From Bacteroidota bacterium (lineage in GTDB: Bacteria; Bacteroidota; Bacteroidia; Chitinophagales; LD1), in assembly GCA_947475165.1 (NCBI GenBank), contig CANJLD010000027.1:1-46098 (forward strand): a DNA stretch of 46,098 nt, read 5' to 3'. A model generated the notes under the pieces. That model ran no database searches. It had not been told where the DNA came from and worked only from the letters and a program-made list of their open reading frames with translations. The translations under genes were made by a program, and so were the position numbers. This document shows, one piece after another, positions 1 to 46,098 of this stretch. Every line of letters begins with the position of its first letter. The first letter of the stretch is position 1.

Positions 1-101
1 AGGGTTTAGCCTATGATCGCTCAAATCGCACTTATCGAACCGGTCGCGTGAACTCTCTGATCTTACGCATCGCAGAACTGGCAAAGGTTTCAGCAAGAAA
101 T
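1..101. other. Left-edge segment of uncertain coding status
   Basis: One plus-strand frame is open from the window edge and runs on through the tRNA-Leu gene on the other strand to a stop at 249-251. It could be the 3' end of an upstream gene, but a real gene would not be expected to continue through a terminator hairpin and a tRNA. No protein family is recognised. The start of anything here lies outside the window, so it is left unnamed. Confidence 0.2.
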
Positions 102-138
102 AAAAAAGGGAATCCTTCAAAACTTTTGAAGAATTCCC
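102..138 (-). terminator. Intrinsic terminator of tRNA-Leu
   Basis: A hairpin has arms 108-122 and 124-138 (GGGAATcCTTCAAAA against TTTTGAAGaATTCCC) with one C/A mismatch. The run of A at 102-107 reads as a T tract on the minus strand directly after the stem. It sits six bases past the tRNA 3' end, so it most likely ends the tRNA transcript. Confidence 0.75.
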
Positions 139-144
139 TGCAAG

Positions 145-226
145 TACCGAAGGTGGGAATCGAACCCACACACCTTACGATACACGATTTTGAGTCGTGC
201 GCGTCTACCAATTCCGCCACTTCGGC
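145..226 (-). tRNA. tRNA-Leu, anticodon CAA
   Basis: On the minus strand the 82 bases fold as a class II tRNA. The acceptor GCCGAAG pairs with CTTCGGT (last pair G-U), discriminator A. The D-arm is followed by anticodon stem CACGA/TCGTG with loop CTCAAAA, which gives anticodon CAA and reads the Leu codon UUG. The variable arm is long and the T-loop is GTTCGATTC. The 3' CCA is not encoded. No other tRNA is adjacent. Confidence 0.95.
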
Positions 227-383
227 ATTTAAAATAGGAGCGCAAATCTAAATCAAAAACGAACTTTTCAAAGTTGTTATGTAAATAAACTGTACACCCA
301 TATACCTGCTGTGAATAATTAAGCGTTATAGAATAAGCCAACGCACAGCGGTTATGACAATTTTGATAGCAGATTTTACAACT

Positions 384-2927
384 ATGGAAGAAACCGTAAC
401 CACGCCCAAAAAGAAAAAGGCAGCCGAAGATGTTTTTGAAATTACCAACGCAGAAATAACTGCTCCAAAACCTCCGAAGGAAAAGAAGCAGCCCAAGAAA
501 CTTAAAGAAGATAAAGAACCGGAAAGCAATTGGCGTAACGATGGCCGTTTGGCTAAAATTACAGGTCTGTTACTTACCCTCTTTTCATTTGTGCTGGCGG
601 TAGCATTTACTTCTTACCTCTTCACACTTTCCGATGACCAAAGTGAAATAATCAACGGTGGGCTTACATCAGTTACCGATAATTCTGTACAGGTAAAAAA
701 TGCGCTTGGCAGATTAGGTGCAGGGCTTGCCAATCTGTTTATCAACAACTTATTTGGTCTTTCTTCTTACCTGTTTGCCGTAACAAGTTTTGCGGTTGGA
801 TTCAATTTACTGGTTCAGAAGATAGTGTTCAACGTGCTTAAGATTGCGGCTTACTCCTTCATTGGGGTTATCTGGTTTTCATCTGCGTTGGCTTTTGCCA
901 ATTCATTGATTCAGCCAAACAGTATTCTCAATTGGGGCGGTGCTTTCGGAAATTATTTGACCGGTGAAGCTGGTTATCTAACAGGCTTAATTAAGACCAC
1001 CGGTGTAGCTGCTTTGCTGTTTTCAACTGCTTTAGTAACTGCTATTGTAGTTTATAACATCAACTTTAGTTTTATACTGAATGCGTTTAATGTTTTCAGC
1101 AAAAAAGAAGAGGAAGATACACTGCTTACTTCAGCAGCAATAACAACAACGTCTAAAACAGTTCCTGAATTCAGAGATACCAGCGAGAATATTTTCGGAA
1201 AAGATAACCTTACCGATTTGGCGAATCAGGTAATAAACGCCCCGCTGAATCTTGAAGTAGAGCAATTAGAAGATGATTTTAAATTGATTGACAGCAATAC
1301 TGGTAAAGAACTAAAGAACAGTTTTGACGAAGGAGATTTAGAATTAGAAGTAGCGCAACCGGTAGAAGAAGTTATTGCAGAAAAAGCACATACCGGTCTG
1401 CATATCAATTACGACCCTACGCTCGATTTGTCGAACTACAAATTCCCTACGCTTGATTTGCTGGAAGAGCACGGCAGCGATAAAGTGAAGATTGATGCCG
1501 AAGAATTAGAACGTAACAAAACGCAGATTATCTCCACACTCAACAACTACCAAATTGAGATTTCGAAAATAAAAGCAACCATAGGTCCAACCGTTACACT
1601 TTACGAAATAGTACCGGCTCCGGGCGTGCGTATTTCTAAAATCAAAAATCTGGAAGATGATATTGCTTTGAGTTTAGCTGCGCTTGGTATACGTATCATC
1701 GCACCAATTCCGGGGAAAGGAACTATTGGTATTGAAGTGCCAAATGCGCACAAGGAAGTGGTGTCTATGCGCTCGCTTCTTTCTTCCGATAAATTTCAAA
1801 ACTCAACGGCTGAACTTCCAATCTGTTTAGGAAAATCTATCAGCAACGAAATTTATGTAGCTGATTTAGCCAAGATGCCGCACTTACTTATGGCAGGTGC
1901 CACCGGTCAGGGAAAATCAGTGGGAATTAACTCCGTGATTGTTTCCTTGCTTTACAAGAAACATCCTTCGCAACTCAAATTTGTTTTGGTTGACCCGAAG
2001 AAAGTGGAGTTGAGTTTATATGAAACTCTGGAGAAACATTTCCTTGCCAAACTTCCCGGTGAAGCGGATGCAATTATCACGGACACTAAGAAAGTAGTAA
2101 CCACACTCAACGCGCTTTGTCTTGAAATGGACGACCGGTATAATCTTTTGAAGAAAGCGAGTTGCCGTAACCTGAAAGAATACAATCATAAGTTTTTGAA
2201 CCGTCAGCTTAATCCTCAAAACGGACATAAATTCCTTCCATACATTGTTCTTGTAGTAGATGAATTTGCTGACTTGATTATGACAGCCGGTAAAGAAGTA
2301 GAAATGCCTATTGCGCGTCTTGCACAATTAGCTCGTGCTATCGGAATACATTTGATTCTTGCTACTCAGCGTCCATCGGTAAATATTATCACCGGTACTA
2401 TCAAAGCTAACTTCCCTGCTCGTATTGCCTTTAAAACAACTTCTAAAATTGATTCAAGAACCATTCTTGATGCCGGTGGCTCTGAGCAGTTGATTGGTCG
2501 AGGCGATATGTTGCTTTCGCTTGGTAGCGATATGATTCGTTTGCAATGCGGATTTGTAGATACACCGGAAGTTGAAAAGGTTCGTGATTTTATTTCAGAG
2601 CAACAAGGTTACGCCACAGCGTTTGAATTGCCTGAATACATTGACCCGAATGCAAAAGATACCGGTGATGATTTTTTTGCCGATGGCGAACGCGATGATT
2701 TGTTTGAAGATGCTGCGCGGGTAATTGTTCAAAATCAAATGGGTTCTACATCGCTTATACAAAGAAGGTTAAAATTGGGCTACAACCGTGCAGGTCGTTT
2801 GATGGACCAATTACAGGAAGCCGGTATAGTAGGAGATAACCTCGGCACCAAATCGCGCGAAGTAAAGTTCAAGACAGAAAATGAATTGGAACAGTATTTG
2901 ATTAAGTTGCGCGAACAACCAATTTAA
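384..2927 (+). CDS. ftsK: FtsK/SpoIIIE DNA translocase
   Basis: This is the membrane-anchored hexameric ATPase that pumps chromosome ends through the division septum and activates XerCD at dif. A Lys/Pro-rich N-terminus is followed by four membrane segments at roughly residues 55-80, 115-145, 148-176 and 200-230. A short acidic linker leads to the motor domain, with Walker A GATGQGKS near residue 503 and Walker B VLVVDEFADL near 620. The last about 70 residues (MGSTSLIQRR...GRLMDQLQEAGIVG) form the winged-helix gamma domain that reads KOPS-type sequences. About 847 residues is normal for Bacteroidota. An in-frame ATG at 354 exists, but the ATG at 384 (MEETVTTPKKKK) gives the more typical N-terminus. 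The next gene, lolA, begins 5 bases after the stop, so the two are probably co-transcribed. Confidence 0.95.
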   Translation: MEETVTTPKKKKAAEDVFEITNAEITAPKPPKEKKQPKKLKEDKEPESNWRNDGRLAKITGLLLTLFSFVLAVAFTSYLFTLSDDQSEIINGGLTSVTDNSVQVKNALGRLGAGLANLFINNLFGLSSYLFAVTSFAVGFNLLVQKIVFNVLKIAAYSFIGVIWFSSALAFANSLIQPNSILNWGGAFGNYLTGEAGYLTGLIKTTGVAALLFSTALVTAIVVYNINFSFILNAFNVFSKKEEEDTLLTSAAITTTSKTVPEFRDTSENIFGKDNLTDLANQVINAPLNLEVEQLEDDFKLIDSNTGKELKNSFDEGDLELEVAQPVEEVIAEKAHTGLHINYDPTLDLSNYKFPTLDLLEEHGSDKVKIDAEELERNKTQIISTLNNYQIEISKIKATIGPTVTLYEIVPAPGVRISKIKNLEDDIALSLAALGIRIIAPIPGKGTIGIEVPNAHKEVVSMRSLLSSDKFQNSTAELPICLGKSISNEIYVADLAKMPHLLMAGATGQGKSVGINSVIVSLLYKKHPSQLKFVLVDPKKVELSLYETLEKHFLAKLPGEADAIITDTKKVVTTLNALCLEMDDRYNLLKKASCRNLKEYNHKFLNRQLNPQNGHKFLPYIVLVVDEFADLIMTAGKEVEMPIARLAQLARAIGIHLILATQRPSVNIITGTIKANFPARIAFKTTSKIDSRTILDAGGSEQLIGRGDMLLSLGSDMIRLQCGFVDTPEVEKVRDFISEQQGYATAFELPEYIDPNAKDTGDDFFADGERDDLFEDAARVIVQNQMGSTSLIQRRLKLGYNRAGRLMDQLQEAGIVGDNLGTKSREVKFKTENELEQYLIKLREQPI

Positions 2928-2932
2928 GCGTA

Positions 2933-3616
2933 ATGAACATTTGGCGACACTCTTTTCTATCTATCATTTATTGTCTAATATCTATTGTCTGTTATTCGCA
3001 ATCTAATACGACTAACGATACAGAAGCATCTTCGTTGTTGCAGAAAGTAAGCGTTAAGTATAAATCATACAAGAATATTTCCGCTGATTTTAAATTGATA
3101 ATTCAGCGTCCGAAACTTAAGCCCGAAGAAAGCGATAGCAAATACACGGATACGCTGAAAGGGAAAATTCTTCTTGAGCAATCAAAGTTTAATATAAGTA
3201 TTAAAGACCAGCAGATAATTTGCGATGGCAAAAATATCTGGACTTACACACCAGCCGACAAAGAAGTTCAGGTGAATTACTTTGAAGAAACAGACGATAT
3301 TTTTTCTCCTTCTAAAATCTTTTCGCTTTATAGAGAGGGCTATATGTGCCAGATAAAAGAAAAGAAAACTATCAATGGCAAGAGTGCAACAGTTATTGAA
3401 ATAGCTCCATCGGGTAAAAAGCTTTCTTACTTCAAGTTTGATGTAACCATTGACGATGCTACGCAACAGATTATTGAATCGAAGATTTATGAGAAGAACG
3501 GAGTGCGTTACATTTATAAACTCACCAAGCAAACTCCAAACATAACCACCGGTGCTGACACTTTTACTTTCGATGCAAAAAAATTTCCGGGAGTAAAAGT
3601 GGTGGATTTGAGATAG
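2933..3616 (+). CDS. lolA: Outer membrane lipoprotein carrier LolA
   Basis: A 227-residue periplasmic carrier that takes lipoproteins released by the LolCDE permease across the periplasm. The first about 23 residues form a signal peptide (hydrophobic LSIIYCLISIVCYSQ). The mature part shows the LolA pattern: an N-terminal helix LLQKVSVKYKSYKNISADFK, then a half-barrel of beta strands with GKILLEQSKF, ICDGKNIWTYTPADKEV and a terminal FDAKKFPGVKVVDLR. Proteins of this family in Bacteroidota commonly lie directly after ftsK, as here with a 5-base gap. A permease of the matching LolC/E type is encoded at 29375-30682. Confidence 0.9.
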   Translation: MNIWRHSFLSIIYCLISIVCYSQSNTTNDTEASSLLQKVSVKYKSYKNISADFKLIIQRPKLKPEESDSKYTDTLKGKILLEQSKFNISIKDQQIICDGKNIWTYTPADKEVQVNYFEETDDIFSPSKIFSLYREGYMCQIKEKKTINGKSATVIEIAPSGKKLSYFKFDVTIDDATQQIIESKIYEKNGVRYIYKLTKQTPNITTGADTFTFDAKKFPGVKVVDLR

Positions 3617-3678
3617 CTATTCTGCATTTTGTGTTCATTCTCAAATCTTCATATTATCATATCCTCAAATAAATTTAC

Positions 3679-4476
3679 ATGCGGGCATTAGGAGTTCTTG
3701 ACAAAATGAAAACCGGCTTTATTAATCCGGTGCAGTATTTTTTGCAATTAGGCGATGATAAGATTGCTGTCAACGAATTGGTGGGTAATAATATCCGCTT
3801 GCAATGGACCGGTAGAATTTTCTGCACAGTTTGTAACAAGAAAATAGCTAAGAGTTTTGGCGAAGGCATGTGTTACGATTGTTTTGCCAATGCTCCGAGT
3901 AATGCAGAATGTATTCTCCGCCCCGAATTATGCGAAGCGCATTTAGGAAAGGGAAGAGATATTGAATGGGAAAAGCGCAATCACCTGCAACCGCATTATG
4001 TTTATCTCGCTCAGACAAATACAATTAAAGTAGGTGTAACGCGCGGAGACCAGATTCCAACCCGTTGGATTGACCAAGGTGCGCATAAAGGAATCATCAT
4101 TGCAGAAACTCCTTATCGTCAACTCGCAGGTTTTATCGAAATTGTTTTGAAAGAGCACATGAGCGATAAAACCAATTGGCAACGAATGTTGAAGAACGAA
4201 CCTGCTGTTGGAATTGATTTGTTAGAAGAAAAGAAAAAAGCAATTGCACTATTGCCGGAACAATACCATCAATATGAATCTGCGAATAACGAAATAGTTG
4301 AACTGATTTATCCGGTGCAGCAATATCCTGTTAAGGTAACTTCGCTTTCATTCGAAAAAATGGCGAGTATAGAAATGAAGCTAACCGGTATACGCGGGCA
4401 GTATTTTATTTTTGAAGGAGGAAACGTTATTAATATCCGTAGTAAAAGCGGGTATGAAGTTGAGTTGATTGCTTAA
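3679..4476 (+). CDS. DUF2797 zinc-ribbon protein
   Basis: A 265-residue cytoplasmic protein that matches the DUF2797 family, whose biochemical role is not established. A four-cysteine zinc site is visible as C49-x2-C52 and C65-x2-C68. After it, YVYLAQTNTIKVGVTRGDQ (residues 107 onward) resembles the two-strand core of GIY-YIG nucleases, but I do not see a complete catalytic set. There is no signal peptide or membrane segment. It follows lolA by 62 bases on the same strand and overlaps the last 4 bases of the convergent pyrD. Family assignment is firmer than any functional guess. Confidence 0.8.
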   Translation: MRALGVLDKMKTGFINPVQYFLQLGDDKIAVNELVGNNIRLQWTGRIFCTVCNKKIAKSFGEGMCYDCFANAPSNAECILRPELCEAHLGKGRDIEWEKRNHLQPHYVYLAQTNTIKVGVTRGDQIPTRWIDQGAHKGIIIAETPYRQLAGFIEIVLKEHMSDKTNWQRMLKNEPAVGIDLLEEKKKAIALLPEQYHQYESANNEIVELIYPVQQYPVKVTSLSFEKMASIEMKLTGIRGQYFIFEGGNVINIRSKSGYEVELIA

Positions 4477-5513
4477 TTTCTCTTTATCAATGCGCGGTTA
4501 ATATCAGCAATCAATTGTGGTCCGCTATAAATAAATCCAGAATACAGTTGTATTAAATCTGCTCCTGATTTGAATTGCTCAAATGCATCTTGCACATTCA
4601 TAATTCCACCAACTCCAATTATTTCTACATCTGATTTCTGATTTCTGATTTCTGATTTCAAATGTTGAACAACTTCCGCTGCTCTTTTAGTCAAAGGTTT
4701 ACCACTTAAGCCACCGGCTCCAAAATTTTCTACTTCTACAGGAGTATAGCTTAATCCTTCTCTCGAAATAGTTGTATTCGTAGCAACAATTCCCTGAATT
4801 TTAGTTTGCTGAACAACAGTTACTACATCATCTATTTGTTCGTTGGTTAAATCGGGTGCAATCTTTAGCAAGATTGGTTTTTGTTTTGGCTTCGAGAGGT
4901 TAATATCCTGCAAGGAATTTAGAATAGAGGTGAGCGAATCTTTATCCTGCAAGGCACGGAGACCCGGTGTGTTAGGAGAACTTACATTGACTACGAAATA
5001 ATCAGCATAATCGAAGAGGGTTTTGAAACAGTATTCGTAGTCGCGAATTGCGTCTTCGTTACTGGTTACTTTATTCTTGCCGATGTTGGCACCGACTATA
5101 ATGTTTGTCTTTCTGCGCTTTAGTTTTTGTGCGGCTACTTCAGCTCCCACATTATTAAATCCCATCCGGTTGATAAGGGCTGCATCTTTTACCAAACGGA
5201 ATAATCTCGGTTTATCATTCCCCGGTTGAGGCTTAGGTGTAACAGTTCCTATTTCAACAAACCCAAAACCAAGCCTTCCCATTTCATCAATTACATCGCC
5301 ATTCTTATCTAAGCCCGCAGCTAAGCCAACCGGATTTGGAAAATCAATTCCAAACAGATTGCGATGCAATGATGGATGCTCTACGCTTCCTGCAACGAGT
5401 TTAAGCAGGAAAGGCAGTTTGCCTGCTAACTGAAGATTGTGAACGGTGAAATGGTGTGCTTCTTCAGGGTCAAGTTGAAACAGAAGTGGTTTGAGAAGCG
5501 GATATAGATTCAT
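4473..5513 (-). CDS. pyrD: Dihydroorotate dehydrogenase (quinone), class 2
   Basis: This enzyme oxidises dihydroorotate to orotate in pyrimidine synthesis and passes electrons to the quinone pool. At 346 residues it has the class 2 N-terminal extension (MNLYPLLKPLLFQLDPEEAHHFTVH) that forms the quinone tunnel and membrane patch. The FMN barrel motifs are clear: NPVGLAAGLDKNG, GFVEIGTVTPKPQPGN, RLFRL, NRMGFNN, VNVSSPNTPGLR with the catalytic Ser of this class, KIAPDLT, TNTT, GGLSG, and the C-terminal IIGVGGI and LIQLYSGFIY. The stretch before IIGVGG is encoded by four 7-bp repeats (4630-4658), giving an unusual SEIRNQKSD loop. It converges on the DUF2797 gene. Confidence 0.95.
   Translation of the reverse strand: MNLYPLLKPLLFQLDPEEAHHFTVHNLQLAGKLPFLLKLVAGSVEHPSLHRNLFGIDFPNPVGLAAGLDKNGDVIDEMGRLGFGFVEIGTVTPKPQPGNDKPRLFRLVKDAALINRMGFNNVGAEVAAQKLKRRKTNIIVGANIGKNKVTSNEDAIRDYEYCFKTLFDYADYFVVNVSSPNTPGLRALQDKDSLTSILNSLQDINLSKPKQKPILLKIAPDLTNEQIDDVVTVVQQTKIQGIVATNTTISREGLSYTPVEVENFGAGGLSGKPLTKRAAEVVQHLKSEIRNQKSDVEIIGVGGIMNVQDAFEQFKSGADLIQLYSGFIYSGPQLIADINRALIKRN
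4630..4658. repeat. Four tandem copies of a 7-bp repeat inside pyrD
   Basis: TCTGATT is repeated four times without change inside the pyrD reading frame. The unit length is not a multiple of three, so successive copies are read in different frames and encode KSEIRNQKSD. The copy number looks prone to slippage, and a change of one unit would shift the frame. Confidence 0.85.
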
Positions 5514-5595
5514 GCCGCAAAGAAAAACTCTTTCAACTATTTACCGAATAGATTAAATAATTGGCGATTTCTTCCCCGTCAATAAGGGCATTAAA

Positions 5596-5626
5596 AAAGG
5601 ACTCCTGGCTTAACTAGGAGTCCTTT
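5596..5626. terminator. Bidirectional terminator, surface protein side and pyrD upstream
   Basis: AAAGGACTCCT (5596-5606) pairs perfectly with AGGAGTCCTTT (5616-5626) across a 9-base loop, with A-rich and T-rich flanks. It lies 20 bases after the stop of the surface protein gene, which reads on the minus strand, so it most likely ends that transcript before pyrD. Confidence 0.85.
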
Positions 5627-5646
5627 AATATCAATCCACATTTAAA

Positions 5647-8600
5647 CTACTTCGAAGTTTTTCCGCTGTAGGTTTTATCTCCGTCTGTAATTTTAAATAT
5701 ATACATACCGGTGTTAAGCGATGTAGCAATAGTGTTTAAAGAAGTAGCCGAAAGTTTTTCTTTCACCACTACTTGTCCGGCAGTGTTCATTAACTGAAGA
5801 AAAGGAGAAGTTAAAGTTGAACCAGTTAAATCAACCATAAAGTTGCTTGCGTTCCAGTAAGCTTTAATCGTTTCGTTTCCTGTTTCGTTCACACCGTTTG
5901 GTGCGGTAACAATTACTACTACTTCTTGCGAAATAAGTGCATCGTTAGCCGTATTCTTCGATTCGCAGATAATGTAATAAGTGCTCACCAAATTAAAGTG
6001 AGGTATCAAACTGCTTCCGGTTTCTGTCGGATTAAAAGCAGTATAACTCAAACCCGATACTTCAGAATACTTCCAAACACGCGTTGCCGTTTGCGATTCG
6101 GTTACTGCTATTCCAATCCCATTCTGTCCCTGAGTAAGATGTTGTGTATCTGTTGGAGCAATAGAAATTTCGAAAGGATTAACCGTAAGGTTAGTTCCAT
6201 TATCGCTGCCGGTTATAGCAGGGTCGCTTGATACTACACGAATACGGTAAGCAGTTCCACCCGGACTTGAACCCGGAATGTTAGCACTGATAGTTCCGAT
6301 AGTTGTACCACTCAATGTTCCTATCGCAACCAGATTGGCAAAACTGCCGGTGTAATCAGAAAGTTGCGCAGTAAACACATTGCCTGCATTAAATACAGCA
6401 TCTGATGTAAAGTTTACACTCACCGGTGCACTCATACTTGGCGAAACCTCGAAAGGTGAACCGGTAACAGCAGAAGTAGTGATAGTTGTGCCGTTGGTTA
6501 CAATTATTTGCACTTCGTTGCTGGTTACTTCATCGTTGTAAGTGTTTTTAGAAACAGCCACTACATAGTAAGTTCCCGGAGTTGTAAAGTTAGGAGTATA
6601 AGAGCTGCCGGTTTCTGCCGGAGAAAAACTTACATATCCGCTTCCGCTGGTAGTAGTGTATTTCCATTCTTCGGTAGAAGTTTGTGAAGCAAAAACAGCA
6701 AGTGCCGTTCCGTTTACACCGTGCATAATAGTTTGTGTGTTTGCCGGAGCAACCGAATTATTAAACTGGTCAATTACAATATCAGTTCCGTTATCACTGC
6801 CAATCAATGCAGGGTTCGAAGACGTTACGCGAATACGGTAACCGGTTCCGGCTGCTGTGTTTGAAGGAAGATTAACCTGAATATTACCCGATGTGGTAGC
6901 AGGAATTGAACCCAAATAGAAAGCACTTGCAAAAGAACCATTCGCATCCGATAGTTCTGCTGTAAAATTATTTCCGTTATTAAATGTTCCACTGGTAGTA
7001 TAAGGTATAGTTATAAGCGGGTCTGGTGCGCTTGGGCTGAATAAGAAAGGCGAACCTGTCACCGCACCGGTAGCCAAGGTTGCATTGCCTACCACAATTA
7101 AAACTTCATTGCTGAACACCGTTACACCGCTAATCAAACTTTGGCAAACTACATAGTAATTGCCAGCCGAAAGAAAATTAGGAGTATAAGTAGTCACTCC
7201 CGTAATTGGAGTACCGAAAGAAACATAAGGTCCGCCCGAAACAGTAGCATATTGCCATTCGCGCCAGTTGCCTGCCGGAGTTTCTGTAACAGTAAGTGGC
7301 GTTCCGTTTACGCCTACCAAAATACTTTGCGATGAAGTTGGCGCAATACTATTGCTCACCACATTCACCGTTACTTCGCTCGAAGTAAGTGTAAGACCTC
7401 CCGAAAAACTTGAAACACATACTACATAGTAAGTTCCAGCATTGGCAAAGTTGGGAGTATAAGTAGTGCCGGTTTGTGTTGGAGCAAAACTCTGGTAACC
7501 GCTTCCGCTAACGGTAGAATATTTCCACTCGCGCGAAGTAGCCGCTGGCGTTTCAGTAACCGTTAACACACTCCCATTCGTATTTGCCGCAATAGTTTGT
7601 GTAGTTAAAGGAGCCACCGAAGCACTAACTAAAGTAATGCTGATATCAGAAGTATTAACCGCAGCCGTTAAAGCCGGACTATTGCTTCTTACTCTTATTC
7701 TGTAACCGGTACCGGTTGGTGTTCCCGCAGGTATAGTAGCCGAAATAGTTCCCGAAACACTCGAAGTTACCGTACCTATATTACTTGGAAAAGCAAATCC
7801 GCCACTGGCATCTGATAGTTCAGCAGTAACCGTATTCCCTCCGCCAAAAGTTCCGGCAAGAGTATAAGGCACACTTACACTAGCACCTTGCGCTGCGCTT
7901 ACATAATAGGCAAGTGGACTGATTGTTCCTGTAGCAATAGTTGGGTTATAAATAACATCATAATCATCGAGCCAAAGTGTACTGTTTTGTTGAGCAGTAG
8001 CAGTAGCACCCGAAGAAGTGGAAGTAATTAATATGTATTGTGGAGTTGTGCCGTTACGATAAACAAACGGAACCGAAACTCTCGTCCATGTTCCAACTGT
8101 AGCATTAGCTCCCTGCCATTTAGCACGGGCTACAATGTTAGCAGTATCATTTGGATGATTATTATTAACCGGAATTTCCGGTGCCTGGCAACCATTAATA
8201 TGTATACGTGCCTCTACCGAAGGATAATCTACACCAACTGCTGTGTACCTGTACCAAAACACTAAGCTATCCGGTCTGCCGGTAAACGACATTCTAAAAT
8301 TAGCATCTGTAGTAACGGTTTGAATAAAACCTTCGGCAGGCGTGGTAGAAGGAACGGTTACCTGACCGGTAGTAAGTGCCCCGTTTACGTTGTTACCCAA
8401 AGTATTTCCGGTAACCAGTTTTGCACAATAAGTTCCTCCATGCGGGTTGGTAGCTTCGCGCCAGCAGGTTTGCGGTGCAAAACCTCCAAATGAGCCACCG
8501 GCACTTTTGGTAGAGTTCCATTGCGTTGGCTCAGCAGTATTGGAAGTCGGGTTCGTCCAACTCTCCATACTGCCGTTTGTAATTGTAGTTTGAGCAGATA

Positions 8601-8649
8601 TATGGAGCGATACAATAGCTGCAAAAACAAGAAGTAAAGTCTTTTTCAT
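5647..8649 (-). CDS. Large modular T9SS-secreted surface protein
   Basis: The 1000-residue product starts with signal peptide MKKTLLLVFAAIVSLHISAQ. Residues about 20-235 form a jelly-roll-like region (ITNGSMESWTNP...WLDDYDVIY), reminiscent of carbohydrate-binding folds. Two module types then alternate. Type A (about 100 residues; FTAELSDANGSF, GTGYRIRV, NPAL) occurs three times. Type B (about 90 residues; SVAPxxTQTI, EWKYxTVSGSGY, GTYYVVxxS) occurs four times. The last about 80 residues (YWNASNFMVDL...LNTGMYIFKITDGDKTYSGKTSK) are a type A T9SS sorting domain. The frame stays open upstream to 9048 through a repeat array, but the signal peptide and the promoter at 8671-8701 fix the start at 8649. 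No catalytic motif is seen, so a structural or adhesive role is inferred. Confidence 0.88.
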   Translation of the reverse strand: MKKTLLLVFAAIVSLHISAQTTITNGSMESWTNPTSNTAEPTQWNSTKSAGGSFGGFAPQTCWREATNPHGGTYCAKLVTGNTLGNNVNGALTTGQVTVPSTTPAEGFIQTVTTDANFRMSFTGRPDSLVFWYRYTAVGVDYPSVEARIHINGCQAPEIPVNNNHPNDTANIVARAKWQGANATVGTWTRVSVPFVYRNGTTPQYILITSTSSGATATAQQNSTLWLDDYDVIYNPTIATGTISPLAYYVSAAQGASVSVPYTLAGTFGGGNTVTAELSDASGGFAFPSNIGTVTSSVSGTISATIPAGTPTGTGYRIRVRSNSPALTAAVNTSDISITLVSASVAPLTTQTIAANTNGSVLTVTETPAATSREWKYSTVSGSGYQSFAPTQTGTTYTPNFANAGTYYVVCVSSFSGGLTLTSSEVTVNVVSNSIAPTSSQSILVGVNGTPLTVTETPAGNWREWQYATVSGGPYVSFGTPITGVTTYTPNFLSAGNYYVVCQSLISGVTVFSNEVLIVVGNATLATGAVTGSPFLFSPSAPDPLITIPYTTSGTFNNGNNFTAELSDANGSFASAFYLGSIPATTSGNIQVNLPSNTAAGTGYRIRVTSSNPALIGSDNGTDIVIDQFNNSVAPANTQTIMHGVNGTALAVFASQTSTEEWKYTTTSGSGYVSFSPAETGSSYTPNFTTPGTYYVVAVSKNTYNDEVTSNEVQIIVTNGTTITTSAVTGSPFEVSPSMSAPVSVNFTSDAVFNAGNVFTAQLSDYTGSFANLVAIGTLSGTTIGTISANIPGSSPGGTAYRIRVVSSDPAITGSDNGTNLTVNPFEISIAPTDTQHLTQGQNGIGIAVTESQTATRVWKYSEVSGLSYTAFNPTETGSSLIPHFNLVSTYYIICESKNTANDALISQEVVVIVTAPNGVNETGNETIKAYWNASNFMVDLTGSTLTSPFLQLMNTAGQVVVKEKLSATSLNTIATSLNTGMYIFKITDGDKTYSGKTSK

Positions 8650-8670
8650 TTTCTGTTTTTTGATTCGGGC

Positions 8671-8701
8671 GAAAAATACGCATCTAAAATAAACTCGCAA
8701 G
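8671..8701 (-). promoter_or_regulatory. Bacteroidota-type promoter of the modular surface protein
   Basis: On the minus strand CTTG (8701-8698), a 19-base spacer and TATTTTTC (8678-8671) resemble the TTTG-N17-23-TAnnTTTG consensus with one mismatch in each box. The -7 box lies 21 bases before the chosen ATG at 8649, and this supports that start. Confidence 0.5.
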
Positions 8702-8770
8702 TTTTTTATAAACACAACCAAATAATAAAAACCTTCGAAAAGGAAAAGTAACCTACTTAAAACCAGAGAA

Positions 8771-9063
8771 AGCTTCCGAAAGGGAAAAGGAAGCATCCCC
8801 GACCGAAAAGGATGCTTCCGAAAGGGAAAAGGAAGCATCCCCGACCGAAAAGGATGCTTCCGAAAGGAAAAAGGAAGCATCCCCGACCGAAAAGGATGCT
8901 TCCGAAAGGGAAAAGGAAGCATACCCGACCGAAAAGGATGCTTCCGAAAGGGAAAAGGAAGCATCCCCAACCGAAAAGGATGCTTCCGAAAGGAAAAAGG
9001 AAGCATCCCCGACCGAAAAGGATGCTTCCGAAAGGAAAAAGGAAGCATCCCCGACCAAAAAGG
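8771..9063. repeat. 42-bp hairpin-bearing tandem array (seven units)
   Basis: GGAAGCAT recurs at 8789, 8831, 8873, 8915, 8957, 8999 and 9041, an exact 42-base period. Each complete unit carries GGAAGCATCC and its inverse GGATGCTTCC separated by 11 bases, so every unit can form a 10-bp hairpin. The two halves are also imperfect direct repeats of 21 bp. Units differ only at a few positions (GGGAAAA or GGAAAAA, CCGA or CCAA, one ATCC to ATAC), which suggests recent expansion. The array lies between divergent genes, about 70 bases upstream of the promoter of the large surface protein. Because 42 is a multiple of three, frames on both strands stay open, but none looks like a real protein. Confidence 0.95.
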
Positions 9064-9148
9064 AAGGTTCTTTGCTTAATAAATAACTATACTGGTACAC
9101 ATGTAACAGTTACATTGTTTTTTATACTTGTATCACCAATCCATCTTC

Positions 9149-9733
9149 ATGAAAAATTTGCTGCTTCTCTCCTGCCTCACTATCTCGCTTTGTATTTCAG
9201 CCCAAAACGATACGTCCGTTTTTAAAAACATAAAACATATAGAAGCCAACGAATACACCTTCCGGGTGCCTGAAAAATGGACGGCTTACTTGCAGCAGCA
9301 AAACGGACCACAGTTGCAGAAATTAGAATTTACCGATGTTGCCATTCCGCATGTGTTGAACAACGCACCGCTAACCGCCATCTGCCTTTTCCGCAAAATA
9401 GGTTGCGACAGTATTATAGCTGCACAAACATTTGCAGTAGCCGAATTTTCTTCCTACCCCGACCGGGTTACCCCAGCCGGTCGCGATTATGAAATGGACT
9501 CACTTACGATTGTCAGCGGTGAAAAAGCCATCCTTTACCACACCCATTATTACCGCAGAAGCAAGGCAAGTAATTTCACCCGTTACGATATGGTGGTGTA
9601 TTCCGAAAAACGAAAAGCCGCTTACTGGTTTACCACAACCTACCAATACAAAGACCCTACTTACCAAATAGAGTTTGACCTTAAGCTAAAGGAATACGCT
9701 CTGCGCATTTACAAAACTTTGGTGCTGCGGTAA
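9149..9733 (+). CDS. Secreted protein of unknown function
   Basis: The 194-residue product starts with signal peptide MKNLLLLSCLTISLCISAQ. The in-frame ATG at 9128 would put seven extra residues ahead of it, so 9149 is preferred. The mature part has mixed alpha/beta composition with the pattern YTFRVPEKWTAYLQQ near its start, as seen in small Bacteroidota proteins related to PsbP or DUF-type secreted domains. The evidence does not allow a family name. No lipobox, metal site or T9SS tail is seen. It is transcribed away from the repeat array and followed by a short palindromic element. Confidence 0.75.
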   Translation: MKNLLLLSCLTISLCISAQNDTSVFKNIKHIEANEYTFRVPEKWTAYLQQQNGPQLQKLEFTDVAIPHVLNNAPLTAICLFRKIGCDSIIAAQTFAVAEFSSYPDRVTPAGRDYEMDSLTIVSGEKAILYHTHYYRRSKASNFTRYDMVVYSEKRKAAYWFTTTYQYKDPTYQIEFDLKLKEYALRIYKTLVLR

Positions 9734-9740
9734 TTCGATG

Positions 9741-9795
9741 ACGTCATTGCGAGGCTCTGCGAAGCAAATGGAGTAAAGCGGAATTCATGAATTCC
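9741..9795. repeat. Dispersed REP-like element, copy 1
   Basis: Bases 9741-9767 (beginning ACGTCATTGCGAGG and ending GCGAAGCAA) recur without change at 21014-21040. Next to it GGAATTCATGAATTCC (9780-9795) is a perfect 16-base palindrome. The core resembles the CGTCATTGCGAGG family of short palindromic repeats found in many bacterial genomes. It lies in the 3' gap after the secreted protein. Confidence 0.8.
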
Positions 9796-9896
9796 CGTAA
9801 AAATTAACAAGCATGAATAATCCCCAAACTACTAAGGCTTGCCCACGTTTTACCTAAATTATGCGTCTTTCCCATATTATTATATTTGCCGACCTT

Positions 9897-12638
9897 ATGA
9901 ATAAAAGAGTACTCCTCTCTCTGCCCGCAATAGTTTTATCGTTGACTGTTTTCTCGCAAATGACTGTGAAGAAACCCAACTTTACCACCTTCAGAGCCGA
10001 TAAGAAAACAACCACCGAATTACTTCAAGCTGAATCTTCGCCTGCTGCGCAGAAACATCCCGAATATGGAATTGTTCCCTATAACACACAATGCTCAGAG
10101 TGCATTGAGTTAATTGATAAGCGCACAGCAGATTCACGTCAATATTTAGATGCTTACGACAAGGGCCATACCTATTCTCAACAATCATACTTTCCTTTAC
10201 ACTATAAGAAAAGCGAAAACGATATTTGGAGAACCATTGACCAGCGCCTCCGCCCTACAGACATGCCGAATGTTTACGCAGCCAACAATCAACCGGCTCC
10301 TACCAAATGCGATTTGAATAAGAAAACAACCTCTATTACCGTTAACAACTACGAATTCGAATTCAACAAAAACCTCACGCTTTATTTCTTTGACGATAAT
10401 ACAGTTTACACCAAAGCAGAACCGGCAAATTACACTACCTACACCATAGGCGAAGAAGGATTAAACGTGAAGAATATCTGGCAAGGCATAGATATGGAGC
10501 AGATTTTTACTGCCGCTCAGATTAAAACAAACTTTGTCATCAGTGCACCTTTACAACTTCCCATCAGCAAAGGCTGGCTTGTTATCGAGGACCATTTCAC
10601 TTTACCCGAAGGATATTCGATTGAAGAGGCTGCCGGTGGCGACCATGTTGAAGGAAAATATTTCAGAGGCGATTATTTATTGAAAGATGAAAAGGGCGGT
10701 CTTCTTATAAAATATGAAAAGCCGGTATACATAGATGCCAAAGCGTTCGGTATGCACGGAGTTTACAAACTGCTTAAAAGCGGAAACGATTACACGCTTC
10801 AAACATTAGTACCGGTAGAATGGTTAGCTAAAACAGACCACACCTACCCGCTCGTTATTGACCCTATTGTACAAGGTGCTACAAAAATAGGCGACTTTAC
10901 CCTTGCAGGATTCTCGGCCAGCATGGGCTTTACCACCATGTCACTGGGTAGTTGCCCCTATACCATGACCGTGAACGTGCCGGGCAAAAGCAAGTTAACC
11001 AACGCTTATGTAGATTTAGAATACAGCCTTACTTACGATAATTCCTGCGGCACTCCCCCTCTTCCACCACCTTTCTGCACATTCAGTCAGGTAACTATGG
11101 AAGTGCAAAGCGATGACTGTAACACCACTACCGGTTTACTCAGTTGTCAACCTGCCAATCCGCCCTATACGGGAACCTGTACAACAGACCCTAATCTTGT
11201 ACCGGGAGCTAACGCCATTCTTATAAATAATTTTGTTCCTAACTATCTTTCCTGCCTTCCTGCCCAGTGCCCTGACTATTTACTCGGTTTTACTTTATTA
11301 AACAGAGATTCAATTTGCGGTGACGTGTGTGGCTATTTATGCGCACGCGGTAACATGTGGCAAATGACGATTGAAGCCTGCCAGGTAGATGGATTTATTA
11401 CGCAAGACCTTACACAGGTTTGTGCCGGTCAGCCAGTAACCTTCACAGGTCATCCAAATTGTGGCGTACCACCTTACCATTATGCTTGGACGGCAGATGG
11501 CGGCAATACTTTTGACACTATTTACGGTACACCGAACTATGTTATTTATCCTCAAGCTGATGTTATTATGGGTTGTTACATTATTGACACCTGCGGCATT
11601 TCATGGCAAGCTAACGACTTGAACGTAACCGTTATTCCATCGCCACCGGTTGATGCCGGTATTACTATTCCTGTATGTGAAGGCGGAACAGTTCAGTTAG
11701 GCGGCAACCCTACTACCAACGCAGGCAATGCTATTGCCTGGACTGGTGAAACACCAACCATACAAAGCTGGTTAAACAGCACCACTATTGCTAACCCTGT
11801 AGCTACGATACCTTCAGGAACGGTAGATACTTTTTGGTACTCGGTTAAGGCAACTAATATTTCGTGTTTCAGAACCGATACTGTATTAGTTTACTCAGTT
11901 GCCAATCCGGTAGTTACCATTGATACCAATGGCTCTACTACTGTTTGTGCTAACGAGAATGTAAACATTGCTGTAGTGGGCACATTTGCTTCTTACATCT
12001 GGAATACCGGAAGCACCGCTTCTTCTATAAATGTAAATCAAGCGGGAGCCTATCAGGTAACTGTTACCGATGCTAACCATTGCACCGCAGTAAGCAATAC
12101 CATAACCGTTGCCTCTATTGCCATACCTTCAGTAAATGTGTTTCCGGATACACTCATTATTTTTGGCGACAGCGTAATGCTTTATACCGACCTGAACTTA
12201 AACTCATCGGTGGTAGATTCATTTATGTGGTCGCCCGATTTGAATATTTCGTGCACCGGTTGCACCAATCCTTACGTATCGCCACCAAACGACCAGTATT
12301 ACAGCGTGGTTGTTCATGCCGGTGGCTGCACCGTTTCCGATTCTGCTTTAATCCGGGTAATACTTCCAAACAACTACTTTATTCCAAACGCCTTTACACC
12401 AAACGGTGATGGCAACAACGATAACTTCTACATACAGGCACAAAGCGGTGTAAAGGTTATTCTGTTTCAAGTCTTCAACCGGTGGGGAGAGAAAGTGCAT
12501 GAAGGAAGTTATCCATGGGATGGCATTTATAAAAACAAACCCGCTCCTGCCGGGGTTTACATCTACATCTTCAAACTCGGTTTGTTTGGTGATGATTATG
12601 CCCTGTTCAAGAAAGGAAGTGTAACCATGATTCGGTAA
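9897..12638 (+). CDS. Large surface protein with gliding-motility (CHU_C) C-terminal domain
   Basis: The 913-residue product starts with signal peptide MNKRVLLSLPAIVLSLTVFSQ. The ATG at 9861 would add 12 unlikely residues. The first about 330 residues form a beta-rich region with no recognised family. After it come a Cys-rich region (residues about 360-500) and several Ig-like or SprB-like repeats carrying the pattern VTIDTNGSTTVCANENVNI and SYIWNTGSTASSINV. The terminal about 90 residues (IPNAFTPNGDGNNDNF, FNRWGEKVHE, PAPAGVYIYIFK) are the type B T9SS sorting domain known as gliding motility-associated C-terminal domain. This predicts outer membrane attachment or release through T9SS. No enzyme domain is visible. 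A -7 box TATATTTG lies at 9881-9888. Confidence 0.9.
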   Translation: MNKRVLLSLPAIVLSLTVFSQMTVKKPNFTTFRADKKTTTELLQAESSPAAQKHPEYGIVPYNTQCSECIELIDKRTADSRQYLDAYDKGHTYSQQSYFPLHYKKSENDIWRTIDQRLRPTDMPNVYAANNQPAPTKCDLNKKTTSITVNNYEFEFNKNLTLYFFDDNTVYTKAEPANYTTYTIGEEGLNVKNIWQGIDMEQIFTAAQIKTNFVISAPLQLPISKGWLVIEDHFTLPEGYSIEEAAGGDHVEGKYFRGDYLLKDEKGGLLIKYEKPVYIDAKAFGMHGVYKLLKSGNDYTLQTLVPVEWLAKTDHTYPLVIDPIVQGATKIGDFTLAGFSASMGFTTMSLGSCPYTMTVNVPGKSKLTNAYVDLEYSLTYDNSCGTPPLPPPFCTFSQVTMEVQSDDCNTTTGLLSCQPANPPYTGTCTTDPNLVPGANAILINNFVPNYLSCLPAQCPDYLLGFTLLNRDSICGDVCGYLCARGNMWQMTIEACQVDGFITQDLTQVCAGQPVTFTGHPNCGVPPYHYAWTADGGNTFDTIYGTPNYVIYPQADVIMGCYIIDTCGISWQANDLNVTVIPSPPVDAGITIPVCEGGTVQLGGNPTTNAGNAIAWTGETPTIQSWLNSTTIANPVATIPSGTVDTFWYSVKATNISCFRTDTVLVYSVANPVVTIDTNGSTTVCANENVNIAVVGTFASYIWNTGSTASSINVNQAGAYQVTVTDANHCTAVSNTITVASIAIPSVNVFPDTLIIFGDSVMLYTDLNLNSSVVDSFMWSPDLNISCTGCTNPYVSPPNDQYYSVVVHAGGCTVSDSALIRVILPNNYFIPNAFTPNGDGNNDNFYIQAQSGVKVILFQVFNRWGEKVHEGSYPWDGIYKNKPAPAGVYIYIFKLGLFGDDYALFKKGSVTMIR

Positions 12639-12722
12639 ACTTTCGCTTGCGAATAAATTACGCACATCCTCTCTTAGCATACTTGGTGAGTCGGTTTACC
12701 AATAACATTTTAGATTTACTAA

Positions 12723-14018
12723 ATGAGGCAACAAACCGATTACCGCTTCCTTAACTGGGCACAAAACCAAACCTGCACAGCCTGCAATTTCTATCAGCCG
12801 GAAACCGAAGAAGAACTGATTGAACTGATTAAAAGCAGTAAAAAGGTAAGGATGACGGGAACCGGTCATTCATGGAACTCCATTTGTTTGAATAACGACA
12901 CGCTCATTAACCTCGACCATTACAATAAAGTGCTGGCGCTTGATAAAGAAAAGCTACAGGTAAAAGTTCAACCAGGTATTAAGTTATGGCAGTTGAATGA
13001 ATACTTAGATAAAGAATGTTTGGCATTGAGCAACCTTGGCTCTATCTCCAAACAATCTGTGGCGGGTGCAATGAGTACGGGGACACATGGCAGCGGAATT
13101 AATTATCAAATTCTCGGTTCGCAAATAGAAGAGTTCAGTTTCATAAAAGCCGATGGAGAAAAAATAATTCTTCACAAAGAGCGCGATAAAGAACTGTTCA
13201 ATAAATGCGTAGTAAATCTGGGTTGCCTTGGAGTTATTTCTGAAATTACGCTGAACATTGTTCCTGCTTTTAATCTGCACGATTACACAATTGCCATACC
13301 GTACGAACAAGCGGTGAACCGGTTAGATGAATTCATCAACAACACCGACCATTTTAAAATGTGGTGGTTTCCGCATACCAATAAAATGGTTTTGTATAGA
13401 TACAACCACACACAAGCAAAGACAAACGATTCGCATTTTCGTCAATGGTTTATGGATGAATTTGTTTCGGTAAATATTTACCGCTTGCTGCTCAAAGTAG
13501 GAAACATTAAACGCAGTTGGCGCAGGACCATCAACCAGTTACTTGTTTTAAATTTCAACAAACCGCTCGACCGGATTGAGAAGAGTTACAAAGTATTTAA
13601 CGTTCCCGAGCCTCCGCTTCACCGCGAAGTGGAATGGGCGTTCGATATTTCTGTAGCGAAAGACTTGTTGAAGGAGTATAAGCAACTGATTAGTTCTTCT
13701 TCGCATCTAATAAATTTTATTCAGGAAATACGATTTACCAAGGGCGATGATTTTGCTATGAGTGCCTGCTGCGGAAGAAACACCATTTGGCTTGGTGCTT
13801 ACAATGCCGATAATTTTGGATGGAATGAATTGATGAACGATTTTGAAATACTGGCAAAGAAGTATAAGGGCAGACCGCATTGGGGAAAAGAGTTTAACCG
13901 CGATAAAGAATATTTGAAATCTGTTTACCCCAAGTATGAAGAATTTAACGCACTGCGTAAAGAGTTTGACCCAAATGAAAAATTCACCAACCGTTTCATC
14001 TCCGAAATATTTGGATAG
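12723..14018 (+). CDS. FAD-dependent sugar-lactone / alditol oxidase
   Basis: The 431-residue product fits the vanillyl-alcohol-oxidase (PCMH-type FAD) superfamily, subgroup of D-arabinono-1,4-lactone, L-gulonolactone and alditol oxidases. The FAD domain shows KVRMTGTGHSWN, whose His is the site of covalent FAD attachment in this subgroup, then QPGIKLWQLNEYL, LGSISKQSVAGAMSTGTHGSG and LGCLGVISEITL. The C-terminal ALO domain ends in HWGKEFNRDKEYLKSVYPKYEEF and RKEFDPNEKFTNRF, which match the family. No signal peptide is present. The substrate (a lactone or an alditol) cannot be decided from sequence alone. It stands alone on the plus strand, 84 bases after the CHU_C gene. Confidence 0.85.
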   Translation: MRQQTDYRFLNWAQNQTCTACNFYQPETEEELIELIKSSKKVRMTGTGHSWNSICLNNDTLINLDHYNKVLALDKEKLQVKVQPGIKLWQLNEYLDKECLALSNLGSISKQSVAGAMSTGTHGSGINYQILGSQIEEFSFIKADGEKIILHKERDKELFNKCVVNLGCLGVISEITLNIVPAFNLHDYTIAIPYEQAVNRLDEFINNTDHFKMWWFPHTNKMVLYRYNHTQAKTNDSHFRQWFMDEFVSVNIYRLLLKVGNIKRSWRRTINQLLVLNFNKPLDRIEKSYKVFNVPEPPLHREVEWAFDISVAKDLLKEYKQLISSSSHLINFIQEIRFTKGDDFAMSACCGRNTIWLGAYNADNFGWNELMNDFEILAKKYKGRPHWGKEFNRDKEYLKSVYPKYEEFNALRKEFDPNEKFTNRFISEIFG

Positions 14019-14044
14019 TTTAGTTGCGCAAACCTGCACCGGTC

Positions 14045-14536
14045 ATGAATAATTTCAGAATAGAAATCCGTTACGCTGTTCTCAGCGGCTTACTCATGTT
14101 GCTTTGGCTGGCAACCGGCTTTATGATTGGCTTGCAGGACGAGCCGCTCATTATCTATCATAATTACCTTACGCTTTTTATACTTCTTATACTATTGTTT
14201 GTTTGTATACGGTTGGCCATCCGCGATAAAGCTGAAACGCTGAACGGAAAGTTAAATTTCAAAGAAGCTTTTATAACTGGTTTCCTCCTCTCCTTTTTTG
14301 CGGCTGTGCTTTCGGTGCCTTGCCAGATTATTTTCCACAAACTAATCAACCCCGATTTTTTCGACACCATGATTAGCACCCTGATACACCGCGCTACCGA
14401 TGCAAACAAAGCGCGGGCAGAAGCCGAAATGTATATCAACCTAACCTCACATATTGTTCAATCGGGTTTAGAAACACTCGTGATTGGAACACTTATTACC
14501 GCTGCGTTGGCTTGGCGCATAAATACTAAAGAGTAA
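14045..14536 (+). CDS. DUF4199 membrane protein
   Basis: A 163-residue integral membrane protein with about four hydrophobic segments: residues 11-28 (LSGLLMLLWLATGFMIG), 38-58, 80-105 (TGFLLSFFAAVLSVPCQII) and 135-160. The layout, with a short helical loop carrying charged residues before the last segment, matches the Bacteroidota DUF4199 family, whose role is unknown. ATG 14045 is preferred over an upstream non-ATG start. The next gene begins 8 bases after the stop, so the two are likely co-transcribed. Confidence 0.75.
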   Translation: MNNFRIEIRYAVLSGLLMLLWLATGFMIGLQDEPLIIYHNYLTLFILLILLFVCIRLAIRDKAETLNGKLNFKEAFITGFLLSFFAAVLSVPCQIIFHKLINPDFFDTMISTLIHRATDANKARAEAEMYINLTSHIVQSGLETLVIGTLITAALAWRINTKE

Positions 14537-14543
14537 AAATTTT

Positions 14544-14924
14544 ATGAAACAGCTTTTACTCCTTACCGGTATTTTCTTCGCTGTTTCGTTTCAGAAACTT
14601 GCTGCACAGAAAAAAGAGGACAATCTTAAACCTTACTTTTTTGTATTACTAAAAAAGGGACCTAACCGCGAACAGGATTCGGTAACTGCTGCAAAAATTC
14701 AGAAGGGACACATGGATAACATTAACCGCTTAGCCGCAGCAGGTAAGCTGAATGTAGCCGGACCGTTTTTAGATGAAGGCGATATGCGCGGCATTTTTAT
14801 TTTCGACTGCACCAGTGAAGACAGTGTTAAAGCCATGATAGAAGGCGACCCCGCCATAAAAGCCGGAAGGCTTACTTACGAAATCCACCCTTGGATGACG
14901 CAGAAGGGAACCTGTTTTAAATAA
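14544..14924 (+). CDS. Secreted YCII-domain protein
   Basis: The 126-residue product has an N-terminal signal peptide (about 21 residues, ending KLAAQ) followed by one YCII-type domain. The domain shows YFFVLLKKGPNR, a central HMDNINRLAAAGKLNVAGPFLDEGDMRGIFIF, and the closing EGDPAIKAGRLTYEIHPW. YCII domains are small ferredoxin-like folds found in dehalogenase-like and decarboxylase-like enzymes. The His in the GHMDNI segment is the commonly conserved polar residue, but substrate and reaction are unknown. Export of a YCII domain is a little unusual and recurs in Bacteroidota. It follows the DUF4199 gene closely. Confidence 0.8.
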   Translation: MKQLLLLTGIFFAVSFQKLAAQKKEDNLKPYFFVLLKKGPNREQDSVTAAKIQKGHMDNINRLAAAGKLNVAGPFLDEGDMRGIFIFDCTSEDSVKAMIEGDPAIKAGRLTYEIHPWMTQKGTCFK

Positions 14925-14987
14925 AAGCAGAAGCTGCTATCTGCATATCCTCAAATTCACCTATAATCGCGTCCGCAAATTAAAACG

Positions 14988-16079
14988 ATGAACTGGCTCT
15001 ATAGTAAATGGTGGAAATGGCTGAGTGTGGTATTGCTCACGTATGTAGTAGCCGGTAGCTTTTTTGTAAAACTCGGTCCGGGCATTACCAGCGTAACACC
15101 GGTGGCAATGTATACCGATACAGTTACCACTTTTCAAATCACCTGCTATCACTCTCATTTTAATTCAGACAAAGCGGGTAAGGTGCAGATGTGGTTTAAG
15201 AACCAAAGCAAATACTACGCACCTCTATCGTTTAAAGTAACCGGTAACGAAACTGCAGAAGCTTCGTTTGCGGTTAGCTCATTACAACAGGATAGTTTTA
15301 AACCGGCAAGTATTGATGTAGTTATCAACGATGAATTAGATGGAACTTTCGCTTTACGCGATGCTATTACTTTAGTAAAAGCAACAGCAGTTGATTCTTC
15401 ATCAACCGGTCTATTAACGCCAACCGAACCTGAAGTAAAGCACAACAAACACCAATTGGTTTGTTACCCGTACCGCGAAATACTTTACGAAACCATCCGC
15501 AACACTTTCTTTCATGTGCCTATGTGGTTTGCTATGACAATGCTTTTGTTTGCATCGCTCATTGCCAGCATTAGTTTTTTAATAAACCCGCAGACCAAAT
15601 ACGATACGGTTGCGCATCAGGCAGTAGTGGTGGCTTTGTTGTTTGGTGTTTGCGGTTACCTCACCGGCTTAATCTGGTCTAAGTATACCTGGTATATAGG
15701 GGTAAGCTGGGGCGATGTAATTCGCAAATTATTATTGGAAGATATTAAGATGGCGGCTGCGCTTGTAGCCATGTTTTTCTATTTCGCCTATTTAATCATT
15801 CATAGTTCTATCGAAGACAAAACCAAACGCGCGAAAGTTGCTGCGGTGTATAATGTGTTTGCGTTTGTAATTTTTATTCTCTGTGTGTTTGTGCTTCCGC
15901 GCCTTACAGATTCTATGCACCCAGGTAACGGAGGAAACCCCGCTTTTAGCAAATACGATTTAGACAGTACACTCCGGATGTTTTTCTATCCCGCAGTTAT
16001 CGGCTGGATATTACTCGGTTTTTGGATTCTTTCTGTTTGTATCCGTTTACAATTCATTCAACAAAAACGAGAGTCATGA
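14988..16079 (+). CDS. CcsA/CcmC-like cytochrome c assembly protein with extra periplasmic domain
   Basis: The 363-residue product belongs to the haem-handling family of cytochrome c maturation. After TM1 (residues about 12-30) a beta-rich soluble region of about 130 residues is inserted. The conserved core follows: IRNTFFHVPMWF with the first candidate haem-ligand His, a Trp-containing loop (IWSKYTWYIGVSWGD), FYFAYLIIHSSIEDKTKR, YNVFAFVIFI, LPRLTDSMHPGNGGNP with the second His, and FYPAVIGWILLGFWILSV. The usual Bacteroidota protein is, to my knowledge, near 220 residues, so the insertion is the notable difference. The Trp-rich loop is also divergent. The start of the ccmD-like gene overlaps the stop (ATGA), indicating translational coupling. 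No ccmA, ccmB, ccmE or ccmF gene is present in the window. Confidence 0.8.
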   Translation: MNWLYSKWWKWLSVVLLTYVVAGSFFVKLGPGITSVTPVAMYTDTVTTFQITCYHSHFNSDKAGKVQMWFKNQSKYYAPLSFKVTGNETAEASFAVSSLQQDSFKPASIDVVINDELDGTFALRDAITLVKATAVDSSSTGLLTPTEPEVKHNKHQLVCYPYREILYETIRNTFFHVPMWFAMTMLLFASLIASISFLINPQTKYDTVAHQAVVVALLFGVCGYLTGLIWSKYTWYIGVSWGDVIRKLLLEDIKMAAALVAMFFYFAYLIIHSSIEDKTKRAKVAAVYNVFAFVIFILCVFVLPRLTDSMHPGNGGNPAFSKYDLDSTLRMFFYPAVIGWILLGFWILSVCIRLQFIQQKRES

Positions 16080-16276
16080 AAAAAATTTTGAATCTTCTGC
16101 TGCTTACACTTCTATCGCTCACCACTTTTGCTCAAGGCGAAAGCGGCACCAACGATTTCTTTAAAAGCAATTTGAAAATTTATGTAGTAGTAGCAGTGCT
16201 TACTATTATCCTCTCGTGCATTTTCATTTTCCTTTTTTTTATCGAAAGAAGATTAAAGAAACTGGAAGAAAAATAA
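16076..16276 (+). CDS. CcmD-like small membrane protein
   Basis: The 66-residue product has a cleavable-looking signal peptide (MKKILNLLLLTLLSLTTFAQ), a short periplasmic stretch, one membrane helix (IYVVVAVLTIILSCIFIFLFF) and a charged cytoplasmic tail IERRLKKLEEK. Size, topology and position directly after a CcsA/CcmC-like gene match the CcmD family, which in other bacteria helps release holo-CcmE. The start overlaps the preceding stop by four bases. Assignment rests mainly on context. Confidence 0.7.
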   Translation: MKKILNLLLLTLLSLTTFAQGESGTNDFFKSNLKIYVVVAVLTIILSCIFIFLFFIERRLKKLEEK

Positions 16277-16284
16277 TTTGAAAC

Positions 16285-16399
16285 GATGCCGAAGGCATCA
16301 AAGGTTTGTAGCAACCAATAAAACAATCCGGTGCGACCCTGTAGGGGTCGAACAAATTTCCAATTCACAATTCGATAAACATTGAATCCCTTCGGGATT
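16285..16399. repeat. Cluster of three short palindromes in a convergent gap
   Basis: GATGCCGAAGGCATC (16285-16299), CGACCCTGTAGGGGTCG (16334-16350) and AATCCCTTCGGGATT (16385-16399) are each hairpins with 6-7 bp arms and three-base loops, spaced about 50 bases apart. They lie between the ends of the convergent ccmD-like and phosphatase genes. They may act as terminators or be parts of a dispersed intergenic element. Confidence 0.7.
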
Positions 16400-16408
16400 T
16401 AATGCAAA

Positions 16409-17032
16409 CTACAATTCCGATAAATGCGCTTGCTCGCAGTTTAATTCAATTTCAAATTTCCCATCGCTGAACAAATTCACTTTGTAAAGACAAAGATTTA
16501 CGTGATGAAAATTCTCCATCTCACTTAAAGGTCTGCCGGTAAGCGTACACATAAACGCGCGTATAAATCTTCCGTGTGTGGCAATTAGAATCTTTTCTTC
16601 GGGTGTAGTAAGCAGGTGTTCAATAAACTTTTCCTGACGTTGCTGTAATTCAAAAGGGCTCTCGGCAGTCTCGGAAGGCTTGGCGTGAATATCTCCGTTC
16701 TTCCACTTCTCCAAAAGCTGTTTGAATTCTAAATCGCTTTCCTGTGTGGCGTGCGCGCCTTCAAAATCTCCCCAGCTTATTTCATCCAACTCAGAAAATA
16801 TTTCATGCGGAATACCGAGTTCTTTAAACTGCGTAATGCTTTCCTGCGCTCGTATTAAAGAGGAAGTGTAAACAATTTCGAAAGGAACTTCCTTGTAGGC
16901 TTTGAAAAATGCCTCCGCCTGCTTTCTCCCTTTATCGTTGAGCGAAAGATTAACGCCCTTACCCTGCACAATTCCTTTTGCGTTGTGTTCCGTTTGCCCG
17001 TGGCGAATAATGTAGAGTTCCTTTTTTATCAT
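16409..17032 (-). CDS. Histidine phosphatase (phosphoglycerate mutase-like)
   Basis: The 207-residue cytoplasmic enzyme starts at the ATG 17032 (MIKKELYIIRHGQTEHN). The RHG motif carries the phospho-accepting His. The second catalytic His lies in LIATHGRFIRAFM, and a conserved Glu/Asp context is present as LDEISWGDFEGAHATQES. The family includes phosphoglycerate mutases, alpha-ribazole phosphatases and broad phosphatases, and the substrate cannot be told from sequence. An open frame upstream to 17098 is ignored because the motif lies only ten residues from the ATG at 17032. The region between this ATG and the divergent menF start is only 50 bases. Confidence 0.88.
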   Translation of the reverse strand: MIKKELYIIRHGQTEHNAKGIVQGKGVNLSLNDKGRKQAEAFFKAYKEVPFEIVYTSSLIRAQESITQFKELGIPHEIFSELDEISWGDFEGAHATQESDLEFKQLLEKWKNGDIHAKPSETAESPFELQQRQEKFIEHLLTTPEEKILIATHGRFIRAFMCTLTGRPLSEMENFHHVNLCLYKVNLFSDGKFEIELNCEQAHLSEL

Positions 17033-17082
17033 GTAATAACCGTTGCGGGTAAAAATATAGTTTTGCTCCAAACAAAAAACCA

Positions 17083-18192
17083 GTGCCGGTAGCTTCAAAA
17101 ACTTCCCTTGAACATTTTTTTACTTATTGCATTGACAGAAATTTGCCTCTTGCATTTTACCGCTTGCCTGATACCGGTGAGGTAAAAATTATTGCGCAGA
17201 AAAATTCTTCTGTTCAAAGAATTGCTTTTGGAAAAGATTCCATAAACAAAAAAGGATTTCTGTTTTCTCCTTTTCAGGAAGATGAGCATTTCAGTAAAAT
17301 CGTTATTGAACCTGACATTTTTTGCAACGAAAAAAGCTTGCCGAAACTTAATTTTACAAAGCAGGTAATTACAGTTACCGTTAAGGAAGATGAAAAAACA
17401 AAACTGAAAGAAACATCAAGAGCACAATACGAAAACTTAGTGCGAAAGATTAAGAAGGAAATTGCGAAAGGAAAGTTTCAAAAAATAATTGCAGCACGGG
17501 TTCTCAAAAAGAAGAAACCGGAAAACTTTAGTCCGGTCAACTTATTTCAGATGTTGTGCAAGGAATATCCTCATGCTTTTGTTTCTTTCGTGTTCACCAA
17601 AGAATTTGGTTTGTGGATAGGTGCTTCGCCTGAAATTCTTCTTTCAGCCAACAAAACAGAATTTAAAACTTACGCGCTGGCAGGAACCAAAGCAAACAAC
17701 AAACAGAATTTGAAAACCGGTTGGGGCAAAAAAGAAAACGAAGAGCATAAAATAGTAAGCCGGTACATTGCCAAAGCATTTGAAGCGGTAACCAAACACA
17801 AGCCGCGAATCAAAGGACCGGAAACTGTTATTGCCGGAAACCTTCTTCATTTACTTACAACGTTTCAATATAAATCTGTTGCTCCTACGTTGTGGCAGAA
17901 ATCGGTAGCGGCACTTCATCCTACTCCAGCAGTAGCAGGTTTGCCAAAACAAAAAGCTATTGATTTCATTTTAAAGAACGAAAAGTCTTCGCGAAGTTTT
18001 TACAGCGGTTATCTCGGTCCGGTGAATATGGATGGAGAAACAAATCTGTTTGTAAACCTTCGCTGTATGAACGTTTTAAAAAATAAGCTTGCGATTTATG
18101 TCGGCTGTGGTATTACAGCCGGTTCGGTCCCTGCTGAAGAATGGAAGGAATCGAAAATAAAATCGCAGACCCTTTTGAACATTTTGAAATAG
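17083..18192 (+). CDS. menF: Isochorismate synthase
   Basis: This enzyme turns chorismate into isochorismate, the first step of menaquinone synthesis. The 369-residue product is a member of the chorismate-binding family (MenF/EntC). Conserved segments are KEIAKGKFQKIIAARV, FGLWIGASPEILL, YALAGTK, ENEEHKIVSRYI, LHPTPAVAGLPK, FYSGYLGPV, LFVNLRCM and YVGCGITAGSVPAEEW; the last carries the Mg-binding and isomerase residues typical of the family. The start is GTG at 17083. menD follows after a 103-base gap that holds one copy of a palindromic element. Adjacency to menD supports the menaquinone assignment over siderophore or salicylate synthesis. Confidence 0.88.
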   Translation: MPVASKTSLEHFFTYCIDRNLPLAFYRLPDTGEVKIIAQKNSSVQRIAFGKDSINKKGFLFSPFQEDEHFSKIVIEPDIFCNEKSLPKLNFTKQVITVTVKEDEKTKLKETSRAQYENLVRKIKKEIAKGKFQKIIAARVLKKKKPENFSPVNLFQMLCKEYPHAFVSFVFTKEFGLWIGASPEILLSANKTEFKTYALAGTKANNKQNLKTGWGKKENEEHKIVSRYIAKAFEAVTKHKPRIKGPETVIAGNLLHLLTTFQYKSVAPTLWQKSVAALHPTPAVAGLPKQKAIDFILKNEKSSRSFYSGYLGPVNMDGETNLFVNLRCMNVLKNKLAIYVGCGITAGSVPAEEWKESKIKSQTLLNILK

Positions 18193-18194
18193 AG

Positions 18195-18255
18195 AAGCCA
18201 CGAATTACACGAGTTGATTAGAAGTCATTTTCCAAATTCGTGTAATTAGTGGCTT
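18195..18255. repeat. Palindromic intergenic element, copy 1 (after menF)
   Basis: The left arm at 18195-18212 (AAGCCACGAATTACACGA) pairs with 18237-18255 with one mismatch across a 24-base loop. The arm family GCCACGAATT...ACGAATTA recurs at 20004-20068 and 28256-28327. It lies 3 bases after the menF stop, so it could form a 3' hairpin on the menF message. Confidence 0.85.
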
Positions 18256-18295
18256 GGTTTCGGGTTTTCGTTTAATATTTCACCTTTGCGCGCTC

Positions 18296-20002
18296 ATGAA
18301 CACAAGCAAAAAAGGGGTGCGGCTTATTGCCGAAATATGCAGACGAAAGGGAATCAGGAAAGTGGTTTTCTCTCCCGGCTCGCGTTCCGCTCCTTTAGCT
18401 ATTGCGTTTTCAGATATTCCTGAAATAGAATGTATTGTTATACCTGATGAGCGCGTAGCCGCTTATTTTGCTCTTGGAATGGCGCAGCAACTGAGCGAGG
18501 CGGTAGCAGTTGTTTGCACTTCGGGCACTGCTGTTTTGAACTTATCTCCTGCTGTGTGCGAAGCATTTTATCAGAACGTTCCTTTGCTGCTTTTAACTGC
18601 CGACAGGCCGGAAGGTGCTTCGGGCAGCGGAGAGAACCAGTCCATTATACAGGAAAATATTTTCAGCAATTACACACTTTCTAATTACGCTATTGACGGA
18701 GATGCGAATACGAAGAAAGAACTGGATGAAGTTATTCTTGCAATAAGCAAAGCCATTGACGACACTACTCACGGTTATAAAGGACCGGTGCATGTGAATA
18801 TTCACATCAGCGAACCGCTTTACGAAACTACCGATGAAAAACTTCCTGCCGATATAGGTGCCAAAGAATCGGAACTATCCGGAAAGGAATTTATTCCGCT
18901 AAAATATTTGCAGCGCATTAAAGCAGAGTTTGAACATTACAAAAAAAAGATGATTCTCGTGGGTATGCGTGAATACGATGAAGAGTTTAATGAACTGCTG
19001 GAAGTTTTAAATCAACGGCAAGACATTATCATCATTCACGAAAATCTTTCAAACCTTACCTTGAACGATACCGTTTGGAACACCGATGCCTGCTTATCGG
19101 TAATGAATGAAAGAAGAATAAAACAATTTGTTCCCGATGTAGTGATTACCATGGGCGCGCAGATTGTTTCGAAGAAAATTAAACAGTTTTTAAAAGGCAT
19201 GCCTAAACTGCATTGGGATATTCCACCCGGTTCAAGTTGGGGAAGAGGGTGGGCCATGTTTGGCGATATGTTTGACCCGATTGAACCGGTGAACGAAATA
19301 CAGTTTTTAAATGCCATTACCGAAACTGAAGAAGCCGAAGAAGAAACTTACAAGAAAGACTGGTTGGAGTTGAGTAAACAGGCAGACGAACTTTCGTTGC
19401 AGTATTTCTCGCAAACAGAATTCAGCGACTTAAAAGTATTTGAGATATTGAATAAGAGTCTTCCCTTCAATTCTAATGTTCAGTTTGGAAATTCCACACC
19501 GGTTCGTTATTCTAACTTCTTTCAGCAGAATGATTCTGTAATTGTAAATGCTAATCGAGGAACAAGCGGTATTGACGGCTGCCTTAGCACCGCCACCGGT
19601 GCGGCTTATGTAAATGATAAACTAACCATTTGCGTGTTGGGCGATATAAGTTTCTTCTACGATTCAAACGCTCTGTGGAATAATTACCTGTCGCCAAATC
19701 TCAAAATCATCATCATCAACAACAGCGGAGGAAATATTTTCCGTTTGATTGATGGACCGAACAAGGTGCAGGACTTCGAAAAATTCTTTGAAACAAAACA
19801 TTCACTCACGGCAAAACATCTGGCAGCCATGTATGAACTGCCTTATTATTTTTGCGCCAGCCAAAACGAATTGGAAGAAACTTTAAACGGTTTCCTGAAC
19901 GATAAAAAAGATACGACCTCTATTCTTGAAATAAAAACAAACGGAGAAATAAGCGCAGCCGTCTACAAAAAATATTTTGAATATCTGCAACAGAACAAAT
20001 AA
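18296..20002 (+). CDS. menD: SEPHCHC synthase MenD
   Basis: This thiamine-diphosphate enzyme adds 2-oxoglutarate-derived succinic semialdehyde to isochorismate. The 568-residue length is typical. The start at 18296 (MNTSKKGVRLIAEICRRKG) is chosen over 18254. Visible segments are FSPGSRSAPLAIAF, ERVAAYFALGMAQ (with the cofactor-activating Glu region), VVCTSGTAVLNLSPAV, LLLLTADRPEGASGSGENQSI, and the C-terminal TPP site NRGTSGIDGCLSTATGAA with GDISFFYDSNALWN near residue 448. It lies between menF and menB, with palindromic elements in both gaps. A TTTC-N19-CACCTTTG promoter-like match ends 7 bases before the ATG. Confidence 0.93.
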   Translation: MNTSKKGVRLIAEICRRKGIRKVVFSPGSRSAPLAIAFSDIPEIECIVIPDERVAAYFALGMAQQLSEAVAVVCTSGTAVLNLSPAVCEAFYQNVPLLLLTADRPEGASGSGENQSIIQENIFSNYTLSNYAIDGDANTKKELDEVILAISKAIDDTTHGYKGPVHVNIHISEPLYETTDEKLPADIGAKESELSGKEFIPLKYLQRIKAEFEHYKKKMILVGMREYDEEFNELLEVLNQRQDIIIIHENLSNLTLNDTVWNTDACLSVMNERRIKQFVPDVVITMGAQIVSKKIKQFLKGMPKLHWDIPPGSSWGRGWAMFGDMFDPIEPVNEIQFLNAITETEEAEEETYKKDWLELSKQADELSLQYFSQTEFSDLKVFEILNKSLPFNSNVQFGNSTPVRYSNFFQQNDSVIVNANRGTSGIDGCLSTATGAAYVNDKLTICVLGDISFFYDSNALWNNYLSPNLKIIIINNSGGNIFRLIDGPNKVQDFEKFFETKHSLTAKHLAAMYELPYYFCASQNELEETLNGFLNDKKDTTSILEIKTNGEISAAVYKKYFEYLQQNK

Positions 20003-20003
20003 A

Positions 20004-20068
20004 GCCACGAATTGCACGAATTAGATTAAACAATAATCATCATGCTTTTAATTCGTGAAATTCGTGGC
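20004..20068. repeat. Palindromic intergenic element, copy 2 (after menD)
   Basis: Arms 20004-20023 and 20049-20068 are 20 bases each with a single mismatch, around a 25-base loop. The arms match those of copies 1 and 3. The element begins one base after the menD stop and is followed by a T-rich stretch. Confidence 0.88.
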
Positions 20069-20118
20069 ATTTTTCATTCTTAAATTAAATAACAATAGCA
20101 ATAAATACAATTTCACAA

Positions 20119-20940
20119 ATGAAAAAGAGAAACTGGAAAACGATTAAAGATTATGAAGAAATAAAGTTCGAATTCTTTGAAGGCATTGCCAAGATTACTA
20201 TTAACCGCCCGCGTTACCGCAATGCATTTACCCCGCTTACGGTTAAAGAAATGATTGATGCCATGAACACCTGTCGCGATAGTCAGGATATTGAAATAAT
20301 TGTGCTTACCGGTGAGGGCGATAAAGCATTTTGCAGCGGTGGCGACCAGAACGTTCGCGGACATGGCGGCTACATTGGCAAAGATACCGTGCCGCGTTTG
20401 AACGTGCTCGATTTACAAAAGCAAATCCGCTCTATTCCTAAATGTGTTATTGCTATGGTGAATGGTTTTGCCATTGGTGGCGGACATGTGCTGCATGTGG
20501 TTTGCGATTTATCTATTGCCAGCGAAAACGCCATCTTCGGGCAAACCGGTCCTAAGGTGGGCAGTTTCGATGGCGGCTTTGGCGCCAGTTATCTTGCCCG
20601 TTGTGTGGGGCAAAAGAAAGCGCGCGAAATCTGGTTCCTCTGCGACCAATACAATGCCGCAGATGCGCTCGGTATGGGGCTGGTGAACAAAGTTGTTCCG
20701 CTCGAAATGCTCGAAGATGTAACCGTTGAATGGTGCAAAAAGGTGCAGGAAAAATCTCCGCTCTCTATCCGTATGCTTAAATCTTCGTTTAATGCCGAGC
20801 TTGACGGACAAGCCGGAATACAGGAGCTTGCCGGTAATGCCACTTTGCTTTATTACTTAAGCGATGAAGCCAAAGAAGGTAAAAATGCCTTTATAGAAAA
20901 ACGCAAACCCGACTGGAGTAAGTTTCCAAAGTTCCCCTGA
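20119..20940 (+). CDS. menB: 1,4-dihydroxy-2-naphthoyl-CoA synthase
   Basis: MenB closes the second ring of the naphthoquinone by an intramolecular Claisen condensation of o-succinylbenzoyl-CoA. The 273-residue crotonase-fold protein shows [57 protein letters not shown] (oxyanion hole), [21 protein letters not shown], and [23 protein letters not shown]. The SGGDQ and GSFDGG segments are diagnostic of MenB over other crotonases. It is the last men gene before the restriction-modification island. menC and menE are not in the window. Confidence 0.95.
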
Positions 20941-21129
20941 TAGTATTAGGGGGTTACCGGTGCAAAGCCACCGGTCGGGCTTTCCGCTACAATTTTTTTT
21001 GCTCCCCTTACAAACGTCATTGCGAGGCTCTGCGAAGCAATCCCCTCAATCGTAAGTGTGCCTGTCGCGCAACAAGCAAAAAAAGATTTCCGCTACTATC
21101 CCTAACCCAACAGCCAAATACAACAGCCC
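20941..21129. repeat. Repeat-rich junction between menB and the res gene
   Basis: This 189-base stretch holds no gene. It has two ACCGGT sites at its left end, a GGGCTTTCCGCTACAA block (20977-20992), a perfect second copy of the ACGTCATTGCGAGG element (21014-21040), and a related GATTTCCGCTACTATCC block (21085-21101). The TTCCGCTAC blocks look like the two halves of a dispersed Bacteroidota intergenic repeat. Together they form the left boundary of the restriction-modification island. Confidence 0.6.
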
Positions 21130-24015
21130 TTATTCGTCAACGGCAATTTCTTTAATCAAGTCAACAATTTTATTGTTGGTGAATTGTGTCTGGAATTCAA
21201 TTTTTACTTTTCCATCAAAGAACTTTTCAGCATGTTTAATCTTGAATTTTTCTTCGTCACGAAGTCCATCTTTGCTGTTTACATCTTTTGTCTCAACGAT
21301 GAAATGCAACTTTTGCTCACCATTTTTAAATTTTAATACGTAAGCAAAGTCAGGGGAATAACTTTTGCCACCTGCAACAGGAATTTTGATTGAGTTCTTC
21401 GGAATCTTTGTGAACACTGTAATTTCAAGTCCCTCTAATCTGTCGTTTGCTGTAATGTTCTTTTTTTCTAATTCTGAATCATAATACAACTTGTCAAAAA
21501 AGTAAGTGTCTGCTACTTTATCTTCTGCAAACAAAACACCAATATCAGAAGCCGAAATCTCTTTTAATACATTTCCTTTCTCGTCAGTTAATTTTGTTGG
21601 GTGAATGTTGTTTGAAACCTTTTTGTATTCAATGCTAAACTTGTCAATGGCATTTGCCATTAAGTAATAGTCAAACGATTGTTTGATAATTCTAAGTGTT
21701 GTCGTGTTTAAGAAAGTGTTGATGTCAGTTTCTGAATCAATGATTGACTCATGAACTGTCTTGATGTTGATGTTTAGCATTTTTGAAAGTTCTTTTAGAA
21801 AGTTGCTGTATTTCATTGTTGAAATTGTCGCTGTCTTTCTACCATAAACCGATTCGGGTTCATTGACAATTGCTTTGTTGTCTTTGATTTCAACCTTTGA
21901 AATTTTCTCATTGATTCCATCAACAATAAAATTTCCTTTCTGTGTTTTTAAGTAGTCGGTAAATATTTTTTTGAAGCCCGCTTCATTGTCAAACTTATAT
22001 TCAAGAATTACTTTCTCGTTTAGTTTTTCCCAAAGGTCTTTCAGTTCCTGATACTTCTCTGTTCTTACAACAATTTTCTTTTTCGGGTCTGTTGCCTTGC
22101 GAACTTTGTTTGAATTTACTCCTTCAAAAATTCGTGTGTAGTTTTGTTTTATAAAATCAAATCCACCTTCTTTAAAAGAATTTGTTCTTGTAATTACACT
22201 GTTTGCATCTAACACTTCCAAAAGTTTATCTTCTGCTATTTCATACAACTCGCATATTTTCTTAATCATAATGTCAGAAAGTTTTTCAGGAATTGTTTCA
22301 ATTGAAATTGCTCCTGACTTCTCATTGATTTCACTTACAAGTTTGTCAACAAAATCACTCTCTGTAAAATCAACAAAGTAGTTGAGATAAAACTGTTCGT
22401 CTTTTACTCGGTTGCCATATTCATTCACTGGCAAACGCAATCCTCTACCTACTTCCTGCAATTTTGAAATTTCACTTCCGCTGCTTCTCAATTTACAAAT
22501 CTGAAAAACATTCGGGTTGTCCCATCCTTCACGCAAAGTCCATTTAGAAAAAATAAATCGCCTTGGATTTTCCAAATCAAGCATTGCTTGTTTGTCATGC
22601 AAAATTTCGTTTATCTCCTTTTCAATTGCTTCGTCTTTCTCTGAATTGTCTATTGAAAAATATCCAGCATGAGTTAAAGAAATGTCTAACAATGTTTTTT
22701 CAAGATAGGACTTATAAAAAATATCCTTTTCAGTTTTTAGCAATTCCTTTATTTCTGCTTCAATGAATTGTTCAACAGTTTTTCGGATGTAACCGTTTTC
22801 ATTTCTGTATTCTTCTATGTTGTCAATAAAGAAAAGTGTAAGCGGTTTTATTTTTACTTCTCTTGTCAGTAACTCTTTTTCAATTTCAAAATGATGTTTG
22901 ATTGCTTTCTGAATCATTGATTCCTGCAACTTCTCAGCATAAGAATATGGATTGAGTTTGTCTCCCTTTTTCAATTCCAATCCGTTTGATAAAACAACTG
23001 TGCTCAAATTCAAATTTTCAATTGTCAAGTCAGTCATTTCAGAATGGATTTTTTTCAAACTCTCATTCTTCGCAACTGTTACAGTTTTTTTCTTTTCGTT
23101 TTCTGTCAACTCAAAGCTTGCTTCTTTCCCGTCTGAATTAATGAACTTGACGATTGCATTTTTCCCGCTTTCAAATTCTGTAATGTGTCCGATAACTCCT
23201 TTCACTAAATTCCTGTTGAATGAATCAACTGCTGTCAAAGTGTAAATCAGATTTTCATATTCTTGGAATGTCGCGCCATAACGCAAAATGAATTGCGGTT
23301 TCATCTTCTGAATGTTCTCCCAAGTTTTACTTGCTTTCCCAAACTTATGTGGCTCGTCAATTATCATAAAAGGTTTTGTTGCTCCAAGAGCATCAAAGGG
23401 AACTGTGTATTTATCAAACAATCCTTTATCAAAACTTTTCTGCATGGTCTCGGAATTAATCATCCCTGCATTGATAATCATTACTTGAATACTGTTCTTC
23501 TCAAAATTCCCAGAGTTCACAAAACTTGTAACTGCTGGCGGAATAAAACTTTTTTTGCTCTTGCTGTTCTTCTGACTTTCTACAATGTGCAAGTGAAGTG
23601 TTTTTCCGTATTGCTCTTTGAAGTGTTCGCGGCTGCTGTCCGATTTGAGAAAATCAATTGTGCCTGCCTTAATTGACAATGTAGGAACAACAACAATAAA
23701 TTTGAAGATGCCGTATTCTTTATTGAGTTCAAAAATTGTTTTGGTGTAGGTGTAAGTTTTTCCTGTTCCTGTTTCCATCATTATATCAATGATGTTGCTG
23801 TTCCGCTTAATCTTTTCCTTTATGCCATTATCCTCTTGTGCTGCTCTGATATTTTCGGGATAAGTTTTATCGCTTAAGAAATCAAAGGAAGCATTGATGT
23901 AATTCTTATCTGCTACTGTAGGTTGAACAACAGGAATATTTTCAAACACGGCAATAGTGCTTTCTACTGCTTGTGATTGATGATTTAGGTTCTTCTCAAA
24001 ATTAAATCCCTTCAT
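21130..24015 (-). CDS. Type III restriction enzyme, Res subunit
   Basis: This ATP-dependent helicase-nuclease partners the Mod subunit to cut unmodified DNA. In the 961-residue product, Walker A ETGTGKT lies at residues 81-87. The DEAD-like motif II is the unusual DEPH (220-223), and motif VI is in LQEVGRGLRLPVNEYGNR. The C-terminal nuclease is a PD-(D/E)xK fold: P888-D889, then E908-T-K910 in LHFIVETKD. It begins one base after the mod stop, so the two form one operon. The gene is clearly more AT-rich than its neighbours and contains no ACCGGT. All expected motifs are present and there is no frameshift, so the enzyme is probably active. Confidence 0.93.
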   Translation of the reverse strand: MKGFNFEKNLNHQSQAVESTIAVFENIPVVQPTVADKNYINASFDFLSDKTYPENIRAAQEDNGIKEKIKRNSNIIDIMMETGTGKTYTYTKTIFELNKEYGIFKFIVVVPTLSIKAGTIDFLKSDSSREHFKEQYGKTLHLHIVESQKNSKSKKSFIPPAVTSFVNSGNFEKNSIQVMIINAGMINSETMQKSFDKGLFDKYTVPFDALGATKPFMIIDEPHKFGKASKTWENIQKMKPQFILRYGATFQEYENLIYTLTAVDSFNRNLVKGVIGHITEFESGKNAIVKFINSDGKEASFELTENEKKKTVTVAKNESLKKIHSEMTDLTIENLNLSTVVLSNGLELKKGDKLNPYSYAEKLQESMIQKAIKHHFEIEKELLTREVKIKPLTLFFIDNIEEYRNENGYIRKTVEQFIEAEIKELLKTEKDIFYKSYLEKTLLDISLTHAGYFSIDNSEKDEAIEKEINEILHDKQAMLDLENPRRFIFSKWTLREGWDNPNVFQICKLRSSGSEISKLQEVGRGLRLPVNEYGNRVKDEQFYLNYFVDFTESDFVDKLVSEINEKSGAISIETIPEKLSDIMIKKICELYEIAEDKLLEVLDANSVITRTNSFKEGGFDFIKQNYTRIFEGVNSNKVRKATDPKKKIVVRTEKYQELKDLWEKLNEKVILEYKFDNEAGFKKIFTDYLKTQKGNFIVDGINEKISKVEIKDNKAIVNEPESVYGRKTATISTMKYSNFLKELSKMLNINIKTVHESIIDSETDINTFLNTTTLRIIKQSFDYYLMANAIDKFSIEYKKVSNNIHPTKLTDEKGNVLKEISASDIGVLFAEDKVADTYFFDKLYYDSELEKKNITANDRLEGLEITVFTKIPKNSIKIPVAGGKSYSPDFAYVLKFKNGEQKLHFIVETKDVNSKDGLRDEEKFKIKHAEKFFDGKVKIEFQTQFTNNKIVDLIKEIAVDE

Positions 24016-24016
24016 A

Positions 24017-26074
24017 CTAATATCTTGTTATGAAATCAATGTCAATGTTTTTCTTGTTTGCATACGACTTTACATTCTCACTCAACTCACGCAAATTCTT
24101 ACTGTCAAAGTGATAGCCAAATGTGATAATGGAAGTTGGATTAAACTTTTTGTCTGAATCAATTTTTTCCAAAAGCGTTTTCAAGTTGTCGGTTGTAAAT
24201 GCTTTGTTCATCAAATACAATTTTCCATTGCCGTAATAGGCGGTGTAACCGCCTAAATCAATTGTTTCTAATTCTTGCGTTAAAGAAATTCCATCAAAAG
24301 TTTTCCAAGTGATGAGCAATGCTTTCATGTCCTCATCAGTCAATTTACTTTCATCAAACAACTTTGTTTGATTGTTCAACTCATCGGCTTCAAAATCGTA
24401 GTCCTCCCAAATAGGTGTGGTTTCAAAAATTTTAAAACTAAGGTCTTGTTTCTTTAGCAACTTAATTTCTTCGGTGCGTTGCTTTATTATTTCTTCTTTC
24501 TCTTCTAAGTCAAGTTCGCCATTAAGTCCTTTAATCTCATTTTCCTTTTCAGCAATTTTCTTAACGATGATTTCATCCTTAGTTTTCTTCGCAGCACGAA
24601 TCAACCTCTCTTTAGTAATTTCAAAAATAGTTGGCTCTGCTTTAAGTTCATCTTTTACAAAATCGTATGCTGCTTTGTTTTTCTTTTTGTCAATCGGTTC
24701 AGGAATTTGAACCAAAATATATTTCCTATTTCCGCAATCATCTGTATTGAGTTGAGTTACTGCATCGCCTGTTGTTCCACTACCTGCAAAAAAATCAAGA
24801 ATTAAAGTTTCCTCATCTTCGTTATGAATCAAGTTGATTAAATGTTTGATTAACTCAACGGGTTTTGGATTGCTAAAAATTCCTTTTTTCGGTTCAAATA
24901 ATTCATTGAATCTTTTTGTTCCCGATGCATTGGTAAACTGGTCAAGCCATGCTTTCTCAACTTGGTAAATGTTGTTGTCTTTCTTTGGGTCGTAATAAAC
25001 TTTCCTTTGAAGTTTTCCATCTTCAAAATGAATGAACTTTTTATTATCCCTATCAAATGTAGTGGGTTTCCATAGCCATCTGCCGTCTTCACCATTTACT
25101 TTGTTTGGTAAAATAATTTCTTTGTATGATGCAGATTCAACGGTTGTTAGTGTTCCATCATTTAAAAGATAGATTGGGTAATACATATTTTTCCGTGCTG
25201 AACGGGTTGCATCAGAACCTGATGCTTGATATTGTGCTAACAGATAATCTCCACCTTCATCATTAAACGGAAAACTTTTTTCACCCATCAGTTTCTGTTT
25301 AAAAATCAATTGGTTCTTTTGATAAATGAAAACATAATCGTTTAGCTTTCTCAGTTCTGAATCGGAACGGGTGGCTGCCGAACCTGCACCAGTTTTTCTT
25401 GGTGCTAATGCAACAAAATTTTCTTCACCAAAAACTTCATCCAATAAAATTTGAAGTTGTGCAACCTCACTATCATCTATTGAAACGAAAATGACACCAT
25501 CGTCAGTTAGCAGTTGCTTTGCTAAATAAAGTCGTGGATACATAAAAGTTAGCCAAGCCGAATGGCTGTTACTTTTCTGTTGCGTAAAATCTAAAATGCG
25601 TTTTGCTTTTTCTTCGTCAACGCCAATTAACTGTTGTAATTCTTTTACAGTAAATTTTCTGTCGTCTTGATATGTGAACCCATCGCTGCCTGTGTTGTAA
25701 GGTGGGTCTATGTAAATCATTTTTATTTTTTCGTAATAGCAATTTGTAAGGTGCTTTAGCACTTCCAAATTGTCGCCTTTTATTAAAAGGTTTTCAGCGT
25801 TTTTGTTTTCTGCTTTTTGATTGTGGGCTTCGTCTGCTTTTAGCAATGTGGTTGCAGGGTCGCTTGCAAGTAGTCGTGCATAAGATTTACCAAGCCAATC
25901 CAAGCCATAACTTTCAGTAGAGAAATTAATTTCCTTTTCGGTCAGGTTTAGTTTGAATTTCTCTAATTGAAAATTTCCGTCTTTGTCAAAGCACTGCGGA
26001 AAATTCTTTCTCAAATTCTCCAAGTCCTTGTTTTGAACTTTTATTTCGGTGGTTACTTTCTGTTCGGCACTCAT
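24017..26074 (-). CDS. Type III DNA methyltransferase, Mod subunit
   Basis: Mod methylates adenine in a short asymmetric site and supplies target recognition to Res. The 685-residue product has motif IV DPPYNTG (residues 123-129) ahead of motif I FFAGSGTTG (428-436), the order of the beta class of N6-adenine or N4-cytosine methyltransferases. The stretch between them (about residues 215-400) is the variable target-recognition domain. A Lys/Glu-rich coiled-coil-like segment follows (residues about 480-560). The C-terminus is the usual Mod domain that contacts Res. Its own promoter is visible at 26100-26128. The target sequence cannot be predicted from the protein alone. Confidence 0.93.
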   Translation of the reverse strand: MSAEQKVTTEIKVQNKDLENLRKNFPQCFDKDGNFQLEKFKLNLTEKEINFSTESYGLDWLGKSYARLLASDPATTLLKADEAHNQKAENKNAENLLIKGDNLEVLKHLTNCYYEKIKMIYIDPPYNTGSDGFTYQDDRKFTVKELQQLIGVDEEKAKRILDFTQQKSNSHSAWLTFMYPRLYLAKQLLTDDGVIFVSIDDSEVAQLQILLDEVFGEENFVALAPRKTGAGSAATRSDSELRKLNDYVFIYQKNQLIFKQKLMGEKSFPFNDEGGDYLLAQYQASGSDATRSARKNMYYPIYLLNDGTLTTVESASYKEIILPNKVNGEDGRWLWKPTTFDRDNKKFIHFEDGKLQRKVYYDPKKDNNIYQVEKAWLDQFTNASGTKRFNELFEPKKGIFSNPKPVELIKHLINLIHNEDEETLILDFFAGSGTTGDAVTQLNTDDCGNRKYILVQIPEPIDKKKNKAAYDFVKDELKAEPTIFEITKERLIRAAKKTKDEIIVKKIAEKENEIKGLNGELDLEEKEEIIKQRTEEIKLLKKQDLSFKIFETTPIWEDYDFEADELNNQTKLFDESKLTDEDMKALLITWKTFDGISLTQELETIDLGGYTAYYGNGKLYLMNKAFTTDNLKTLLEKIDSDKKFNPTSIITFGYHFDSKNLRELSENVKSYANKKNIDIDFITRY

Positions 26075-26099
26075 TATTTGTTCTTTTTTAAATAGTTTT

Positions 26100-26128
26100 C
26101 AAATCTATCATTTCCCGAAACAAACAAA
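26100..26128 (-). promoter_or_regulatory. Promoter of the mod-res operon
   Basis: On the minus strand TTTG (26128-26125), a 17-base spacer and TAGATTTG (26107-26100) match the Bacteroidota consensus TTTG-N17-23-TAnnTTTG perfectly. The -7 box ends 25 bases before the mod ATG at 26074. Confidence 0.7.
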
Positions 26129-26165
26129 ACGCTTTGCAATTGTTGGTCGCCCGTCCAACAAAAAA

Positions 26166-26185
26166 AGCCGCGCTCTCGCGCGGCT
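26166..26185 (-). terminator. Terminator of the 342-residue protein gene
   Basis: AGCCGCGC (26166-26173) pairs with GCGCGGCT (26178-26185) over a TCTC loop. The A run just left of it reads as a T tract on the minus strand. It follows the stop at 26212 and so separates this gene from mod. Confidence 0.85.
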
Positions 26186-26211
26186 CTTCCTCGTTCTCAC
26201 CAAACCCCTGC

Positions 26212-27240
26212 CTAAGAAGTTAAATGATTAGCAAACAACTTATAATGTCCATTCACCATTCCCGTATTCTGAACACACAGAAAAGGATTCGTATCACTCA
26301 ACCCAATCAAACCTCCAAACTCATCCCCTGCATAATCCTGTACATCATCTGGGTTTACAAAAAGCCCCGGTGTCATTGGCGGTCCGCCAGCCATATTGCT
26401 TGCATAGTAATGCATCACACTAAGCAAAGCATATATTTTTATTCTCGTTCCGCTTGTACCATGAAAACCGGTGTAGTTAATACCCGCAACACCGCCCGGT
26501 CCCAAATCTCCCTCCACAGTAGCTGTCCCATCCGCAGTAGGCGGAGTAACCAACGCAAGCACCTTCTCCCAAACAAACCGGTCTCTCACCGAAGCATTCT
26601 TTCTGAAAATCTCCTTGCCGTCCTCCATCATCTTTCTGCCATCACCGTAAATAGCATTGTTGGCAAGAATCTTTGCATCAGTTTCTTCCTGACTGTCCTG
26701 TTGTGCATCCTTATAGTCAGTCAGCAATCCGTCAAAAGCTGTTTTCACAGTATCAACCGATGCTGCAAAAGCAGCAGGCATACCGCCTTCAGCAAGCAGC
26801 ACTGCATTATGCAGGGTTAAAAAATTCTTCATGCTTACCAATAACTGCTTTACATACTCCCAGTTTTTCTGTGTTGCCTTCGCATAATACTGTTTACCTG
26901 CCTCCTCAATTCTCGGTTTGTAATACTCTCCCGGAAAAGCATCCTTAATATAACTGTCAAGCGAGTTCCACTTGCCTGTAATTATATCCAGCTTTTCCGT
27001 TAGCTGAATTCTCAAAACCTCCGCTTCCGCACCTCTTGCCTGCCCGTCCGGCAGAGCCTGCGCAGCAGCAATAGCCGCCAAGCGTGTTACGGACAGCCCT
27101 GCGGTGTAACTTGTTTTAAAGGCAATAAATTCTGCCTCGCGTTCCGACTGACTGCCCCAAATAATTTCTAATCCTTCATACAATTCCGCCTGAGCGCAAC
27201 TGTATTCCCTTACGGGTCTTACTTCAATTTGCGTTGCCAT
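26212..27240 (-). CDS. Unrecognised 342-residue cytoplasmic protein
   Basis: I do not recognise this family. There is no signal peptide, lipobox or membrane segment. Residues about 1-230 are rich in Ala, Glu, Lys and Gln with long stretches lacking Pro or Gly, suggesting a largely helical body. Residues about 230-342 are Gly- and Asn-rich with many short loops (EGDLGPGGVAGINYTGFHGTSGT, in part) and end in FANHLTS. The gene has its own promoter (27271-27301) and terminator (26166-26185), so it is an independent unit and not part of mod-res. It contains two ACCGGT sites, unlike mod-res, and its GC content is nearer the chromosome's. An array of about ten 21-bp repeats lies 180 bases upstream. 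Confidence 0.8.
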   Translation of the reverse strand: MATQIEVRPVREYSCAQAELYEGLEIIWGSQSEREAEFIAFKTSYTAGLSVTRLAAIAAAQALPDGQARGAEAEVLRIQLTEKLDIITGKWNSLDSYIKDAFPGEYYKPRIEEAGKQYYAKATQKNWEYVKQLLVSMKNFLTLHNAVLLAEGGMPAAFAASVDTVKTAFDGLLTDYKDAQQDSQEETDAKILANNAIYGDGRKMMEDGKEIFRKNASVRDRFVWEKVLALVTPPTADGTATVEGDLGPGGVAGINYTGFHGTSGTRIKIYALLSVMHYYASNMAGGPPMTPGLFVNPDDVQDYAGDEFGGLIGLSDTNPFLCVQNTGMVNGHYKLFANHLTS

Positions 27241-27270
27241 GTTAAATTGGTTTTAGGTTAAATAATGAGG

Positions 27271-27301
27271 CAAAAATATTTTCCGCAAAAAAATATGCAA
27301 A
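27271..27301 (-). promoter_or_regulatory. Strong-match promoter of the 342-residue protein gene
   Basis: On the minus strand TTTG (27301-27298), a 19-base spacer and TATTTTTG (27278-27271) fit TTTG-N17-23-TAnnTTTG at every fixed position. The -7 box is 30 bases before the ATG at 27240. The repeat array at 27420-27629 begins about 120 bases upstream of the -33 box. Confidence 0.75.
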
Positions 27302-27419
27302 AAAAGAAATTCACCCAAAATGCACCGTAAAAGCACATTTTTGCCTCAAAACTGTGGAAATCTCGATGTTTTAACATCAAAATCACTCGTCTACTACCCT
27401 AAACCTGCTGTAGTCCTGA

Positions 27420-27629
27420 CAAATTTTCCTGGGGTCGTCTCAAATTCCTTTGGGGACAGGTCAAATTTTCCTGGGGACGACTCAAATTCATCGGGGGACG
27501 ACTCAAATTCCTTTGGGGAACGCTCAAAATCCTCTGGGGACGTCTCAAATTTCCTTGGGGTCGCCTCAAATTCCTCTGGGGACTTCTCAAATTCCTTTGG
27601 GGTCGCCTCAAAATCCCTTGGGGACTCCC
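27420..27629. repeat. 21-bp tandem array, about ten units
   Basis: CAAA recurs at 27420, 27441, 27462, 27483, 27504, 27525, 27546, 27567, 27588 and 27609, an exact 21-base period. The unit approximates CAAATTCCTTTGGGGACGWC with variation in the last four bases. Several frames on both strands are open through it and give seven-residue repeats (SNSSGDD on plus, EFESSPE on minus), but none has a convincing start or a conserved partner domain. It lies upstream of the promoter of the 342-residue protein gene. Confidence 0.95.
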
Positions 27630-27689
27630 CCAAACCAATCGCTGCCTTGAATGGAATTTCATCCGGCCTTGAGGATTCAGGCGTTAAAA

Positions 27690-27880
27690 AAATTATGTAA
27701 CGGAGCGTTAAAAACTAAAAGCTGTTTGAGCGCAACACACATAATCCAGTCTATGACGAAACTTCACGCGCGAGTTCTTTTAGTTTAGCGTAGTGGAATA
27801 ATTTTTAGCCTGAAGCCTCACAGCCTTGAACTTTTGGTTCTTTTGGTTCAAGCCAAAAGAACAATAACCATCACGTTTTT
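27690..27880. other. Gene-free stretch with a hairpin and probable dispersed element
   Basis: No gene is seen between the 21-bp array and 27917. The segment 27765-27862, containing AGTTCTTTTAGTTTAGCG and GAACTTTTGGTTC, has the look of a dispersed Bacteroidota intergenic element. GTTCTTTTGG (27837-27846) pairs perfectly with CCAAAAGAAC (27853-27862) across six bases. A function as terminator is possible but there is no clear T tract. Confidence 0.5.
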
Positions 27881-27908
27881 GTCTCTTATACATTTTCTGT
27901 TTACTTTG
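27878..27908 (+). promoter_or_regulatory. Candidate promoter of the 110-residue protein gene
   Basis: TTTG (27878-27881), a 19-base spacer and TTACTTTG (27901-27908) match TTTG-N17-23-TAnnTTTG with one mismatch. The -7 box ends only 8 bases before the ATG at 27917, which implies a very short leader. Confidence 0.5.
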
Positions 27909-27916
27909 GCAATGCT

Positions 27917-28249
27917 ATGGTACTGATATTAGACAAGTGGAACCCTCCGCACTTAGATAAGCCCGACTATTACGATACGGTAAAGTATGTTTACAAGCAT
28001 TTAACTTTTCATATTTCGGAAGACGAAGCCTACACCATATTGAATGCGTTTATTGAAAAATGGGATGGCAATGCCGGTGAGTTAATTAAGGAAGAAGAAC
28101 TGGTAGACCATGTGGTAGAGCAGCTGCGCGATAATTTTGAAGTGATGCTGCCGAAAAATAAAATTGAAGCCGTGGTGCATCTTATACTCGGCTACCTTCA
28201 GGAGACCGGCCATTTTTATACGCAGGAACTGAAAAAAGATAAGAAATAA
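27917..28249 (+). CDS. Small acidic hypothetical protein
   Basis: The 110-residue product is soluble, rich in Asp, Glu and Lys, and probably all-helical, ending in a charged tail QELKKDKK. The segments YYDTVKYVYKHLTFHISEDEAYTIL and ELVDHVVEQLRDNF (both shown in part) suggest a compact helical domain, but I recognise no family. It reads in the same direction as menA, 96 bases upstream of it, with copy 3 of the palindromic element in the gap. A link to menaquinone synthesis is only positional. Confidence 0.7.
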   Translation: MVLILDKWNPPHLDKPDYYDTVKYVYKHLTFHISEDEAYTILNAFIEKWDGNAGELIKEEELVDHVVEQLRDNFEVMLPKNKIEAVVHLILGYLQETGHFYTQELKKDKK

Positions 28250-28255
28250 AACCCT

Positions 28256-28327
28256 GCCACTAATTACACGAATTATCACAAATAACAGTCCCCTAAATTT
28301 TTCTTTTTAATTCGTGCAATTCGTGGC
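28256..28327. repeat. Palindromic intergenic element, copy 3 (before menA)
   Basis: Arms 28256-28275 and 28308-28327 are 20 bases with two mismatches, around a 32-base loop. The right arm differs from that of copy 2 at one position, and the left arm from that of copy 1 at one position over the shared bases. A T run follows on the plus strand, so it could terminate the 110-residue gene. Confidence 0.88.
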
Positions 28328-28345
28328 TTTTTTAATAAAAGATAA

Positions 28346-29278
28346 GTGACCAAGGTTCAAAGCTGGCTTTACGCCTTCCGTTTGCGGACTCTTCCGCTGG
28401 CATTTTCCTCCATTATTACCGGCAGCTCTATTGCGTTTGTAGATAACCGGAGCAATTTCAACTGGCTGGTGTTTGTGCTTTGCCTGGCAACTACTCTCCT
28501 ATTGCAAATACTAAGCAACCTCGCCAACGATTATGGCGACAGCGAAAAGGGAACGGATAACGATGAGCGGATTGGTCCTAAGCGGGCGGTGCAGCAGGGG
28601 CTGTTATCGTTTACCGAAATTAAAAGAGGAATTGCAGTTGCCGTAGTGCTGAGTTTGGTTTTCGGCAGTGCGCTTGTAGCGGAAGCCACCAAGGGCCTTG
28701 ATATTGGTTACGGTATTTTCTTTTTCATCCTAGGCCTGGCGGCTATTGCTGCGGCAATAAAATATACGGTGGGGAAAGGGGCTTACGGCTATATGGGTTT
28801 GGGCGATGTGTTTGTGTTGCTGTTCTTCGGCATAGTGGGTGTGTGCGGTAGTTATTACCTGATGGCGCACCGGTTCAATTATTCTGTGTTGTTACCGGCA
28901 TTTACCATCGGTGCATTTGCATCGGGTGTTTTAAACCTGAACAATCTGCGCGATAGGGAAAGCGATGCAAAGGCAGGAAAGAATTCATTAGTAGTTAAGA
29001 TTGGAACAGCGAATGCAAAGAAGTATCATACCGGTTTAATTGTTTTGGGGTTTGTTGCTTCGATTGTATTTGTGTTTTTAAATTACACTTCCACCCCTCA
29101 GTTTCCATTTCAGTTTCTTTTCATTATCACTGTTCCTCTTTTCCGCAGACATTTAATTACTGTCCGGAAGATTGAAAACCCCGCAGACTTCGACCCGCAT
29201 TTAAAGCAGATGGCTATCAGCACTTTTATTTTCTCAATACTTTTTGCGGTAGGAATTATTGTAGGAAGTGCAGGTTGA
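28346..29278 (+). CDS. menA: 1,4-dihydroxy-2-naphthoate polyprenyltransferase
   Basis: MenA attaches the polyprenyl chain to dihydroxynaphthoate at the membrane, producing demethylmenaquinone. The 310-residue UbiA-family protein has about eight or nine membrane helices. The first Asp-rich motif is NLANDYGDSEKGTDNDER (N61, D62, D65) and the second is NNLRDRESDAKAGKNSL. N-terminal RLRTLPLAFSSIITGSSIAF is typical of MenA. The start is GTG at 28346. It is separated from menF-menD-menB by the restriction-modification island and repeats, but is on the same strand, so it was probably once contiguous with them. Confidence 0.93.
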   Translation: MTKVQSWLYAFRLRTLPLAFSSIITGSSIAFVDNRSNFNWLVFVLCLATTLLLQILSNLANDYGDSEKGTDNDERIGPKRAVQQGLLSFTEIKRGIAVAVVLSLVFGSALVAEATKGLDIGYGIFFFILGLAAIAAAIKYTVGKGAYGYMGLGDVFVLLFFGIVGVCGSYYLMAHRFNYSVLLPAFTIGAFASGVLNLNNLRDRESDAKAGKNSLVVKIGTANAKKYHTGLIVLGFVASIVFVFLNYTSTPQFPFQFLFIITVPLFRRHLITVRKIENPADFDPHLKQMAISTFIFSILFAVGIIVGSAG

Positions 29279-29288
29279 TTGAAGGTTT

Positions 29289-29371
29289 GTCATGCCGAGG
29301 AACGAGGCATCTTGTATTAAATGCGTTGAATACAAGATTTCTCACTTCGCAAAGCCTTCGTTCGAAATGAC
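29289..29371. repeat. Imperfect inverted dispersed element after menA
   Basis: The inner arms ATCTTGTATT (29309-29318) and AATACAAGAT (29329-29338) pair perfectly. The outer ends TGTCAT and ATGACA also pair. The flanking GCCGAGGAACGAGGC and GCCTTCGTTCGAAATGAC belong to the same broad type as the CGTCATTGCGAGG elements. It fills the gap between the convergent ends of menA and the permease gene and may terminate both. Confidence 0.7.
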
Positions 29372-29374
29372 AGG

Positions 29375-30682
29375 TCATTCAAACCGTATTGCCTTAACCG
29401 GTGAAATCTTCGACACCAACATAGAAGGAATTACGAGCAACAACAGCGTGAAGATGATGGTGCCGATGTTCATCGCTAAAATCCAACTCCAGCTTATATC
29501 CACCGGTGCGTAAGAGAGGTAATAGCTTTCCTGCGGAAGAGTGATGAAATGAAAATGCTGTTGCGCTAAACACAAACCAATACCAAATACATTTCCCGCC
29601 AGCAAACCAATACCGATAATTACTGCACTATAGTAAAGGAATATTCTGCGGATAGAAACATTACCTGCACCGAGGGCTTTCATAATGCCAATCATATTGG
29701 TGCGCTCAAGAATTAAGATGAGCAAAGCGGTAATCATATTAATAGCCGCTACAATAATCATGAGCGTGAGAATGATGAGCTCGTTCATGGTTTGTAAATC
29801 GAGCCAGTCGAAAATACCGGGACTGATGCTCTTGATAGTTTGCACATCGAGCTTCGGATTGTTCATGCGCGAGTAAACCTGCTCACCAATATTTTCGAGC
29901 GGGTCGCGTTTTAGTTCATCAAACTTTTCCTCGCTCAGCAATGCACCAAACAGCGTAAGGAAATAAGAACGGCTGCGGTCTTTAAAAAGATTTTCCTGTT
30001 TCAGAAAAACTTCAAAGCCACCCACGGTATCCTTACCCCAATTGTTCAGTTCCTGAATCACCGCAATATCCACCATCGCATATTTCTTGTCAAACTCTTC
30101 CATACCGGTTTCAAAAATTCCGCGCACTTTAAAGGGACGGTTGCGGATGCTTCTTCCCATAAACGAAACAATCACCTTGTCGTTCAGTTTCAACTGCAAC
30201 CGGTCGGCTGTTGCTTTCGAAATAAGAATCTGTTGCTGCGAGTTCTGCTCTCCTACATTAATTTTCTCTCCCTGTTTTAAATACGGCAGCATGTTCTTCC
30301 ATTGAAAGTCATCTCCCACTCCTTTCAAAACAATTCCCTCAAACTCATCATTCGTTTTCAGCAAACCACCTTTCAAGGCCGTTACCTGAATATGCTGCGC
30401 TTCGGGAATTATTTTCTTATCCGTATAAAAATCTTGGTACCGGTAGATGCCCTCTTCCTGCAATGAATTAGTAAGAGAGAAAGGTACAATCTCGAGGTGC
30501 GACCAAAAGCTAAGCACCTTGCTTCTTATTTCTTTCTGAAACCCGTTCACCAGCGAAGTGGTGATAATCATGGTGCTTAAACTCAAAGCCACTGCTGCCA
30601 CCGCAATACGGATAATAAAAGAGGAAAAACTCTTGCGGCTGCTGAAAGCAATTTTGCGGACAATGAAAAATTCGAGATTCAC
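29375..30682 (-). CDS. LolC/LolE-like ABC transporter permease
   Basis: The 435-residue inner membrane permease of the FtsX/MacB type probably releases lipoproteins from the inner membrane. One N-terminal helix (residues about 22-48, IIRIAVAAVALSLSTMIITTSLV, in part) is followed by the large periplasmic MacB-like domain. Three C-terminal helices (LIILTLMIIVAAINMITALL; RIFLYYSAVIIGIGLLAGNVFG; LAMNIGTIIFTLLLLVIP) and the ending MLVSKISPVKAIRFE follow, as is typical of LolC/E. No ATPase (LolD) gene is nearby. Given the lolA gene at 2933 this is the most likely role, but MacB-type efflux cannot be fully excluded. Confidence 0.85.
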   Translation of the reverse strand: MNLEFFIVRKIAFSSRKSFSSFIIRIAVAAVALSLSTMIITTSLVNGFQKEIRSKVLSFWSHLEIVPFSLTNSLQEEGIYRYQDFYTDKKIIPEAQHIQVTALKGGLLKTNDEFEGIVLKGVGDDFQWKNMLPYLKQGEKINVGEQNSQQQILISKATADRLQLKLNDKVIVSFMGRSIRNRPFKVRGIFETGMEEFDKKYAMVDIAVIQELNNWGKDTVGGFEVFLKQENLFKDRSRSYFLTLFGALLSEEKFDELKRDPLENIGEQVYSRMNNPKLDVQTIKSISPGIFDWLDLQTMNELIILTLMIIVAAINMITALLILILERTNMIGIMKALGAGNVSIRRIFLYYSAVIIGIGLLAGNVFGIGLCLAQQHFHFITLPQESYYLSYAPVDISWSWILAMNIGTIIFTLLLLVIPSMLVSKISPVKAIRFE

Positions 30683-30792
30683 GATTCGAGTATAGAGTTT
30701 AAAGTTGCAAGTTGCAAATGGCGGAGTGATTGGTGACTGGTGAATCGGTGATTAGTTTGGAGTTTGCCGTTTAATATTGAATGTTTGCATCC

Positions 30793-31998
30793 ATGTTTAG
30801 AATAAAGATAATTAGTGCGTTTACTTTTCTGCTATTAATGAATAGTTGCTCTTCGCAACCAAACCACCAACCAACTAATCAACCTATCACCAATCACCAA
30901 ATTATCACCGGTGCCGAACGATTAGATATTCTTCTTCCTTTATTAAAGGACAAAAAAGTTGCCTTACTGGTTAATCAAACTTCTATGGTAGGTTCAACTC
31001 ATTTAGTAGATACGCTGCTTAGCTATAAAATCAATATCAAAAAAATATTTGCACCGGAGCATGGTTTCAGAGGAAGTGCCGATGCCGGGGAGCATGTGCG
31101 CGATAGTGTGGATGCGAAAACAAGAATTAAAATCATTTCGCTGTATGGCGATAAGAAAAAACCTTCTGCCGAAGATTTGAAAGATGTGGATGTAATGATT
31201 TTCGACATTCAGGATGTAGGTGTGCGCTTCTACACGTTTATTTCATCGCTTCATTATTTAATGGAAGCCTGCGCAGAAAATAATAAAGAGCTAATCGTCC
31301 TCGACCGTCCAAACCCTAACGGATGGTATGTAGATGGACCGGTGCTAAAAAAAGAGTTTCAATCGTTTGTTGGTGTTGACCCTATACCTGTAGTGCATGG
31401 ATTGACCGTTGGAGAATATTCACAAATGGTAAACGGAGAAAAGTGGTTGCCAATTGGTGAACAATGCAGTTTGAAAGTGGTAGAATGCCTGAATTACAAT
31501 CACACGATTAGTTATAGTTTACCGGTAAAGCCGTCTCCTAATTTACCAAATGATGCAGCTATCTACAACTACCCTTCTATCTGCTATTTTGAAGGAACAG
31601 ATATTTCTGTTGGAAGAGGAACCGATTATCCTTTTCAAATGATTGGTGCTCCTTCCATCACCGTTCGTAATTTTTCGTTTCACCCGGAAAGTAAACCGGG
31701 GGCAAAGAATCCTCCGCATTTGAATCAGGTTTGTTTTGGCTTTGATTTGCGCAGGGTAAATACTTCGAAAGGAGAAATCAATCTTTCCTATTTACTAAAA
31801 ACATACGCTGCCTTTCCGGATACTTCTAAATACTTTCTGCCAAACGGTTTCTTTGATAAACTTGCAGGTACCGGTGAGTTGCGGAAACAAATTATTGCCG
31901 GTAAAACTGAAGAAGAAATAGAAGCAAGTTGGAAAGCAGAGTTGACAGAATACAAAGCGAAGAGAAAGAAATATCTGCTCTATAAAGATTTTGAATAA
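30793..31998 (+). CDS. DUF1343 lipoprotein, NamZ-like exo-beta-N-acetylmuramidase
   Basis: The product (about 401 residues from the second ATG at 30793; the first ATG is at 30781) has a signal peptide with lipobox LLMNSC, so Cys near residue 18 should be acylated. A Pro/Asn/Gln-rich linker (NHQPTNQPITNHQI) follows, then the DUF1343 domain. Segments such as LVNQTSM, KIFAPEHGFRG, DVMIFDIQDVGVRFYTF, LDRPNPNGWYVDGPVL, PSPNLPNDAAIYNYPSICYFEGTDISVGRGTDYPF (in part) and GFDLRRV identify it. Members of this family remove terminal N-acetylmuramic acid from peptidoglycan fragments. fmt starts at the base after its stop, so they are co-transcribed. Confidence 0.88.
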   Translation: MFRIKIISAFTFLLLMNSCSSQPNHQPTNQPITNHQIITGAERLDILLPLLKDKKVALLVNQTSMVGSTHLVDTLLSYKINIKKIFAPEHGFRGSADAGEHVRDSVDAKTRIKIISLYGDKKKPSAEDLKDVDVMIFDIQDVGVRFYTFISSLHYLMEACAENNKELIVLDRPNPNGWYVDGPVLKKEFQSFVGVDPIPVVHGLTVGEYSQMVNGEKWLPIGEQCSLKVVECLNYNHTISYSLPVKPSPNLPNDAAIYNYPSICYFEGTDISVGRGTDYPFQMIGAPSITVRNFSFHPESKPGAKNPPHLNQVCFGFDLRRVNTSKGEINLSYLLKTYAAFPDTSKYFLPNGFFDKLAGTGELRKQIIAGKTEEEIEASWKAELTEYKAKRKKYLLYKDFE

Positions 31999-32925
31999 AT
32001 GAAGAAGCTGAGAATAGTTTTTATGGGAACACCGGAGTTTGCAGTTCCCATGCTGGAAGTGTTGGTGAACTCCATCCATGAAGTAGTGGGTGTGGTTACT
32101 GCTCCTGATAAACCCGCAGGCAGAGGAATGCAGTTAACGGAGAGTGATGTAAAGAAATGCGCCAAACAACATTCGTTACATATTCTTCAACCAGAGAAAC
32201 TGAAGAATGAAAATTTTCTTGCCGAACTGAAAGCACTGAATGCCGATTTATTTGTGGTGGTTGCCTTTCGTATGCTACCGGAAGCAGTTTGGAGTATGCC
32301 AACGCTTGGCACAATTAATCTTCATGCTTCTCTCCTACCGCAATACCGTGGAGCGGCTCCCATTAACTGGGCAATTATTAATGGCGAGAAAGAAACCGGT
32401 GTCACCACTTTCTTCATTCAGCAGGAAATTGATACCGGCAAAATAATTTTTCAGGAAAAGATTGCTATTCGCGATGAGGAGAATGTTGGTGATTTGTATG
32501 CAGAACTTATGCAACTTGGCGCAAAGGTTCTTGGCAAAACAGTAGATGCGATTGCCGGTGGAAACTATCCGCAAATTCCACAAGACCATATTACCGATAT
32601 AAAACACGCTCCGAAAATTTTCAAAGAAACCTGCAAGATAGACTGGAGCAAAGATGCGGACTACATCTATAATTTCATTCGTGGTTTAAGTCCTTATCCT
32701 GCTGCTTATACATTGCTGGATGGGAAGGTGTTTAAGATTTATAAAGCAAGAAAAGGTCAGTTAGCTCCACCAGTTATGAATGGCACTCATGAAACTGATG
32801 GAAAAACATTTCTCCGTTTTTATTGCAAAGATGGTTCAATAGAAATTTCAGAATGTCAGCTGGAAGGGAAAAAGAAGATGAGTGTGGAAGAGTTTCTTCG
32901 CGGAACTAAACTTAATTCAAACTAA
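31999..32925 (+). CDS. fmt: Methionyl-tRNA formyltransferase
   Basis: Fmt formylates initiator Met-tRNA using 10-formyl-tetrahydrofolate. The 308-residue product has the N-terminal formyltransferase fold with IVFMGTPEFAVPML, LFVVVAFRMLPEAVW, and the catalytic INLHASLLPQYRGAAPINWAI (Asn, His) followed by TFFIQQEIDTGKII (Asp). The C-terminal OB-like tRNA-binding domain carries IYNFIRGLSPYPAAYTLL. The start ATG follows the preceding stop directly. Its last 14 bases overlap the convergent small gene at 32912. Confidence 0.95.
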   Translation: MKKLRIVFMGTPEFAVPMLEVLVNSIHEVVGVVTAPDKPAGRGMQLTESDVKKCAKQHSLHILQPEKLKNENFLAELKALNADLFVVVAFRMLPEAVWSMPTLGTINLHASLLPQYRGAAPINWAIINGEKETGVTTFFIQQEIDTGKIIFQEKIAIRDEENVGDLYAELMQLGAKVLGKTVDAIAGGNYPQIPQDHITDIKHAPKIFKETCKIDWSKDADYIYNFIRGLSPYPAAYTLLDGKVFKIYKARKGQLAPPVMNGTHETDGKTFLRFYCKDGSIEISECQLEGKKKMSVEEFLRGTKLNSN

Positions 32926-33208
32926 CAGCGGGCATCAAATTACTGATACTATTTCTGAATGCAAGTTCGTGAATCGAGTAGGTAATATAATCGGAAAGTG
33001 GAAATTTACGAATGATGGCTTCTGCTTCCTCCATAGTAGGAGTAGCAAAGGTTACCCAAATTTTAGACCGGTCAAGTGCCAATGCATAGCTTGTAATCAA
33101 GCCACACTTAAACATACTCTCCACAAAACTCCGCTGCTGTGGAATTAATTCCAAATAATCTTTAGTAGCATGAACCGGTAAGGTAATTTCTGCAAGGTAT
33201 TGCTGCAT
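32912..33208 (-). CDS. Small muconolactone-isomerase-like/YciI-type conserved protein
   Basis: The 98-residue cytoplasmic protein has a ferredoxin-like pattern: strand QYLAEITLP, helix with LIPQQRSFVESMFKCGLI, strand SYALALDRSKIWVTFAT, helix MEEAEAIIRKFP, and strand YITYSIHEL. This matches small dimeric alpha/beta-barrel proteins annotated as muconolactone delta-isomerase-like in Bacteroidota. True isomerase activity is doubtful and no pathway genes are near. It overlaps the 3' end of fmt on the opposite strand by 14 bases. Confidence 0.75.
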   Translation of the reverse strand: MQQYLAEITLPVHATKDYLELIPQQRSFVESMFKCGLITSYALALDRSKIWVTFATPTMEEAEAIIRKFPLSDYITYSIHELAFRNSISNLMPAVSLN

Positions 33209-33248
33209 AGAAATAATTGTAATCCGAAGGTAGAAGAAAATTATAGAA

Positions 33249-34193
33249 TCAGAACCACTTCTTTTTTACAAAGTAGCCGCCCATTAAACCGGAGATAAGA
33301 ATGCAGATACCGAACACAAACACAAAAGCATAAGGGTGCTCTTCACCCGGTAGCTTTACGTTCATGCCGAACAAGCTGGCAATTAACATGGGAACGGTAA
33401 GCAAGATGGTTACTGAGGTTAACCGCTTCATAATTTCGTTCAGGTTGTTGGAAATAATAGAAGCGAATGCATCCATCGTTCCGTTCAGAATATCGGAATA
33501 CATCTCACTCATCGAAAGTGCCTGCTGGTTTTCAATAATTATATCGGCAAGCAAATCGAGTTTGTCTTCATCTTTTATTTTTAAAAAATTACTCCGCTGA
33601 ATTTTAAGCAACAGTAAATCGTTGAAACGAAGATTGGTTACAAAGTAGATTAAGCTCTTTTGAATGTTCAGCAACTTAGTCAAATCATCGTTGCTCGAAG
33701 ATTTATACAAGGCCTTTTCGTAAGCGTAACGCTCGTTGTTGATATTCTTTAAAAACTGCTGGAACATGGTCACGTTACGTTCAAAAACGGAAAGGATAGT
33801 TCCTTCCACATCATCCGGATTAAAATTCTTTGGCGGTGTGTTCAGGAAAAATTCAATTACATCGTTCTTGTACGCGCTAACGGTAATCAGATTATCTGCC
33901 GTGCGAATTATTCCGATAGGGATTGTAATGTAGCTCGCTTCAATATCAGAAATGCCATCGTTAGGCAGCGGTGTTTTTAATACAATCAAATCAACACCTT
34001 CTTCACTTTCATAGCGCGAGCGTTCGTCAATATCTAAGGAGTCGGTAATAAAATCTATGTCAATGGAAAGTTGTTCGCTGAGTTTTTGAGTTTCCTCAGT
34101 TCCGAACGGACCATATAAATGAATCCAGCATCCCTTCTCGGGGCTGTTGAGTCTTTTCAGACCTCCGTTTTCCTTTTTCAGATAAACTACCAT
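33249..34193 (-). CDS. CorA-type divalent cation transporter
   Basis: The 314-residue membrane protein belongs to the CorA metal ion transporter family, which carries Mg2+ (or Co2+, Ni2+). A large N-terminal cytoplasmic domain with long stalk helices leads to two C-terminal membrane helices. TM1 ends in the signature GMN motif (ASLFGMNVKLPG) and is followed by the loop EEHPYAF and TM2 (VFVFGICILISGLMGGYF), ending with basic KKKWF. The GMN signature and topology are complete. Substrate cannot be resolved. A candidate promoter lies at 34229-34256. Confidence 0.92.
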   Translation of the reverse strand: MVVYLKKENGGLKRLNSPEKGCWIHLYGPFGTEETQKLSEQLSIDIDFITDSLDIDERSRYESEEGVDLIVLKTPLPNDGISDIEASYITIPIGIIRTADNLITVSAYKNDVIEFFLNTPPKNFNPDDVEGTILSVFERNVTMFQQFLKNINNERYAYEKALYKSSSNDDLTKLLNIQKSLIYFVTNLRFNDLLLLKIQRSNFLKIKDEDKLDLLADIIIENQQALSMSEMYSDILNGTMDAFASIISNNLNEIMKRLTSVTILLTVPMLIASLFGMNVKLPGEEHPYAFVFVFGICILISGLMGGYFVKKKWF

Positions 34194-34228
34194 TGTTCAT
34201 TTATAAGTATGTATTGGTAAAGCGCGGG

Positions 34229-34256
34229 CAAAAGTAAACGGATATGCGAAAGCAAA
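34229..34256 (-). promoter_or_regulatory. Candidate promoter of the CorA-type gene
   Basis: On the minus strand TTTG (34256-34253), a 16-base spacer and TACTTTTG (34236-34229) match the consensus with a perfect -7 box. The spacer is one base shorter than the usual range. The -7 box is 36 bases before the ATG. Confidence 0.5.
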
Positions 34257-34287
34257 AAACAATTCAAAATTTTTTTGCCTGTAAAAA

Positions 34288-34595
34288 TCAGAGGGGATTT
34301 GAAACAGCAGGTTTAGCTGTGCGGCTGACTTCCTGCACTACCATACAACCGGATATATAATTGTGCAGGCATTGATTTCGTTCGTTGAAAAAGAACATCA
34401 GGTAACCGATAAACAAAGTGAACACATTAAGTAAATTGCCGAAGAACCTGCCGGTAGCCTGACCTCGGGATGGGCATGCCATATTTTGTTTTCTGCTTCG
34501 GGTAAGGCAGCACAAATTTCTTTTGCCAGCAGGCTGCAGATTTCTTTATCAGTGGGTGTTTGCGCGTTGTTGTAGGTTTGAATGTCTTTGTTCAT
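34288..34595 (-). pseudogene. Fused remnants of a DUF1801 gene and an RDD-family gene
   Basis: Two frames on the minus strand carry pieces of different families. From 34595 the peptide DIQTYNNAQTPTDKEICSLL...LPEAENKIWHAHPE matches the start of small DUF1801-type proteins and then loses similarity near 34470-34490. In another frame, ATGRFFGNLLNVFTLFIGYL followed by FFNERNQCLHNYISGCMVVQE matches the C-terminal end of RDD membrane proteins. The 5' part of the RDD gene and the 3' part of the DUF1801 gene are missing, as expected for a deletion that joined two neighbours. The product is unlikely to work. Confidence 0.75.
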
Positions 34596-34768
34596 GGTTT
34601 GGTTGCATTTAAAGATTACCCATCAGAGTCATGAAGCGGATTGGTTCATTCCAAAACTAACAATCTTCCAATCCTAAAATAACGTCAATTCCTTTTCACT
34701 TACAGTTCACATTCCATTCATTTCTACTTAACACCGGTTGCTGAACTTCGTGCTCAAATAATTGACAC

Positions 34769-35449
34769 ATGGATGCCAGCGAAACCAAAATTCTGATTGT
34801 TGATGATGAACCGGATATTCTGAATTTTCTGCGCTACAATCTCGAGAAAGAAAACTACTGGGTATATGCCGCCACTAATGGAAACGATGCGCTGAAGATG
34901 GCGTTGAAAATAAATCCGCATGTAGTTATTCTTGATGTAATGATGCCCGGTTTAAATGGAATAGAAACATGCCGCGCTATGCGCAATCTACCATCGCTAC
35001 GCAACACACCAATAGCTATACTCACTGCCATGAACGAAGCACAAAGCGAAGCCACTTGTTTAGAAGCCGGTGCTAACGATTATATAACAAAGCCTATCCG
35101 TCCGAAATTATTGGTAAGCCGCATACAAACGCTGTTAAGTAACGATGATTTGGAAAACGGAAGAAGTTCTTTTAAAGTAGGAACGTTGGAAGTAGACCGT
35201 GAGCGATATATTGTGATTAGCGACAAAAAGAAAATAGACCTGCCGCGCAAGGAGTTTGAATTGCTCAGTTTGTTAGTTGCCAAGCCGGGTAAAGTTTACA
35301 GGCGCGAAGAAATAAAAGCTCTTATTTGGAAAAACGATTCGCAAAGCGATGACCGCACCATTGACGTTCACATCTACAAGCTGCGCGAAAAAATTGGTGA
35401 GCGATATATTAAAACAGTAAAAGGAATAGGCTACAAACTCGATTACTGA
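34769..35449 (+). CDS. OmpR/PhoB-type response regulator (orphan)
   Basis: The 226-residue product has a receiver domain with acidic pocket D12-D13, phospho-acceptor D56 in ILDVMMPG, T86 and K108 (ITKPI). A winged-helix DNA-binding domain follows (VDRERYIVISDKKKIDLPRKEFELLSLL, RREEIKALIW, DRTIDVHIYKLREKIG, IKTVKGIGYKLDY), which is OmpR/PhoB type. No histidine kinase gene is adjacent on either side, so its kinase must be elsewhere. Its last 7 bases overlap the convergent YdcF-like gene. Confidence 0.93.
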   Translation: MDASETKILIVDDEPDILNFLRYNLEKENYWVYAATNGNDALKMALKINPHVVILDVMMPGLNGIETCRAMRNLPSLRNTPIAILTAMNEAQSEATCLEAGANDYITKPIRPKLLVSRIQTLLSNDDLENGRSSFKVGTLEVDRERYIVISDKKKIDLPRKEFELLSLLVAKPGKVYRREEIKALIWKNDSQSDDRTIDVHIYKLREKIGERYIKTVKGIGYKLDY

Positions 35450-36105
35450 TTCTCCTCTCCTATTTCTTTCCGCAAAGAGGCGCATAATCGTTCCCATCTG
35501 CTTTGTCTCTCATTAAGGGGAATAAAATTATTTATAAATGCTCCGCGCACATCAACAGCCGGAAGCAATTCTTTATCATAAGCAGTAAACGAATCAACGT
35601 TAACCGGTAATTGTGCAACACCGGTCATCAGTTCTTCCATAAACGAACTCAGAAAAGAATTCTGATACTGGTCGGTAGCCAAAGCAATTTTTTTAAAGCC
35701 TGATTGCTGCGCCAGTTTTTTGCTGTAATAAATATTCTCGTTACCGTGTTCGGCTTTGTCTTCAGCAAAAGTGTGTTCAGCAGGAATACCCAGCGAATCT
35801 GCAATCGTCTTCATCACCTTTCCCTCTATATAAGCAGTATGAACGGCACCGCCTGAAAAAATAATATTCTTCGTTATTCCTTTATCAAAAAGGCTTTTCG
35901 CCCATAACATCCGAACCTTTAATAGAATATTCTGTCTGCCAGTATCATAAGGTAAGCCGGGTACAATAATTACATCGTAAGGAGCATTCGCCACGTACCG
36001 GTTGTAAGTCTCTATTGCATCGCGCTTCATTTTCCAGGAAAGAAAAACAACAGCAACAACCACAAGAACCGAAACGACAATAAAACCTGATAGAAATTTT
36101 TTCAC
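35443..36105 (-). CDS. YdcF/SanA-like DUF218 membrane protein
   Basis: The product of about 220 residues has an N-terminal membrane anchor (FLSGFIVVSVLVVVAVVFLSW) and a DUF218 domain outside the membrane: YDVIIVPGLPYDTGR, NIIFSGGAVHTAYIEGKVM, GIPAEHTFAEDKAEHGNENIYYSK and FKKIALATDQYQ. Proteins of this group (YdcF, SanA, ElyC) are linked to envelope integrity, but the reaction is not settled. The open frame extends to an ATG at 36159, but that lies inside the terminator hairpin of the next gene, so the GTG at 36105 is the more likely start. It overlaps the convergent response regulator gene by 7 bases. Confidence 0.82.
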   Translation of the reverse strand: MKKFLSGFIVVSVLVVVAVVFLSWKMKRDAIETYNRYVANAPYDVIIVPGLPYDTGRQNILLKVRMLWAKSLFDKGITKNIIFSGGAVHTAYIEGKVMKTIADSLGIPAEHTFAEDKAEHGNENIYYSKKLAQQSGFKKIALATDQYQNSFLSSFMEELMTGVAQLPVNVDSFTAYDKELLPAVDVRGAFINNFIPLNERQSRWERLCASLRKEIGEENQ

Positions 36106-36131
36106 CGGTATAAAGCTAACAGAAAATAAAA

Positions 36132-36159
36132 ATGCCTTCCCGTATAAACGGGAAGGCAT
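36132..36159 (-). terminator. Terminator of the beta-helix/PKD T9SS gene
   Basis: ATGCCTTCCCG (36132-36142) pairs perfectly with CGGGAAGGCAT (36149-36159) over a TATAAA loop. On the minus strand it is followed by a T-rich tract. It lies 30 bases after the stop of the T9SS gene. Confidence 0.85.
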
Positions 36160-36188
36160 GCATTCCTTTGTGGAGAGTTTGAAATGGT

Positions 36189-38930
36189 TTATTTACTAAC
36201 CACCATTCTCACCACGTTATTTTCGTTTCCGTTTCTTACACTCACAAAGTAAATGCCATCGGCATATTCTTCGGTATTAATAGAAAGGAAATTGATTCCG
36301 TTTGTCAATTCTTTGTTCAGCTTAGTAATTACTCTGCCGGTAACATCCATTACACTAACCACCACATCCGATGAATTAGAAGTAGCAATTTCAAGTGTAG
36401 CATTTCCGTTGTTCGGGTTAGGGAACAAACGGATGTTCTCGATAGTTCTTACAACTTCCTGAACACCTACACCTGTTATAGTTACTGTTGAAGTAGAAAC
36501 ATCTGTGCAGTTTCCGTTAGAAGCTGTAAGAGTAACAGTAAATGTTCCGTTACCTGCATATGTGTGCACCGGGCTTTGTGAAGTAGATGAACCACCATCG
36601 CCAAATGTCCAGTTGTAGCTTGTAGCGTTTGCAGTTGTATTGTTAAATGTAATAGTTGCACCTACGGCAGAACTTGTAAAACCGGCAACCGGTTGAGGAG
36701 TTACAGCAACAGTAATAGTGTTAGAGTTTCCAACACCGTTGCAAGCGTTTGCATTAGTAACTGCAACACCATAAGTGCCTGAAGCAGTTACCAGAATAGA
36801 TTGTGTTGTAGCATTGTTTGTCCAAAGGTAAGTATCACCTGCTGTAGAAGTAAGAGTAACCGTATCGCCATTGCAGAAAGTAGTTGTTCCGTTAGCAGAG
36901 ACCGTAGGCGTTGGTGCATTGCTCACGTTAGCAGCAATTGCATTTGAAACAGCTGTGCATCCGTTTAAGTCAGTAGTAGTTACCGAGTAGTTACCGGTTG
37001 CTGTTACAGTAATCGTATCGTTAGTAGAACTATTGCTCCAGCTATAAGCAGAGAAGTTTGCAGCCGAATTAACAGTAATATCTACTGAGCCACCGGTGCA
37101 GAAAGTAGTTGCACCTGTTGCAGAAATAACAGGAACATCAGGAGTGTTTTGAGTAATTACAACTCCGGTTGACGATGCTGTGCATCCGTTAGCATCGCCA
37201 ACAGTTACCGTATAGGTTCCGCCAAAAGTTACACTGATACTTTGAATAATTCCTCCGTTGCTCCATAAGTAAGAAGTAGCTGTTGAAGAAGCCAATGATA
37301 CTCCGTTGCTGCCATTACAAAATGAAGTTGCACTTGGTGTTACTGTTGGAGTAGCCGGATTCGGATTAACCGTTACTGTTTTTGATGCAGTGCGTGTGCA
37401 ACCGCGTCCGCTTGTTACAGTTACTGTGTAAGTTCCTGAAGTTGTAGGTGCAATAGAAGAGGTTATTGCACCGTTGCTCCATAAGTAAGTAGCACCGGTA
37501 GCGGTAGTTGATGCATTCAATGTAACGCTTCCACCATCGCAGAAAGTTACATTACCAAGATTATTTACAGTAGCCGTAAATCCGTAGTTAATAGGACCGG
37601 TGGTGTAGTTTTCATTCTGTGGGGTAAACTCTGCCCAGCAGGTGGCCCAGTTATCGGCACCGAATGCACCGCGGTAAGCAGGTGTTTCAAAGCCGCTGAG
37701 TTTTGCATTGCTGTAGCTTGCACCGGTAAAAACGGGAGAACCGGTTTGCGGTGTAAAGTTAAACTGGTCAGGGCTTCCGTAAGGGTAAACCAGGTTTGCG
37801 TAATCGTTGGCATTGCCGCCTTGAATAGTATTATAAGTAAGTGCATTGTTCAGATAAGCCGAATCAAAAGCAGTTTCGCCATAACCTTCTTTAGTTCCTG
37901 CAATAATGTTGTATTTAAATTCAAGCGTATCGGTAGTTGCTTTTAATTGTGTACTTGCACTTTCTATACGTAAACCTTCTTTGTAACCAATAAACAAAGA
38001 GTTGAAAATATTCAAACCCGTGCTTCTTCTTAAACGCGCGCCCCAACCATATTTAGCATCAATAGTGGAAGTTGTGGTAGCAGCAGGGCCTACTACAGTA
38101 ATGTTAGAAAAAACTCCTTTAGTATAAGGAAACTGATAAGTACCACCCGCATTATTATCCGATTCAAAGGCGTTTGAAATATCGCCCTGATCAGCAATAG
38201 TATCTACGCGCACAATTAAACCATACTGAACACTTCCTGCATAACCATAGTCAGTATCAAAATCATCATCACGGCTTCCGTACGATATAATATGGTTAGC
38301 ACCAACAGTTCCACCAAAGAACTCATAACCATCATCCTGTCCAAAGCTTACAATTACGTGGTCAATTTTTGTTTTGCTACCAACAGCACCTAAGGTTAAG
38401 CTGTTCAACTCAAGATTGGCACCGCATACATAACCGGCATATTCAATACGCACATAGCTGATAACACCTGAGCTATCATCAGGAACACCTCCACCGTAAT
38501 CATAGTCGGTAGTAGTTCCGCACTCTAAGCGACCTTGTATAGAGTTGCCACCACCGTCTACTATATTAGTAGGAGCTTGTCCGCATACAGCAATACCGGC
38601 CCAGTCAGCGCGACCGCGTGAACCGGCAGGCTGGTTAGAAGTAAATACAATAGGTTGTTCCGGTGTTCCTTGCGCAATAAGTTTTCCGCCAATGGCAACT
38701 ACTAAACGGCTAAGAGTTGATTTATCGCCTTTTATTAGAGTGCCTTCCTGAATGGTAAGCGTAAATCCGCTCTTTACGATAATGTCACCAAAAATAATGT
38801 AGGTGTTGTTGTTTGTCCACGAAGTATTCGCGGTAATGTCCGTAGTAACGTTTATGTTTGCTGCATAGGTATTTAACCCAATAAGCACAGCCACAACCGT
38901 TGCTATTTTTTGTAGAAATTTCTTGTTCAT
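36189..38930 (-). CDS. T9SS-secreted protein with beta-helix-like, Ig-like and PKD domains
   Basis: The 913-residue product starts at ATG 38930 (MNKKFLQKIATVVAVLIGLNTYA signal peptide); an upstream ATG at 38990 would add 20 unlikely residues. Residues about 24-430 resemble a right-handed beta-helix or parallel-beta surface domain (IFGDIIVKSGFTLTIQEGTLIKGDKSTLSRL, in part; YVRIEYAGYVCG; DDDFDTDYG). Four or five repeats of about 80 residues follow, each with the pattern GxxTFCxGxxVTL, YLWSNG and GTYTVTVT. Next comes a PKD domain (YNWTFGDGGSSTSQSPVHTY). The C-terminal about 80 residues (NIRLFPNPNNGNATLEI, DVTGRVITKL, YADGIYFVSV, MVVSK) are a type A T9SS sorting domain. No catalytic residues are recognised. 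Adhesion or carbohydrate contact is inferred. Confidence 0.9.
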   Translation of the reverse strand: MNKKFLQKIATVVAVLIGLNTYAANINVTTDITANTSWTNNNTYIIFGDIIVKSGFTLTIQEGTLIKGDKSTLSRLVVAIGGKLIAQGTPEQPIVFTSNQPAGSRGRADWAGIAVCGQAPTNIVDGGGNSIQGRLECGTTTDYDYGGGVPDDSSGVISYVRIEYAGYVCGANLELNSLTLGAVGSKTKIDHVIVSFGQDDGYEFFGGTVGANHIISYGSRDDDFDTDYGYAGSVQYGLIVRVDTIADQGDISNAFESDNNAGGTYQFPYTKGVFSNITVVGPAATTTSTIDAKYGWGARLRRSTGLNIFNSLFIGYKEGLRIESASTQLKATTDTLEFKYNIIAGTKEGYGETAFDSAYLNNALTYNTIQGGNANDYANLVYPYGSPDQFNFTPQTGSPVFTGASYSNAKLSGFETPAYRGAFGADNWATCWAEFTPQNENYTTGPINYGFTATVNNLGNVTFCDGGSVTLNASTTATGATYLWSNGAITSSIAPTTSGTYTVTVTSGRGCTRTASKTVTVNPNPATPTVTPSATSFCNGSNGVSLASSTATSYLWSNGGIIQSISVTFGGTYTVTVGDANGCTASSTGVVITQNTPDVPVISATGATTFCTGGSVDITVNSAANFSAYSWSNSSTNDTITVTATGNYSVTTTDLNGCTAVSNAIAANVSNAPTPTVSANGTTTFCNGDTVTLTSTAGDTYLWTNNATTQSILVTASGTYGVAVTNANACNGVGNSNTITVAVTPQPVAGFTSSAVGATITFNNTTANATSYNWTFGDGGSSTSQSPVHTYAGNGTFTVTLTASNGNCTDVSTSTVTITGVGVQEVVRTIENIRLFPNPNNGNATLEIATSNSSDVVVSVMDVTGRVITKLNKELTNGINFLSINTEEYADGIYFVSVRNGNENNVVRMVVSK

Positions 38931-39029
38931 ATTTTTTGTTTTTGTGTGCCGCAAAAGAGCACTTACAGAATAAACAAGAGGTTTCGCCAATGTTAAATAA
39001 TTGTGTTATTGCGGATTTAACATAATAGC

Positions 39030-39082
39030 ATAAAAACAAGAACCCCGTATTGACTAAGTCAATACGGGGTTCTTGTTTTTAT
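39030..39082 (-). terminator. Perfect 26-bp-arm hairpin terminator
   Basis: Bases 39030-39055 pair without mismatch with 39057-39082 around a single central base. The arm includes AAAAACAAGAACCCCGTATT. The A/T ends supply the T tract on both strands. It lies 23 bases after the stop of the small lipoprotein gene, between it and the next T9SS gene. Confidence 0.9.
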
Positions 39083-39104
39083 TTCTTTAAAGAGCTAAAC
39101 GATA

Positions 39105-39629
39105 CTAATGATTATAGCGAATGTTACTGAACACTCCGTTTAAAGCACCGGTGCTATCCGGACCGGTTGTGCGGTTAGCTGTAAACCAAAAAGTGCCGCT
39201 CGCAATTTTACGTAGCGTATCAAGCGTGGTTAAAACTACTTCTCCTCTGTCACCTGCTTCCATAGCATAAGCTTCCCCGTTGTATGAAAAACTTACCGAA
39301 GTAACCGGCAAGGGTTGATTGACAGCCGAAGGAATAAACATGAAAAATAGCGGACGACCATCATTGCCGTAAATACGGATGCTGGGTCCCAACGTTTGAC
39401 CATAAGTGTTAGCAGGGTTTGTGCTTACAAATGAACTATTGCCAAGGTTACACGATATACTTGGCGCTCCGGGACATGCCGTGCAGGCAGCTCCGCAATC
39501 AATTTCAGTTTCACCACCATCTTGTATGCCGTTGTTGCAAAGGGCAGTTTTATTATCTTCTACCTTATTGCAACTGTAGAAACCAGTGATTAAAAAAAGG
39601 GTAACAATAAGCAGGGAAAATTTTTTCAT
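39105..39629 (-). CDS. Small lipoprotein with Cys-rich CNNGIQDGGETEIDCG motif
   Basis: The 174-residue product has a signal peptide with a lipobox (FLITGFYSC), so Cys20 is the predicted lipidation site. Next comes the motif CNNGIQDGGETEIDCGAACTAC (shown in part), with five Cys in 22 residues, a widespread Bacteroidota linker seen after lipoprotein anchors. The remaining about 110 residues form a beta-rich domain with strands such as VTSVSFSYNGEAYAM and KIASGTFWFTANRTTG and no recognised family. Outer membrane attachment is likely. A candidate promoter is at 39669-39698 and a very strong terminator follows at 39030-39082, so it is a single-gene unit. Confidence 0.85.
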   Translation of the reverse strand: MKKFSLLIVTLFLITGFYSCNKVEDNKTALCNNGIQDGGETEIDCGAACTACPGAPSISCNLGNSSFVSTNPANTYGQTLGPSIRIYGNDGRPLFFMFIPSAVNQPLPVTSVSFSYNGEAYAMEAGDRGEVVLTTLDTLRKIASGTFWFTANRTTGPDSTGALNGVFSNIRYNH

Positions 39630-39668
39630 GTGTGTTGGTTTTGAGCGTTTAAATTTTGTTTCGATTTT

Positions 39669-39698
39669 TAAATCTACACTTTTTATTTATTCGGCAAA
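39669..39698 (-). promoter_or_regulatory. Candidate promoter of the small lipoprotein gene
   Basis: On the minus strand TTTG (39698-39695), an 18-base spacer and TAGATTTA (39676-39669) match TTTG-N17-23-TAnnTTTG with one mismatch. The -7 box lies 40 bases before the ATG at 39629. Confidence 0.6.
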
Positions 39699-39767
39699 TT
39701 GTTACTCCATTTAAAACGCAATCTGTATTTTATTAGTTTCGCGTTGTAACATGGTTAATGTGCAGTA

Positions 39768-41546
39768 GTGAAACAATTAGCAGCTCTCAATAAATATTTC
39801 CTAAAATACAAATGGCGCATAGGAGCGGGAATTCTCTTTGTCATCTGCGCTAACGCTCTTAACGTTTCTACACCATACATCACCGGTCAGGCGGTTACAC
39901 TCATTGCAAAAAATCTCGAAGCGTTTACACAAACCGGGCACGCTACCATCAACTCGGTTACTAAAGATGTAATGTTTCTTTTCGTTAAGTATCTCTTTGT
40001 TGCTTTACTCGCAGGCGGATTCACCTTCCTTATGCGGCAAATGATTATCGTGGTTTCACGGCTTATAGAGTTCGACATGAAAAACGAAATCTACGACCAC
40101 TATCAAAAACTCGACCTCGCCTTCTACCGCAAAAACAACACCGGTGACCTCATGAACCGCATTACCGAAGACGTAAGCCGTGTGCGCATGTATATCGGCC
40201 CGGCCATTATGTATGCGGTGAACCTTTTTTTCACCATTGTGTTTGCTGTAAGTGCCATGCTCTATCTCGATAAAGAACTTACCCTTTATGTTCTTATTCC
40301 TTTACCGGTGCTGTCGTTACTTATTTATTTTGTAAACGAAAAAATAGAAAAAGCCAGCACCGTAATTCAGGCAAAACTCAGCGACCTTACTACCGATGCG
40401 CAGGAAACTTATTCCGGCATACGCGTAGTGCAGGCATATAACCGCGAAAAAGAAATGCTGAAACATTTCGATGAAGAAACAGAAATCTATAAGCAAAAGC
40501 AACTTCATCTTGCGCGTATTGATTCTATCTACTTTCCAAGTATGACCTTCTTAGTGGGTTGCAGCGTTATCATTGTAATTTATCTGGGAGGAATTCACGT
40601 TGGCAACAGGCAGATAGATGCAGGAGTGCTTGCTTCTTTTATAGGTTATGTAAACATGCTCATGTGGCCAGTTAGCTCATTGGGTTGGACAGCATCTCTC
40701 ATTCAACGCGCAGCGGCCTCACAAAAACGCATCAACGAGTTTCTGCATTACGAACCGGCTATTAAAGATGGTAGAGCAATTGAAAAGGAAATAAAAGGCA
40801 ACATCGTTTTCAATCATGTTTCCTTCACCTATCCTGATACCGGCATACAAGCATTAAAAGATGTTTCTTTTGAACTTAAACCCGGTGAGCGCATTGCCAT
40901 TATAGGCAGAACCGGTTCCGGTAAAACTACCATAGCAGATTTACTCATGCGCATGTATGACGTAACCACTGGCAAGATTTTACTTGATGGCACCGAGATA
41001 AAAGATTACGCACTTCATTCACTTCGCAAACAAATAGGTTTTGTTCCGCAGGATGTTTTCCTTTTCTCCGAAACCATTACCGAAAACATTTCGTTCGGTG
41101 TTGAAAAGTCTGACAAGGAAACTGCAACCCGTTACGCGCATTATGCATCTATAGGTCAGGAAATCGAAAGCTTTCCGCAAGGTTACGAAACAATGGTAGG
41201 CGAAAGAGGGGTTACGCTCTCCGGTGGACAAAAACAAAGAATCTCCATCGCCCGCGCATTGATAAAACAACCAAACGTTCTTGTATTAGATGATAGTTTA
41301 AGTGCAGTTGATACCGCTACTGAAAAGCAGATTCAGCAGAATCTGGATGAAGTGTTAGCCAACAAAACCGCCATCATTATCACGCACCGTATATTCTCGT
41401 TGATACACTTCGATAATATTTTGGTATTGGATGATGGAAAGATTGCCGAGCAGGGCACACATGATGCGCTGCTTAAACAAGGAGGCATTTATGCCGAGAT
41501 ATATGAAAAGCAGTTAAGCGAACAAACACAGGAAGAAACTGTTTAA
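39768..41546 (+). CDS. MsbA-type ABC exporter (fused membrane and ATPase domains)
   Basis: The 592-residue half-transporter works as a homodimer or with a partner. Residues about 20-325 form a six-helix type I exporter membrane domain (YKWRIGAGILFVICANALN; FMRQMIIVVSRLIEFDMKNEIYDHYQKLDLAFY, in part). The ATPase domain has Walker A GRTGSGKTT, Q-loop GFVPQDVFLF, signature LSGGQKQR, Walker B VLVLDDSLS, D-loop AVD and the switch His in IITHR. All motifs are intact. Related Bacteroidota proteins export lipids, peptides or drugs; the substrate is not determinable. The start is GTG at 39768. The gene has a 101-base gap to the DUF3276 gene. Confidence 0.93.
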   Translation: MKQLAALNKYFLKYKWRIGAGILFVICANALNVSTPYITGQAVTLIAKNLEAFTQTGHATINSVTKDVMFLFVKYLFVALLAGGFTFLMRQMIIVVSRLIEFDMKNEIYDHYQKLDLAFYRKNNTGDLMNRITEDVSRVRMYIGPAIMYAVNLFFTIVFAVSAMLYLDKELTLYVLIPLPVLSLLIYFVNEKIEKASTVIQAKLSDLTTDAQETYSGIRVVQAYNREKEMLKHFDEETEIYKQKQLHLARIDSIYFPSMTFLVGCSVIIVIYLGGIHVGNRQIDAGVLASFIGYVNMLMWPVSSLGWTASLIQRAAASQKRINEFLHYEPAIKDGRAIEKEIKGNIVFNHVSFTYPDTGIQALKDVSFELKPGERIAIIGRTGSGKTTIADLLMRMYDVTTGKILLDGTEIKDYALHSLRKQIGFVPQDVFLFSETITENISFGVEKSDKETATRYAHYASIGQEIESFPQGYETMVGERGVTLSGGQKQRISIARALIKQPNVLVLDDSLSAVDTATEKQIQQNLDEVLANKTAIIITHRIFSLIHFDNILVLDDGKIAEQGTHDALLKQGGIYAEIYEKQLSEQTQEETV

Positions 41547-41647
41547 CACAACGGTTCATATTTTTTGGGAAAGAAAAATATACTTTAGCAAATAATACTT
41601 TTATTCACTATCAATAAATCATTCAGTAAACCAAAACCCAAGAGACC

Positions 41648-42094
41648 GTGGAGAACAATAACAATGGGAAGTACAGTGGATTCTTCAGCAAAAAGCTGAA
41701 GGCAGGAAAACGCAGAACTTATTTTTTTGATGTAAGAAGTACAAAGCAGGGCGATTTCTTTTTAACCATTACAGAGAGCAAGAAGAAGTTTGAGGGCGAA
41801 GGTTACGACAGTCATAAAATCTTCCTTTACAAAGAAGACTTCAAAAAATTCCTCGAAGGCTTAAACGAAACAGTTGATTATATCAAGACAGAACTAATGC
41901 CGGAATACGATTACGATACCGAGCGCCCGGTGAGAACCAACAACCATTCAGAGCAAACTGAAGACAGTTCTTCTGATAATGGTCAAACGTATGCTCCTAA
42001 AATTACTCCTTCAGTAAATACTACAAGCAGCGAATCAACCAACCCCACCGCCACCCCTCAAATAGGAGATGACGAACAAATAGACTGGAATTAA
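41648..42094 (+). CDS. DUF3276 (PUR-alpha-like) nucleic-acid-binding protein
   Basis: The 148-residue product has a PUR-type N-terminal domain (SKKLKAGKRRTYFFDVRSTKQGDFFLTITESKKKF, in part; KIFLYKEDFKKFLEGLNETVDYIK) and a low-complexity acidic/Ser/Thr-rich tail rich in NTTSSESTNPT. Family members bind single-stranded or duplex DNA or RNA in Bacteroidota and Borrelia. The start is GTG at 41648. It ends at a clear terminator (42112-42145). The disordered tail is longer than in the domain alone. Confidence 0.88.
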   Translation: MENNNNGKYSGFFSKKLKAGKRRTYFFDVRSTKQGDFFLTITESKKKFEGEGYDSHKIFLYKEDFKKFLEGLNETVDYIKTELMPEYDYDTERPVRTNNHSEQTEDSSSDNGQTYAPKITPSVNTTSSESTNPTATPQIGDDEQIDWN

Positions 42095-42111
42095 AATATT
42101 ACCAATTAAAT

Positions 42112-42145
42112 AAAAAAGCCTCCCGATTTTTCGGGAGGCTTTTTT
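42112..42145. terminator. Terminator of the DUF3276 gene
   Basis: AAAAAAGCCTCCCGA (42112-42126) pairs perfectly with TCGGGAGGCTTTTTT (42131-42145) over a TTTT loop. It is 17 bases past the stop and can work on both strands. Confidence 0.92.
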
Positions 42146-42174
42146 ATTTAACTCCAATTTCTTAAAAACAAAAA

Positions 42175-42192
42175 CGGGTCACACTGGACCCG
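42175..42192 (-). terminator. Weaker terminator for the secreted beta-rich protein
   Basis: CGGGTC (42175-42180) pairs with GACCCG (42187-42192) over a 6-base loop. The A-rich stretch on its left (42164-42174) reads as a T tract on the minus strand. It lies 31 bases past the stop of the gene at 42224. Confidence 0.7.
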
Positions 42193-42223
42193 CTTTTAGC
42201 TTGTTCGATATTAAAATTTTTGA

Positions 42224-43057
42224 TTAGCTCGCTTTTACAGTAGCTACCGGAAGAACAGTTTCAACACCGTTAGCGTTGATTGCCTTAACACGGTAGTAAG
42301 TAAGATTGTTGCTTGCATTGTTATCCGTGTAAGTCATTGCTACTTCGCTTTTGCTGATGTTAGAAACCATTTCAACTAAAGTAAAGTTAACTCCATCTGT
42401 GCTTTTTTCAATGCTGAAAAGAGAAACATCAACTTTAGAAGGATTTGAAACGCTCAACTCAACAGCGTTCATCTTTACAGTTGCATTTAAGTTTAACGCT
42501 GCACCAATCGAAGCCGTTCCATTCTCGATTGCACTTCCGTAGAAAACCTTTACATTGGAACCGAACTTTGAAGAAGCAGAAGCAGAAACGTTGTTGTTTA
42601 CAAAGTAAGCACCACCGTTACCGGCTGCGTTACCGCCAAAGTTGTTCAGATTGTTTCCGGCAACCATGTTATTGTTATTAGCAATTGCTCCTTTGTTATC
42701 AATATCCATCATAGCTTCCATAATCAGGTTGTTGTTGATAGTTCCTTCGTTTACTATTCTCTTCATCACGGTGTTTCCGTTGTTTACAAAAGTTCCGTTC
42801 TTAGCTACTACTAAATCTTTCATACCTACCATACCTGCACCTTTTTCAACTTGCAGAGTGCCTTCAACAACTATAGAAGTATTCATAGTAATTTGTCCTG
42901 TAATGATAACCACATCGCCTGCACCGATTGTAGAACCGATATACTGACCACCCCAAACAGAAGCATCTGACCATTTACCGGAACCTACAGTATAAGTTTT
43001 TGCATTAGCTGCCGAGAAGATGATGATTGCGGTAAGAAGTGTAGATATTTTTTTCAT
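42224..43057 (-). CDS. Secreted beta-rich protein of unknown function
   Basis: The 277-residue product has a signal peptide (MKKISTLLTAIIIFSAANA). The start of the mature part (YTVGSGKWSDASVWGG) is a pattern seen in G8-like or beta-helix adhesin domains. Repeating Asn-rich turns (GTFVNNGNTVMKRIVNEGTINNN, in part) indicate a small parallel beta-helix. The C-terminal about 90 residues (FSIEKSTDGVNFTLVEMV, TYTDNNASNNLTYYRVKA) resemble the fibronectin-III-like region that often precedes T9SS tails, but no sorting domain is present. No catalytic residues are visible. Confidence 0.8.
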   Translation of the reverse strand: MKKISTLLTAIIIFSAANAKTYTVGSGKWSDASVWGGQYIGSTIGAGDVVIITGQITMNTSIVVEGTLQVEKGAGMVGMKDLVVAKNGTFVNNGNTVMKRIVNEGTINNNLIMEAMMDIDNKGAIANNNNMVAGNNLNNFGGNAAGNGGAYFVNNNVSASASSKFGSNVKVFYGSAIENGTASIGAALNLNATVKMNAVELSVSNPSKVDVSLFSIEKSTDGVNFTLVEMVSNISKSEVAMTYTDNNASNNLTYYRVKAINANGVETVLPVATVKAS

Positions 43058-43438
43058 AGTTCGTGTGTTATGCTTTTGTTTACGTCAGCATTTATGAAAA
43101 GGTTTCACCTGTGTTTCACAAAGATTTACTTGTTGGATATAACTACTGAAAACCAGCCGGTTAAATCAATTTGTGGCTCAAATACAAGAAAAAGCATGTA
43201 ACACAAGTTGCAGATTTAGAGATACAACGTGTAACATTTTTAAAGTGCAATTTTTCAGGTTAGAAATTGTTTTCAGCGTGCCTAACATATAGTGCTGAAA
43301 GCGCACCGGTGACCTTAGCCGGATATACACAGATAAGTTGAAACCCGGTAAACCTTGCTGAGAAAACACCGGTTACTAAAAATGCCTATTAGGTGTTTAT
43401 GAAACTGCAGAATAAGGCAGAGTAATTAGCCAAGAATT

Positions 43439-43472
43439 AAAAAAGCCCCTCGCGTTTGCGAAGGGCTTTTTT
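43439..43472. terminator. Bidirectional terminator before the small hypothetical gene end
   Basis: AAAAAAGCCC (43439-43448) pairs with GGGCTTTTTT (43463-43472). The stem continues as CTCGC/GCGAA with one C/A mismatch and a four-base loop, so the T tracts work on both strands. It is the likely end of the transcript from the protease and small hypothetical genes. Confidence 0.85.
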
Positions 43473-43480
43473 GGTTATTG

Positions 43481-43504
43481 GTTGTTGGTCAGGCGACCAA
43501 CAAC
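43481..43504. repeat. Perfect 10-bp inverted repeat
   Basis: GTTGTTGGTC (43481-43490) is the inverse of GACCAACAAC (43495-43504) around AGGC. There is no T tract next to it, so it may be an extra RNA hairpin ahead of the terminator at 43439. Confidence 0.75.
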
Positions 43505-43574
43505 GGCTAGTTTTTGGCACAACAAGCTTGGCTCATTTGCCTTGCTTTATTCTTGCGCCAGTTAGGGGCAATAT

Positions 43575-43889
43575 TTATCTTTCAAAGATTAATCGAAGTT
43601 CATCTGCCGCATTAATTTCACCTTCAATTTTTTCTATTTTACAAAAATCAAATTTCGTTGTGATTTTAAACTCGGGCTGAGGATACAACACATTATTTGT
43701 TTGTGATAAAGTTTTTTTTAAGACATGAGGTTCAGATTCCTTTTTGTCTTTTGTATAGAAGGATAGCTCGAGATGATTTATATTACCAGAGCCACTTAAT
43801 TCAACCCGGATTACTTTATAATTTCCATCTTTAATTTCAGCTAAACTTGTAGGTTCATTTCTATTAATGAGAAGGCTGCCGTTATTCAT
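43575..43889 (-). CDS. Small hypothetical protein downstream of the protease
   Basis: The 104-residue product has no signal peptide or membrane segment and shows beta-strand-like segments (NYKVIRVELSGSG, NHLELSFYTKDKK, PEFKITTKFDFC) and a terminal LRLIFER. I do not recognise a family. It starts 11 bases after the stop of the M4 protease gene on the same strand, so both are probably on one transcript. The lack of a signal makes a direct role as an exported protease inhibitor unlikely unless secretion is non-classical. Confidence 0.65.
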   Translation of the reverse strand: MNNGSLLINRNEPTSLAEIKDGNYKVIRVELSGSGNINHLELSFYTKDKKESEPHVLKKTLSQTNNVLYPQPEFKITTKFDFCKIEKIEGEINAADELRLIFER

Positions 43890-43900
43890 GATGCCCTAAT

Positions 43901-45832
43901 TTATTCTTTCACAATTTTAGTTTTATAAACTCTCTCGCCTTCCTGAACCTTCACTACATACATACCTTTGCTCACTTTGCTTATATCTAAGTTGTTGGTA
44001 GTGCCACTTATTTGCGTTGAAATAATCTCTCTTCCTGTAATATCGTAAAGGTTTACAAGCATTGGTTTGCCATCGCTTACTACAGTTACCATATTGCTTA
44101 CAGGGTTAGGATAAATTGAAACGGCAAGTTCATTTCCGGTTTCTTTAATACCGACAGAATTACAATCTAACCCAACCGCACACCAAGCATTTTTTACGCT
44201 TTGCACTTTGGGTGAAGACATGCCATATAATTCTACCGCTGCCGCTAAACTGCCAAGCATTGCATCGTTAAAATCTGAGCTCATTGTTAGGTAAGTAGTA
44301 TTGGTCCAATAAGCTACTTCAAGTGCACTATCTATACCAATACCTGTAACGTTATAACTATTGCCATTATCATTTACTCCACTGCCCCCTTGCGCTAATA
44401 GATAAAACCAATAATTTTGGATGCCGGAATTATGATGAACACCCCCATGGTCAGCAGAGTCAGGATTTGTATTACGCCAGTATTGACCTAGATATGTATT
44501 AGGATCATTTTTTGATTTAGGGTCAGATAATGATCGCATATAGCTACCAGAAGTTATAAAGATATCCTCTCCAATGAGCGGTAGGCCTGACTGAAGGCCA
44601 AATACAGAATATTCTACCCCAACCCCCATAATATCGCAAAAAGATTCATTCAATGCCCCAGATTCGCCTTGATAAGCTAAGTCTGATGAGAAATGGGTAT
44701 AAGCATGATAAAGTTCATGGGCTGCAATATCTACTCCGCTAAACGGACCGTAAGTAATACCGTCACCATCACCAAATACCATTGAAGAATCGCCATACTT
44801 AAAAAACGCAAGATTAGCTCCTCCAAGTGTGTTATCATAATAATGTGAACCTACGTTTAATATCCCACCTTGATAGTCATAGCTATTTCTTAAAAACCTT
44901 GAATAAAAAAAATCATAGCTTTTTTCGATTGCCCAATGTGCACCCACAGAAACAGGGTCTGCGCTGAATGAAAGAGTATTATCAGTAATGGCGACTACTC
45001 CTGAACCATTTGTATTATTATAGTTAAAGCCAAAAATTTGTTGTGAATTGCTTGGTCCTCTTGTTTCAGTTTCAGATAGATAATATAACGAACCATTATA
45101 GCTAACCTGCATTGATTGTGGCCCATAATAATATGTGTTTAATGTACCAGTAACGTCAGCATTTGCAACCAACGTAATTTTGTTTACAAATTGACCTGTG
45201 TGCGCATCTACAAATACAAGCCAAGCATCCGTCATCTTTACACCTTCAACAGAAAACCTCCAGCACAATCTAAATTCATCTGTTTTGTAATTACCATTTA
45301 CAGGTGCTATTACTAATTCTGGTTTGGGGTAAAAACTAGCGTTAGCGTTTTTAGTTTTTGCTTTTAATGCGTTTTCTAAATTTTCATCCTGCCATTTATA
45401 TTTTTCAAAGTTTAACACCTCTTGCGCCTTTTTTACTGCGTCATCTTTCGAAATTGTTGGCTTAATGTCAATAGAAAGGTTAGAAGCAAAATTCCCATTT
45501 GCAGATGTGGCAGTATTATTTTTTTCATGAATAATGTATTGCACACCATAAACAACAACACCTTTATACTGTTGATTATACTTATAATGTACGCCCAATT
45601 TATCATTTGTTGTTTTCTGCAATTCGAATTTATCATCTGCTTGAAATCCAAACTCATCTTTCAGTTTTTCGAAAAAATTTTCGTGCGTTACATCGGTGGT
45701 TGCATCAAATCGGATAAAGGAAGGAACTCCTTTATCTGAATTTTGTGTAATTTGATAGGATTTGGTTTCCTGGGCTCTAAGTAAGCTTAGCGCAACAAAC
45801 CCAAATGCTACTGTCAATAAAACCTTCTTCAT
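43901..45832 (-). CDS. Thermolysin-type (M4) metalloprotease with T9SS tail
   Basis: The 643-residue zinc endopeptidase precursor has signal peptide MKKVLLTVAFGFVALSLLRAQ, then FTP/PepSY-type propeptide (about residues 40-215; VHYKYNQQYKGVVVYG, KPELVIAPV). The M4 catalytic domain carries H372-E373-L-Y-H376, E396 at the expected 24-residue distance and D400. The second active-site His lies in GGVHHNSGIQNYWFYLL. The tail (VSIYPNPVSNMVTVVS, YDITGREI, SKGMYVVKVQEGERVYKTKI, VKE) is a type A T9SS sorting domain. All catalytic residues are present. The gene contains no ACCGGT site that I could find. It is followed by the small hypothetical gene. Confidence 0.93.
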   Translation of the reverse strand: MKKVLLTVAFGFVALSLLRAQETKSYQITQNSDKGVPSFIRFDATTDVTHENFFEKLKDEFGFQADDKFELQKTTNDKLGVHYKYNQQYKGVVVYGVQYIIHEKNNTATSANGNFASNLSIDIKPTISKDDAVKKAQEVLNFEKYKWQDENLENALKAKTKNANASFYPKPELVIAPVNGNYKTDEFRLCWRFSVEGVKMTDAWLVFVDAHTGQFVNKITLVANADVTGTLNTYYYGPQSMQVSYNGSLYYLSETETRGPSNSQQIFGFNYNNTNGSGVVAITDNTLSFSADPVSVGAHWAIEKSYDFFYSRFLRNSYDYQGGILNVGSHYYDNTLGGANLAFFKYGDSSMVFGDGDGITYGPFSGVDIAAHELYHAYTHFSSDLAYQGESGALNESFCDIMGVGVEYSVFGLQSGLPLIGEDIFITSGSYMRSLSDPKSKNDPNTYLGQYWRNTNPDSADHGGVHHNSGIQNYWFYLLAQGGSGVNDNGNSYNVTGIGIDSALEVAYWTNTTYLTMSSDFNDAMLGSLAAAVELYGMSSPKVQSVKNAWCAVGLDCNSVGIKETGNELAVSIYPNPVSNMVTVVSDGKPMLVNLYDITGREIISTQISGTTNNLDISKVSKGMYVVKVQEGERVYKTKIVKE

Positions 45833-45897
45833 CTTGTTATTTTTTCCTTGCCTACTCTTTGTTCAGCTTTTCGGCTTACGCTGTTTATTTTAAAAAA

Positions 45898-45921
45898 GAA
45901 GCCCCGCTATAGCGGGGCTTC
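45898..45921 (-). terminator. Self-complementary terminator of the right-edge gene
   Basis: Bases 45898-45921 (GAAGCCCCGCT and its exact inverse around AT) form a perfect 24-base palindrome. The A run at 45892-45897 reads as a T tract on the minus strand. It lies 13 bases past the stop of the partial gene at the right edge. Confidence 0.88.
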
Positions 45922-45934
45922 ACAATTCCTTCTT

Positions 45935-46098
45935 TTAATAAATCTCCGCCACCACCTGTATTATTTCTGAATAAAGCCCTATGGCTTTACCGTCTTTATC
46001 GGTATAGCGCATACGGTAATAGCGCGTTTCGGGATGGTGGTCTTTGTTTTTGCGCGTATCTTCGTAAGGGATTTTTTGGTCAGTATCCAGTTTTTTCC
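45935..46098 (-). CDS. 3' end of a gene cut by the right edge
   Basis: A minus-strand frame from the window edge to a stop at 45935-45937 encodes about 54 residues, including KIPYEDTRKNKDHHPETRY and KAIGLYSEIIQVVAEIY. The 5' part lies outside the window. The nearby terminator directly after the stop supports it as a real gene. The pattern YYRMRYTDKDGKAIGLYSEIIQV resembles the last strands of a fibronectin-III-like or surface domain, but no family can be named. It was not long enough to show as a large open frame. Confidence 0.65.
   Translation of the reverse strand, partial: KKLDTDQKIPYEDTRKNKDHHPETRYYRMRYTDKDGKAIGLYSEIIQVVAEIY

Follow-up and report, generated by a model that had tools for sequence, protein, structure and literature searches.

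Eukaryotic satellites combine a fixed monomer length with diverging sequence, higher-order units and rapid turnover, and in iteron and parS arrays protein-binding sites about 20 bp long follow one another in tandem on the same face of the helix, with one sequence per system. The tandem repeats of archaeal Borgs were described (PMC9879509) as many, independently formed, fast-evolving and of unique sequence within one genome, and partly intergenic; their units were perfect and A-enriched, 43-65% were in ORFs, and 14-38% of the intergenic unit lengths were divisible by three. REP elements were described (PMC3733652) as families defined by sequence, tagged with GTAG or CGTC and tied to RAYT genes, and for phased A-tracts an ~11-bp periodicity, linked to curvature and concentrated between E. 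coli genes, is reported (PMC516772, PMC3940949).

The window (the whole stretch of DNA analysed, 46,098 nucleotides) contained the tandem array under study, which is listed with its neighbouring features in Table 1. TRF reported a 42-bp period with 7.0 copies, 96% matches, 0% indels and a score of 544. A previous sequence-only reading had described seven near-identical units at a 42-base period, each with a 10-bp inverted repeat and two imperfect 21-bp halves, that differed at a few positions and lay in the divergent gap ahead of the promoter of a T9SS surface protein, and this anatomy was borne out. The GGAAGCATCC arm was present in 6 exact copies (at 8789, 8831, 8873, 8957, 8999 and 9041), with GGAAGCATAC in its place as a mutated arm in the seventh unit, and the GGATGCTTCC arm in 6 exact copies from 8810 to 9020; GGAAGCATCC and GGATGCTTCC were exact reverse complements, spaced 21 bp within a full unit. 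The two 21-bp halves were identical at 14 of 21 positions, and 7 substitutions and 0 indels were counted over 295 bp. The flanking genes started at 8649 (-) and 9149 (+). The site that we take to be promoter-like on a Bacteroidota consensus was unique at its threshold within 8640-9160 on both strands, and the Por_Secre_tail match of the surface protein (2.3e-4, Pfam) was under the curated cut-off.

Table 1. Features of the window with their positions, strands and the basis of each assignment
Feature	Position	Strand	Description and basis
Array under study	8772..9064	none	7.0 x 42-bp units = 14 monomers of 21 bp; GGAAGCATCC / GGATGCTTCC on alternate monomers; TRF, motif positions
Possible decayed array edge	8725..8771	none	Same 21-bp register, AACCTTCGAAAAGG, AAAGTAACC and so on; an ungapped family of repeats spaced 21 bp apart extends to 8725, and reading by eye; weak
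Surface protein gene	5647..8649	-	PCMD domain (Pfam 4.1e-11), T9SS-type C-terminal tail, signal peptide by eye from translation
Divergent gene, 194 aa	9149..9733	+	Without Pfam match; matches in 9/17 other genomes of the genus
Promoter-like site of the surface-protein gene	8671..8700	-	TTG-N19-TATTTTTC, 1 mismatch; outside the array, between array and gene
Second array of the class	27418..27629	none	21/42-bp period, consensus CAAATTTCCTTGGGGTCGCCT / CAAATTCCTCTGGGGACGTCT; TRF and core limits
Flavo-1 RNA	20969..21119	-	Rfam match, 54.4 bits
DUF805b motif	45849..45884	-	Rfam match, 46.6 bits

Against its own genome, the array DNA matched itself and one weak relative (66%), and among 59 other genomes weak relatives were found in 2 (70% and 73%); the weak relatives were themselves arrays of ~21-bp period with other sequence. 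A genome search for the 10-bp pair, to which the previous reading had pointed, gave 2 further matches in 798 kb, about the chance level. The second array of the window had its own sequence and was also located between divergent genes. With 7.0 head-to-tail copies, the array under study falls among intergenic minisatellites, taken here as at least 3 such copies of a 10-100 bp unit outside genes. A CRISPR identity was rejected, the units being contiguous and near identical without unique spacers, and so was a viral origin, with 0 exact 31-mer matches in viral_contigs.

An 844-kb sample of the genome of the window (G000) was scanned with an autocorrelation detector, which returned 29 clusters, 23 of them at exact multiples of 21, together with one of 41 bp and one of 43 bp. 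A two-base-block shuffle of this sample gave zero clusters; in two further sample groups the shuffled controls produced 4 and 1 clusters, and those groups contain 4 and 1 contigs reading N. After one in-gene and one doubtful array were dropped, 23 arrays remained whose period departed from a multiple of 21 (21n) by at most 1 bp; were the sample representative, this would extrapolate to ~106 in the whole genome. When 444 kb of the same genome were run through TRF, 25 of 79 rows had period 21 and 11 had period 42 (rows overlap). Core lengths ranged from 78 to 436 bp, equal to about 4 to 21 monomers per array, and higher-order units of 42, 63, 84 or 105 bp were common.

Near-21n arrays were also found in G010 (6 in 100 kb), G005 (3 in 80 kb, one doubtful at a contig end), G009 (2 in 200 kb), G001 (1 in 17 kb), G004 (1 in 60 kb) and G017 (1 in 37 kb), and, beside the genus samples, in the named MAG RH-23may17-913 (L062; 2 in 21 kb). 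No such arrays were detected in G013 (80 kb), G014 (98 kb) and G016 (100 kb), in the same-family genomes G018, G019, G023 and G025 (236 kb together), in G031 of the same order (40 kb), or in G002, G003, G006, G011 and G015, where samples of merely 10-24 kb mean that the zeros say little. Because several genomes showed arrays of this kind, an assembly artefact is unlikely. A PyrD comparison put the host among uncultured Bacteroidota close to Chitinophagales: 21 loci were found, and the 13 with the highest similarity (74-87%) belong to uncultured MAGs titled Bacteroidetes, Chitinophagales or Sphingobacteriales bacterium. Both hits in G007 were one CRISPR; in that genome, L040 carried a long CRISPR-like array at 3668-7943 with ~63-bp spacing, the repeat of which is presumably of Cas12a type.

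The near-21n class count leaves out the named loci L055 (84 bp, in an ORF), L070 (105 bp, Burkholderiaceae, in an ORF) and L069 (Flavisolibacter, one short 21-bp stretch). L016:6243-6502 (126 bp, in a long ORF) was dropped from the dyad, curvature, register, word, pair, context, terminator and folding counts, and the doubtful L020:3752-3878 (63 bp) from the word, array-pair, context, terminator and sister-array folding counts; folding was counted for 31 of 33 sister arrays, the two dropped being shorter than two units. At L024 5540-5900, a faint 21-bp pattern with ATTGAATGA on one side and inverted GTCATTCAAT ~250 bp on is perhaps a decayed array.

Outside long ORFs, the best period of 44 of 49 arrays differed from 21n by no more than 1 bp (binomial p 6e-32 vs 3/21), and inside long ORFs this held for 1 of 9. 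The set of 49 was drawn from the genus samples and L062, with the two CRISPR rows of L040 left out; the period analysis includes the doubtful L020:3742-3888, a doubtful 83-bp array at a G005 contig end, and four arrays from loci fetched by place (L156, L182, L220 and L257) at a lower threshold. Judged by eye, two of the five exceptions were collagen-like repeats truncated where the sequence ended, and the other three were a coding-like repeat rich in lysine, a pair resembling tRNA and a low-complexity run of 14 bp. The scan covered periods from 12 up, and no period was found near odd helical turns of at least 3 (31-32, 52-53 bp and so on), so that the ruler looks like 21 bp and not helical phase alone. 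The off-multiple periods were 41 (twice), 43, 83 and 104, all within 1 bp of 21n. A 41-bp unit rather than 42 was seen in different species at L079 1859-2121 and L147 15562-15875, and a 43-bp unit at L023 11629-11825. The property conserved across arrays and species is the 21-bp spacing, not the sequence. The window array, with a period within 1 bp of 21n, a location outside long ORFs and a sequence that is not class-wide, very probably belongs to this class, and the exact 21-base spacing shared by arrays of differing sequence suggests a putative protein or process that measures 21 bases.

Since 21 nt equal 7 codons, coding heptapeptide repeats were weighed as an origin of the period. The window array was open in all six frames, with an ORF from 9048 spanning it into the surface gene, and its coding status was therefore judged from context alone; against coding, the surface gene has a signal-peptide-like start at 8649. 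Stops were present in all six frames in 8 of 35 arrays, and because three does not divide the periods 41, 43, 83 and 104, codons are not the cause of the period. Closed frames and these periods refute coding repeats for the class, and we give this origin next to no credence.

Wrap-around alignment of 34 arrays (7,875 bp) gave 1,115 substitutions, which comprised 763 distinct column states, and 16 indel events; 10 of these indels were five insertion/deletion pairs and two others were at array ends. On general mutation spectra, rather than a neutral rate of this genus, several times more indels might be expected, and the low indel counts may partly reflect the youth of the arrays and a detector that favours intact register. 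At L182 2600-2949 (G004), three successive monomer types followed one 21-bp register with a CGATT-like start common to them, and in L004 two blocks of different monomer type were in one register, their dyad centres being separated by 126 bp (6 x 21). In pairwise comparison, 32 of 666 array pairs exceeded every one of 150 column permutations in similarity, where 4.4 would be expected, and 19 had z above 4; these formed remote families (e.g. the window array with G017 L134 and with L019), most pairs being at chance level. A motif common to all arrays was sought and rejected, as only partial families emerged, such as those with the words CGGAA (9 of 37 arrays vs 1.2 expected) and AAAGGAA (4 of 37 vs 0.07 expected).

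Six orthologous sites were compared, with the flanking genes named by eye from translations, and at 3 of them a second species had an array whose sequence was unrelated to the first. These were the nifS gap (array in 1 of 15 genomes, p 0.96), the MATE gene gap (1 of 13, p 0.70) and the PorW-like gene gap (1 of 17, p 0.48), each with an array in 21-bp register. The gap of the window's plus-strand gene had an array in 0 of 8 other genomes (L045 has a two-copy 21-bp repeat elsewhere in the flank), the potassium channel gap in 0 of 14 (G004 has one at the gene's other end) and the desaturase gap in 0 of 14; some compared flanks end at contig ends, as in G017, where the MATE gene retains 43 bp of flank. 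Because G000 has roughly nine gaps of 100 bp or more for every array, the site coincidences are not clearly above chance, and conservation of array sites is a lead only. As most genus-mates examined were without an array there, no array is essential in those gaps.

The main rival explanation is a selfish or neutral satellite, in which spacer DNA is amplified locally by an enzyme or repair process that is peculiar to the lineage and has a 21-bp ruler, and the arrays are functionless with fast turnover. The patchy presence and the replacement at orthologous sites agree with it, as do the observed higher-order repeats of 84 to 126 bp, the occurrence of arrays in any gene orientation, and the lack of arrays in the 236 kb from the four family-level genomes. 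Among diverged two-copy repeats outside arrays in G000 (units 16-44 bp), the unit was 21 bp in 3 of 4 in spacers, also in its favour, and in 2 of 4 in ORFs. No exact 21-bp tandem duplication outside arrays was found in the 844 kb, although such a process should leave fresh ones, and one exact 20-bp duplication was present; with fresh exact duplicates absent, 21-bp slippage all over the genome is disfavoured, and the three diverged ones leave room for it. The register kept in much-diverged arrays is also not easily explained by a satellite without function. On this evidence, the satellite origin is a serious possibility, though we lean against it.

Dyads were enriched in the arrays (14 of 34 at p<=0.05, Fisher 7.5e-10), and a stricter palindrome score gave 9 of 34 (Fisher 4.9e-5); they were absent in several arrays, e.g. 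L015, L014, L102 and L103. The predicted bend, for which we assumed the wedge parameters, averaged 0.59 degrees per bp in arrays vs 0.21 in random genomic 250-mers. This difference is what would be expected if intrinsic curvature alone were at work, with 21-bp tandem bends adding in phase and the resulting curve (e.g. a plectoneme tip) being selected. Such selection should favour odd multiples of 10.5 equally, but none were seen; no 10/11-bp half-repeat was present in the arrays (lag identity 0.23), and the bend per monomer exceeded that of column-permuted controls only slightly, reaching p<=0.05 in 6 of 34 arrays. The curvature follows from the period and is not clearly selected, and the absent odd-turn periods together with the weak bend excess led to its rejection as sole cause; the explanation is accordingly rated improbable.

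Gene contexts were taken from simple ORF calls, not annotation, and L076 and L086, the flanks of which were not both assigned, were left out. The placed G000 arrays (n=21, window array included) were distributed over 8 convergent, 5 divergent and 8 tandem gaps, while the comparison gaps of at least 100 bp without an array (n=169) were 15% convergent (a share given as 15-18%), 27% divergent and 57% tandem. Several sister arrays adjoin genes that look housekeeping by eye. The paralogous secreted proteins at L077 17224-19260 and L079 2179-3858 (QWDKRFGG repeats, by eye) each have a 3'-end array of different sequence.

The sequence-only reading had interpreted the array as a copy-number-variable, phase-like control region of the surface-protein gene. 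Its near-identical units and its position ~70 bp upstream of the promoter-like site are in keeping with this, and the array may have such a role at the window locus alone. Phase-variable repeats are linked to promoters or gene starts; the class is not, with 8 of 21 arrays in convergent gaps against 15-18% of the other gaps. The sister-array contexts do not fit regulation of one gene as the general role, so that of the earlier interpretation the anatomy stood and the control of the neighbouring gene as a general meaning was not supported. The binding-site array that was also proposed there may be correct. As an account of the array, a control region is an unlikely one.

The same reading had offered an RNA structure in a long leader; a long structured leader is unlikely because the probable surface-gene promoter is outside the array, on the gene side. 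An RNA-level element, either a transcribed hairpin array or a terminator, would agree with the very strong fold of the window array, which was far above its column-permuted copies on both strands (0 of 60 permutations reached it on either), and with 17 of 31 sister arrays that beat z -2 relative to permuted copies on the better of two strands. Read-through is possible at 24 of the 36 gene 3' ends facing an array, for which no intrinsic terminator was found; at the other 12, however, a terminator lay ahead of the array, and a terminator-like site was within the array for just 2 of 36. The window array is located between divergent genes and several arrays lack a hairpin. This 3'-end survey disfavours terminators or RNA elements as the role of the class, and we consider them very unlikely. 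The context points to a DNA-level role or none, with transcription of some arrays possible.

The reading that we prefer, at a probability of roughly 0.4 for the model as a whole, is a footprint model in which the arrays form a phased nucleoprotein scaffold of a putative protein in spacer DNA; the 21-bp footprint of such a putative DNA-binding protein is tentatively proposed as the reason for the spacing. The window array is very probably one of roughly a hundred satellite-like spacer arrays of 21-bp monomers in its genome. Each monomer may be the footprint of one protein unit, probably a dimer given the frequent dyads, and the protein would read spacing or shape more than sequence. Neighbouring units would align on one helix face and give a phased, bent nucleoprotein stretch, which could serve nucleoid or supercoiling architecture, or insulation between genes. 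The arrays presumably grow and homogenise through unequal exchange or slippage in whole monomers, and insertions or deletions that break the register would be lost. Side-by-side binding of a protein whose unit spans two turns would account for a spacing that stays at 21 bp while the sequence is free to vary; it would also explain why 41 and 43 are tolerated, why odd-turn periods are missing and why dyads are common.

Counted in favour of the footprint model were the 44 of 49 arrays near 21n, the missing odd-turn periods, the few indels, the shared register, the enriched dyads, the unrelated arrays at three sites, the lack of exact 21-bp duplicates outside arrays and the predicted bend above that of random genomic DNA. 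It is weakened because some arrays are without dyads, the bend per monomer is weak, arrays are missing in most orthologous gaps, and the number of HU copies does not follow array density (2 in G000, 3 in G010 and 1 in G017; 2 in each of the array-poor G013, G014 and G016). It is weakened further because the 3 of 4 diverged spacer repeats with a 21-bp unit could be array births by a 21-bp process. More speculatively, a genus with chromosome-wide spacer arrays set by a physical 21-bp ruler could represent the DNA side of a hypothetical packaging or boundary system, in which a protein polymerises in two-turn steps and sequences are freely replaced while the register is kept.

Compared with eukaryotic satellites, the arrays described here are bacterial, with 21-bp monomers, about 4 to 21 per array in G000, at many small loci, and unlike iteron or parS arrays those of one genome differ in sequence. 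They share helix-phased spacing with phased A-tracts, but no 10/11-bp repeat is present here, and whole 21-bp monomers are repeated, A-tract or not. The Borg repeats are the nearest description found and resemble the 21-bp arrays in being many unique-sequence tandem repeats in one genome; they have perfect units and lie about half in ORFs, whereas here the units diverge, the period is locked to 21n and nearly all arrays are outside long ORFs (with CRISPR left out, 1 of 45 near-21n arrays was in one). REP/BIME elements (PMC3733652) are likewise short palindromes, usually between genes, that can cluster. Unlike them, the 21-bp arrays have no sequence common to all, and the window array, with itself and one 66% relative as matches, is not a palindrome dispersed in its genome. 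Y1_Tnp (RAYT) gave one weak match in G000 (9.8e-8), and its counts in 30 genomes did not follow array density; a RAYT/REP origin is on this count less likely.

Among the papers listed, a partial literature judged by titles and abstract openings, no recognisable description of 21-bp-locked intergenic arrays in Bacteroidota was found. A sequence-free 21-bp ruler is, to our knowledge, not known from any other system. The known kind to which the arrays belong is that of intergenic minisatellites, and the new feature is the sequence-free 21-bp ruler. Bacterial repeat classes are normally recognised by shared sequence, and a class defined by period only would escape sequence searches; its cause, be it a protein or a process of amplification that has a 21-bp ruler, would offer a new way into the organisation of bacterial chromosomes or the birth of satellites.
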